Positions 1-41,085 of a DNA stretch of 41,085 nt are shown piece after piece; the first letter of the stretch is position 1, and each line of letters starts with the position of its first letter. Where the stretch lies: IMG/VR virus record IMGVR_UViG_3300046499_000339, positions 1-41,085 of that record. The stretch is one strand, 5' to 3'. The notes under the pieces are model-generated. The model saw only the letters and a program-made list of their open reading frames with translations. It made no database searches and was not told the DNA's origin. Source of the DNA: a virus. The position numbers and the translations under genes are program-made.

Positions 1-12
1 GCCTGAATTACC
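1..12. repeat. Left copy of 12-bp terminal direct repeat (candidate cohesive end)
   Basis: GCCTGAATTACC at 1-12 is identical to the last 12 bases (41074-41085). Twelve nucleotides is the lambda cohesive-end length, and in circular form the joint lies about 68 bp upstream of the terminase small subunit start, where cos sits in lambda-type phages. A GpA-type terminase fits cos packaging. Alternative: a short assembly overlap of a circular molecule. Confidence 0.6.
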
Positions 13-83
13 CTTGGTGAACCCGGCTTTGGAAGAACCTAACCCCCGGGGGGGGTGGGGGCCACCATGGCCGCCGGGCCCGG

Positions 84-917
84 TCAGGCGGCCTCCCAGG
101 GCCGGGCCAGGCGGACGAGGAACGCGGCCAGCGACTCCCCGGCGGCCTTCTCCAGCTCGGCCACGGTCACGCCATCACGCTGCACCTCCAGGATGTCGTC
201 AGACCACAGCGCGCAGCGGTAGCCGGCGGGGACCGGAGCGGCAGTAGGTGCGACCACCACGGCGGGCGCGGGATCGGCGGAGCGCTGGTCGAGGGTGGCG
301 CCGGATGCGAGGGCGTCTTTCTTGGCTGCGGGTGATGCTGGCGGCGCTGATGGCTGGACCGGCCCGAGGCTCCAGTAGTCGCCGTCGCGCTTGATGAGAC
401 CGGTGCGCAGTGCGGTTCTCAGGTAGGCCGCTGGGTGGTCGCCGGGGCGCAGTCCGATGTCGATACGCAGTTGGCCGGTTGCGAGCGTGCCGTGCCGGGT
501 TAGGCAGGCGATCGCGCGGTCGACCTTGGTTCCCGCGGGTGCGGGAACGTTGTTCGTAGCCGGCGCTGCTGACGCAGCAGCTGGTGCTGGCGTCGGTGCT
601 GGCGTCGGCGCTGCTGTCGGTCCAGGTCCGGGCGTTGCTTTTGGCACGAAGGTGGGCACGGCTGGGAACGTGGCGCGGCTGGTGGTGGCCATGATGGCGC
701 GGCCCAGCTCGCCTGCCTTGAACTGCTCGCTCAGCTCGTAGGCCATCGCGGGGCGACCGTTCGGGGCGATGACTTCGTGTTCGATCACGTTGCCGGCCAC
801 CAGGTGCGGGCGCAGCTGGCGGTCTACTTCGTCAAGCGCGACGTCGAGGCGGTCGGCCAGCTGGGAGGTGCGTTGCATCGGGTGGTGAGCGATCACTTTG
901 AGGATGAGCTGGGTCAT
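84..917 (-). CDS. Hypothetical phage protein with winged-helix-like segments and Ala/Pro linkers
   Basis: A 277-aa protein of unrecognised function. The first 70 residues (MTQLILKVIAHHP...) and a second segment at about 135-190 (KVDRAIACLTRHG ... LIKRDGDYWSLG) both read like small winged-helix domains. They are joined by low-complexity Ala/Pro/Thr linkers at about 90-130 and 190-230. The C-terminus has a compact block beginning YRCALWSDD. Such multi-wHTH proteins with A/P linkers occur in early regions of temperate phages, so a DNA-binding role is plausible but unproven. It is the last gene of the leftward early operon before cos. The ATG at 917 has a GGAAA upstream. Confidence 0.7.
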   Translation of the reverse strand: MTQLILKVIAHHPMQRTSQLADRLDVALDEVDRQLRPHLVAGNVIEHEVIAPNGRPAMAYELSEQFKAGELGRAIMATTSRATFPAVPTFVPKATPGPGPTAAPTPAPTPAPAAASAAPATNNVPAPAGTKVDRAIACLTRHGTLATGQLRIDIGLRPGDHPAAYLRTALRTGLIKRDGDYWSLGPVQPSAPPASPAAKKDALASGATLDQRSADPAPAVVVAPTAAPVPAGYRCALWSDDILEVQRDGVTVAELEKAAGESLAAFLVRLARPWEAA

Positions 918-938
918 GGTGTTTTCCGGTGGGATGGA

Positions 939-1697
939 TTAGCGGCGCAAGTTGGCGGCGGCAATCGCCTTGTCCAGCTCGTCGTGGAAGTGGCCGTAGA
1001 AACGCTGATCGACCGTCGCCTGACCAACCTCGAAAAACTTCAGGCGTGGTTTGTACTGGACGGCCGGGACGAAGATGAAGACCGGGCGCACCGCGGTCCC
1101 GTGCGCAAAGCGGCGCTTCAGGTAGATGCCCGGCTTCAGGCCGCGGCGGGTGGTGGGCAGGGCGAAGTAGGTGACGCCCTGGCGCGCGATCGCGCGGTTC
1201 GACCGGGCGCTGCCGGTGGCGCGTGACTCGAAGCCGGCACCGCGCTGGAGCTTGAGCTGCGACAGGATCTGGGTGATCTGGCTGCGCTTGACGTTGCCGT
1301 TGGCGTCGAGCTGGGCGCCCACGGCCGGGACCGCGCGCCAGCCCGCCTGCATCAGGCCGGCGCGCTCGAGCATGCGCTCCATGCCCTTCTGCCCACGCGC
1401 GCCGCCGTAGATCTGCGGCAGCAGGAAGCGGTCAGCCGGCGTGCCATTGCCGAACGGGTTGTCCTTGACCCAGACGCGCGCCTCGAGGTCGGTCTTGGTG
1501 GCCGGCTTCAGGAAGGTCCCGTTCAGTGCATAGCTGGTCGGCCGGTCGAACGCGCGCTGCATCTCGGTCCTGATCGCGGCCTGCGCATCCTTCATCGTGC
1601 GGGTCAGCGAGACGGCGGCCACGAACGGCGCCTGCCTGCCCAACTCGCCCAGGCGGCGCGCCACGTCGGGGAAATTGTTCTTTACGCTGATCCGCAT
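939..1697 (-). CDS. Putative virion protein, resembling prophage minor tail protein Z type
   Basis: A 252-aa basic protein. The ATG at 1697 (MRISVKNNFPDVARRLGEL) is preceded by AGAGGT and is preferred over a TTG at 1742 that lies inside a repeat. The N-terminal third (helical, 'FVAAVSLTRTMKDAQAAIRTEM') followed by a basic middle resembles the architecture of prophage minor tail protein Z / virion morphogenesis proteins; this is weak pattern recognition, not a firm family call. It is oddly placed, isolated from the other tail genes between the primase and cos. It could equally be an early-region protein of unknown role. Confidence 0.6.
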   Translation of the reverse strand: MRISVKNNFPDVARRLGELGRQAPFVAAVSLTRTMKDAQAAIRTEMQRAFDRPTSYALNGTFLKPATKTDLEARVWVKDNPFGNGTPADRFLLPQIYGGARGQKGMERMLERAGLMQAGWRAVPAVGAQLDANGNVKRSQITQILSQLKLQRGAGFESRATGSARSNRAIARQGVTYFALPTTRRGLKPGIYLKRRFAHGTAVRPVFIFVPAVQYKPRLKFFEVGQATVDQRFYGHFHDELDKAIAAANLRR

Positions 1698-1739
1698 CGC
1701 GACCTCTGTCGTTATTGCCGGGCATTCCGGCTTGTTTTC

Positions 1740-1970
1740 CAACCCTGCAACGCGCTAACCCGCATGGACACTGCTTCTTGGCAGGGTAGGCAGGCATGCA
1801 GGGTGCTTTCTGATACCTTGCGAAAAAAAATCAACACCAATCCGAACTCAACAATTCGCGCCTATGTGCGCCGCACCCGGCAAACCCGGCCTACCCTGCT
1901 GCAACCCGCTGGCGGTGCGGGTTGGCGCGTTGCAGGGTTGGCCGTCAACCCTGCTCAACCCTGCAACGCC
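1740..1970. other. Candidate replication origin: nested inverted repeats with A-rich centre
   Basis: An outer 15-bp inverted repeat is perfect: CAACCCTGCAACGCG at 1740-1754 and its reverse complement at 1926-1940. Further same-motif copies start at 1946 (9 bp) and 1956 (14 of 15 bp). An inner 11-bp perfect inverted repeat lies at 1781-1791 / 1889-1899 (GCAGGGTAGGC). The centre (about 1803-1863) is the most AT-rich stretch nearby and holds an A8 tract. The element overlaps the 3' end of the primase-helicase gene. Iteron-like repeats around an AT-rich core beside a primase are typical of phage origins; the function is inferred. Confidence 0.5.
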
Positions 1971-4702
1971 CCGTCCGCACGGATGTCGGCCAGCTCGCGG
2001 AAGCGCGCGATCTTCTGCTCCAGCGTTTCGTCCGGGTCGTCGGCGGGGTTGTCGATGACGAACACCATGCGCGTGGTCTTGCCCTTCTTGCCGACCGCGA
2101 CGTTGCGCTTGGTCTTGTGCTCGCGGCTGGCGATCAGGCCGGCGAACTTGCACAGGGTCAGCGGCTTCTCGCCGCTCCGGTCGCACCAGCGCTTGTACAT
2201 GATGAACAGGTCCTCCGACAGGCAGGAGCAGTACGGGGCATCCAGGTAGCCGTCCTTCCAGGCGCGGTGAAAGCTCATCCAGCTGTTCAGGCCGAACTCG
2301 ATCACGCGTTCCTTGGCCAGGGTCATCGGCGGCTTGGTGTGCTCGTTGAAGCCGTCCAGCGGCAGGGCCAGCAGGAAGTGGTAGAAGGCCTCGCAGCCGC
2401 CGCCGGCGATCGCGGCCGGTACCGCGTCGTAGAATTCGGCGGCCTGCTTGCGGCGCGCCTCGATCACCATCATGCGGCGGTCCTCGAGCTCGATCGGGAT
2501 CGGCTGCGGCTCGTTCGACAGGAAGGCGCTGTTCATGTGGTTGCGCTCGTCGCGCTCCGGCAGGTTCTTCTGGTTGATGCTCATCGACTTGCCGGTGATC
2601 ATGTACTTGAGCGTGCCGTTGTGGCTGTAGCGGTCGTCGCGCGAGAGCACCTCCTCGAACAGCATGAACAGCTTGCGGCTGCGCCAGGCGGTGAAGGTCG
2701 AGTCCAGCTGGTGCTGGCTGGCCACGCCGCCGTAGTCGCCGTAGATCGGCAGCATCACGTCCTGGAAGAACAGCGACTTGCCGGTGCCCTGCTTCTCGCC
2801 GAACATCAGCAGCGCGGTCTGCATCTTGGCGCCAGGGTGCTGCAGCGGGTAGGCCAGCCAGCGCAGGATCCACTCGACGCACTCGTCGGCCTTGTCCTCG
2901 GCTTCGCACAGCGAGGCCAGGAGCGCGAGGATCGGCGCCACCAGTTCCGGCTTGGCCTTCGGCGTCAAGGGCCAGCCGCCGAAGATATTGACGTGGGTGA
3001 CCGGGTCGGCCTGCTGGGTCGGGTCGAACACCAGGTGCTTGGCCTCGATGGTCTTGCGCAGCGCATGCTCCTGCCACTTCGAGGTCAGCTCGGCCGTGTA
3101 GTCGGCGCGCACCGCGCCCAGCGTCATCACCTGCTGGCCGATCGCATCCCACACGGTTTCGGTGCCGCGCAGCAGGGTCAGGTTGTCGAGCATTTCGCCC
3201 AGCTTGCCGCCCCCCGCGCCCCCTTCGACGGCCCGCCCGCCGACCAGGGTCGGCAGCGACTCGCGCAGGATGGTGCGCCGCTTCGGGTCCTTCTCCCATT
3301 GGGTCGCCAGTTCCTTGCCGACCCAGGCGGTGAATGCGCTCTTCTTCAGGCGCTGCTTGCGCAGGCTGTCCCAGACGTCGGTGGTCGGGTAGATCAGGCA
3401 GAAGTGCGACAGCAGCACCTCTGGCGTGGGCACCGCCATCGTGCCCGGCTCGCGTGCGGCGGAAGGTACGGAAGGCACACCGGCGGGCGGCGCGGCGTCG
3501 ACGTAGTCGGGCACCGGACCGACATCGTCCGCAGGCGCCGCCTCCGGGTCGAGGGCGCGGGAGCGGGCCGCGTCGACCTGGGCCCGCACCACCTCGAGCG
3601 ATTCTGCCAGGTACAGGTCGTTGAAGTCGGAATCCTTACTATCCGGGGCGCGCTCAGCAAACTGCGGCCACACCACCGAGGCGTTGCCGACCTCGCGCGC
3701 CGCTGCCCGTGCGCAGCTGATGCCGGCATTCTTGAAGCTGCGGGTCTTGACGCTGCGGCCGGCGCGGATGTCGGCTTCGATGTACTGGGTGCCGCTGTTG
3801 GTGCGCCAGCGCGCGCGCACCGTGACGATATCGCCGCCCGCCGCCTCGAGCCGGTGGTCGGCGTCGTCGACGAGCGGCTCCCAGTGCACCTCGTAGTCCT
3901 CGAGCAGGGCTTCGCGCAGGCGCGCCACGATGCGCATGTCGTCGTCGGCCAGGAACAGCAGGTGCGCGCGCGGGAAGTCGGCGCGCAGCTGGCGTGCCAC
4001 CGGCGCCAGGTTGCCGGCATTGAAGGCGACCATTACCGGCAGCTCGAAGGTGGTGGCCATGCGCACCGTCTCGCCGGTGGCATAGCCTTCGGCCAACGCG
4101 ATCACTGGCGTGTCGGCGCCGATCTGGCCGAGCAGGCAGCAGGCGCCGATCATGTCCATGCCGGAGCTGAAGCGCTTTTTGCCGTCGACGCCGATCTTCT
4201 GCAGCCCGGCCAGCACGGCGCCGTCGCGGCTGTACTTGCGCGCCGGGATCAGCAGCAGGCCCTTGGCGTCGATGCGGGCAAACTCGCAGCCGATACGCTT
4301 GCGCTCCAGGTAGCCGTGCTGCTCGATGTCGGCCGCATTGTCAGCGGCGGCCCAGGCGGCGCGGGCCCGGTTCGCAGCCAGCTCGGCGTCGCGCCGTTTC
4401 TGTTCGGCCTCGGCGCGCTGGTAGTCGAGCTGCTTGCGCTCGGCCGCGGCGCGGTCGGCGGCGCTGACGCCTTCCCAGTCGATGCTGACCGGGATCGCGT
4501 TGTTGTCGGTGCCCTGCCAGATGCCGAAGCTGCCGGTGACCACCTTGCGCCCGTCACTCAGGTCGAGCTCGCGCAGCACGTACCAGGCCTTCTTCTTCGG
4601 CCCGAAGCGGTAGATCTTGCCGTCGAGCAGAGGATGGCCGGGCGGCAGCAGCGGCAGGCCGTGGCCCTGCATCTGGTCGAGGACCTGGCTCAGGTTCGCC
4701 AT
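1955..4702 (-). CDS. Replication primase-helicase (Toprim + superfamily 3-type helicase, DUF5906)
   Basis: A 915-aa protein starting at the ATG at 4702 (MANLSQVLDQ), which overlaps the upstream stop as TGATG. The region at about 195-260 has Toprim signatures: ALAEGYATGETV, FNAGNLAPVA and LLFLADDD. A proline/alanine-rich linker follows at about 380-420. The C-terminal helicase has a Walker A (FGEKQGTGKS, near 630), an FEEVLSRDD acidic motif and the 'FLSNEPQPIPIELEDRR' block typical of the phage DUF5906/D5-like ATPases. No N-terminal zinc-binding primase domain is visible. It probably primes and unwinds at the adjacent repeat-rich origin. A shorter paralogue of its helicase part is encoded at 11768-12487. 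Confidence 0.9.
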   Translation of the reverse strand: MANLSQVLDQMQGHGLPLLPPGHPLLDGKIYRFGPKKKAWYVLRELDLSDGRKVVTGSFGIWQGTDNNAIPVSIDWEGVSAADRAAAERKQLDYQRAEAEQKRRDAELAANRARAAWAAADNAADIEQHGYLERKRIGCEFARIDAKGLLLIPARKYSRDGAVLAGLQKIGVDGKKRFSSGMDMIGACCLLGQIGADTPVIALAEGYATGETVRMATTFELPVMVAFNAGNLAPVARQLRADFPRAHLLFLADDDMRIVARLREALLEDYEVHWEPLVDDADHRLEAAGGDIVTVRARWRTNSGTQYIEADIRAGRSVKTRSFKNAGISCARAAAREVGNASVVWPQFAERAPDSKDSDFNDLYLAESLEVVRAQVDAARSRALDPEAAPADDVGPVPDYVDAAPPAGVPSVPSAAREPGTMAVPTPEVLLSHFCLIYPTTDVWDSLRKQRLKKSAFTAWVGKELATQWEKDPKRRTILRESLPTLVGGRAVEGGAGGGKLGEMLDNLTLLRGTETVWDAIGQQVMTLGAVRADYTAELTSKWQEHALRKTIEAKHLVFDPTQQADPVTHVNIFGGWPLTPKAKPELVAPILALLASLCEAEDKADECVEWILRWLAYPLQHPGAKMQTALLMFGEKQGTGKSLFFQDVMLPIYGDYGGVASQHQLDSTFTAWRSRKLFMLFEEVLSRDDRYSHNGTLKYMITGKSMSINQKNLPERDERNHMNSAFLSNEPQPIPIELEDRRMMVIEARRKQAAEFYDAVPAAIAGGGCEAFYHFLLALPLDGFNEHTKPPMTLAKERVIEFGLNSWMSFHRAWKDGYLDAPYCSCLSEDLFIMYKRWCDRSGEKPLTLCKFAGLIASREHKTKRNVAVGKKGKTTRMVFVIDNPADDPDETLEQKIARFRELADIRADGALQG

Positions 4703-4953
4703 CAGGCCCGGCCCGCCAGCGCCGCGAGTTCGCGCTCGTAATGGGCGCGGATGCGCAGCTTCTCTTGCGCCGTGCGCTTGGCGAGCGGGGGCGCGCACGA
4801 TTGATCTTGCTCAGGCGTATTGAGTGGACTCGGTGCTAGAATTTTTGCTGTCGTGGGGAGGTGTGCACCTTCGTTTTGCCCGGTCTCAAAAAAAGCACGC
4901 TGGATGGCGCTGGCGGCTGCGCTGGCGGCGAGCGCCCTTGGTGCCCGGCTCAT
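4702..4953 (-). CDS. Small hypothetical protein coupled to the primase
   Basis: An 83-aa protein (MSRAPRALAASAAASAIQ...) whose ATG overlaps the stop of the CII-like gene (ATGA) and whose TGA overlaps the primase ATG. It has an Ala-rich N-terminus, a polar middle and a basic helical C-terminus (KRTAQEKLRIRAHYERELAAL). The tight coupling on both sides supports a real gene. No family recognised; a replication accessory role is a guess from position. Confidence 0.7.
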   Translation of the reverse strand: MSRAPRALAASAAASAIQRAFFETGQNEGAHLPTTAKILAPSPLNTPEQDQSCAPPLAKRTAQEKLRIRAHYERELAALAGRA

Positions 4954-5393
4954 CGCTGGGCCATCCCGGCCATGCGGCTGACGACACTCTCGAGCGCCCC
5001 CTCGGCGCGCTTGACGGCCGAGCGGATGCGGTCCAGTTCCTGCGGCGTGATGCGGCCATCGGCCAGCGCCTGGTTGAGCTCGGCGCCGACGTCGCCGTTG
5101 GTGGTCCAGACCCGGGTCACCATTTCCAGCACCGCCATGTCGGGCACCGTGGCGTCGGGGTCGATCTTGACGCACACGTGGCCATGGTTCTCGGCCAGCG
5201 CGTGCAGCACGCTGTGGTCGCCCGTGATCCCCATCGCCTGGTCGACATCGTCGAGCGTGGGCCGGTTATAGGTGTGGTTCGGATTGGCCTTGTTGCGCAG
5301 CACCGCGGCCGACATCCCCATCCGGACCGCCAGGGCATCCACCCCGCCCGGGGCGCCGTGCACGGTTTTATGAAACGCGTCTTTAGGGTTCAT
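4950..5393 (-). CDS. CII-like phage regulatory protein (Phage_CP76 type)
   Basis: A 147-aa protein starting at the ATG at 5393 (MNPKDAFHKTVHGAPGG). The N-terminal 75 residues fit the phage CP76/CII family: 'GGVDALAVRMGMSAAVLRNKANP' forms the helix-turn-helix and is followed by 'LDDVDQAMGITGDHSVLHALA'. The C-terminal 60 residues (EMVTRVWTTNGDVGAELNQALADGRI...) are helical, probably for oligomerisation. Second gene of the leftward operon after the Cro-like gene, the lambda-like position of a lysogeny decision regulator. ORF frames starting further upstream (to 5480) lack support. Confidence 0.8.
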   Translation of the reverse strand: MNPKDAFHKTVHGAPGGVDALAVRMGMSAAVLRNKANPNHTYNRPTLDDVDQAMGITGDHSVLHALAENHGHVCVKIDPDATVPDMAVLEMVTRVWTTNGDVGAELNQALADGRITPQELDRIRSAVKRAEGALESVVSRMAGMAQR

Positions 5394-5504
5394 TCGCCAG
5401 CTCGCAAAAAGAATGTATTCAAGATCAATGGAAAGACGGAAACTTTGCAAAACAACGACAGGGGCACGACATGCACGCACACGATCCAGCTTTGTTATGC
5501 CCGC

Positions 5505-5753
5505 TCAGCCCGCGCTGGACCGATCCGAGGCATCCTGCCCGATCCCGGCCGCGGCCTGACCCCAGATATCAGGCCGCAGCTCGCACAAGGTCAGCCGGGC
5601 GTCGGCCGAATGCAACGCGCGGCATAGCTTGGGCGAGGCGCGCCGGTGTCCGCCACCGATGAGGTAGAGGTAGCCGACCGAGGTTCCGGCCGTCTCCGCG
5701 AGCGCCTGGCGCTCCTCGGGGGCGGCCTGTTTCAGGTAAGTTGCCATGTCCAT
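5505..5753 (-). CDS. Cro/YdaS-like helix-turn-helix regulator
   Basis: An 82-aa protein. Residues 1-65 (MDMATYLKQAAPEERQALAE...SVGYLYLIGGGHRRASPKLC) match the YdaS/Cro-like HTH pattern. It is the first gene leftward from the immunity region and divergent from the repressor, so it is the functional equivalent of Cro. An operator (5762-5778) lies immediately upstream. The predicted -10 (TAAAGT on the minus strand, 5765-5760) would put the transcription start at the ATG itself, giving a leaderless mRNA; no Shine-Dalgarno is visible. A second ATG two codons in is possible. Confidence 0.8.
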   Translation of the reverse strand: MDMATYLKQAAPEERQALAETAGTSVGYLYLIGGGHRRASPKLCRALHSADARLTLCELRPDIWGQAAAGIGQDASDRSSAG

Positions 5754-5846
5754 GCGCTGACTTTACCAAAAAGATAAACCCAGCGCAAGCAAAGCTTACC
5801 TTTTTGATTCTTTATCTTTTTGCTAAAAACAGAGATCATCCCGCCA
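5754..5846. promoter_or_regulatory. Immunity region: divergent promoters and three operator-like sites
   Basis: Site O1 at 5762-5778 is TTTACCAAAAAGATAAA. O3 at 5811-5827 is the reverse complement of the same motif with one change. O2 at about 5795-5811 is a weaker half-matched copy (TTACC, T5, GAT). The motif is an imperfect dyad of the form TTTAYC-n5-GRTAAA. On the minus strand TTGCGC (5788-5783), a 17-bp spacer and TAAAGT (5765-5760) form a promoter for the Cro-like gene overlapping O1. The region is clearly AT-rich compared with its surroundings. Confidence 0.75.
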
Positions 5847-6257
5847 ATGAAGCGAGAAGACTTACGACGAGAGAATGCGCGCGCCCTGGCGCAGAGCGCT
5901 GGTGGCCCGGCCGAGTTCGGCCGGAAGACCGGCATGGACAATTCGCAGGTGAGTCAGCTGATCGGGAAGACGCCGAAGAAGAATATCGGCAACATCATCG
6001 CGCGCCGGATCGAAGAGGCGTTCGCGCTGCCGGCCGGCGCACTCGACCTGCCGGTCGAGGAGGAAGCCAGGCCGAGCGTGGAGCCGGCCAGCCCGGCGCG
6101 CGAAGCGGAGTTCCAGCTGCACTGGCTGAACCGGCAGGAGGCCGAGCACCTGGCCGAGTTCCGGGCACTGACCGAGCGCAGCAAGAAGACCTTAAGGCTG
6201 ATGCTGAGAAACCTTGAGCGGCAAGAGCGCCCGCTCGGCGCTGTGGACCAGTCGTAA
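5847..6257 (+). CDS. Phage repressor (CI-like HTH protein without a peptidase domain)
   Basis: A 136-aa protein starting at the ATG at 5847 (MKREDLRRENARALAQSAGG). Residues 10-60 form an XRE-type HTH (AEFGRKTGMDNSQVSQLIGK then IGNIIARRIEEAFALPAGALD). After a Pro/Glu linker the C-terminus is helical and basic (EAEHLAEFRALTERSKKTLRLML). No S24 LexA/CI-type autoprotease domain is present, so induction by RecA-stimulated self-cleavage is not expected. It is divergent from the Cro-like gene and probably binds the five operators at 5762-5827 and 7252-7302. Confidence 0.8.
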   Translation: MKREDLRRENARALAQSAGGPAEFGRKTGMDNSQVSQLIGKTPKKNIGNIIARRIEEAFALPAGALDLPVEEEARPSVEPASPAREAEFQLHWLNRQEAEHLAEFRALTERSKKTLRLMLRNLERQERPLGAVDQS

Positions 6258-6380
6258 CCCGGGGCGCCGCACGAAGTCCTGTTCCGCCGCGAGGTCGTGC
6301 ATGATGGCAGTCATTTCTAGTTGCGACTGATCGTCCAATTTCCGGAAATCTTCGAGCAGCTGGCGTTCGTTGTCTTTCAT
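6192..6380 (-). CDS. Small hypothetical protein, convergent with and overlapping the repressor gene
   Basis: A 62-aa protein (MKDNERQLLEDFRKLDDQSQ). The N-terminal half is amphipathic and helical, a pattern seen in small proteins beside phage repressor genes. It overlaps the repressor's 3' end by 66 bp on the opposite strand, so its transcript would be antisense to the repressor mRNA. The Shine-Dalgarno is weak. Confidence 0.5.
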   Translation of the reverse strand: MKDNERQLLEDFRKLDDQSQLEMTAIMHDLAAEQDFVRRPGLRLVHSAERALLPLKVSQHQP

Positions 6381-6417
6381 AGGTGCCTAATAACCGTGAG
6401 GTCAGTACAATATAGCC

Positions 6418-6435
6418 CGTAGGAAACGTCCTACG
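6418..6435. promoter_or_regulatory. 18-bp perfect dyad, candidate operator
   Basis: CGTAGGA and TCCTACG are separated by AACG. It lies in an AT-rich gap between the divergent genes 6192-6380 (minus) and 6561-6785 (plus). No T-tract follows, so an operator (possibly for the adjacent ribbon-helix-helix protein) is more likely than a terminator. The rest of the gap to 6560 is AT-rich; a weak promoter TTGAAG (6512) / TATAGG (6534) may drive the downstream gene. Confidence 0.45.
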
Positions 6436-6560
6436 AATTCCAGAACAGACCGGTGTTTCGCTCCTATATCTAGAACGAAAAGTAACAAAACTATCAAAGA
6501 GTGCTTTCAGTTTGAAGGCAAAGTTTCCGCTAATATAGGCCTACGTGAAAAAATCGGGCG

Positions 6561-6785
6561 ATGAGGATACCGCCCGCGCAAGAAACCAAGCAGCGCAACT
6601 ATGTGAAAACGGCCGTCCGGCTGCCCGAGGCGCTGCGCGACGAACTGCAGGACGCCGCGCTCAGGAACGGCCGCTCGATGAACGCCGAAATACTGGCGCG
6701 CCTGCACATGGCCCAGCTCGAGGAAATCAAGCAGCAGAACGTGGAAATCAAGGCGATGCTGCGCGCCGTGCTCGACAAGTTGTAG
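6561..6785 (+). CDS. Arc-like ribbon-helix-helix DNA-binding protein
   Basis: A 74-aa protein. Residues 14-50 (YVKTAVRLPEALRDELQDAA then NGRSMNAEILARL) match the Arc family: a beta strand followed by two helices with the conserved 'RSMNAEI' turn. The C-terminal 24 residues form a short coiled coil (MAQLEEIKQQNVEIKAMLRAVLDKL). It probably acts as a dimeric repressor; the 18-bp dyad at 6418 is a candidate target. Confidence 0.85.
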   Translation: MRIPPAQETKQRNYVKTAVRLPEALRDELQDAALRNGRSMNAEILARLHMAQLEEIKQQNVEIKAMLRAVLDKL

Positions 6786-6823
6786 TCGGCCCGGCGCCAG
6801 TTGCCCACACCAGGGAGATCAGG

Positions 6824-7126
6824 ATGGCGTTAATGCAATGCCCGAGTTGCGAACATGGCGTGTCGAAGCTGGCGCGCACCTGCCCGCAGTGCGGCCACCC
6901 GTTTGCCGTTGAACAGGCCCCGCGCACGATCGAGCAGACCTCGAAGCGATTCAAGGGCGGCCAGCTGCTCGGCCTGGCCCTGATCGGACTCGGCTTCCTG
7001 GTGCTGTTCGCGGGCCGCTCCAGCAACGGCGGTGCCGGCGCGGTCGACCGCGGCGCGCCGCTGCTCGGCCTGGGGGTGCTGGTGTACCTGGCGGCGCGCC
7101 TGGGCGCCTGGTGGCGCAACGGCTAG
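6824..7126 (+). CDS. Zinc-ribbon membrane protein
   Basis: A 100-aa protein with an N-terminal zinc ribbon (Cys6, Cys9, Cys20, Cys23) and then two hydrophobic segments (about 48-64 and 75-92: GLALIGLGFLVLFAG and LLGLGVLVYLAARLGAW). This zinc-ribbon-plus-membrane layout is common in phage and bacterial small proteins of unknown function. The ATG at 6824 follows a GGGAG. It ends just before a strong terminator. Confidence 0.75.
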   Translation: MALMQCPSCEHGVSKLARTCPQCGHPFAVEQAPRTIEQTSKRFKGGQLLGLALIGLGFLVLFAGRSSNGGAGAVDRGAPLLGLGVLVYLAARLGAWWRNG

Positions 7127-7153
7127 CCCGGCGCCCGCCCTCCCCCCCCCAAA

Positions 7154-7181
7154 AAAACCCGCCGCGCGCGGGTTTTCTTTT
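7154..7181 (+). terminator. Rho-independent terminator
   Basis: A perfect 9-bp stem (AAAACCCGC 7154-7162 with GCGGGTTTT 7168-7176) and a 5-nt loop are followed by CTTTTG. It separates the 6561-7126 unit from the next promoter. Confidence 0.85.
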
Positions 7182-7251
7182 GCCTGCACGGTCTCTGATG
7201 GCCCGCTTCCCATGGCCCGCCGCGCCCTGGCGCCGCCCCGCGCGACGTGAA

Positions 7252-7304
7252 TTAATCTTTTTGGTAAATAAAGCTTGACCTGAAATTTATCTTTTTGGTA
7301 AAGT
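7252..7304 (+). promoter_or_regulatory. Rightward early promoter with two repressor operator sites
   Basis: The site at 7286-7302 is the exact inverted copy of the 17-bp operator at 5762-5778. The site at 7252-7268 matches 16 of 17. TTGACC at 7275-7280 and TAAAGT at 7299-7304 (18-bp spacer) form a promoter whose spacer and -10 overlap the second operator. The 19-bp string TTTATCTTTTTGGTAAAGT is shared with the leftward promoter, so both early operons should be under the same repressor. The rest of 7187-7339 is leader. Confidence 0.75.
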
Positions 7305-7339
7305 GCCTTACGCCCGCAGGAAACGCGGCAGGAGAGCAC

Positions 7340-7486
7340 ATGAAGCCATATCTGATTACCGTTCGCACCGCCAGCGCCTGCATCACGTACACGGCCCTGG
7401 CCAGTTCCAGCGCCCAGGCCGCGCTCGACGCGGTTGACACGTGTGCCCCCGCGCCGTGCGGGATCACCGTTCACCCCACGGCTTGA
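7340..7486 (+). CDS. Small hypothetical phage protein
   Basis: A 48-aa protein (MKPYLITVRTASACITYTAL) with a good GGAGAG upstream of the ATG. First gene of the rightward operon. The pattern of one beta-rich N-terminus followed by an Ala-rich helix (SSAQAALDAVDTC) is familiar from early operons of Burkholderiales phages; function unknown. Confidence 0.7.
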   Translation: MKPYLITVRTASACITYTALASSSAQAALDAVDTCAPAPCGITVHPTA

Positions 7487-7493
7487 GGCGACC

Positions 7494-8075
7494 ATGCTCA
7501 TACCAACTGTGTGCCGGGAATGGAACGGGATCTACATCGGGGGCCAGCAGACCGGCCTGCGCGTGCATCCCCGCGCCGAAGGGACGATCCACGTGGACGT
7601 GATCGCCAGCGCGGAATTAACGGGGTTTGCCCGGGACTGCAGGGTGTCGGGTGACGAACGCCTGGAGTTCGCCCCGGGCGATATCAGCGTGCACGACACG
7701 CGCCTGGAGTGCTTTTCGGCCGACAGCCTGGTGCCATTCCTGCGCAAGGGCTTCAGCCTGGACCTCGAGCCAGGGATGGCGCAAGTGTTGCGCAGCTGGC
7801 TGCCGAAGATCTTCCGGGTGGCCGCAGCGGCGAAGGCGGTCGCTGACATTTTCAGCGAACAGCTGCCGCCGCCGATTTATCACATGTTCGATGCGATCAC
7901 CGCAGTCGTCGATCGCATCGTTACCGGCGGTTTCACCGTCGACCACTCGGTCGCATATGAACGCAGCGATGGCGTGTGGCGCGAGAACCACGCGTTCATG
8001 CGCCTGTTCGACAACGAGCGGGTACGGCGGGAGCTGGACGCACTGGTCCAGCCGGCGCCGGAGCTGGCGAGGTAG
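7494..8075 (+). CDS. Hypothetical protein
   Basis: A 193-aa protein starting at the ATG at 7494 (MLIPTVCREWNGIYIGGQQTG). Mixed alpha/beta composition, no signal peptide, membrane segment or motif I recognise. It lies 7 bp after the previous stop and 3 bp before the next start, in one operon. Sequence between 7434 and 7493 in the same frame is not needed. Confidence 0.7.
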   Translation: MLIPTVCREWNGIYIGGQQTGLRVHPRAEGTIHVDVIASAELTGFARDCRVSGDERLEFAPGDISVHDTRLECFSADSLVPFLRKGFSLDLEPGMAQVLRSWLPKIFRVAAAAKAVADIFSEQLPPPIYHMFDAITAVVDRIVTGGFTVDHSVAYERSDGVWRENHAFMRLFDNERVRRELDALVQPAPELAR

Positions 8076-8078
8076 GCC

Positions 8079-8267
8079 ATGCCGCGCATCCAGCCAGACC
8101 GCGCCGCGCTCGAAGTCGCCCACCTGCGGCTGCGCACGGCGGCGCCGCTGGAGGAGATGCTGAAAGACCCCAGCCTCAGGATCGTTCTCGAGGCGGTCGC
8201 CCGCCGGCACATGCAGCGCCGCGCGCAGGTGGATGTGAAGAAGCTGCAAGCCAATGACCGGGACTGA
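8079..8267 (+). CDS. Small hypothetical protein
   Basis: A 62-aa, Arg/Ala/Leu-rich helical protein (MPRIQPDRAALEVAHLRLRT). Gene spacing supports a real gene in the rightward operon. Function unknown. Confidence 0.6.
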   Translation: MPRIQPDRAALEVAHLRLRTAAPLEEMLKDPSLRIVLEAVARRHMQRRAQVDVKKLQANDRD

Positions 8268-8307
8268 CCCGCAGTACGGCCCATAACCATAGAGCAAGGA
8301 CCGCACC

Positions 8308-8997
8308 ATGAACACCACCACCCGGCCCGAACAGGCCTCGCTTGAGGACGTCGCCGCGGGCGAACAAGGCGGCCCGCACCTGGCCGCGCGCATCAGCGCC
8401 GTCGCCGTCAAGCTCGTCTATCCGTTCATCGCCAAGGATGATGTCCGCTACTACCTGAACGGTATCAACCTGCGCCCCCTCGACGACGGCACCACGATGG
8501 TGGTGGCCACCGACGGCCACCGCTACATCGTGGTGCGCGACCCCTCCGGATTTACGGAAAAGGAACTGATCGTCACGATCAGCAAGGACGCGCTGAAGCA
8601 TGCCGCCAGCGCCAAGCACACGCTCGACGTCATGTCGGATGGCAGCGCCATGATCTCGGACGCCGGTGCGCGACCGCTGTTCATCCAGCCCGGCAACGCA
8701 TTGATCGACGCAACGTTCCCGCGCATCGAGCGCATCGCCAGCGTGGCCAATTACAAGGAAGGCATCGGCGGCGCGGTCAACCCGCGCTACCTGGCCGATG
8801 CGCTGGCGATCGGCAAGACCTTCGGCGAGTCGATCCGCTTCTTCACGCGCGACGCCGACAGCCCGCTGCTGTTCATGCTGGGCGGACTGGGCGACCTGGA
8901 ATGCTTCGGCGGGATCATGAAGCTGCGCGATGTGCTGGATGCGCTGCCGGCGTGGTTTCCGGCGCCGGGCGAGGTCAACAGCCTGGCCGACGTATGA
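8308..8997 (+). CDS. DNA polymerase sliding-clamp-like (beta subunit-like) protein
   Basis: A 229-aa protein. Residues 30-80 (VKLVYPFIAKDDVRYYLNGI then LDDGTTMVVATDGHRYIVV) match the strand order and 'ATDGHR' signature of a DnaN clamp domain. A second clamp-like stretch follows. At 229 aa it is shorter than the roughly 365-aa three-domain DnaN, so it could carry two domains and form a trimeric ring, or act as a decoy for host clamp ligands. It overlaps the methyltransferase start (ATGA). Confidence 0.7.
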   Translation: MNTTTRPEQASLEDVAAGEQGGPHLAARISAVAVKLVYPFIAKDDVRYYLNGINLRPLDDGTTMVVATDGHRYIVVRDPSGFTEKELIVTISKDALKHAASAKHTLDVMSDGSAMISDAGARPLFIQPGNALIDATFPRIERIASVANYKEGIGGAVNPRYLADALAIGKTFGESIRFFTRDADSPLLFMLGGLGDLECFGGIMKLRDVLDALPAWFPAPGEVNSLADV

Positions 8998-10877
8998 GGC
9001 GCGACGACTTCACCCTGCAGCTGGACCTCGGGCACGAGATCCTGGCCGACAACTTCGCCGGCGGCGGCGGGGCCAGCGAGGCGATCCGCCAGGCGTTCGG
9101 GCGCGAGCCAGACATCGCGATCAACCACGATGGCGAGGCGCTGTGCATGCATAACGCCAACCACCCGACCACGCGCCACTACCGCGAGGACGTTTTCCTG
9201 ATCAATCCGACTATCGTCACCGGCAACCGCCCGGTCGGCGCGGTCTGGTTCTCGCCGACCTGCACCCACTTCTCCAAGGCCAAGGGCTTCAACATCCTGA
9301 ACCAGACCACGCGCGGCCTGGCCTGGGTGGTCCTCAAGTGGGGCGTGCAGCTGGCGCCGCGCCTGATGTTCCTCGAGAACGTCGAGGAATTCACCGGCTG
9401 GGGGCCGCTCGACGAGCATGGCCGGCCGATCAAGGCGCACAAGGGCCGCACCTTCCAGGCGTTTGTGCTGGCACTGACCACCGGATTGCCGAAGGACCAC
9501 CCGGACCTGGCTGAGATCCGGGAGACGCTGGGTGCGGGCTTCCCGCTCGAGCGGATCCACGCGGGCCTGGGCTACCAGGTCGAGTGGAAGGTGCTGCGCG
9601 CCTGCGACTATGGCGCGCCGACGATCCGGCGCCGCCTGTTCATGGTGATGCGTCGCGACGGGCATCCAATCGGCTGGCCGGCGCCGACCCATGGCGACCC
9701 GACTTCGCCCGAGGTGAAGTCGGGCAAGCTGCTGCCGTTCGTGACGGCGGCCGACTGCATTGACTGGTCGATTCCGACCCGTTCGATCTTCGAGCGCAAG
9801 AAGCCGCTGGCAGCGGCCACCCTGCGCCGGGTCGGGCGCGGCTTCGAGCGCTATGTGAAGGATGCGGCGCAGCCGTATATCGTCACCAATACTACCGGCC
9901 ATCCCGGTGCGCCAGTCGACCAGCCGGTGCGAACCGTAACGACCGGTGGACACCACGCGCTCGTCGTGCCGCACGTTACCAAGTTCAACACGGGAAGCGT
10001 CGGGCATGCGGTCGATGAGCCCCTCGCCACGATCACCTCGGGCGCCGGCGCTGCCCGCCCAGCGGGCGCCGCACACGGCCTTGGCCTGGTGACCGCCTCG
10101 CTGGTCCAGTACTACAAGAGCGGCAGCCAGAACGTGCCGGTCGACCGGCCGATGCCGACGCTGGTGACCAAGGACCGGGTGGGCGTCACCTGCGCCTACC
10201 TGGCCAAGCATTACGGCGGCAACGAGTCACCCGGCTGGCCACTCGACACGCCAATCAGCACCGTCACCACGCAGGACCATCACGGACTGGTCACGGCGCA
10301 CCTGGTGGGCATCGACAACCAGAGCAGCGGCGCCGGCATCGCGTGGGACGTGGCCCGCCCGCTCAACACGATCACGACCGAGAACCGCTGTGCGGTCGTC
10401 ACCAGCAACCTGGTGAAACTGCGCGGGACCAGCACGGCGGCCGCGACAGACGAGCCGATGGGCACCGTCAGCGCCGGCGGCCAGCACCATGCCGAAGTGC
10501 GCACGACGCTGGCGCGCGCCGGCCACTCCGAGCAGCGCCGCGCCCAGGTCCGCGCGTTCCTGCGCGAGTTCTGTCCGAGCCTGAAGGATGCCGAGCGGCC
10601 CGAGCTGGTGACGATCAACGGCGAACTGTTCGAGGTGGTCGACATCGGGCTGCGCATGCTGGTCGCGCGCGAGCTGGCCAATGCCCAGGGCTTCCCGCGC
10701 GACTACATCCTCGACCCGTTCTACACGGCGGTGGACAAGCGCGGGCGCACGGTGACCAAGCGCCTGTCGGGCAGCGCCCAGGTGCGGATGATCGGCAACA
10801 GCGTCTCGCCGCCGCCGGCGATCGCGCTGATCCGGGAAAACAACGCCCACGAACGCCTGATGGCGCGGGCCGCATGA
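8994..10877 (+). CDS. C5-cytosine DNA methyltransferase with a repeat-built recognition region
   Basis: A 627-aa protein starting at the ATG at 8994 (MRRDDFTLQL), which overlaps the clamp gene stop. Motif I is DNFAGGGGASEAI (about 19-31). Motif IV carries the catalytic Cys in WFSPTCTHFSKAKG (about 84-97). Motif VI is LENVEEF, motif VIII is RRRLFMVMRRDG and motif IX-X is RMIGNSVSPPPAIAL near 600. Between about 303 and 505, where the target recognition domain lies, are roughly six degenerate repeats built on a Val/Ala-Asp-x-Pro-x-x-Thr-Val/Ile-Thr-Thr pattern. No restriction partner is adjacent, so it is probably an orphan protecting phage DNA. The motif IV variant (PTC rather than PPC) is noteworthy. 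Confidence 0.9.
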   Translation: MRRDDFTLQLDLGHEILADNFAGGGGASEAIRQAFGREPDIAINHDGEALCMHNANHPTTRHYREDVFLINPTIVTGNRPVGAVWFSPTCTHFSKAKGFNILNQTTRGLAWVVLKWGVQLAPRLMFLENVEEFTGWGPLDEHGRPIKAHKGRTFQAFVLALTTGLPKDHPDLAEIRETLGAGFPLERIHAGLGYQVEWKVLRACDYGAPTIRRRLFMVMRRDGHPIGWPAPTHGDPTSPEVKSGKLLPFVTAADCIDWSIPTRSIFERKKPLAAATLRRVGRGFERYVKDAAQPYIVTNTTGHPGAPVDQPVRTVTTGGHHALVVPHVTKFNTGSVGHAVDEPLATITSGAGAARPAGAAHGLGLVTASLVQYYKSGSQNVPVDRPMPTLVTKDRVGVTCAYLAKHYGGNESPGWPLDTPISTVTTQDHHGLVTAHLVGIDNQSSGAGIAWDVARPLNTITTENRCAVVTSNLVKLRGTSTAAATDEPMGTVSAGGQHHAEVRTTLARAGHSEQRRAQVRAFLREFCPSLKDAERPELVTINGELFEVVDIGLRMLVARELANAQGFPRDYILDPFYTAVDKRGRTVTKRLSGSAQVRMIGNSVSPPPAIALIRENNAHERLMARAA

Positions 10878-10914
10878 AGCACGACTACCAGCAACCACGA
10901 CGGGAGGCGCAGCC

Positions 10915-11151
10915 GTGAACGAGAGAAGCGCAGACGTACTGGACACTGCGGCCGAGCTGCAGGAGCAGATGAACGCCGACGCGCGTGCTGCGGTCGCGGC
11001 GGCTGACAGGCCGCAGACGCACCCCGACTTCAACGGCAGCGACTGCGTCGAGTGCGGCGAAGCGCTGCCGGGTGTGCGGCTGGCGTACCAGCGGATCCGC
11101 TGCATGCCTTGCCAGGCCGAGGTCGAGCGGCTGGCGAAAAGGAGATTGTGA
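10915..11151 (+). CDS. DksA/TraR-type C4 zinc-finger protein
   Basis: A 78-aa protein from a GTG preceded by GGGAGGC. The N-terminal helix (DVLDTAAELQEQMNADARAA) precedes a four-cysteine zinc finger with Cys44, Cys47, Cys63 and Cys66 (CVEC, 15 residues, CMPC). Length and layout fit short phage TraR/DksA relatives, which bind the RNA polymerase secondary channel. A 14-codon ORF (10874-10918) lies between it and the methyltransferase. Confidence 0.85.
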   Translation: MNERSADVLDTAAELQEQMNADARAAVAAADRPQTHPDFNGSDCVECGEALPGVRLAYQRIRCMPCQAEVERLAKRRL

Positions 11152-11315
11152 TGTGGCATATGACAGGCTTCGGTTTTTGCGCGGCGAGCGCGGTGGTGCA
11201 GCTTGGGCACATGTTCTGGTGCCTGCGCAAGCGCCAGTTCGGCAAAGCCGACCAACACGAGGTGCTGGCCCACCTGTGGGCCATCGCGGCGATCATCATC
11301 GGGAGCCTGCAATGA
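11151..11315 (+). CDS. Small membrane protein
   Basis: A 54-aa protein (MWHMTGFGFCAASAVVQLGH) with two probable membrane segments (about 4-24 and 36-52) and a basic loop (RKRQFGK). It overlaps the preceding stop by one base and the next start by four (ATGA), so it is translationally coupled. Function unknown. Confidence 0.65.
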   Translation: MWHMTGFGFCAASAVVQLGHMFWCLRKRQFGKADQHEVLAHLWAIAAIIIGSLQ

Positions 11316-11683
11316 ACCGCCCCGATGCCGGCCGCAGCGTGGGCCAGCTCCCTTTGTTCGCCGCCGCACCGGCGCCAGTGCGTCATTCCGGCATGCCGCC
11401 ATGCGTCGAAAGAGCGTGGGAGCGCGCCTACTCGGACCAGGTGACCGCCGAGGTTCTCGCCGTGGCCGCGGCCCGGCCCGAGGAATGGCTGGGCTGGAAC
11501 GACTTCCGCAGTCTCATCCGCCAGCACGACATCGGTTGCTGCTTCGGGCATGCCATCGGTGCGATCGCGCGGCGCGGCCTGCTGCAGGAGCGCAAGGTCT
11601 GCCTCGGCAAGGGCATCGGTGCCGCGCAGCCAGGCTCGGGAAACTACCAGGGTTACACCTGCCAGTGGAAGGCCTGCGCATGA
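11312..11683 (+). CDS. Hypothetical protein
   Basis: A 123-aa protein (MNRPDAGRSVGQLPLFAAAP). The C-terminal 80 residues (WLGWNDFRSLIRQHDIGCCFGHAIGAIARRGLLQERKV) look like a winged-helix fold. The ATG overlaps the previous stop (ATGA). A 22-codon ORF (11680-11748) overlaps its stop in the same way. Function unknown. Confidence 0.65.
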   Translation: MNRPDAGRSVGQLPLFAAAPAPVRHSGMPPCVERAWERAYSDQVTAEVLAVAAARPEEWLGWNDFRSLIRQHDIGCCFGHAIGAIARRGLLQERKVCLGKGIGAAQPGSGNYQGYTCQWKACA

Positions 11684-11767
11684 CCAATTCCACACCACCC
11701 GCAGCTGCCGCAGCAGGCTGCCGCTTGACCCGCCTCACCATCCAATAACCATACCGGGAGATCCACC

Positions 11768-12487
11768 ATGAAAGCCTTGTTCCGAAAACTGTGCGTGCAG
11801 CTCGCCTTTGCCTGGAGCGTGCTGAAACGCCCCAGCCCGCAGCCGGTCACCTTCATCAACATCCGGCAGCTGCTGCTGCACCTGTGCGACTACGACGAGG
11901 TCACCTGCCAGTGGGTGATGCGCTGGCTGGCCTACCCGCTACGCAACCCGGGCGCGAAGATGGCGATGGGGATCGTGGTCAATGGCGAGCAAGGCACCGG
12001 CAAGAGCCTGTTCTTCAGCCGGGTGGCGGCGCACCTGTATCCCACCGGCGCCGGGCGCGTCATGCACTGCAGCCAGCTGCACAGCGTGTTCAACCAGTGG
12101 GTCGAGCACACCCGCCTGGCGGTGGTCGAGGGCGCGTTCTCGAAGAAGAACGCGGCGCGCCTGAAGGAGCTGATCGGGTCGGTGTCGACGCAGGTCGAGG
12201 GCAAGAACGTCAAGAGCCAGACGCGCAAGAACCGCAGCAATTTCGTGTTCCTCTCCGGCTCGACCGAGTTTCTGCCGGTGCTTGAAGCCGACCGCCGGCT
12301 GTGCGTGCTCGAGGCCCCGCCGCCGCAGCTGCGCATGTTCTACCAGTCGGTCGACCACGAGATCAGGAATGGCGGCGTGGAGGCGTTCCGCGACTACCTG
12401 CTGCACGGGCTCGACATGGCCGGCTTCGACGAGACCACCCGCCCGCCGGCCAGCGCGGCCCACCGTGCGCTGCGCGACGTGGCGTAG
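11768..12487 (+). CDS. Stand-alone DUF5906-type helicase domain (primase-less paralogue)
   Basis: A 239-aa protein with Walker A VNGEQGTGKS (about 72-81), an acidic Walker B-like VVEGAF, and the block 'NFVFLSGSTEFLPVLEADRR' that parallels 'SAFLSNEPQPIPIELEDRR' of the large primase-helicase. The stretch before Walker A (CQWVMRWLAYPLRNPGAKM) is nearly the same as its counterpart there (WILRWLAYPLQHPGAKM). The Toprim/primase part is missing. It is on the opposite strand and in the opposite early operon. It might be a helicase subunit that mixes with, or regulates, the full-length protein. Confidence 0.8.
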   Translation: MKALFRKLCVQLAFAWSVLKRPSPQPVTFINIRQLLLHLCDYDEVTCQWVMRWLAYPLRNPGAKMAMGIVVNGEQGTGKSLFFSRVAAHLYPTGAGRVMHCSQLHSVFNQWVEHTRLAVVEGAFSKKNAARLKELIGSVSTQVEGKNVKSQTRKNRSNFVFLSGSTEFLPVLEADRRLCVLEAPPPQLRMFYQSVDHEIRNGGVEAFRDYLLHGLDMAGFDETTRPPASAAHRALRDVA

Positions 12488-12774
12488 TGGGCAGGGAGAG
12501 CAAGCACCTGATGGCGCTGCGCCGCCTGGTCGCCGATGACGGCCACGCGGCGGGGTTCCAGTCGCTGGGCCAGTACCGCAGCGCTTTGCTGGCGCGCCTA
12601 GACCAGCTCACCGAAGTGGCAGGGCCGTCCACAGGAGCAGGCGATGACACAGGTAACCCACCCGAGCGCCCAGCAAGTGCGCGAGTACCTGGCCAAGCGG
12701 ATCAAGGAACGCACGCCGCCGCCGGCACCGGACGAGATCCGGCGCCAGCTGGGGTGGGAACTGATCGAGGCTGA
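12487..12774 (+). CDS. Small hypothetical protein
   Basis: A 95-aa ORF from a GTG overlapping the previous stop. The first 55 residues (ESKHLMALRRLVADDGHAAGFQSLGQYR) look like a true protein. The last 40 overlap the gene at 12644 in another frame and have shadow-like composition, so the functional end is uncertain. Confidence 0.45.
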   Translation: MGRESKHLMALRRLVADDGHAAGFQSLGQYRSALLARLDQLTEVAGPSTGAGDDTGNPPERPASARVPGQADQGTHAAAGTGRDPAPAGVGTDRG

Positions 12775-12805
12775 ACGCGCGAGCGGGCAGCAACCAATGA
12801 AATGA
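12644..12805 (+). CDS. Small hypothetical protein
   Basis: A 53-aa protein (MTQVTHPSAQQVREYLAKRI) preceded by AGGAG at a good distance. The N-terminal helix and the 'DEIRRQLGWELIEAER' helix give it normal protein composition. It overlaps the previous ORF by 131 bp. A 15-codon ORF (12814-12861) follows it. Confidence 0.6.
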   Translation: MTQVTHPSAQQVREYLAKRIKERTPPPAPDEIRRQLGWELIEAERASGQQPMK

Positions 12806-12847
12806 GGATAAACATGGATCACACGACGAGCTTTCCGGGAGGGCTGC

Positions 12848-13060
12848 ATGAGTACACATGACGACACCAGCCCGGTCAAGCTGCATGGCCTGATGCGCCG
12901 ACTGCTCGAGGACCACCAGCGGATCATGCCGCACCACGCGCACCTGTGCCCACTGTGCCAAGACGCCGAGCGCACGCTCGACCTGCTGGCCGAGGAAGTG
13001 CCGGACGGCGCCCTGTTCGAGCCAGACGACCTCTTTGTAGCACCTCGTAGTTCCCATTAA
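12848..13060 (+). CDS. Small hypothetical protein with a possible zinc site
   Basis: A 70-aa protein with GGGAGG upstream of the ATG. It holds a His/Cys cluster (HHAHLCPLC, residues 29-37), which could bind one metal, and an acidic C-terminus. Last gene before the retroelement. Function unknown. Confidence 0.6.
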   Translation: MSTHDDTSPVKLHGLMRRLLEDHQRIMPHHAHLCPLCQDAERTLDLLAEEVPDGALFEPDDLFVAPRSSH

Positions 13061-13078
13061 CGATAACCAGGAAAACCC

Positions 13079-13687
13079 ATGAATATGACCCAAGAGACCA
13101 TTCCGACCGTGCCCGGCACGCCCTTCGCTGGCGGCTTCTACGCCGGCCGGATCCTGATCGCCGGAGTGATGCATGCGCTGATCGTCGCAGCGAAGGCCGA
13201 GGGCGAGCGCGAAGGCGCCTGGCTCGGTTCCGAGCAGCGCGCTGCGGGCGCCGACAGCTACTGCGACGGCATGCAGAACACCGCCGCCATGGCCGATGCG
13301 GGCAGCGAGCTGGCGCAGTGGGCGCGCGGCCTGCGGATCGGCGGCTTCAGCGACTGGTTCATCCCGAGCCAGGACGAACTCGAGATCCTGTACCGCAACC
13401 TGAAACCGACCGCCCGGAACAACTACCTCTACGGCCGCAGCGGCGTGAACGCCTCGGCAGTGCCGCCTACCCTCGCCTACAGCGCTGGCGTACCGTTGCA
13501 GACCGCAGCGCCTGGCTTCGCCGACGATGGCGAGCAGGCCTTCGCCAATGAATGGTACTGGTCGAGCACGCAGCACGCTGCCAGCGACGACTATGCCTGG
13601 ACTCAGGACTTCGACTCCGGCTACCAGACCCGCGACGGCAAGTCGGCCAGCCTCCGCGCTCGCGCGGTCCGCAGATTCGCAATTTAA
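13079..13687 (+). CDS. DGR target protein 1 (DUF1566/C-type-lectin-like variable protein)
   Basis: A 202-aa protein; AGGA precedes the ATG. Residues 85-200 fit the DUF1566 (Lcl-type) version of the C-lectin fold used by many DGR targets: GGFSDWFIPSQDELEILYRNL, then NEWYWSSTQ, then LRARAVRRF at the end. The variable repeat VR1 encodes residues 163-200. Compared with the template, residues 169, 175, 177, 179, 180, 182 and 184-187 are changed, all at template Asn codons. No signal peptide or membrane segment is visible. The ligand is unknown; the gene is far from, and opposite to, the tail genes. Confidence 0.9.
   Translation: MNMTQETIPTVPGTPFAGGFYAGRILIAGVMHALIVAAKAEGEREGAWLGSEQRAAGADSYCDGMQNTAAMADAGSELAQWARGLRIGGFSDWFIPSQDELEILYRNLKPTARNNYLYGRSGVNASAVPPTLAYSAGVPLQTAAPGFADDGEQAFANEWYWSSTQHAASDDYAWTQDFDSGYQTRDGKSASLRARAVRRFAI
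13567..13677 (+). repeat. DGR variable repeat VR1
   Basis: 111 bp collinear with the template at 14693-14803. There are 13 differences, every one at a template adenine (7 A to G, 4 A to C, 2 A to T). The last 40 bases are invariant and contain the 14-bp hairpin CCGCGC-TC-GCGCGG, the expected location of the homing-initiation element. Confidence 0.97.
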
Positions 13688-13718
13688 CCCTTTATCCATT
13701 TCTGAGAGAAGAGACGCC

Positions 13719-14144
13719 ATGAAAAAAACACAAAACATGGAGCAGGCCGGCGGTCGTGCAGCCGGCACCCCGAACAGCAAGGGGCAGTGGATCGCGGAGA
13801 ACCTCACGCCGGGCGAAGTGTACGCCGGCCTGATCCTCGGTGTGGACGGCCAGCCGGACCACCACCTGGTGCTGCTGCCGGGTGAAGCCGAACACGTGAC
13901 GTGGGCAGCTGCCAGGGAATTTGCAGCGAAGGCCGGCGGCGACCTGCCGACGCGGCGCGAGCAGGCGCTGTTGTACGCGAACCTGAAGCACGAGTTCAAA
14001 CCGAACTGGTACTGGTCGGGCGAGCAGCACGCTGCCAACGACGACTATGCCTGGGTTCAGCACTTCGACTACGGCGACCAGAACAACTACTACAAGTCGG
14101 CCAGCCTCCGCGCTCGCGCGGTCCGCAGATTAGTTATTCAGTAA
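13719..14144 (+). CDS. DGR target protein 2 (DUF1566/C-type-lectin-like variable protein)
   Basis: A 141-aa protein from the ATG at 13719, 31 bp after target 1. Shorter than target 1 but with the same layout: GEVYAGLILG near 31-40, a 'TWAAAREFAAKAGGDLPTRRE' helix near 67-87, then NWYWSGEQ and the variable end LRARAVRRLVIQ. Residues 113, 115, 117, 118, 120, 124 and 125 differ from the template. It is nearer to the template than target 1 is, which means fewer or more recent retargeting events. Confidence 0.9.
   Translation: MKKTQNMEQAGGRAAGTPNSKGQWIAENLTPGEVYAGLILGVDGQPDHHLVLLPGEAEHVTWAAAREFAAKAGGDLPTRREQALLYANLKHEFKPNWYWSGEQHAANDDYAWVQHFDYGDQNNYYKSASLRARAVRRLVIQ
14024..14132 (+). repeat. DGR variable repeat VR2
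   Basis: 109 bp collinear with template 14696-14804. There are 8 differences, all at template adenines (3 A to G, 4 A to T, 1 A to C). The 3' invariant block is identical to VR1 and the template. Confidence 0.97.
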
Positions 14145-14164
14145 TTTAGCCCTTTTTCATCAGC

Positions 14165-14518
14165 ATGGCACTCCATACCCAACTGCCGATTTACAAGGCC
14201 GCCTACGACCTCCTCGACATCGTTACGGACCTCGCCAAGAACATGCCTCGGGACTTCAAGGCATCGATCGGCGGGAAGCTCCGTGACGAGGTGGTCGCAG
14301 TCACGATCTTGATCTTCCGCGCCAACACGGCGCGGGAGAAGGCGCCGCACCTGCAAGGGCTCACCGAGCGCCTGCAGGTGGCCGAACTGCTGCTGCGACT
14401 CTCGCGCGACAAGCGCCTGATCGCAGTCAAGCAGTACGCGCGCGCCGTCGAGCTGACCACCAGCATCGGCAAGCAGGCCAGTGGATGGCGCCGCTCCGCA
14501 ATGTCGCCCGCTTCGTGA
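14165..14518 (+). CDS. avd: Avd accessory variability determinant
   Basis: A 117-aa, all-helical, basic protein (MALHTQLPIYKAAYDLLDIV then DLAKNMPRDFKASIGGKLRD, then RLIAVKQYARAVELTTSIGK). This is the four-helix-bundle (23S-intervening-protein-like) profile of Avd, which forms a pentamer that binds the reverse transcriptase and template RNA. It sits 20 bp after target 2 and upstream of the template repeat, the classical order target-avd-TR-RT. Confidence 0.9.
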   Translation: MALHTQLPIYKAAYDLLDIVTDLAKNMPRDFKASIGGKLRDEVVAVTILIFRANTAREKAPHLQGLTERLQVAELLLRLSRDKRLIAVKQYARAVELTTSIGKQASGWRRSAMSPAS

Positions 14519-14692
14519 TGGTCACGGCCACCATGACTGTGCGAACTTTTAATCTGGTCGTGCCGCTGGCCCACGAGGCCACCGCCATGCGCACCGCAGA
14601 TACCACCCGACATAGTTTGGGCAGGTCTGGCGCAGTTTCCCCGCTGATCGGCCATTGCGGCCTTCGGCTGGGCGACGTAGATAGCACGAACA
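14519..14692 (+). other. Non-coding leader between avd and the template repeat
   Basis: Open in the reverse transcriptase frame, but its translation has no protein-like character and no match to reverse transcriptase N-termini. In studied DGRs the sequence flanking the template on the avd side is part of the structured template RNA, so this stretch is probably transcribed RNA rather than coding. Confidence 0.5.
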
Positions 14693-14804
14693 CACGCAGC
14701 ACGCTGCCAACGACGACTATGCCTGGAATCAGAACTTCAACAACGGCAACCAGAACAACAACAACAAGTCGGCCAGCCTCCGCGCTCGCGCGGTCCGCAG
14801 ATTA
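14693..14804 (+). repeat. DGR template repeat (TR)
   Basis: Matches VR1 and VR2. It is rich in AAC/AAT: read in the target frame it encodes ten diversifiable Asn codons within a 19-codon stretch (NDDYAWNQNF then NNGNQNNNNK). Asn codons AAY allow any class of side chain but no stop codon when adenines mutate. The 3' end carries the hairpin CCGCGC-TC-GCGCGG (14780-14793). It lies 40 bp upstream of the first conserved reverse transcriptase residues. Confidence 0.97.
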
Positions 14805-14844
14805 CACCGGTTGCCACCATGCTGACTTTTCTTTCGAGGAGTTG

Positions 14845-15915
14845 GTGCAAGCCTACCTCGACTGCCGCAAGACCAAACGCAATACCGCCAGCGCCGCCGC
14901 GTTCGAACAGGATCAGGAGCGCAACCTGGTACGCCTGCGCGACGAGCTGATCGACGGCAGCTACCGGCCCGGCCGGTCGATCTGCTTCGTCGTCACCCGA
15001 CCCAGGGCGCGCGAGGTGTGGGCGGCCGACTTCCGCGACCGGATCGTGCACCACCTGCTGTACAACCGCATCGCGCAGCGCTTCTACCGCTCGTTCATCA
15101 CCGACACCTGTGCCTGCATCCCGGGTCGCGGCACGCTGTATGCAGCGCAGCGGCTGGAAGCGAAGATCCGCAGCGCCTCCCAGAATTGGAGCCGACCGCT
15201 GTGGTACCTGAAATGCGACCTGGCCAACTTCTTTGTCGCGATCGACAAGCACGTGCTGTGGCGCCAGATCGCCGCCCGGGTAACCGAGCCATGGTGGCAG
15301 TGGCTGGCCGGCGTGATCCTGTTCCATGACCCGCGCACGGACTTCGAATTGCGCGGCGACCCACGCCTGACCGAGCGGGTGCCGCCGCACAAGCGGCTGG
15401 CCAGCCAGCCTGCGCACCGCGGGCTGGCGATCGGGAACCTGTCGAGCCAGTTTTTCGCCAATATCTACCTGGATGCGCTCGACCAGCATGCGAAGCACCA
15501 GCTGCGGGCCCGCCATTACGTGCGCTACGTCGACGACTTCATCCTGCTGCACGAGTCGCCGCAGTGGTTGAACGCTGCGCTGGCCAGTATCGATGCGTTC
15601 CTGCCGGCGACCCTGGGCGCTCGCCTGAACCCGACCAAGACGATCCTGCAGCCGGTGGCGCGCGGGGTCGACTTCGTCGGCCACGTGATCAAGCCGTGGC
15701 ACACCCGCGCCAGGCGGCGCACGGTGGGGCAGGCGATCACGCGGCTGAGCACGATGGACGGGGGCGACGTCTATGCCGCGGCCAACAGCTACTTCGGCCT
15801 GCTTCGGCAGTCGAACAGCAGTCATGTGGACTGCACGCTGCTAGCCCGGGCTGTGCTACGGCGCGGCCATGCCGTGAATGGCACTTTTACCAAAGCCTAT
15901 AGGAAGAAATCATGA
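14845..15915 (+). CDS. DGR reverse transcriptase
   Basis: A reverse transcriptase of 356 aa from the minimal in-frame GTG. Motifs: EVWAADFRDRIVHHLLYNRI (RT1-2), LKCDLANFFVAIDK with the catalytic Asp (motif A), IGNLSSQFFANIYLDAL (the DGR-specific version of the RT4 motif) and YVDD at residues 228-231 (motif C). Conserved DGR sequence already begins at FSFEELVQAYLDCRKTKRN, codons 14827 onward, upstream of any in-frame ATG; the nearest ATG (14819) is one base out of frame, and the in-frame ATGs lie at 14587 or earlier, across the template. The true start is therefore unresolved. The stop overlaps the next gene (ATGA). Confidence 0.92.
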   Translation: MQAYLDCRKTKRNTASAAAFEQDQERNLVRLRDELIDGSYRPGRSICFVVTRPRAREVWAADFRDRIVHHLLYNRIAQRFYRSFITDTCACIPGRGTLYAAQRLEAKIRSASQNWSRPLWYLKCDLANFFVAIDKHVLWRQIAARVTEPWWQWLAGVILFHDPRTDFELRGDPRLTERVPPHKRLASQPAHRGLAIGNLSSQFFANIYLDALDQHAKHQLRARHYVRYVDDFILLHESPQWLNAALASIDAFLPATLGARLNPTKTILQPVARGVDFVGHVIKPWHTRARRRTVGQAITRLSTMDGGDVYAAANSYFGLLRQSNSSHVDCTLLARAVLRRGHAVNGTFTKAYRKKS

Positions 15916-16253
15916 GCATCGAACACCGGATCCGCCCCGCCATCGAAACCGCCCTGGCCACGCTGTTCTCGGCCTGTGCCGCCGCGTCGGCCCTGTACAG
16001 CCCAATGCTGCTGCTGGCGATCATCACCAGGCGCGACGACTGGCGCTTCGAGCTGCTCGGGCCGCAGATCGAGCGCGTGCCGCCGTTGGTGCACACGCCG
16101 GTGACGCTCGCGTTCCTGCTGCTGGCTGCCGTGCTGTGCGTGAACGTGTGTGCCGGCTACCCGGAGTGGACGCGAGTCGCCAAGGGCGGCTGCGCACTCG
16201 GCGCCGTCGCCGTGGCCGGGTACTGGTTTTTCGTCGGCCCGCTGGGGCTGTAA
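15912..16253 (+). CDS. Membrane protein coupled to the DGR reverse transcriptase
   Basis: A 113-aa protein with probable membrane segments at about 10-38 (Ala/Leu-rich), 58-80 (TLAFLLLAAVLCVNVCA) and 90-112 (GAVAVAGYWFFVGPLGL). It overlaps the reverse transcriptase stop by four bases, so it is probably co-translated. No DGR component of this type is known to me; it may be unrelated superinfection-exclusion cargo. A 15-codon ORF (16256-16303) follows. Confidence 0.65.
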   Translation: MSIEHRIRPAIETALATLFSACAAASALYSPMLLLAIITRRDDWRFELLGPQIERVPPLVHTPVTLAFLLLAAVLCVNVCAGYPEWTRVAKGGCALGAVAVAGYWFFVGPLGL

Positions 16254-16311
16254 ACGTGGCCAACCCTGCCCAGCCAGTACCCGTTATTGAAGTGAAGAAT
16301 TAGGAATAGCC

Positions 16312-16599
16312 ATGCACGAAGCACAAATGCACGTCGAAAACGAACTGGTCCGCCAGCTGGTCGACCAACTGGCGAAGCTGTCGCGGCCCGCCATTCCGGT
16401 CGAGATCGACCTGTGGGACATCGGCATGGTCGCGGCCTACCTGAAGCGTAGCGTGCCGGTGGTGCGCGAGCGCATCGCCTGCCTGCCCGACTTCCCGAAG
16501 GCGATCCGGCCGCCCTCAACCAAGTCGACGAGGGGCCAGCCCCTGTATGAGGCGCGCGAGGTTATCGCGTGGGCCCGTAAGTACAAGGACAAGAACTAG
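16312..16599 (+). CDS. Excisionase-like helix-turn-helix protein
   Basis: A 95-aa protein. Residues 36-92 (WDIGMVAAYLKRSVPVVRER then FPKAIRP, then LYEAREVIAWARKY) form the MerR/AlpA-like winged HTH typical of recombination directionality factors. It is convergent with, and 15 bp from, the integrase 3' end. Both support an Xis role, though a transcription regulator is possible. Confidence 0.75.
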   Translation: MHEAQMHVENELVRQLVDQLAKLSRPAIPVEIDLWDIGMVAAYLKRSVPVVRERIACLPDFPKAIRPPSTKSTRGQPLYEAREVIAWARKYKDKN

Positions 16600-16614
16600 C
16601 TCCCGCCGCCGGCC

Positions 16615-17634
16615 TCAATCGAGCAGGTCGGCCATCTTCTCCGCTGTCTCGTTGTAGTAGATCTGCAGCTTGCGCAGGTCCTTGTGGCCGGTCATCCGCG
16701 CCAGGTCGAGCACGTTGGGGAACTTCTTCGCCAACCGGGTGACCGCCAGGTGGCGGGTGTCGTGGAACGTGGCGCCCTCGATGCCGGCCCGCTCCCGCGC
16801 CTTCCGGAACAGCGCGTCGAGCGTCGCCGCAGTCATCTGGAACAACGGCCGCCCGTCCGGTACCGGCGGCAGCAGGCCCAGCAGCTCGAGCGCGCGCTTC
16901 GACTGCGGCACATCGCGCCGTGACCCGTTCTTCGTCACCTCGGCCCGCAGGCGCGCGCTGCGGCCCACCAGGTCGGCCGCCGTCAGGGCGCAGATCTCGC
17001 CGGCGCGCATCGCGGTCTCGATCGCATACAGGAACGCCACGGCCACGCGCTGGTAGCCGGTCGCGGCCGGGTCGGACTGCCCCAGCTCGAGCCCGCATGC
17101 CAGGCACAGCCGGGCGATCTCATCGTCGCTGTAGAGCCGCTCGCGCGGCGCCGGGTCCTGCGGCCGGCGCACGTCGGTGGTCGGGCTCTTGGCGATCCAC
17201 TTCCATTCCCGCACCGCGGACGAGAACACGTGCGACAGCAGGTTCAGGTCGCGGTTGATGGACGAGCCCTTGACCTGGTCGACCTTGAGCCGGTGGTCGC
17301 GCCATTTGCCCAGCACGTCGGACGTCACGTCCATCAGCCGCATGTCCTGCAGGGCGGCGCCGTCGATCTCGGTGCGCCCGATCGCGGCCAGCCGCAGCGC
17401 CTCCTGGCGGTGGCCGCGCTTGGTGGCCGAGACCTCTTTCTCGTAGCGCCGGAAGGCATCGTCGACGGTGCGGTGGCGCTGCACGCCGGTGGCCGCGTCT
17501 TCGCGGATCTCGGTCTCGCGCCTGGCGGCCCAGCTTACTGCTTCGGCCCTGGTCGTAAACGTCTTGTTCTCGCGCACCCCAAGAACCGCGATCTGTGCAC
17601 GCCAGCCCGTCTCACGCTTCTTAATCGATGCCAT
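16615..17634 (-). CDS. int: Tyrosine recombinase integrase
   Basis: A 339-aa protein. An N-terminal arm-type DNA-binding segment (1-45), a SAM-like core-binding domain (about 60-150) and a catalytic domain with Arg210 (TAMRAGEIC), His291 and Arg294 (HDTRH), His317 (GHKD) and the tyrosine at 326 or 327 (LQIYYNE). Full length for the family. It should catalyse attP x attB recombination; the proposed attP lies 180 bp upstream of the start codon, and three 8-bp repeats lie in between. Confidence 0.95.
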   Translation of the reverse strand: MASIKKRETGWRAQIAVLGVRENKTFTTRAEAVSWAARRETEIREDAATGVQRHRTVDDAFRRYEKEVSATKRGHRQEALRLAAIGRTEIDGAALQDMRLMDVTSDVLGKWRDHRLKVDQVKGSSINRDLNLLSHVFSSAVREWKWIAKSPTTDVRRPQDPAPRERLYSDDEIARLCLACGLELGQSDPAATGYQRVAVAFLYAIETAMRAGEICALTAADLVGRSARLRAEVTKNGSRRDVPQSKRALELLGLLPPVPDGRPLFQMTAATLDALFRKARERAGIEGATFHDTRHLAVTRLAKKFPNVLDLARMTGHKDLRKLQIYYNETAEKMADLLD

Positions 17635-17658
17635 CGCAATACCCCCTGGTTATCGTAG

Positions 17659-17688
17659 TGGCGTAATTATGGCGTAAAAATGGCGTAA
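17659..17688. repeat. Three direct repeats TGGCGTAA with 11-bp period
   Basis: Copies at 17659-17666, 17670-17677 and 17681-17688, exactly 11 bp apart, so on the same face of the helix. They sit just upstream of int and 125 bp from the proposed attP core. They fit integrase arm-type or excisionase binding sites, or an operator for int. Confidence 0.6.
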
Positions 17689-17812
17689 CTGGGCGTTGAA
17701 AAAGGGGGGTTAATGCGGGTTTTTGTTGGTTTTTGGAATTGCAGAGATAGACGCTAAGTGCCTGAAATCGTAGGGAAAGTGCGGTTTTGCGCTGCTTTGC
17801 TGCTAAGGCTGC

Positions 17813-17834
17813 TGGTGCCCGGAGCCGGGATCGA
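17813..17834. other. Candidate attP core resembling a tRNA 3' end
   Basis: On the minus strand this 22-bp segment reads as the end of a tRNA gene: TCGATC of the T-loop, CCGGC T-stem, TCCGGGC acceptor strand, A73 and CCA. The acceptor strand implies a tRNA starting GCCCGGA, as in bacterial tRNA-Leu (UAA) genes. Phages that integrate into tRNA genes carry such a copy to restore the gene. The rest of the 435-bp gap (17635-18069) carries only the int-side repeats and a possible promoter. Confidence 0.7.
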
Positions 17835-17964
17835 TAACCCAGCAAAATCATGCGCTTACGGGCCTGATGTGTAAATCCTGCGTAGTTCTGCGACTGTCCG
17901 TGCTGAGCCGTTACAAGCATCGGCGCGCTATTGTCGCACACCGCCCGGCATCGCCTACCGGGAA

Positions 17965-17993
17965 TTGACAACCGTCAACTTGATATAGATCAG
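17965..17993. promoter_or_regulatory. Dyad plus FNR/ANR-like box upstream of the 46-aa gene
   Basis: TTGAC-AACC-GTCAA (17965-17978) is a perfect dyad and contains a -35-like TTGACA. It is followed at 17980-17993 by TTGAT-ATAG-ATCAG, nine of ten matches to the FNR/ANR consensus. No convincing -10 at standard spacing is seen. Confidence 0.35.
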
Positions 17994-18069
17994 TTCGGCG
18001 TAGAATTCCCGGCACCGGGGTTTGACACCACGCCGTGGCTCAGTTCTTCCGGTATCGCAGGAGGCAATC

Positions 18070-18210
18070 ATGGCAACACGCAAGATCGGCAGGAACGCAG
18101 GCAACGGGCAGTTCATCCCGGTGGCCGTGGCGCAGCGCGACAAAAAGGGCGCGGTCGTGGAAACCATCCGCACCCCGCCGCCACCGCCGCCCAAGAAAAA
18201 GCGTTCGTAA
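18070..18210 (+). CDS. Small basic proline-rich protein
   Basis: A 46-aa protein (MATRKIGRNAGNGQFIPVAV) with AGGAGG upstream. It ends in six consecutive prolines and a KKKR tail. It lies alone downstream of the dyad/FNR-like region, which suggests its own promoter and possible expression in the lysogen. Function unknown. Confidence 0.65.
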   Translation: MATRKIGRNAGNGQFIPVAVAQRDKKGAVVETIRTPPPPPPKKKRS

Positions 18211-18249
18211 CACGGCAGGCCCCGGGCGGCCCGCGCCGCCCGGCCAGCA

Positions 18250-18549
18250 TCAGGAGCGCGGCACCAGCCGCACCGACCACTCCTGCACATACGCCGGCCC
18301 GGCGTCGCCTTCCGGCCGCTGCTCGCCCTTGAACAGCATGCTATCGCCGTGCATCGTGGTCAGGCGCGCGTCGTGCAGCAGCGGGTACAGCGGCGCGCTG
18401 GCCGAGCTGTCCGCGTCGTTCAGGTTCAGCTGCCAGGACGGCCCGACCGAGGCCAGCGTCAGCTCGCCAACCCGGCCATCATCGGCGGCGATGTCCTGGG
18501 CGCTGCGGCGCCGGCCGCGCTCGCGCAGTTGTTTGGCTCGCACATGCAT
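18250..18549 (-). CDS. Hypothetical protein
   Basis: A 99-aa protein from the ATG at 18549 (MHVRAKQLRERGRRRSAQDI). After a basic N-terminus it is beta-rich (RVGELTLASVGPSWQLNLND ... MHGDSMLFKGEQR). It is divergent from the 18617 gene. The longer open frame to 18741 has shadow-like composition. I have a loose memory of similar small proteins in Burkholderiales prophages; function unknown. Confidence 0.65.
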   Translation of the reverse strand: MHVRAKQLRERGRRRSAQDIAADDGRVGELTLASVGPSWQLNLNDADSSASAPLYPLLHDARLTTMHGDSMLFKGEQRPEGDAGPAYVQEWSVRLVPRS

Positions 18550-18616
18550 AGCGCCCGAGTGTAGCACCTTTGACCTGCATCGACCGCCGCGGCCGTCTGC
18601 CCGGTAGCCTGTCGGC

Positions 18617-18826
18617 ATGCTGCCCCCTTCCCGCTCCGACCGCCCCAACCTGCGCCAGGCGCGCCTGATCGACCTGGCGCTGCAGGTCCAGCGTACCGCC
18701 GGCACGCGCGCGGCCGCCGCCATGCTGGCCGCCTGCGACACCGACTTCCGCCTGGCCGTGCGGGTGCTGGCCGAACCCTACCAGCGGCGCGGCTGCCTCA
18801 AGCGGGCTGTTGCGTGCCGTCAGTGA
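18617..18826 (+). CDS. Small hypothetical protein
   Basis: A 69-aa helical basic protein (MLPPSRSDRPNLRQARLIDL). The segment TAGTRAAAAMLAACDTDFRLAVRVL suggests a helical hairpin. Divergent from the gene at 18250-18549. Function unknown. Confidence 0.6.
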   Translation: MLPPSRSDRPNLRQARLIDLALQVQRTAGTRAAAAMLAACDTDFRLAVRVLAEPYQRRGCLKRAVACRQ

Positions 18827-18874
18827 GCGCCGGCGCCGCCGCGTCATCATGGGGTATCCAGTGAAAGGAATCCC

Positions 18875-19264
18875 ATGCGACACGTTTCCCTCTTTCTCGC
18901 CGCCGCGCTGGCCGTGTCAGCGCATGCCGACGACGAGCACCGCCCGACGCCGCCAGTCCCCAAGGTCGCACCCTGGATGACTGGTGCCGACCTGCTACGC
19001 AAGCTAAACACGCCAGTCGACAACGCCAGTGCCGAGGACTACATCAAGGGCATCCATGACGCTACCGAGCGCCGCGACTGGTGCTATCGGGCGCCCGACT
19101 TAAAGCCGATCGCCAAGCCGCGCCCGGCCGACATGCTAGCGATGGTCCGCAGCGCCCTGACCGCGTTGCCCGCCAGCCAGCTCAAGCGCAATGCCGCCGA
19201 TCTGGTCAGGCAGGTATGGGAAGACAAGTGGGTGTGCCCGACCGATGGGTGCTGCTATGAATAG
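18875..19264 (+). CDS. Rap1a/Tai-type immunity protein (periplasmic)
   Basis: A 129-aa protein with a signal peptide (MRHVSLFLAAALAVSAHA, cut expected after residue 18). The mature part (WMTGADLLRKLN, then DYIKGIHDATERRDWC, then DMLAMVRSALTALPASQLKRNAADLVRQVW) fits the Rap1a immunity family, whose members neutralise Tae4 amidases in the periplasm. Cysteines near 71 and 121-127 could form disulfides. Its last codons overlap the start of the Tae4-like gene by 8 bp, the usual order of such pairs. Confidence 0.8.
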   Translation: MRHVSLFLAAALAVSAHADDEHRPTPPVPKVAPWMTGADLLRKLNTPVDNASAEDYIKGIHDATERRDWCYRAPDLKPIAKPRPADMLAMVRSALTALPASQLKRNAADLVRQVWEDKWVCPTDGCCYE

Positions 19265-19757
19265 GCCGCCGTACGCGCTGCTGGCGGCGGGCTATCCGAA
19301 AAAGCCAAAGTACGAAGGCGATAAACGGGGCGTCGACACGGCCGCGCTGTACGCCAGCATTGGCCGCCCGGAGTACGCCAACAGCTTCGACATGCGCAAC
19401 ACCTGCGCCGTACGGGTGAGCATGGCCCTGCTGGCCGCCGGCATCCAGCCGTCACCCGGCCACATGACGGTCAAGGCCGGGCGGTTCGCCGGCAAGCGCA
19501 TCGAGCAGAGCCAGAAAATATTGTCCGCCTTCCTCAGGCGGCGACTCGGCCAGCCGGAGGTCTACAAGAACGGCTACCAGGCATGGCGCCAGATCCGGCC
19601 GCGGCGCGGGATCGTGTCGTTCTACCACGTCAACGGCGGCGACTGGGACACCCAGGGGCATATCGACCTGGTCGAGCCGGCCGACATGAACGATCTGCAG
19701 TGCGCGAGCGCGTGCTACTGGTCGTCGACCGAGGTATGGTTCTGGCCGCTCAAGTAG
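19257..19757 (+). CDS. Tae4-type peptidoglycan amidase (T6SS effector-like)
   Basis: A 166-aa protein. The catalytic Cys50 is in NSFDMRNTCAVRVSMALL, His135 and Asp137 are in the GHIDLVEP motif, and the end CASACYWSSTEVWFWPLK is the family signature of Tae4, a papain-like DL-endopeptidase delivered by type VI secretion. There is no signal peptide, as for T6SS effectors. It is paired with the matching immunity protein. No T6SS part is encoded here, and the phage has its own M15 endolysin, so this is probably cargo; a lysis role is the alternative. Confidence 0.88.
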   Translation: MNRPPYALLAAGYPKKPKYEGDKRGVDTAALYASIGRPEYANSFDMRNTCAVRVSMALLAAGIQPSPGHMTVKAGRFAGKRIEQSQKILSAFLRRRLGQPEVYKNGYQAWRQIRPRRGIVSFYHVNGGDWDTQGHIDLVEPADMNDLQCASACYWSSTEVWFWPLK

Positions 19758-19779
19758 CCAGCCAGGCAGCGATCGATTG

Positions 19780-20568
19780 CTAGAACAGCCCTACCGGATC
19801 CTCCGAACGGTCCCAACTGTAGATGATCACCTCGGATCGATCGACCGTCTTACCAGGGCCGCCGACGATATACGAGATCGGGACCGTGTCCATCTGGAAC
19901 CCGGCGAAAATCCGACGGATGTCTGGATGGTCGTTCAGGCTCACGATCGCCTTGCCCTGTATCCTGGTCAGTAACTCGGCCATCTTTTCATACTCAGCCA
20001 GACCAAAATCCACCCCATAGCCTTCGGTCTCCCAATACGGCGGGTCGAGGTAGAACAGGGTGTGGGGACGATCGTAGCGCTCGATGAGCTTGTACCAGTC
20101 CATGTTTTCGATGTACGTACCAGCCAGGCGCAAATGTGCGGCCGAGAGGTTTTCCTCGATGCGCAGCAGATTCACCGGCGGCGTGGTCGTCGCGGTCCCC
20201 CAGTTTTGCCCATCGACCTTGCCACCAAATGCCTGCTGCTGCAGATAGAAAAACCGGGCCGCGCGCTGAATGTCGGTCAGGGTATCGGGTGGCGTGATCT
20301 GGTGCCACTTGAACACTTCCCTGCTCGACAAGGCGAACTTAAAGTGACGCACGAACTCCTCGAGGTGGTTCTGAACCACCCGATAAAGTCGGACCAGCTC
20401 GCCATTGATGTCGTTGATCACCTCCACCTCGGCCGGCGGGCGCATGAAGTACAGCGCCGCGCCGCCCGCGAACACCTCGACGTAGCACTTGTGAGGCGGG
20501 AACTGCGGAATCAGATGATCAGCGAGGCGGCGCTTGCCGCCCATCCAGGGAATAATAGGTATTGCCAT
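19780..20568 (-). CDS. N6-adenine DNA methyltransferase (D12 class, Dam-like)
   Basis: A 262-aa protein. The AdoMet-binding motif is near the N-terminus (PWMGGKRRLADHL then VEVFAGGAALYF), 'INDINGELVRLYRVVQNH' follows, and the catalytic DPPY motif is in FYLDPPYWETEGYG near residue 175. This is the D12/Dam order. No restriction partner is adjacent. AAGG lies upstream of the ATG. It is convergent with the Tae4-like gene, 22 bp away, and probably protects phage DNA together with the C5 enzyme. Confidence 0.92.
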   Translation of the reverse strand: MAIPIIPWMGGKRRLADHLIPQFPPHKCYVEVFAGGAALYFMRPPAEVEVINDINGELVRLYRVVQNHLEEFVRHFKFALSSREVFKWHQITPPDTLTDIQRAARFFYLQQQAFGGKVDGQNWGTATTTPPVNLLRIEENLSAAHLRLAGTYIENMDWYKLIERYDRPHTLFYLDPPYWETEGYGVDFGLAEYEKMAELLTRIQGKAIVSLNDHPDIRRIFAGFQMDTVPISYIVGGPGKTVDRSEVIIYSWDRSEDPVGLF

Positions 20569-20661
20569 AAGTAAACCTTTTGCGAATTCATGCTAGACTT
20601 TGCCTGCCCCCCGGGGGTGGCAGAGCCCTAGCTTGGTTTACTGGCATCTCAGTGAATCGAG

Positions 20662-20695
20662 GCCGGCTTCGGTTGTTGACGCAATCGAAGCCGGC
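20662..20695. terminator. Hairpin between lysis cassette and adenine methyltransferase
   Basis: A perfect 10-bp stem (GCCGGCTTCG 20662-20671, CGAAGCCGGC 20686-20695) with a 14-nt loop, 11 bp after the Rz stop. The T-run is on the plus side only, so it would terminate the late operon weakly on its own. A second GC-rich hairpin (about 20608-20627) is in the methyltransferase leader. Confidence 0.6.
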
Positions 20696-20705
20696 GCCCT
20701 GTCTT

Positions 20706-21308
20706 TTACTGCGGCGCGTCGCCTACGCCTCCCGCGGTCCAGTCCCCCGCCCTGCCGTTAACCGCTACCTGCTGGCCGGCGTAGAACGTGCGCCATCCGA
20801 GGGCCTGCTCGCGCCAGGCGCGGCAGCTGGTGGCGTTGCCGGTTTCGTTGGCGGCGACGACGCTGGGCGGAACGGCGGCGGGTTCGCCGTCAGAATCGGC
20901 GGCGGGTCCAACAGGGTCACCTGACCAGGCGGCGTCGAGGATGCGCACGAAGCCAGCAGGCAGAGGCAAGCGGCGGTCGACATCAGCCGTAAGCACGGCG
21001 GGAATGCGGTTTTCAATCTGTTCACCTTGGACGTAGATTTTCTGGATGCGGTCGCGGTACTGGATTTCCACCTTCGTGACCACCTGCACCTCGCGCTTGA
21101 CGATGAAGGCCGTGTGCGCGGCCTGCTGCGCCACATAGTCGGCCATCGCGTCGGCGCCGCGCCGCGCTTCCTGCACCCGACCAAGGCCGTACACGGCGGC
21201 CAGCAGCGCGCCGAGCGCGGCCCACTTCACCCACCAGGGCAGCACCGCGGCCCGCGCGCTGGTGAACAGCCGGCCCAGCAGCGGTGCGGCAGCGCCGAGC
21301 GCGCTCAT
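20706..21308 (-). CDS. Inner-membrane spanin (Rz-like)
   Basis: A 200-aa protein from the ATG at 21308 (MSALGAAAPLLGRLF), which overlaps the previous stop (ATGA). One membrane segment (about 24-42: WWVKWAALGALLAAVYGLG) and a long charged helical region (about 45-105: AHTAFIVKREVQVVTKVEIQ) fit an i-spanin. The C-terminus contains Cys-Arg-Ala-Trp-Arg as in many Rz relatives. It carries an embedded Rz1 in another frame. Confidence 0.8.
   Translation of the reverse strand: MSALGAAAPLLGRLFTSARAAVLPWWVKWAALGALLAAVYGLGRVQEARRGADAMADYVAQQAAHTAFIVKREVQVVTKVEIQYRDRIQKIYVQGEQIENRIPAVLTADVDRRLPLPAGFVRILDAAWSGDPVGPAADSDGEPAAVPPSVVAANETGNATSCRAWREQALGWRTFYAGQQVAVNGRAGDWTAGGVGDAPQ
20765..21016 (-). CDS. 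Outer-membrane spanin lipoprotein (Rz1-like), embedded in Rz
   Basis: An 83-aa protein in a different frame inside Rz. The TTG at 21016 has AAGGTG at a good distance and gives MKTAFPPCLRLMSTAACLCL, a lipoprotein signal with the lipobox LASC (Cys24). The mature part is proline-rich (STPPGQVTLLDPPP then FRPASSPPTKPATPP), as is standard for Rz1. A start at the internal ATG would leave too short a signal. Confidence 0.75.
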   Translation of the reverse strand: MKTAFPPCLRLMSTAACLCLLASCASSTPPGQVTLLDPPPILTANPPPFRPASSPPTKPATPPAAAPGASRPSDGARSTPASR

Positions 21309-21520
21309 CCGAGTACGATCTCGACGCCGAGCAGCCACAGGCCGACCAGGCTCATCACACCGCCGACGTTGGGCCACAGGAGGCCCAGCAGCCAGCCGAG
21401 CAGCAGCAGCGGCACGGCGATCCAGAAGGTCAGCAGTACGCGCAGGGCGCGGCGCCCGAGGCGCCACCAGGCGCGTTTGTCTGCGGGCAGCAGCTCGAGC
21501 AGTTCCTTGAACTTGTTCAT
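21305..21520 (-). CDS. Small membrane protein of the lysis cassette
   Basis: A 71-aa protein with a basic N-terminus (MNKFKELLELLPADKRAWWR) and two membrane segments (about 27-47 and 52-70). It sits between endolysin and Rz with ATGA overlaps on both sides. It could be a holin, antiholin or pinholin-type protein. Confidence 0.7.
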   Translation of the reverse strand: MNKFKELLELLPADKRAWWRLGRRALRVLLTFWIAVPLLLLGWLLGLLWPNVGGVMSLVGLWLLGVEIVLG

Positions 21521-21957
21521 CCGATGATCCCTTGCGAGTAGGTGGCGCGGCCGCCGTCGAAGTGCGCGGTCAGCACCTGCTGGCGCGGCGCGCCGGCCGC
21601 GAGCCCGAGGTGCACCCAGGTGCCCTCGTAGATCAGCTGGTCGAAGGCGATGTCGCTGGCGCCGATCATGTGCGCCAGCTCGCGCGGCGCGATGCCGCTG
21701 CAGCTGATGTCGGCGGCCAGCCCGAGGGTGTGGGCGCTGGCCGGCGCGCCGCCGACCCAGCGGTTCAGGTCCGGGCAGCGGTAGCCGCTCGAGACGGCCA
21801 GTGGCCGGCCGACCAGGGCGCGCACCTGCTCGAGCGTCGCGGCGAGCGCGGTCAGGTTGCGCACCGTCGCCGCGTCCGGCTGGTTGTTGATGCCGCGCCG
21901 GGTGGCCACCTGGGAGGCGACCAGCTCCTCGAGCGTGAAGTTGGCGGACAGCTTCAC
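21517..21957 (-). CDS. Endolysin, peptidase M15 family
   Basis: A 146-aa protein from a GTG overlapping the holin stop (GTGA): MKLSANFTLEELVASQVATR. The zinc-site motifs of M15 D-Ala/L-Ala-D-Glu peptidases are visible: SSGYRCPDLN, SAHTLGLAADI (His and Asp ligands) and TWVHLGL (third His). It has no signal peptide, so it needs the holin. Confidence 0.88.
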   Translation of the reverse strand: MKLSANFTLEELVASQVATRRGINNQPDAATVRNLTALAATLEQVRALVGRPLAVSSGYRCPDLNRWVGGAPASAHTLGLAADISCSGIAPRELAHMIGASDIAFDQLIYEGTWVHLGLAAGAPRQQVLTAHFDGGRATYSQGIIG

Positions 21958-22334
21958 AGCGCGGCCTTCACTTCCTCGACGACGTCGGCCAGGTCGCTGT
22001 CCTTGCGCTTGGCGATGTAGTTGAACAGCCAGCGCACCAGCGCCCAGCCGGGCAAGCCGCAGGCAAACACCAGGCCCAGCATCGCGACCAGGCCGATCGG
22101 CGTGGCGGCCCACGCCTGCAGCTCGAAATGCTGAATCACGGCAGCGCCGCCGCCGATCGAGGCCATCACGGTCGAGATCATGCCGACCGCCCATTCCTTG
22201 GGGCTGCGCGGCGTCATCGCGCACATTACCACCACCGCGGCCAGGCCGGCCCCGATCGCGCCGACGCCAGCCGCGCCTCCGATGAGTTTCCAGCCCACGG
22301 CGCCGGCGGCTGCGCCAGATATCGGTTCGCTCAT
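21954..22334 (-). CDS. Putative holin
   Basis: A 126-aa protein (MSEPISGAAAGAVGWKLIGG) with about three membrane segments (16-38, 55-70, 78-103) and a charged C-terminus (KRKDSDLADVVEEVKAAL), the class I holin profile. First gene of the lysis cassette, directly before the endolysin. In-frame ATGs at 22346 and 22361 could give longer forms (dual-start regulation is possible). Confidence 0.75.
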   Translation of the reverse strand: MSEPISGAAAGAVGWKLIGGAAGVGAIGAGLAAVVVMCAMTPRSPKEWAVGMISTVMASIGGGAAVIQHFELQAWAATPIGLVAMLGLVFACGLPGWALVRWLFNYIAKRKDSDLADVVEEVKAAL

Positions 22335-22440
22335 TTGTGCTTTCATCGTGAGGTGTTGCATGCGTCGGTCGGGTCTCCACGGGACGGAGGACAGCAGGAT
22401 CGGCTGCCCACTAAAGTGCGTTTATTTTGTGACTTCGGGC

Positions 22441-22465
22441 GTCTCATTTCTCGGAAATATGAGAC
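22441..22465. promoter_or_regulatory. 25-bp dyad, copy A (before the lysis cassette)
   Basis: Arms GTCTCA and TGAGAC flank the core TTCTCGGAAA. 22 of 25 bases are identical to copies at 36118-36142 and 37874-37898. It lies between the end of the tail operon and the holin gene, about 107 bp upstream of the holin ATG on the minus strand. Confidence 0.85.
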
Positions 22466-22472
22466 TGCTTGC

Positions 22473-22495
22473 CGGGCCGGCGGCGCGCCGGCCCG
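22473..22495 (-). terminator. GC-rich hairpin after the tail operon
   Basis: A perfect 9-bp stem (CGGGCCGGC / GCCGGCCCG) with a 5-nt loop, 3 bp after the last tail gene stop on the minus strand. No U-run follows, so termination may need a factor or the hairpin may protect the mRNA. Confidence 0.55.
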
Positions 22496-22498
22496 CGG

Positions 22499-22978
22499 TC
22501 ATGCCGCCACCATCGCCAGCTTCGGGTAGTTGCACTGGCGCAGATTGTTCGGGGTGACGCGCTTGGCCTCGTCCGGGTCAAGCAGGACCGTGCCGCCCGC
22601 CATCAGCAGCGCAAAAACCAGCTCCGAGCACCACCACTTGCCGGTGTCTGCCCAATTCTGGGACTGCAGCAGCGGCAGGCCAATCGCACCGGGGAAGTCG
22701 TAGGGCTTTTTATCCTGGGCCTCGCCGAACTTGACCGCATCATCCAGGTCGGGAACCCAGACCGGCATGTCCTGGTAGCGCACGATGCCCTTCATCGCCA
22801 CCTCTACCGGCACGGCGCGGCAGCCGTGGGTCATGGTCGCCTCGTAGGCGCGGCCGTCGATGATGGCCATCACGTGCGAAAGCAGTTCCGGCGAGCCCGA
22901 GGCCGCGCCGATCAGCAGGCTGCCGGGGTTGTACGGCCAGCGCGAGGTATAGCGGACGGTGACGAGGCCCGAGCGCAT
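22499..22978 (-). CDS. Permuted NlpC/P60 papain-like hydrolase (YiiX-type), tail-associated
   Basis: A 159-aa protein from the ATG at 22978 (MRSGLVTVRYTS), overlapping the previous stop. The order of motifs is permuted: His in LLSHVMAIIDG (about residue 34) first, and Cys in the WWCSELVFALL motif (about residue 122) last, with 'KPYDFPGAI' before it. This is the YiiX/NlpC-permuted layout. Position at the end of the tail genes suggests a virion enzyme that cuts peptidoglycan or lipid-linked substrates at entry. Confidence 0.7.
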   Translation of the reverse strand: MRSGLVTVRYTSRWPYNPGSLLIGAASGSPELLSHVMAIIDGRAYEATMTHGCRAVPVEVAMKGIVRYQDMPVWVPDLDDAVKFGEAQDKKPYDFPGAIGLPLLQSQNWADTGKWWCSELVFALLMAGGTVLLDPDEAKRVTPNNLRQCNYPKLAMVAA

Positions 22979-23448
22979 CACAGCACCGTCGCCTTGACGA
23001 ACAGCGCGTCGAGCTTGGCCGGGGTGTCGTAGCCGATGGCGCCGGCAATCTGGATCAGCATCGGCCAGTCGCGCAGGAACTCCAGCGAGTTGTCCCAGTC
23101 GTTCTGCGCGGTCGCCTTGCTGATCGCCCCTTCCGGCGTGCCATCGTCCAGCGCGTCGATCACCGGCTGCACGAGTGCCAGCCTGCCCTCGTTGATGAGC
23201 GCCTGAATCGCCTGGCGGCGGTACACTTTCTTTGGCACCGGCACCGCCTGGGGCTTGGCCACCGGCGCCGCGCCGTCCCACGTGTAGTCGGCAGGCGCGA
23301 AGCTGTCCGGCAGATCAGTGTCCACGAGGGCCCAGCCGTCCAGCACGTGCTTGGGGAAGATGGCGTCACACGACACGATGTTGTCGCCGTCGTCGGTGAA
23401 CGGGCCGCAGGCCAGGATGGCGCTGCCATGGATCAGGAGCTGGGTCAA
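22978..23448 (-). CDS. Hypothetical tail-module protein
   Basis: A 156-aa protein from a TTG (MTQLLIHGSAILACGPF) that overlaps the tail fibre stop and has GAGGTGG upstream. N-terminal beta-rich block, a Pro/Lys linker, then a helical domain (YRRQAIQALINEGRLALVQP ... WPMLIQIAGAIGYDTPAKLD). The C-terminal pattern is familiar from proteins that follow fibre genes in siphophages; it may be a fibre assembly or attachment protein. Confidence 0.65.
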   Translation of the reverse strand: MTQLLIHGSAILACGPFTDDGDNIVSCDAIFPKHVLDGWALVDTDLPDSFAPADYTWDGAAPVAKPQAVPVPKKVYRRQAIQALINEGRLALVQPVIDALDDGTPEGAISKATAQNDWDNSLEFLRDWPMLIQIAGAIGYDTPAKLDALFVKATVL

Positions 23449-25577
23449 GCGGCCACCTCGATGTTCAGGATACGGAGTTGTTGGGCGCCGCTTGCCGCCG
23501 ATCCGGCGGTGGTCGCCGCCAGCAGCAGGCGGTTGGACGAGACCGCCGCCAGCGGGTAGGCGGTGGGCCCACCGAGGTTGGGCAGCGAGACCGTGCCCCG
23601 GCGCGCCAGCGCATCCCCATTCGAGCGCAGCACCGGCAAGGACGAGGAGTTCGGGCTGAACAGCAGGTAGTCGCCCTGCGACAGGCGCACGCTCGGCACC
23701 GCGTCGGCCTGGACGGCCGGCGACAGCTCCGGCAGCGCGTGGCCGTTGCCGTAGGTGATCGTGGTGCCGTTGATCTTGTGCGGGACGGCGAGCTTTCGCC
23801 ATGCGCCGGCGGCGCCGTGCTGGGTGATCGCGAGGAAGTCGGTAGGGGTCTGCATCGCCAGCGCGCCGTAGCCGGAGGCGCCGGACGCCGCGCTGCAAAA
23901 GCTGCCGTACAGCGTTGCGCCCTTGGTCAGCGTGCCGGCGCTTTCGGTGAGCACGCAAGCAATCGAGGCAGCCGCGCCGGATGACTGGTCATACCACAGC
24001 AGCGCGGAGTTGGTGCCTAGCGGATACAGGCGTGGGTTGTAGCGCGTTGCGCCGTTCGCGGCGGAGGTGACGTCGCTGGCGGTACCGGCATCCATCGTCA
24101 AGGCCGCGCCCCACGTCACGCTGGTGCCGCTGATCGTGCATGCAGCTGCCGTTGTATTTCCACTGCTACCAATGGCGATTGCCTTGGTGGCGGACAGCAC
24201 GCACAGCGACGGCGCACTTCCTGCAATTGTTACAGGACAGGCAACACTTGCACCGACGGTGCAGGTAGTGCCAGTTACCGTGACCACTGCAACGCTCAGG
24301 GAATTGCCGAAACCGGCCAGCGCGGTTGTGGCAGTCAGCGCATAAATTTGCAGAGTGGATGCACTAGACCCGTTAATCGTGATTGCTGTGCCAATGGTGA
24401 CGGTCGAGCCGGAAACCGAAATCGCGACGGCGCTGGTCGCAGGGGTGGAGCTGGTTAAGATCGCGGCAAATAAGGTGCTGGACAACTGTGCAATCTTTGG
24501 CACTCCCTTGGAATCCTCTCCAGACCAACTGCCAAAGCTATCGGCGTAGGTCAGGGCCGCAGCAGCCCCGACCGCGATGCTCGTGCCCGTGGCAGTAAGT
24601 ACCACGGCCTGATGGTCGCTCGCACTGGCGCCAAAGAAGACGATGACCTGCCCGGCCCCGGTTTTGAAGGCTGCGCGCGGTGCGCTGCCCGCCACCGAGG
24701 ACACTGTCACCGGCGTGCCCACTGCCTTGCCCGTGTTATCCACGATGAAAGCCGCAAAGCCCGACGACAGCGCCGCGAAGTGCAGCGACGTGTTGGCATC
24801 GAGCGCGACGAACGGCGCATAAACCGTGCCGGCGTAGGTCGTGGACAGGGTCTGGTCGAGCGTGACCAGGCCCGGCTCCAGGCTGCTGCCGTTGATGCTC
24901 CAGGTACCGGCCGCCGTCGCGCTGCTCTCCAGGCTCAGGTAGGCGGTGCCGCCGGGCGCCACGCCCACCAGCAGCGTGCCAGCGTTATCCCGCACCCCGA
25001 ATGCGTAGCTGCCGCTGTTGCGGATCACAAACAGCGGGCCGCCGACCGGCAGCGTGGTCGCGTCGGGCAGCGTCACGGATTTGCCCAGCGCCGTCATCGC
25101 GATCGCCTGCAGGCCTGCCGAGGTGTTGGTCAGCGCCACATTCGCGGCGCTGGTCTGCGTGTTCACCGCGGTAGGTGTCGGAGTAGCAATGACCCGCGCC
25201 CAGTTCGTCGCATCGTTGCTGGGGTCGGTCGTGCCGGCGCCGGCGGTCTTGCGGCGGTAGGTCTGGAAGTTGACCAGGCTGATACGGTTGTCGCCGATGG
25301 CGTAGGTGGTCCCGCTGGCCCACATCGTCGCATTGGCGGTCTGGGTGGCGGTGCCGGCGGCGGCGGATGCGGTACTGGCCGAGCTTGCCGCAGCCACGGC
25401 GTTGTTGTAGCAGTCGACCGCGTTGTTATAGGCGTTGGTCGCGACGTTGCCGAATGACGTCACGGCGCCGGTCAGCCACAGGATGAAGGCGTCGAGCCGA
25501 TCGCTGAACGTGGTGCGGTCGCTGCGCTGGATGGGCGCCGGCGCCGGAGCGATGGTCGGCGGTGGTGTTTGGCTCAT
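23445..25577 (-). CDS. Tail fibre / receptor-binding protein with probable seven-bladed propeller
   Basis: A 710-aa protein. Pro-rich start, a helical region (about 25-80), and a CBM5/12-like module at about 84-128 (MWASGTTYAIGDNRIS to ATNWARV). From about 270 to 640 are seven spaced copies of a motif like Gly-Thr-Ser-Val-Thr-x-Gly-x-Ala: GTSIAVGAAAAL, GSTVTIGTAITI, GTTCTVGASVAC, GTSVTWGAALTM, GTLTKGATLYG, GTTITYGNGHAL and a first degenerate one (GKAVGTPVTV). That is the pattern of propeller blades. Codon composition in the middle (24100-24550) is less GC-biased than in the flanks. Probably the host-recognition fibre. Confidence 0.75.
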   Translation of the reverse strand: MSQTPPPTIAPAPAPIQRSDRTTFSDRLDAFILWLTGAVTSFGNVATNAYNNAVDCYNNAVAAASSASTASAAAGTATQTANATMWASGTTYAIGDNRISLVNFQTYRRKTAGAGTTDPSNDATNWARVIATPTPTAVNTQTSAANVALTNTSAGLQAIAMTALGKSVTLPDATTLPVGGPLFVIRNSGSYAFGVRDNAGTLLVGVAPGGTAYLSLESSATAAGTWSINGSSLEPGLVTLDQTLSTTYAGTVYAPFVALDANTSLHFAALSSGFAAFIVDNTGKAVGTPVTVSSVAGSAPRAAFKTGAGQVIVFFGASASDHQAVVLTATGTSIAVGAAAALTYADSFGSWSGEDSKGVPKIAQLSSTLFAAILTSSTPATSAVAISVSGSTVTIGTAITINGSSASTLQIYALTATTALAGFGNSLSVAVVTVTGTTCTVGASVACPVTIAGSAPSLCVLSATKAIAIGSSGNTTAAACTISGTSVTWGAALTMDAGTASDVTSAANGATRYNPRLYPLGTNSALLWYDQSSGAAASIACVLTESAGTLTKGATLYGSFCSAASGASGYGALAMQTPTDFLAITQHGAAGAWRKLAVPHKINGTTITYGNGHALPELSPAVQADAVPSVRLSQGDYLLFSPNSSSLPVLRSNGDALARRGTVSLPNLGGPTAYPLAAVSSNRLLLAATTAGSAASGAQQLRILNIEVAA

Positions 25578-26509
25578 CAGATCATTCCTTTGGTGTTGGT
25601 AGTTAGCAGACAGCTGGTTGGGGCGTCGTAGTCGATCTCGCCAGAGATGAGGCCGAACCCGCGCAGGTCGCTGTATGCGTTGGCCTGGGCGGCGATGACC
25701 ACCACCGGCACAGCCATCACGCTGCGCAGCACGCCGCCGACGTGGGGCGCTTCGGACAGGTCGATGCGCGCGCTGACGTCCATGTCGACCGCCGCTTTGC
25801 CGGGCACGATCTCGGTATTGCCAAACTCGTCGGTGTCGACGAAGGCGTAACTCTTCGGCTTGATCTTCACGCCGCGCAAGGTGGCGCCCAGCGCCTGCAG
25901 GTCACCGACGGCCAGCATGCCGCACTTGACCGGGCCGCTGGTCTTGGTCAGCGTCAGCGTCAGTTCCGCGTTGCTGTACTGGTCGATCTGGCTGGCCAGG
26001 TAATCGGTCTGCGGCCGGAACGGGCTGAAGAAGTACTCGTCGTAGTCGCCCGGCGTCGACGCCTCCAGCGAACTGGTGGCCGTGAGGATCACATTGCCGC
26101 CTGGCGCATCCCTGACCGTGGCGATCAGCGACTCCGCGTCGATCCCGCCCACCCAGAAGGCATTGAAGCCGCCCGGGTGCAGCACCACGGTCAGCGGCGA
26201 GGCGGCCACCGTCTGGGTGCCGGCCTGGTTGTCGAACATGGCCCACTTGTTGGTGGCGCTGTAGTTCTGCCAGTAAGCCGGAATGGTGCCAACGCCGACG
26301 CGGTTGACGGCGTCGGTCGGGTCCTTGCCCAGGTTGCCGTCGACCAGGCTGCGGTAGACGCGGTGGGTGACGGGGCTGATGCAGAATTCGCCGGCGGCAT
26401 AGGTGGTGCCGGCGGCCCACGCCGGATACTCGTTCTCGGCCACCGTGCTGCTGGTCAGCGCCGCATCGCCGATCGCCAGCGGAATCAGAATGCTCAGGTT
26501 TTCCCTCAT
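25577..26509 (-). CDS. Tail tip/fibre-associated protein with CBM5/12-like module
   Basis: A 310-aa protein from the ATG at 26509 (MRENLSILIPLAIGD), with ATGA overlap to the tape measure stop and TGATG to the fibre gene. Residues about 28-60 (YPAWAAGTTYAAGEFCISPV to LGKDP) resemble the chitin-binding CBM5/12 fold, as in the next gene. The rest is beta-rich. Probably distal tail. Confidence 0.7.
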   Translation of the reverse strand: MRENLSILIPLAIGDAALTSSTVAENEYPAWAAGTTYAAGEFCISPVTHRVYRSLVDGNLGKDPTDAVNRVGVGTIPAYWQNYSATNKWAMFDNQAGTQTVAASPLTVVLHPGGFNAFWVGGIDAESLIATVRDAPGGNVILTATSSLEASTPGDYDEYFFSPFRPQTDYLASQIDQYSNAELTLTLTKTSGPVKCGMLAVGDLQALGATLRGVKIKPKSYAFVDTDEFGNTEIVPGKAAVDMDVSARIDLSEAPHVGGVLRSVMAVPVVVIAAQANAYSDLRGFGLISGEIDYDAPTSCLLTTNTKGMI

Positions 26510-29500
26510 TTGCCCACCGCCTTGGTGCGCAGGTAGGCGCCCCCGCCCGTCACGTCGTTGAACTGATTGGCATGCTGGCCGGTGCTGGCGGCAATCCGGT
26601 CGAGCACCTCCTGCGTGCGCGCCGCTTGCTCGCGCAGCAGGCGGACCTCGGCCACCAGCGCCGCATTGCCGGCGGCCGGGTCGGCCAGACGGCGCATCAG
26701 CTCGCGGTTGTCGGCGGCCGGGACCACGCGCTCGCCGGCGTGCAGCAGGGCCGGCATGTCTTCCGGGATGATGTTGGCGCCGGCCGCGAACGGGTGCAGC
26801 TTCTGGTATTCGGCGCTGTTCTTGATGCCGGCGCCGATCGCGTCGAGCGAGGCGCCGCCCGACAGCCAAAACTGCAGGCCGGGCGCGTCGGCGCTGTGGC
26901 CAAGCAGCGACTGGTACAGCGCCTGCACCTTCGCTTCGGCCGAGTTGTTGATGGCCCCGACGATCGAGCTGGTCGAGACGCCGTTGGCGGCCTGCTGCTG
27001 CCAGTAGGCCATCCCGGCGGCGTCCGGCGCGCGCCCGAGCGCGCCGGCGTAGGCCTGATTGATGGCGGCGCCCGAGGCGACCATCGGGTTGGCCTGGGCC
27101 GCCAGGATCGCCGAGGCCAGCCCGCGCATGGCCTGGTCGATCGACAGCAGCGTGGTCGACTGGCCCTTGAGTACGTCGATCTGCGACTGCGCGCTGTCCA
27201 GCACGCCGTCGAGCGACTTGGCCTGCTGGTTCAGGGCATCGAGCGACTTCTGCTCGACCGACAGCGAGTTGTCGGTGATGCCGGCCAGCTGCGCGATGTC
27301 GTTCCGGGTGCGGTTGAAGTCGCTCAGGTAGTCCTGGTAGGACGAGAACTTGCGCGGGTCGCTCTGGCCCGCGAGCGCCAGCGCGCTCTTCAGGCTGTCG
27401 GCGGACGGCAGCGCGCCGCCCGCCTTGGCCGCGGCCAGCGCCGCGCGGATCTGGGCCTGGGCGGCGGCGCGGGCGGCGCCGTCCTGGCCGGCTGCGCGCA
27501 TGCCGTCAATGGTGCCGTGCAGCGAGTCGGACAGCGAGGTGAGCTTGCCGACGATCTCGGTCTCGGCATCGATGCGCTGCTGCAGCGCCGCCTTTTCGCG
27601 CCCGACCACTTTCTGCAGCACCGAGAAGGCGTCATCCACCCCGCCCAGCAGGCCGCTGGCGGCGTCCTTCATCTGCTGCTGGGCGGCAGCCTGCTTCTCG
27701 AGCGCATCGGTGGTCGCGTCGATCTGCGGATGGACAAGCGCGAACGCCTCCTCCAGCTTCATCATGCCCGCGAATTCTTTCGCGCCGGCCTCGGTCAGGA
27801 TTTTCCCGGACGCCACCAGCTGGTCGATATGATCCTTGAACTGCACGCGCGTCGTGATGGAGGATAGGCCGAGGTCCGCCATCGCCGCGCCTAGCGCTTC
27901 CTCGACCGGCGCCAGGCGCTGGGCGTCGGTCAGGAAGTTCTGCGCGTAGAACGCGGCCTGCTGGCCCAGCACCTGTACCCCGCCGGCCAGCGCGATCAGC
28001 TGCTCGCGGGCGGCGGCCGACTCCATGCCTTTGCCGCCGAACAGCGCCCTGGCCGAGGTGCCGAGCAGCTGCGCCATCTGGTCGGTGGCCTGGAAGTCGC
28101 CGGCCAGCCGTTGCAGGGTGGCGGACGCCGTCTCGCCAGTCTGGGAAAACTTGGCCAGGTCCGGCACCAGCTTGGTCGACAGCTCGTCGCCGATGTCGCC
28201 GAACAGCTTGGTGATCAGCTCCTGGTTCTTGGCGTCGTCGTTGGTCAGCTGCAGGTTGATCGCCTTGGTGTAGCCGTCGATCTGGTCGACCTGCGCGCCG
28301 AGCGCGCTGCCGAAGCCCTTGACCGCGATGAGCATCGCCTGGATGGTCGCGTCAAAACCGGCGTCCTGCGCAACGCTCAGATCGCTTGTCTGCGGATAGC
28401 GCTTATCGCTGCGAAACAGCCCACCCTTTTCCACGATGTTTGACAGCAGATGCGCATCCAATCCTGCACTGTTGACCGTGCCCTGCAGGAACTGCGACTC
28501 CACCTCCGGGTTCTTGCGGCCGAGCAGGCGCGCATAGGTCGACTGACCGGAGAAGATATTCGCGGCGCTGTTGCTCAGGCCGATCCCCCGCAGAATGCTG
28601 TCAAAGGCCATGCTGCCGCCGCTGAGCTTGAGCGGGTCCTCCAGCGTCCCGTTCCTGGCGTCCCAGCCCTGGCTATAGAGCGAGTGCGACAAGGCCATGC
28701 CGGCCGCGATCCAGCCCGCAATCGGGATCGCATACGCGCCGGCACTGGCGCCAGCTGCCCCACTGGCAGCGGTTGCTGTACCAGCTGTTGCGCCGGCTGC
28801 GCCGCCAGACAGTTCAGCCATGACGGCGGCGGCGCCGGGCGTACTCATGCCAACGCCATAGGCTGTTGCCGCCTGCGATCCGAACATGCCCCCGAACGAC
28901 GACACGATCGAGCCCATGCTGCTAGACAGCCCGGCCGAAAAGCCCGAGTACATGGTCTTGCCCATGCTGTACAGGCTGGAGGCACTCTGGGCGGCGCCGA
29001 TCAGGTTGGTGCTGCCGGGGGCACCCGTGGACGCCTGCGCCGTGCTGGGCATAAACATGGAGGACCAGGCATTGCCGACCGCGTTCCCGATCGGCGACAG
29101 AACCGGTCGCAGCACCATGGTGCGGAACAAGTCCTGCAGGTACTCGGCCGCGCTCTTCCCACCGCGCATGATGTCGTCGGTCAGCGACTGCCCGATCTGC
29201 TCCGAGGCGCGCTTGTACTCGGCCACCAGATCGTCGGCCGACTTCTTGTAGGCTTCCTTGGCCTCGACGTCGCCCAGCGCGGCGGCGCTGCGCTTTTTCA
29301 CCGCGATCAGCCGTTCGAGCGCCTCGATCTCGTCGAGCGTCATGCCGGTCGAGGCGCGCTGCGCGAGCTGCTCCTCGAGGCGCGCCACTTCCTGCGCTTC
29401 GATGGCGGCCTTGGACAGGCCGAAGGTGCGCGCCAGCTCCTCGTTCTGTTCGGCTTCCTTGACCGCCGTCTCGAGCGACTTGGCCCGATCGTCATCCAGC

Positions 29501-30939
29501 TCTTTGGAGATCTTCGCCATCGCCTCGGCGCCGGCGACCGCGCGCTTCTGGGACGCGACCACCTGCTCGTTCACGGCGAGCTGGCCGATCAGTTGTTCGT
29601 AGGCCGCCTTGTTCTGCGGCGTCAGCTTGAGCTTGCCGGCGCGCAGCTGCTCATCGAGGTCGACCTGCAGCTTCTGCGCCTCGGTCAGCTTGCCCAGGCC
29701 CGCCGCTTCCTGGGCGGTGGCGGCGATCTTCGCCTTGACCGCCGCGGTCAGGCCGGCATAGGTCTCTTGCTCTTTCCTGGCTTCCGCCTCGGCCGCCTTG
29801 CGCGCCTCCTCGTTCAGCTTCAGGAACTCGGCCGCCTTGGCCTTGGCCGCCTTGGCGTCCTTGGCCGCCTGTTCCCCGCCCTCGGCCTTCGGCGGCGCCG
29901 TCATCTCCTTCTCGATCCCGCTGATCTGGGCGCGCAGCCCGGCCAGGCGCTGTTCGAGCTTTTCCTCCGAGTCGCCGAACAGCCAGCGCCCCACGAAGCC
30001 GACCGCCGGCGCGTCCTTGGCCAGCGCCAGGTCGCGCTGGACGTGCTCGAGCTCGCCCCGCAGGTTCTTCAGCTTGACCTCGGCGCTGGAAAACTCGTCG
30101 GTGAAGGCGAACTTGCCCAGCGCGCCCATGGCCACCCACAGCGCCTGCAGCTTGCCCGACTCCTCATAGGCGTTGGTGACGGCCTTGGTGATGTCGGTCA
30201 TGGCCGGCAGCATCTCGCCGGCCAGCTTCATCTTGGCGCCGGTCGCGGCGGTCTGCAGCTCGGCCAGCTTGTCGTTGAACTCGTCGGCCCGGTCGGCCAT
30301 CTCCTGGGTGGTGTGGGACAGCGCCTTGCCCTTCTCGACCATCTCGCCGATGTTCTTGCTGCCTTCCATCAGCAGCGGCGCCGACGAGGCCCAGGTCTTG
30401 CCGAGCGCCTCCGCGCCCAGGGCGGCGCGGGTCTGCGGGTCGTCGATCGCCGAGAACACGTCGGCCAGCTGCTTGAACGCCTCGATCGGATCCTTGGCCG
30501 TCACGCCCAGCCGGGCGAAGCGCTCGGCGTCCTTGCCCATCGCCACGGACAGCTTGTTGATCGACGCCGCAATGCCCTCGAGGTCGCCGCCCGACTGCTC
30601 GGCGGCCAGCTTCAGGCCGGCCAGATCGGCCACGGCGATGCCGGTCGATTTCTTCAGGTCGTTGATGCTGTCGGCGGCGTCGACCGCGCCCCGGATCATC
30701 TCGGTGAACGCGCCGATGGTAAAGCCGGCCACGCTGATCTGCGCCAGGCTGGTCAGCGATTCGCGCAGGCTGCCCAGCTTGGAGTGGATGGCCGTGACTT
30801 GCCCGCTCAGCTTCTGGAACGAGCTCTCGTTCAGTTTCTTGAGGGAGTCGCCGACGCTGTCGATCTCCTGGCGCGCCGTGGCGGCGTCCTCGACCCGCAT
30901 CGAAATTGCAGCGCCCCCCGCTCCTGGACTATAAGACAT
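26506..30939 (-). CDS. Tail tape measure protein
   Basis: A 1477-aa protein, the longest in the window, as is usual. N-terminal coiled coil (VEDAATARQEIDSVGDSLKK), a hydrophobic/Gly-Ala-rich central section (about 640-780), long charged coiled coils (380-520) and a C-terminal region with two DUF4214-like repeats (YAGALGRAPDAAGMAYW and YQSLLGHSADAPGLQFW). The end carries 'PEDMPALLHAGERVVPAADN', common at tape measure C-termini. It sets tail length. The gene follows the tail chaperones, the standard order. Confidence 0.92.
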   Translation of the reverse strand: MSYSPGAGGAAISMRVEDAATARQEIDSVGDSLKKLNESSFQKLSGQVTAIHSKLGSLRESLTSLAQISVAGFTIGAFTEMIRGAVDAADSINDLKKSTGIAVADLAGLKLAAEQSGGDLEGIAASINKLSVAMGKDAERFARLGVTAKDPIEAFKQLADVFSAIDDPQTRAALGAEALGKTWASSAPLLMEGSKNIGEMVEKGKALSHTTQEMADRADEFNDKLAELQTAATGAKMKLAGEMLPAMTDITKAVTNAYEESGKLQALWVAMGALGKFAFTDEFSSAEVKLKNLRGELEHVQRDLALAKDAPAVGFVGRWLFGDSEEKLEQRLAGLRAQISGIEKEMTAPPKAEGGEQAAKDAKAAKAKAAEFLKLNEEARKAAEAEARKEQETYAGLTAAVKAKIAATAQEAAGLGKLTEAQKLQVDLDEQLRAGKLKLTPQNKAAYEQLIGQLAVNEQVVASQKRAVAGAEAMAKISKELDDDRAKSLETAVKEAEQNEELARTFGLSKAAIEAQEVARLEEQLAQRASTGMTLDEIEALERLIAVKKRSAAALGDVEAKEAYKKSADDLVAEYKRASEQIGQSLTDDIMRGGKSAAEYLQDLFRTMVLRPVLSPIGNAVGNAWSSMFMPSTAQASTGAPGSTNLIGAAQSASSLYSMGKTMYSGFSAGLSSSMGSIVSSFGGMFGSQAATAYGVGMSTPGAAAVMAELSGGAAGATAGTATAASGAAGASAGAYAIPIAGWIAAGMALSHSLYSQGWDARNGTLEDPLKLSGGSMAFDSILRGIGLSNSAANIFSGQSTYARLLGRKNPEVESQFLQGTVNSAGLDAHLLSNIVEKGGLFRSDKRYPQTSDLSVAQDAGFDATIQAMLIAVKGFGSALGAQVDQIDGYTKAINLQLTNDDAKNQELITKLFGDIGDELSTKLVPDLAKFSQTGETASATLQRLAGDFQATDQMAQLLGTSARALFGGKGMESAAAREQLIALAGGVQVLGQQAAFYAQNFLTDAQRLAPVEEALGAAMADLGLSSITTRVQFKDHIDQLVASGKILTEAGAKEFAGMMKLEEAFALVHPQIDATTDALEKQAAAQQQMKDAASGLLGGVDDAFSVLQKVVGREKAALQQRIDAETEIVGKLTSLSDSLHGTIDGMRAAGQDGAARAAAQAQIRAALAAAKAGGALPSADSLKSALALAGQSDPRKFSSYQDYLSDFNRTRNDIAQLAGITDNSLSVEQKSLDALNQQAKSLDGVLDSAQSQIDVLKGQSTTLLSIDQAMRGLASAILAAQANPMVASGAAINQAYAGALGRAPDAAGMAYWQQQAANGVSTSSIVGAINNSAEAKVQALYQSLLGHSADAPGLQFWLSGGASLDAIGAGIKNSAEYQKLHPFAAGANIIPEDMPALLHAGERVVPAADNRELMRRLADPAAGNAALVAEVRLLREQAARTQEVLDRIAASTGQHANQFNDVTGGGAYLRTKAVGK

Positions 30940-30957
30940 CGGCCTGCTCCATGATTA

Positions 30958-31649
30958 TCATTGCTGTGCCCACTCCTCGAGGCACACCTGCTCCATCATC
31001 TGGACCATGCCAAACAGCCCGGCGCGCTCCTTCGGTCGCGTCCCGCGCAGGCGCATGCATGCTTCCACTCCCGGGTAATGCAGTCCGGTCACGCCCTTCA
31101 TGCCGACGTTCCACTGGGTCTGCAACGACAGCCACAGGGCAAATGCCGCGTCGTTCTCGGGCCACAGCCAGTATTCGTCGTCGTCCAGCTCGAGGTCATC
31201 CTCGACCCGGATCCCGAATGCCGCCGCGGCCGCCACGACCTCGTCCCTGGCGGGCCGCGCGTCGTCACCATCCAGGCGCAGTTGGCCGCGCGCCAGCAGG
31301 CGCGCGGCCCCCTTCAGTTTTTTACGACCGCGCCCACGTCGCGCAGGTAACTCTGGAAGCAGACCGACTGCATGCCTGGGTCGTTGTTGAGCACGTCTTC
31401 GAAGTTCTCGGCACTGAACGGCAACGCGCCGCCCTGCTCGTCGAGCACGCCTTCCCAGTCGTCGGCGACCGCCTGCAGGAACTGCTTGACCGACTCGGCC
31501 TTGTTGCTCATCACCGCGTCGATCTCGGCCTGGTTCAGGCGCTTGCACTTGAGGACGAAGTCGAACTCGACCGGCTTGCCGTCCTCGCCCTTGAGGGTGC
31601 CCTTCACTTGCACGGGCAGCTTGTTGCGTACTACGAGTTTGTGTGCCAT
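30958..31649 (-). CDS. Tail assembly chaperone GT (predicted -1 frameshift product)
   Basis: Ribosomes slipping -1 on AAAAAAC (minus strand, 31323-31317) three bases before the G-type stop would join the first 110 codons to a second frame ending at 30958. The downstream part (KLKGAARLLARGQLRLDG, then AFGIRVEDDLELDDDEYWLW, WLSLQTQWNVGMKG, LEEWAQQ) has DUF1799-like character and no good start of its own. This matches the lambda G/GT arrangement. Confidence 0.85.
31314..31649 (-). CDS. Tail assembly chaperone G
   Basis: A 111-aa protein (MAHKLVVRNKLPVQVKGTLK) with a beta-rich start and an acidic helical remainder (RLNQAEIDAVMSNKAESVKQ). It lies between the tail tube and the tape measure, and ends at a canonical slippery site. 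Chaperone G and the longer GT coat the tape measure during assembly. Confidence 0.85.
   Translation of the reverse strand: MAHKLVVRNKLPVQVKGTLKGEDGKPVEFDFVLKCKRLNQAEIDAVMSNKAESVKQFLQAVADDWEGVLDEQGGALPFSAENFEDVLNNDPGMQSVCFQSYLRDVGAVVKN
31317..31323 (-). promoter_or_regulatory. -1 ribosomal slippery heptamer A-AAA-AAC
   Basis: In the G frame the codons are GTA AAA AAC TGA, so the heptamer has the correct X-XXY-YYZ phase and the stop follows at once. After slipping, AAA AAA is followed by CTG AAG in the GT frame. Confidence 0.88.
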
Positions 31650-31684
31650 GGTTGTCGTTGAATAGGGTTAATCAGCGGCGCCGG

Positions 31685-32644
31685 TTACAGAACTACCAGG
31701 CGCCATTCGTCGTTGCCGTTGACCGGCACGAAGCGCAGGTCGAAGCCGATCATGCGCTTGCCGTTGCGGTCGACCTTCTTCGGGCTGAGCAGCTGGACGG
31801 CCGGCGCGAAGAAGATCATCTTGTTGCCGGCGGTGGTGCCGATGGTCAGCGCCAGGCTCTGGGTGGTGTTGGCCTTGACGACCGCCATCAGCGCCACCTC
31901 CTGCGCGGCCGTCAGGTCGAGTTCGATCGATCCGGTCGATTCGCGGTCGGTGATGTCGACCGTCTCGCTGCTGAGCAGCGCGGTGAAGTTGACCTTGTTA
32001 CCGCACTTCATTTCGAGGCCGGTGCTGGCGTAGACCGTGCCGCCGGTCAGCGCGCCGGTGGCATACGTCGCGCCCAGGGTGATGTCGACCACGTTGGCCT
32101 TGGTCATCGCCACCGGCTTCTTCCAGTCGGTGTAGGTGCCGCTGTCGGTAGCGGCCGCCACGCCGCCGTCCAGGCCGACGTAGTCGAACTTGAGCAGCGG
32201 ACGCTCGCCGACCTTGGCGGACAGCGTGAAGTCGCCCATGCTGTCGTTCAGCTTGTGCTGCACGCCGTCGTCGAAGTAGAACTGGGTCATGGCCTTCAGG
32301 CCGGTCGAGACCGGGGTGTACTCGACCCGCGCCGGGGCGGTCAGCAGCCCTTCGGCCACCGCGCACGCCTGCAGCTGCTTGCCCCATTGGGGCGCGGTGC
32401 CGGCGGTGCCGGAGCCGGCCAGCTCGACCGAGTAGCTCAGCTTCACGCTGCCCGGGCCGACCAGCTGCTCGCTGCCGCCGAAAAAGCCGCGCACCAGCGC
32501 GCGGTCGATGTTCTGGGCGTCGAGCGGGGTCAGCGTCATGTCGGACACGAGCACGGCGTCGGTGGCGCCGGCAGGCGTGGCCAGGGTGCCGATCGCCGAC
32601 TGCACGGCGGCGACGATCAGCGTGTTCTTGATATAGCGGGACAT
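31685..32644 (-). CDS. Major tail (tube) protein
   Basis: A 319-aa, beta-rich protein (MSRYIKNTLIVAAVQSAIGT). The start pattern, a conserved-type 'VLVSDMTLTPLDAQNIDRALVRGFFGGSEQ' region and repeated beta strands fit siphophage tail tube proteins. Genomic position between the tail terminator and the chaperones supports this. Confidence 0.88.
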   Translation of the reverse strand: MSRYIKNTLIVAAVQSAIGTLATPAGATDAVLVSDMTLTPLDAQNIDRALVRGFFGGSEQLVGPGSVKLSYSVELAGSGTAGTAPQWGKQLQACAVAEGLLTAPARVEYTPVSTGLKAMTQFYFDDGVQHKLNDSMGDFTLSAKVGERPLLKFDYVGLDGGVAAATDSGTYTDWKKPVAMTKANVVDITLGATYATGALTGGTVYASTGLEMKCGNKVNFTALLSSETVDITDRESTGSIELDLTAAQEVALMAVVKANTTQSLALTIGTTAGNKMIFFAPAVQLLSPKKVDRNGKRMIGFDLRFVPVNGNDEWRLVVL

Positions 32645-32647
32645 GGA

Positions 32648-32845
32648 TTACTCCTCGGTGCTCGGCTGCTTGCCAGCCGGTGCTGCGATCGGTGCCGCTG
32701 GTTCAGCGGCCGGGGTGGATGGTGCCGCGCTGGCCTCGTTCGCGACCCACTGCCAGCGGGCCTCGTCGAAACGCCACGAGCCGCCGCCGGGGATCGCCGG
32801 GATCGGGCGTGGCGGCGGCGCTGCCGCAGTGGTCGGTTGGTTCAT
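32648..32845 (-). CDS. Small proline/alanine-rich protein
   Basis: A 65-aa protein (MNQPTTAAAPPPRPIPAIPG) with one structured piece (GGSWRFDEARWQWVANEA). Separated by 3 bp from the genes on each side. Possibly a small virion component; function unknown. Confidence 0.6.
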   Translation of the reverse strand: MNQPTTAAAPPPRPIPAIPGGGSWRFDEARWQWVANEASAAPSTPAAEPAAPIAAPAGKQPSTEE

Positions 32846-32848
32846 GCA

Positions 32849-33289
32849 TTACTCCAGGGTTGAGTCTTGGGTTTGGTGCTGCACCAGGTAGGTCATGCGC
32901 ACCCACCCGGTCTTCTTGCCTTCGGCCGTGTTCTCGGCCTCGATCCCGACGATGTTCAGGTCTTCGACGATGCCGCCCAGCGTGCTGTCTGCGGCCAGGC
33001 GTTCATATACGGCGGCCAGCAGCGGGTCGACCGCCAGGTCGCCGGAATCCCTGACGCTGCGCGCGTAGCACTCCACCGTCAGCCGGGTGGTCCAGTCGAT
33101 CGGGGCGCCCGCAATGGCGCGTGGCAGCGCCGTGGCGTGGTCCCACTGCACGTTGATGGCCTGGTCGACCGATTCCGGGACCGGCAGCCCGTTCGGGCGG
33201 GAGCGATAGATCGTGTCGCAGACGGCCGGCGCGGCCTGCAGCGCGGCCAGGGCGGCGCCCAGCATTTTCGAGAAGGCGGTCGCCGTCAC
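32849..33289 (-). CDS. Tail completion/terminator protein (gpU-like)
   Basis: A 146-aa alpha/beta protein (MTATAFSKMLGAALAALQAA). The first helix, the 'RLTVECYARSVRD' strand and 'LLAAVYERLAAD' helix, and its place before the tube protein fit the tail terminator family. ATGA overlap with the previous gene. Confidence 0.75.
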   Translation of the reverse strand: MTATAFSKMLGAALAALQAAPAVCDTIYRSRPNGLPVPESVDQAINVQWDHATALPRAIAGAPIDWTTRLTVECYARSVRDSGDLAVDPLLAAVYERLAADSTLGGIVEDLNIVGIEAENTAEGKKTGWVRMTYLVQHQTQDSTLE

Positions 33290-33585
33290 TGGGCCAGCTC
33301 CACCGTGAGCAAGGTCATCCCGGCGCCGTCTGGATCGTCGCGCACGATGGCATACGCCACGCCGTCGATCGCGATGGCCCTGCCGACCGGGTCGGCCGGA
33401 ACGCTGCTCGAGCCCACGCTGACCGTCGGGCAGGTGTCGGCCACGCCGACACCCAGCGCTGCCACGCTGCTCGGGTTGTTGAACACCCCGGGGACCTCTT
33501 CGCCACCGTCGATCCGCACCCGCGCATTCGCCAGGTGCTGGAGCACGCTGGCGTTGACGACGGTTTCGAGGGCGGCGAAGTTCAT
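33286..33585 (-). CDS. Head-tail connector (FII-like)
   Basis: A 99-aa beta-rich protein (MNFAALETVVNASVLQHLAN). The order of gene sizes and contents between cement protein and tail terminator equals lambda FII. 'AIAIDGVAYAIVRDDPDGAGMTLLTVEL' is the typical C-terminal strand pair. Confidence 0.75.
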   Translation of the reverse strand: MNFAALETVVNASVLQHLANARVRIDGGEEVPGVFNNPSSVAALGVGVADTCPTVSVGSSSVPADPVGRAIAIDGVAYAIVRDDPDGAGMTLLTVELAQ

Positions 33586-33597
33586 GCGCGTGCTCGC

Positions 33598-33930
33598 TTA
33601 GCGGATCGCGCCGTCGAGATACACGCGGGCGGTGGTGTCGCTGCCGCCCTTGGCCACCGTCAGCGCGCCGACCAGCGTGTTGCTGGTGGCGGTCGTGGTC
33701 AGGCGCCGGTTGGTGTTGTCCCAGTACATCTTGGTGCCCTGGGTGCCGGTGTCGGCGGTCAGGGCGGTGATGTCGAACACGCCTTCAGAGGCGATTTCGA
33801 CGTTGGCGCCGATGGCGGCGTCATAGGCGGCGACGCCGAACAGGGCGCCGACCAGCACGCCCTGGCCGCTGGTGACCGCGTACGGGGCGGCGACGGTGAT
33901 GACGTCACCATTTTGTACAAAGTTCTTCAT
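33598..33930 (-). CDS. Capsid cement/decoration protein (DUF2190-like)
   Basis: A 110-aa, Gly/Ala/Thr-rich beta protein. 'MKNFVQNGDVITVAAPYAVTSG' and 'GVLVGALFGVAA' are the hallmark of DUF2190 decoration proteins, which stabilise HK97-fold capsids. Directly follows the capsid gene. Confidence 0.85.
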   Translation of the reverse strand: MKNFVQNGDVITVAAPYAVTSGQGVLVGALFGVAAYDAAIGANVEIASEGVFDITALTADTGTQGTKMYWDNTNRRLTTTATSNTLVGALTVAKGGSDTTARVYLDGAIR

Positions 33931-33972
33931 GTCCGAATTCCTCGGTTCGTTGATGGGGTAGTTCTGCTGCCA

Positions 33973-33997
33973 CCCCGGCGCCGGTCAGGCGCCGGGG
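33973..33997 (-). terminator. Strong hairpin after the capsid gene
   Basis: A perfect 10-bp stem (CCCCGGCGCC / GGCGCCGGGG) with the loop GGTCA in the 97-bp gap between the capsid and cement genes. No U-run, so more likely an mRNA 3'-end stabiliser or partial terminator that raises capsid dosage. Confidence 0.6.
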
Positions 33998-34027
33998 GAT
34001 GCATCTGCTGCCGTCGGCCTGGCTGCG

Positions 34028-36094
34028 TTAAGCGCCGGCTGCCTTGTACAGTCCGCGGTAGTCGATCGCCTTGGCGGCGAAGTCGAGGCGGCACTTGTAC
34101 GACACGCCGTCCACGTCGAAGCCGATGTCGCTCTCGATCACCGGGCCTTCGGCGCCGTCGAGGTAGCAGTATTCGACGGTGTCGATCTGGCCGGTGCTGG
34201 CCGCCAGGTACCAGGCGGTGGCGCTGACCGCGTCCAGGATCGGTTCGACGATTGGCTCGAGCGAGGTGCGCCCGCCGGTGCGGAACTCGTTGACGTCGGC
34301 CTGCTTGGCCGGCACGTACTGCGAGCTGGTCAGCTGGTAGGCGGTCTGCTCGAGCGCGGACGGCACGATCAGGTAGGACGGCACCACGTTCAGTTCCTCG
34401 TTCTGCATGCCCTTCTGGACCCGCATCGCGGCGCGCGCGCTGGTCAGCGCCGAGAACTGCAGGGCCGAGCCGGCGCCGCTGCCCAGGTTCTTGCGGGTGG
34501 CGGCTTCGAACAGCGCCAGGCCGTCGGTCATATTGGCGTTGGCGGTCAGCTGGCTGTACACGGTGCGGTTCTCGAGGCGGCGCGCGCTGTTGCCGAACGC
34601 GGCCACCAGGCGGTCGAAGCCGCGCAGGTCGTCGTTGATGATGGCCTGGCGCGACAGCGCGACGATGCGGCCGAAGGTCAGCACGCTGTAGGTCTCGGCG
34701 CCGTCCTTCATGGTGCCGTACTTGAATTCGCCGTGCTCGTTGGTCTGCAGCAGGTCCGGCGCGCCCGACAGCTGGACCACCGAGATGTTCTTGAAGTCCG
34801 GCGCGTTCGGCGCGCGCCGTGCCCACAGGCCGTAGGTGCCGGCGTTCTCGTCGTAGGCGGCGCGCAGGCGCTTGTTGGCCACGTTGGCGAACAGCGCCGC
34901 GAAGTCGCTGGTGCTATGCATGCCGGAGCGGTACTGCAGCATCTCGGTGGCCAGCTGCAGGCGGCTCATACCGCGCGTCGAGACACCGCGCGCCTCGAGG
35001 AACTCGCGGCCCAGCTCGAGCATCGTGAAGCCGCGGTACTGGCGGCCGTTGTCGGTCAGCGCGGCGCGCGCGTCGACCCGGTTCAGCACCGCCTCGGTGA
35101 TGCCCTGGATGCGGGTCTCGTGCTCGTCGCCGAGGGTCTGGATGCGCACGTTCTGGTGGCCGCCGCCGATCTCGTCGAGGCGGGCGCGCTCGTCCAGCAC
35201 GGCGGCGCGCGCCTGGTCGAGGCTGTTGCCGCTGCGGATCAGGCCGGCAGCGAGGTTGGTCACGTTGTGGCGGGCGCACAGTTCGGTGATGTCGGCGGCG
35301 CGGGTGGCGGCTTCCTGGGCGGCGCGCACGGCAGCGTCGTCGGCGCCAGGTGCGGCGGCTGGTGCGGCTGGTGCTGCCGGGGCGTTGCGGGCTTGCTCGT
35401 TCAGGGCGTCGTTGGTGGCGCCCGACTGGTTGGCTTGTGGCATGTTGGCTTCCTGTGAAGGTGGGACAGACGGATGGGCGGGCGCCCGGGTGATGAACTC
35501 GCACGGCACACCGTTCGAGGGTTGTTCACGCGTACTGGCGTTGGCGTCGGCGGGAACGGTGACGAAACTGATTTCGTAGGGCTGCCAGTCGACCGCGCGG
35601 TACAGCGGCACGTTGACGCCGTCCTCGCGGTCGACCGCCGCCGTGATCTCGTACTTGCGCACCAGGTAGCCGAAGCTGATCGCGCGGATGATGCCGGCCT
35701 TGATGTCGGCCACGATGCCGGCCATCTCGGGGCGGGTCGACAGGCGCAGCGTGGCGCGGCCTTCGCCGTTCTCGATGCTGGCGCGGGTGGCGATGCCGAT
35801 GATCGCGTCGACCCCGCCGTACACGCGGTGGGCGTCGAGTACCTGGACCGTGCCGGCGTCGAAACGGCTCATGTCGACCGCATCCGGGTCGACCACCAGG
35901 TCTTCGTCGAAATAGGTGTCGCGGTACCAGTCGTAGCGCCGCACCAGCGCGCCCGTGTTGGTCCACACCACATCGATGGTGTTGTCGGCTTCGTTGAACG
36001 TGGTCGGGACCAGTTCCGCGGCGCGGCTCAGGGTCGGCATGTTGCGCGGATCGTTGTCGCGGCGGCTGGCGTGGGGTGCGGTGGGCGTTGGCAT
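34028..36094 (-). CDS. Prohead protease-major capsid protein fusion (HK97-type)
   Basis: A 688-aa protein from the ATG at 36094. Residues 30-190 are an S78-type protease: His89 in VLDAHRVYGG and Ser140 in IIRAISFGYLVRKYEI are the expected catalytic pair, followed by 'WQPYEISFVTVPAD'. An Ala/Pro/Gln linker (about 225-275) leads to a delta-like helical region (about 275-350) and then an HK97-fold capsid domain (about 360-688: TSDFAALFANVANKRLRAAY, FGRIVALSRQAIINDD). No separate protease or capsid gene exists. No Shine-Dalgarno is visible, and a 25-bp dyad lies 24 bp upstream. Confidence 0.88.
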   Translation of the reverse strand: MPTPTAPHASRRDNDPRNMPTLSRAAELVPTTFNEADNTIDVVWTNTGALVRRYDWYRDTYFDEDLVVDPDAVDMSRFDAGTVQVLDAHRVYGGVDAIIGIATRASIENGEGRATLRLSTRPEMAGIVADIKAGIIRAISFGYLVRKYEITAAVDREDGVNVPLYRAVDWQPYEISFVTVPADANASTREQPSNGVPCEFITRAPAHPSVPPSQEANMPQANQSGATNDALNEQARNAPAAPAAPAAAPGADDAAVRAAQEAATRAADITELCARHNVTNLAAGLIRSGNSLDQARAAVLDERARLDEIGGGHQNVRIQTLGDEHETRIQGITEAVLNRVDARAALTDNGRQYRGFTMLELGREFLEARGVSTRGMSRLQLATEMLQYRSGMHSTSDFAALFANVANKRLRAAYDENAGTYGLWARRAPNAPDFKNISVVQLSGAPDLLQTNEHGEFKYGTMKDGAETYSVLTFGRIVALSRQAIINDDLRGFDRLVAAFGNSARRLENRTVYSQLTANANMTDGLALFEAATRKNLGSGAGSALQFSALTSARAAMRVQKGMQNEELNVVPSYLIVPSALEQTAYQLTSSQYVPAKQADVNEFRTGGRTSLEPIVEPILDAVSATAWYLAASTGQIDTVEYCYLDGAEGPVIESDIGFDVDGVSYKCRLDFAAKAIDYRGLYKAAGA

Positions 36095-36117
36095 GATGGC
36101 ATTGTGAGGATGGGGCT

Positions 36118-36142
36118 GTCTCAATTCTCGGAAACTTGAGAC
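36118..36142. promoter_or_regulatory. 25-bp dyad, copy B (before the capsid gene)
   Basis: Same arms and core as the copies at 22441 and 37874; only positions 7, 18 and 19 vary among the three. On the minus strand it ends 24 nt before the capsid start codon, in a 76-bp gap after the portal gene. Confidence 0.85.
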
Positions 36143-36170
36143 GATTTGCAGATCTTCCCGGCCGGGCACA

Positions 36171-37637
36171 TCAGGCGTCGGCCGGGGTCGCGGTCTGGCC
36201 GGATGCCGGCAGGGTCACGCGCTGCATCAACAGCAGCGTGTCGAGGATGCCGAGCGCCTTGAGCTTGTCGATGTCGGCCTTCAGTTCGTTGAACACCGTA
36301 TCCGGGTCGTAGCCGCGCTGGCGCAGCTTCTCGCTCAGGCTGGACAGGCCGGCGCCGATCTCGGTCAGGTCGGCCTTCACGTCCTGCTCCGGGTTCACGT
36401 AGTCCCACTTCGGCGGGCTGAAGTCGACCGCCATGTCGCGCCCGCGGATCTTGCCGCCCAGGTAGGCCGCCTCGACGAAGGCTTCGTGCAGCGGCACCAG
36501 CAGCTTCGGGATCAGCACCAGCCACTGCATCTGCTGCACGGCGCGGCGGAAGTCGAGCAGTCGAATACGGGCGCTGGAAAAGCTTACGTCTTTCATGTCG
36601 CCGGTCAGCGTCTCGTACGGCACGCCCATGCCGGTCGCGATCAGGTGCAACTGGTGCTTTACATACTCGACGTAGCCTGGCGCGGCCTTCGGTTCAACGA
36701 AGGTAAAGTTCAGGCCGGGCGGTGCGTTGATGATCGAGCCGCCGCCCAGTTCGCCCAGGTCGCCCGGCTGCTGGCCGCCGCCGTTGCCGTTGGCGGCCGG
36801 GTTCTCCATCTGGCTCATGTCGCCGCTGGCCAGCACCGACATCCGGGTCTCGTTGTTCTTGCGCGCCAGCTCGGCGTCCTCGTACAGCTGCAGGTCGCGC
36901 ACCCGGGTGATGATCGGCGCCATGCGCGTGAAGCCGCGGCCCTGGCCGGGGCGTTCGGGGTTGAACAGGTGGCGGATGCTGGCGACCGGCACGCGAGAGC
37001 TTTGGGTACGGGCGGCGCGGATCAGTGCGCGGTCGCCCGGGTGCTGGTCCCACAGCCAGTAGGCCGCGACCTTGCCCAGCACGTCGTACTCGATGCCGTT
37101 CAGGATCTGGTTGCCGTTGTAGCTGCCCACCCGGGTGCTGTCGAGCCAGTCGATCTCGAGCAGCTGCAGCTGCAGCGGCACCGGCAGGCCGTCGCTCGGG
37201 CGGCGCGGGCGCAGGCGGATCAGCACTTCGCCGTCCTGCTCCATCGCTGCATATGCGGCTTTCACCAGGCCGTAGTAGTCGTAGCGGCCGTCGGCGTCGC
37301 ACACCTTGCTCCACTCGGCGAACAGCTTGTTGATCGTGTCCTTCTCGGCGCCGGTGGCGCGCGGCACGATGCCGGTGCCGATGGTGGCCGACACCAGGCC
37401 ATCGAGGCCAGCGCGGATGTAGGGCACGTTCTGCACCAGGGCGCGCGCCTTGGTGCGCAGCGTGGCGCCGTCGGCCAGGTGGTCGGCGTTGGCGCTGGCG
37501 CCGCTGCGGCGCGGGCGCCATGGATCGCGCGGGCTGGCCGCCTCATAGGCGCGTTCGAGGCGCGCGCGGGCGAAATGGCGCGCGATGCCGGCATGCGGAT
37601 TGGCCCAGCCGATCAGGCGGTCGATGATGTTCGCCAT
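36171..37637 (-). CDS. Portal protein (lambda type)
   Basis: A 488-aa protein from the ATG at 37637 (MANIIDRLIGWANPHAGIAR), with TGATG coupling to the upstream connector. 'RARALVQNVPYIRAGLDGLV...IGTGI'-like N-terminal portion, 'DGEVLIRLRPRR', 'IRHLFNPERPGQGRGFTRMA' and 'GVPYETLTGDMKDVSFSSAR' are hallmarks of the lambda-type portal family. Twelve copies form the DNA entry channel. Confidence 0.93.
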   Translation of the reverse strand: MANIIDRLIGWANPHAGIARHFARARLERAYEAASPRDPWRPRRSGASANADHLADGATLRTKARALVQNVPYIRAGLDGLVSATIGTGIVPRATGAEKDTINKLFAEWSKVCDADGRYDYYGLVKAAYAAMEQDGEVLIRLRPRRPSDGLPVPLQLQLLEIDWLDSTRVGSYNGNQILNGIEYDVLGKVAAYWLWDQHPGDRALIRAARTQSSRVPVASIRHLFNPERPGQGRGFTRMAPIITRVRDLQLYEDAELARKNNETRMSVLASGDMSQMENPAANGNGGGQQPGDLGELGGGSIINAPPGLNFTFVEPKAAPGYVEYVKHQLHLIATGMGVPYETLTGDMKDVSFSSARIRLLDFRRAVQQMQWLVLIPKLLVPLHEAFVEAAYLGGKIRGRDMAVDFSPPKWDYVNPEQDVKADLTEIGAGLSSLSEKLRQRGYDPDTVFNELKADIDKLKALGILDTLLLMQRVTLPASGQTATPADA

Positions 37638-37849
37638 CAGTCGCCCCGCGACGTGGTGAACTGGAACCGGTAGATGGTGTTGCGGGGGCGCGCGCTGTTG
37701 CGGCTGACCACCTCGGCGACGTGGGCCCGGGCGGCGATCAGCTCGCCGGTGTGCTGGTAGCGCACGCGGCGGCCGTTGAATTCGACCTCGAGCGTGCCGG
37801 AGGCGATTGCTGCGTCGAGTGCGTCGAGGTCTGCTTGTGAGAGGGCCAT
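37637..37849 (-). CDS. gpW-like head-tail joining protein
   Basis: A 70-aa protein (MALSQADLDALDAAIASGTL) with the helix-hairpin-helix layout of gpW: 'VEFNGRRVRYQHTGELIAARAHV'. It lies between terminase and portal as in lambda. No Shine-Dalgarno is visible, and a 25-bp dyad ends 24 nt upstream. Confidence 0.8.
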   Translation of the reverse strand: MALSQADLDALDAAIASGTLEVEFNGRRVRYQHTGELIAARAHVAEVVSRNSARPRNTIYRFQFTTSRGD

Positions 37850-37873
37850 GGCGCCAAGGGTAGCGACCGGCCT

Positions 37874-37898
37874 GTCTCACTTCTCGGAAAACTGAGAC
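37874..37898. promoter_or_regulatory. 25-bp dyad, copy C (before the gpW-portal genes)
   Basis: Arms GTCTCA and TGAGAC with core TTCTCGGAAA, upstream of the gpW-like start on the minus strand and downstream of the small cargo gene. Confidence 0.85.
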
Positions 37899-37933
37899 GT
37901 TATTTTCCCTTGCTCTTATATTTTGAGTAGCGC

Positions 37934-38155
37934 TCAGGGAGTAAGCGGTGGCGCGACCAATGGCCCGTACCACCACCAGCCCTCGAATTTCTCCGGCTCA
38001 TCTACTTCGTCGGCACCGTGCCAGTACACGCCATCGGGCTCTGCGTCAGGATCCGACCGAATGGTATCCAGCATAACGCAGCTAGGGATGGCGCCCTCGT
38101 CCTGCTTCAGCCAATACACGCCGCGTTGGCGCGGGCGATCTTTCGTCCATTTCAT
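37934..38155 (-). CDS. Small hypothetical protein inserted in the packaging module (moron-like)
   Basis: A 73-aa acidic, Trp-rich protein (MKWTKDRPRQRGVYWLKQDE; C-terminal EKFEGWWWYGPLVAPPLTP). The ATG at 38155 has AAGGGGA upstream. Its surroundings are visibly richer in A/T than the rest of the late region, and it splits the usual TerL-gpW-portal order. It is probably a recent insertion. Function unknown. Confidence 0.65.
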   Translation of the reverse strand: MKWTKDRPRQRGVYWLKQDEGAIPSCVMLDTIRSDPDAEPDGVYWHGADEVDEPEKFEGWWWYGPLVAPPLTP

Positions 38156-38185
38156 TAGAAGTCCCCTTTTCAAGTGGCGAAAATT

Positions 38186-38548
38186 TTACACCTTCCGGTC
38201 ACGCCCGGACTGCTTGATGATCCGGTAGACGGTGGCGCGGCCGATGTTCAGCACCCGCGCCACCTCGGTGGCGTTGCGCCCGTTGAAGCGGCGCAGCACC
38301 TCCACGACCAGCAGCTGCCGCTGCTGCACCGAGCGGCGCGGGATGTAGATCTCGATGCCGCTGAACTCGCGGCGGATCGCGTCCCTGAGCATGGTGTCGC
38401 GCCCGGCCAGCTCGGGGCACTCGGCCACGATGTAGCTCACGATCATGTCGACCATGTCGGGGCTGTCCAGGAGGTCGGCGTTCACCACTGCCTCCCGGAT
38501 GGGCGGCGGGAGGAGGTTGCAGTCGCTTGCGGCTTCGGCGTGGGCCAT
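38186..38548 (-). CDS. Mor/C-like transcription activator
   Basis: A 120-aa protein from the ATG at 38548 (MAHAEAASDCNLLPPPIREA). Residues 65-118 (FSGIEIYIPRRSVQQRQLLV then RRFNGRNATEVARVLNIGRA, TVYRIIKQS) match the Mor activator family: the beta-strand 'EIYIP' dimer element and the C-terminal HTH. Mor/C proteins switch on middle or late genes in Mu. The gene overlaps the TerL 3' end by 67 bp, and it precedes the 25-bp dyads, which are plausible targets. Confidence 0.85.
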   Translation of the reverse strand: MAHAEAASDCNLLPPPIREAVVNADLLDSPDMVDMIVSYIVAECPELAGRDTMLRDAIRREFSGIEIYIPRRSVQQRQLLVVEVLRRFNGRNATEVARVLNIGRATVYRIIKQSGRDRKV

Positions 38549-40452
38549 GGGTCGGGGCGTGGTGGTGGGGTGGAAGGTTCGGCGGCGCCGGCTGGCGCGG
38601 CATCGGCGCCGGCGGCGGCTTGCTGGAACAGGTCGCGCGTGTCGGGGTCGACGAAGTCGCGCACAGCCTGCCACTGGTGGGCGTTTTTCTTGTGCAGGCC
38701 GAGGTAGTGGGCGCAGGCCAGGTTGTAGACCATTATGTCGCCGGCCTCATTGCGGTCGTTCTTCTTTTTCTCCCACACGCGCACCTTGCGCCCGCGCTTA
38801 TACACCGTGATGCAGTATTCGGCCGTCAGCTGTTCGTAGTACTCTTTCGGCAGGTCGTCCGAGAAGTGGGTCGCGCCGGCGCCGCTGGCCAGGTGGTAGC
38901 GCGCGGCCAGGTAATCTTTGGCCGTGTCGGTACCGATCATCCAGAGCTTGGTCCCGTTCGGTATCCGCTGGCCCATCCAGTTGACCTCGACCAGCGACGG
39001 CTTGGCGCCCAGGATCGGCTTGTTCAGCGTCGACGCGCCCTTGATCGCGTAGATGTGGCGATGCTGGCGCGTGCGCGTGAAGTTGTACACGTCGTGGGTG
39101 TTGGCGCCGCCCGAGTCGATGAAGACGGCCGAGATCGGCAGCATGCGCCCGCCGGCATGCTTGTAGCGGCCCAGCAGCGCCTGGTCGAGCCGGTCCTGGG
39201 TGGCCTTGTCGGACGGCGATCCGGTCAGGATCTGGTAGTCGACCACCCAGTTCTCCATGCCCTCGCCCCAGGCCACCACCTTCAGCTCGAACCGGTCCGG
39301 CTGGGTGTCGACCGCGGCGGTCAAGATCAGGCCCGCCTTCGGCACCGTGCCCAGCTTGTACGGCTCGGCGCGCGCCTTCAGCTCGCTGGCCTTGGTCTGT
39401 TCCTTTTTCCGTTCCCACGAGCGCGCCAGGCGCGTGTTGTAGAACGTGATCATCAGCTCTTCGCTGCCCTCGTCGAGCTTGGCCTTGGCCTCCCTGTACT
39501 CGCGCAGCAGGCCCAGCCACGAGAACCAGCCATAGGGCAGGAACATGCCGTTGATCGTAAAGCTCTCGGTCTCGCCGTCGCCGGCCACGCCGTCCGACCA
39601 GGCGCCGCGCGCGAACATCTTGTTCTTGTCGGTCTCGTACATCACCGCGCCGCACTCGATGCACGGATAGACTGCGCGGCCGGCTTCGTCGGTATCGAGG
39701 CGTTCGAACACCAGCGGCTGCGGGTGGCCGCAGTGCACGCAGTCGGCCAGCGCCTCCTGCCGCGTGCCCTTTTCGAACAGCGCCTCGATCGGGGAGGCAC
39801 CCTTGTTGGTGGGCGAGCTGGGGTAGTACGTTTTTTTGTTGCGCTCGAACGTGGTCTGGCGCGCCTCGGCCAGTGCGCCAGGATCGCCCTCCCCGTCGAC
39901 GTTCTCATTGGCGCGGTCGATTTCGTCGAACAGCACATAGCGCGCCGACAGCTCGGACAGGTTAGCCGCAGCGCCGGCGGTGACGATGGTCAGCGCGCCG
40001 CCGATGTATTCCTTGGTGTCGAGGGTATTCACTGCATCCCTGGCGCGCGGCGTCGCGACGCGCTCGGCCAGCTGAGGCACCGCGTCGATCGTCTTGGCGA
40101 TCCTTGCACTAGCACGCTTGGCCAGCTTCCCGGTCGGCAGGATCCACAGGAAATTCGACGGAGATTGGTGCACGGTCGACCCGAACCAGTTGAGGCCGAC
40201 CTGCGTCTTCAGCATCTGCGAGGCGCCCATCACCACCACGCGCTTGCATGGGTGTTTGCCCGACAGCGCGCGCATGACGGCGCGTGCATGCGGGGTGCGC
40301 GAGCTCCGGTACTTGCCATGCTCGCTGGCGCCGGCGCTCTTCGGGATGATCATGTACTGATCAGCCCACTCGTCGACCGGCAGGTTCGGGTCGGGCTGCA
40401 GGCCGCTGGCGAAAGCCGGGCCGACGACATCAGCAGCTGGCGCCAGCCTCAT
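38482..40452 (-). CDS. Terminase large subunit (GpA family)
   Basis: A 656-aa protein. N-terminal 'VDEWADQYMIIPKSAGASEH', a GpA-style ATPase loop in VVVMGASQMLKTQVG (about 72-86), a Walker B in RYVLFDEIDRANEN (about 170-180) and, in the nuclease half, 'ILTAAVDTQPDRFELKVVAWG' with an acidic metal-site residue, 'VFIDSGGANTHDVYNF' and a C-X2-C pair (CVHCGHPQPL, CIECGA). Same family as lambda A, which cuts cos. The Ala/Pro-rich C-terminus overlaps the Mor-like gene. Confidence 0.95.
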   Translation of the reverse strand: MRLAPAADVVGPAFASGLQPDPNLPVDEWADQYMIIPKSAGASEHGKYRSSRTPHARAVMRALSGKHPCKRVVVMGASQMLKTQVGLNWFGSTVHQSPSNFLWILPTGKLAKRASARIAKTIDAVPQLAERVATPRARDAVNTLDTKEYIGGALTIVTAGAAANLSELSARYVLFDEIDRANENVDGEGDPGALAEARQTTFERNKKTYYPSSPTNKGASPIEALFEKGTRQEALADCVHCGHPQPLVFERLDTDEAGRAVYPCIECGAVMYETDKNKMFARGAWSDGVAGDGETESFTINGMFLPYGWFSWLGLLREYREAKAKLDEGSEELMITFYNTRLARSWERKKEQTKASELKARAEPYKLGTVPKAGLILTAAVDTQPDRFELKVVAWGEGMENWVVDYQILTGSPSDKATQDRLDQALLGRYKHAGGRMLPISAVFIDSGGANTHDVYNFTRTRQHRHIYAIKGASTLNKPILGAKPSLVEVNWMGQRIPNGTKLWMIGTDTAKDYLAARYHLASGAGATHFSDDLPKEYYEQLTAEYCITVYKRGRKVRVWEKKKNDRNEAGDIMVYNLACAHYLGLHKKNAHQWQAVRDFVDPDTRDLFQQAAAGADAAPAGAAEPSTPPPRPDPWPTPKPQATATSSRRPSGRQW

Positions 40453-41006
40453 TCGCTGCCCTCATTCACCAGCAGGCCCAGCTTGGACGACAGCGCGTGC
40501 GCCATGCTTTCTAGCAGCGCATTGTGTTCGCGCTCAATCACGGCCTCGCACTCCTCGGTCGTGGGGAGTGCCGCCACGTCGGCGGCGATCCGGCTCGCGC
40601 AATTCATCAAGCCATCCCGCAAGGCGCGCGACACCTCGAACACCTTGCTCTGGACGTCCGCCTTCAGCAGGAACTTGCCCGACATCTCGGCCAGCCTGAG
40701 CTCGGCAGTCTCGGCCTCCGCCGCCTCCCGGCGCGCCCGACTGCTGTCGTAGCCCGGAACCTTCGACTCCGGTTCCACACCTCCAGCACCCGCCGCGATA
40801 GCGGGCTCCGCCCCGGTAGCCAGGCCGTCAGGCCGGCCGGGATTCGCACGCTTTCGGGTACCCTGGTTGTACAGGTGGGTCGCATACCTGGCGTCGACTT
40901 TCCCATCGGTCGCCGGGATCGCGCAGCGCTTGACAGCAGCGTACCCCTGCTGGCGCGAGATGCCGAGCGACTTGGCCCATTCAGCGATCGATGTCAGGTT
41001 TTGCAT
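40449..41006 (-). CDS. Terminase small subunit (Nu1-like)
   Basis: A 185-aa protein. N-terminal winged HTH 'SIAEWAKSLGISRQQGYAAVKRCAIPATDG' fits Nu1-type cos binding. After a low-complexity linker comes a helical dimer region (ARREAAEAETAELRLAEMSG). It overlaps TerL by four bases (ATGA). It should bind cos elements just upstream of its own gene. Confidence 0.88.
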   Translation of the reverse strand: MQNLTSIAEWAKSLGISRQQGYAAVKRCAIPATDGKVDARYATHLYNQGTRKRANPGRPDGLATGAEPAIAAGAGGVEPESKVPGYDSSRARREAAEAETAELRLAEMSGKFLLKADVQSKVFEVSRALRDGLMNCASRIAADVAALPTTEECEAVIEREHNALLESMAHALSSKLGLLVNEGSE

Positions 41007-41073
41007 GTGTCTTGGTGCGTTGTCAGGTTATTTGTCAGGAAATTGTTTGGGCACCGGCTAGTGCAATGACGGG

Positions 41074-41085
41074 GCCTGAATTACC
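41074..41085. repeat. Right copy of 12-bp terminal direct repeat (candidate cohesive end)
   Basis: Exact copy of bases 1-12. The 79 bp between the terS start codon and the window end carry no other gene. Two full copies would result if single-stranded cohesive ends were filled in before sequencing. Confidence 0.6.

What the first reader, a model, noticed from the sequence alone, without database searches (positions are those of the whole stretch)
13079..15915. Complete diversity-generating retroelement with two tandem target genes
TR (14693-14804), VR1 (13567-13677) and VR2 (14024-14132) align without gaps. I count 13 differences for VR1 and 8 for VR2, and all 21 are at template adenines with no change elsewhere; this is the defining signature of adenine-specific mutagenic homing. 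Avd and an RT with the DGR-type IGNLSSQ and YVDD motifs complete the system. Two targets served by one template, in a temperate phage, is a less common arrangement than the single target of phage BPP-1.
Basis: partly seen in the sequence, partly recalled or inferred. Interest (0 to 1): 0.95.

Follow-up and report, generated by a model that had tools for sequence, protein, structure and literature searches.

The report
Retroelement template inside polymerase reading frame
This phage carries a mutation machine that rewrites two small lectin-like genes from one template; the template turns out to lie inside the reading frame of the reverse transcriptase that copies it, and it carries its structured RNA handle on the opposite side from the one well-studied example.

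Summary
In detail: TR 14693-14804 matches VR1 and VR2 without gaps, with 13 and 8 differences, all at template adenines. Avd, a DGR-type RT and two Lcl_C (C-type lectin) targets are present, in a temperate phage (integrase, CII). Near-identical relatives differ almost only in VRs at template adenines, so the family is active. Two or more targets is the norm in this clade (119 of 137 loci). A DGR by mechanism, an uncharacterised variant in RNA layout. TR overlap with annotated RT ORFs was noted in 2012 (PMC3521204); frame conservation and in-TR initiation appear new.

The parts
13079..13687 (+). Target gene 1 (202 aa), Lcl_C / C-type lectin fold, carries VR1 at its 3' end
   Evidence: Pfam PF07603 E 7e-12; AlphaFold pLDDT 94, pTM 0.91; best PDB match Legionella Lcl C-terminal domain 8q4e, E 2e-4
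13567..13677 (+). VR1
   Evidence: 13 differences from TR, all at TR adenines
13681..13704 (+). Tandem 8-nt repeat after VR1 (AATTTAAC CCTTTATC CATTTCTG), contains the target stop codon; candidate target-site element
   Evidence: 8-nt periodicity after VRs of the clade, absent after TR; function inferred only
13719..14144 (+). Target gene 2 (141 aa), Lcl_C-like, carries VR2
   Evidence: PF07603 E 3e-7, below the curated cut-off; phrog_4245 shared with target 1
14024..14132 (+). VR2
   Evidence: 8 differences from TR, all at TR adenines
14134..14157 (+). Tandem 8-nt repeat after VR2 (TTATTCAG TAATTTAG CCCTTTTT)
14165..14518 (+). avd (117 aa)
   Evidence: PF22296 bAvd above cut-off; phrog_3206 E 5e-33
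14502..14696 (+). RT-15 structured RNA (RF03018), abuts TR on its 5' side; overlaps the last 17 nt of avd
   Evidence: cmscan 178.7 bits vs gathering 82, E 1e-44; same place in 25 of 25 relatives tested
14518..14520 (+). Candidate RT start 1: ATG overlapping the avd stop (TGATG), in RT frame
   Evidence: sequence; 42 of 153 loci have this overlap, 41 of them in RT frame, but shared ancestry
14693..14804 (+). TR, inside the RT reading frame
   Evidence: frame analysis
14719..14721 (+). Candidate RT start 2: ATG inside TR, the last in-frame ATG before conserved RT residues
14719..15915 (+). DGR reverse transcriptase; conserved fold starts at about 14821, the first 31 residues from 14719 are predicted disordered
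   Evidence: RVT_1, phrog_1423 E 4e-116, alignment, model
16615..17634 (-). Integrase (context: temperate phage)
   Evidence: phrog_1 E 2e-47
4950..5480 (-). CII-like transcription activator (context)
   Evidence: phrog_101 E 5e-32

Best explanation
An active-type diversity-generating retroelement of the RT-15 clade. Shown by sequence: one TR serves two lectin-fold targets by adenine-only changes; the transcript order is avd, RT-15 RNA, TR, RT; the RT reading frame includes at least the 3' part of TR, so the RT starts at an ATG inside TR (14719) or upstream of it (14518). Inferred: the RT-Avd complex recognises the RT-15 fold 5' of TR, copies TR with errors at adenines, and the cDNA replaces VR1 or VR2; the 8-nt repeats after each VR, missing after TR, mark the VRs as recipients and protect TR. 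Because template and RT start share one stretch of RNA, translating the RT and using that RNA as template cannot happen at once on the same molecule, which could limit RT output (inferred, untested).
For: Adenine-only differences. Activity in relatives: L015 vs L016 differ at 14 VR positions, all template A, 0 of 4220 outside; L079 vs L081 14 at A, 0 of 72 at non-A, 1 of 2033 outside; L005 vs L014, each with an RT about 89% identical to the window's, 28 at A, 3 of 154 at non-A, TR identical. Reading frame: of 31 inferred changes in TR-RT spacing, 27 are multiples of 3; exceptions are a clade of 7 (GTG/ATG at -6), L120 (ATG at -6), L136 and L140 (another gene between TR and RT, RT with its own start). 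Control interval avd stop to RT-15 anchor: 8 of 30. Control DGR clades: phases mixed (12/3/6, 12/6/25, 32/15/21) and a start codon between TR and RT in 129 of 139. RT frame has no stop between avd and RT in most loci while the other frames usually have several. RT-15 is 5' of TR in 25 of 25 relatives, even where TR is 850-1150 nt from RT. No lowered synonymous variation in RT codons 1-60, so no sign of a spacer RNA hidden in the gene.
Against: No translation or RNA data. No Shine-Dalgarno-like sequence seen before the in-TR ATGs (contexts). The TR-encoded peptide shows little amino-acid constraint: third-position share of TR changes 51% vs 56% in control clades, and it is predicted disordered. 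Substitutions in the RT-15 stretch show no RT-frame codon pattern (163/171/195), so reading from avd through RT-15 is not supported as a selected protein. Start on a rare codon such as CTG or ATT is not excluded. The window phage itself has no near-identical isolate to show its own activity.
Confidence: 0.85

Rival explanations
1. Plain BPP-1-like DGR: RT starts at a TTG or GTG just downstream of TR (14842 or 14845) and the open frame through TR is an accident of high GC.
For: The window has TTG at +21 and GTG at +24 of the conserved RT region, preceded by GAGGAG. High-GC frames are often open by chance.
Against: Many relatives lack any ATG/GTG/TTG between the in-TR ATG and the conserved helix; the conserved FEELVQAY helix begins before that GTG; spacing changes keep the frame 27 of 31 times, with the exceptions explained.
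Confidence: 0.12
2. The RT is translated by coupling from avd (TGATG at 14518) through the whole RT-15 and TR, giving a 465-residue protein.
For: In-frame TGATG/TAATG in 41 loci; frame open from avd to RT in most loci; in L136 and L140 the frame through TR ends with an ATGA overlap onto the next gene.
Against: In about 27 loci the frame is closed just upstream of TR; avd to RT-15 spacing is not kept in multiples of three (8 of 30); no codon-position pattern in RT-15.
Confidence: 0.3
3. Decayed or inactive DGR whose VRs are frozen relics.
For: No isolate pair for this exact phage.
Against: All genes intact; zero non-adenine TR/VR differences; close relatives active.
Confidence: 0.03
4. The 8-nt repeats after VRs are simply AT-rich spacer or multi-frame stop signals without a role in target choice.
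For: They contain the target stop codon, and steps of 8 nt shift the frame.
Against: Strict 8-nt spacing (290 core pairs at 8, next most frequent 36 at 4), lag-8 match 0.455 vs 0.27 shuffled and 0.209 after TR; a different 8-nt or 7-nt unit in two other DGR clades.
Confidence: 0.4

Closest known systems
Bordetella phage BPP-1 DGR (mtd-avd-TR-brt)
   Same: Avd, RT, TR upstream of RT, adenine-only VR differences, C-type lectin-type target, temperate phage element
   Different: BPP-1 has one target, a 144-nt gap between TR and brt filled by the Phage_DGR RNA RF03022, its own brt start, and a hairpin after VR; here RT-15 lies 5' of TR, no 3' spacer, TR in RT frame, no hairpin
RT-15 RNA family (Rfam RF03018)
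   Same: Window matches the full model (178.7 bits)
   Different: Rfam lists it as an sRNA; here it is tied to the exact 5' edge of a DGR TR
DGRs of Pseudomonas phage Cruim01, Burkholderia phage Magia, Shewanella phage vB_Sb_QDWS and proteobacterial prophages
   Same: 60-69% identical RT, RT-15, two targets, TR 10-27 nt before the RT domain
   Different: Hosts and number of targets; annotators place the RT start upstream of, inside, or after TR
DiGReF group 3 DGRs (PMC3521204)
   Different: Noted only as an annotation overlap, with the conclusion that arrangement does not matter; no test of reading frame
Retrons (structured RNA 5' of the template; from general knowledge)
   Same: Order of handle then template on the RNA
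   Different: Branch G and paired end repeats not tested; RT is DGR-type

Membership tests
Diversity-generating retroelement | TR/VR repeat pair with differences confined to template adenines | tested here: met
   21 of 21 differences at A
Diversity-generating retroelement | DGR-type reverse transcriptase | tested here: met
   RVT_1, phrog_1423, motifs IGNLSSQ and YVDD, alignment with Brt
Diversity-generating retroelement | VR at the 3' end of a C-type lectin-fold target gene | tested here: met
   Lcl_C and PDB 8q4e match for target 1; target 2 below the Pfam cut-off but same PHROG
Diversity-generating retroelement | Avd accessory protein (common, not universal) | tested here: met
   bAvd PF22296
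Diversity-generating retroelement | Mutagenic retrohoming activity | tested here: inconclusive
   Shown in close relatives by sequence comparison; not observable for this phage
BPP-1-type DGR | Structured spacer RNA between TR and RT (RF03022) | tested here: not met
   About 18 nt between TR and RT domain; no RF03022 hit; RT-15 on the 5' side (vs 62, 66)
BPP-1-type DGR | GC-rich hairpin shortly after VR | tested here: not met
   None within 80 nt of VR1 or VR2; present at 104 of 255 VRs of the clade
RT-15 RNA | Match to covariance model above gathering score | tested here: met
   178.7 vs 82 bits
Retron | Branch G 2'-OH priming with paired a1/a2 ends | not testable with these tools
   needs RNA/cDNA mapping

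The most novel reading that the evidence does not exclude
In RT-15 DGRs the template RNA is built the other way round from BPP-1: the handle is 5' of TR, so cDNA synthesis must be primed without a 3' spacer (by a looped-back, retron-like arrangement or by nicked target DNA), and the RT start codon inside TR makes RT synthesis and template use mutually exclusive on one RNA, a built-in brake. Target choice is made by an 8-nt tandem repeat after VR.
Probability: 0.3. Interest if true: 0.8.

Novelty: new variant of a known kind. Interest (0 to 1): 0.5.

Why it matters
The detailed picture of DGR cDNA priming comes from BPP-1, where a spacer 3' of TR recruits RT-Avd and primes the cDNA (PMC12875486). 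A large, active clade in proteobacterial phages and prophages has no such spacer and carries its RNA fold on the other side. That makes the question of how DGR cDNA is primed directly testable by comparison. A template that is also coding sequence for its own polymerase suggests a way of holding RT output low. It also means that RT genes of this clade are annotated inconsistently.

Tried and rejected
(1) A BPP-1-like spacer hidden in the first RT codons: rejected, synonymous variation there is not lowered (ratios 0.94-0.99 over codons 1-60). (2) Translation through RT-15 from avd as a selected protein: not supported. (3) Strong protein-level constraint on the TR-coded RT terminus: not supported. 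(4) Further VRs elsewhere in the record: none. (5) Megablast of 25 kb against phage records: no match. (6) A hairpin after VR1/VR2: none. (7) Base-pairing between RT-15 and the TR 3' end, or between the RT-15 single strand and the 8-nt repeats: looked at by eye only, nothing convincing, not claimed. (8) My first automatic choice of VR reading frame mixed up frames; it was replaced by a motif-anchored frame. (9) One locus (L052) is wrongly counted as 'closed upstream' because of a wrong TR boundary; I count 27, not 28. (10) The paper that described RT-15 is not held, and a search for its name found nothing, so I could not see what its authors said about TR.

Full report
OBSERVATION. The window is a whole IMG/VR virus record of 41,085 bases. 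TR and VRs align as stated; 13 of 13 and 8 of 8 differences are at template adenines, and the TR finds no other copies in the record. Avd and RT are confirmed by Pfam and PHROGs. Both targets share phrog_4245; target 1 is a confident Lcl C-terminal (C-type lectin) fold, and target 2 scores just below the Pfam cut-off.

CONTEXT. An integrase (16615-17634, -) and a CII-like activator (4950-5480, -) support a temperate phage. The DGR lies on the plus strand among methyltransferase, RusA-like and primase-like genes, while head and tail genes are on the minus strand at about 26-41 kb and near 1 kb. The targets are therefore not beside a tail fibre gene, so a role in host attachment, as for BPP-1 Mtd, is not shown by position.

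RELATIVES AND ACTIVITY. RT searches gave 160 related loci, mainly phages and prophages of Burkholderiales and Pseudomonas. TR/VR pairs with adenine-only changes were found in nearly all. Of 137 loci with enough upstream DNA, 119 have two or more VRs. Near-identical loci differ almost only at VR positions opposite template A: L015/L016 14 such changes and none in 4220 other bases; L079/L081 14 and 1 of 2033; L005/L014 28, against 3 of 154 non-A VR positions and 27 of 5767 outside, with identical TR. The clade is active.

RNA LAYOUT. The stretch 14502-14696 is RT-15 RNA. In 25 of 25 relatives tested it ends within a few bases of the TR start, also in L136 and L140 where another gene sits between TR and RT. 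So RT-15 belongs to TR, not to the RT gene. In BPP-1 the RNA family Phage_DGR, and in BalMu-1 the family RT-14, lie on the 3' side of TR; the BPP-1 spacer recruits RT-Avd and primes the cDNA (PMC12875486). Here only about 18 nt separate TR from the RT domain, and RT codons 1-60 show no extra synonymous conservation. The handle thus seems to sit on the opposite side of the template.

TR IN THE RT FRAME. In the window no ATG lies between the in-TR ATG (14719) and the conserved RT region; there are only TTG and GTG inside the conserved helix. Measured from a fixed TR codon, the TR-RT distance takes values 4, 10, 13, 16, 19, 22, 25, 28, 31, 34, all in one phase, in every scored locus except ten. 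On the RT tree 27 of 31 spacing changes are multiples of three. The four exceptions are the clade with GTG/ATG at -6, L120 with ATG at -6, and L136 and L140 whose RT has its own start. The neighbouring interval avd stop to RT-15 anchor gives 8 of 30, as chance predicts. In three control DGR clades the phase is mixed and a start codon lies between TR and RT in 129 of 139 loci. Where the frame is closed just upstream of TR (about 27 loci, mainly Janthinobacterium and Pseudomonas groups), an in-frame ATG inside TR is always present. A translational constraint on the TR-RT join is the only explanation I find. The peptide itself looks unconstrained and disordered, so TR probably serves as start site and leader rather than as a functional protein segment. 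Whether this phage uses 14719 or 14518 is open; the RT-15 stretch shows no codon pattern.

AFTER THE VRs. VRs of the clade are followed by a tandem 8-nt repeat (core ATTYA): 290 of the core-to-core spacings are 8, lag-8 match is 0.455 against 0.27 in shuffles and 0.209 after TR. Lagaffe-like DGRs show another 8-nt unit (lag 8 0.462), phiARM81-like ones a 7-nt unit (lag 7 0.405), BPP-1-like ones none. Since TR lacks it, it may mark the recipient, as the hairpin does in BPP-1 (PMC3240598); this is inference. No hairpin follows VR1 or VR2.

KNOWN OR NEW. DGRs, multiple VRs and DUF1566/Lcl targets are known (PMC3521204, PMC6642488, PMC8144416). RT-15 is in Rfam. Overlap of TR with the annotated RT ORF was listed as 'group 3' in 2012 (PMC3521204), without a reading-frame test. 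I found no report of frame conservation, of RT starts inside TR, of the 5' position of RT-15 relative to TR, or of the repeats after VR; many subscription papers, including the one that described RT-15, could not be read. I file it as a DGR, a new variant of a known kind.

Noticed in passing
window 11768-12487 (+) and 1955-4798 (-): Two primase-like genes: a full one on the minus strand and a short plus-strand ORF matching only the C-terminal part of primase profiles, perhaps a duplicated fragment.
   Followed up: no
window 8901-10877 (+) and 19780-20568 (-): Two DNA methyltransferase genes, one in the same early block as the DGR.
   Followed up: no
L136:5180-5944 and L140:4877-5959: A gene inserted between TR and RT (by eye PAPS-reductase-like); in both loci the reading frame through RT-15 and TR ends with an ATGA overlap onto its start.
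   Followed up: partly
L173 (Pseudoalteromonas phage ACA1) 3737-5002: In a distant P2-like DGR the annotated RT ORF also spans the TR, with only ATG -264 and TTG -201 as starts; a possible second origin of the overlap.
   Followed up: partly
L174 after VR; L178-L194; L282-L293: Short tandem repeats of 8 or 7 nt after VR in other DGR clades, with clade-specific units.
   Followed up: partly
L164, L165, L166, L167, L168: Public annotations of RT-15-clade RTs disagree on the start: upstream of TR, inside TR, or well inside the RT domain.
   Followed up: yes
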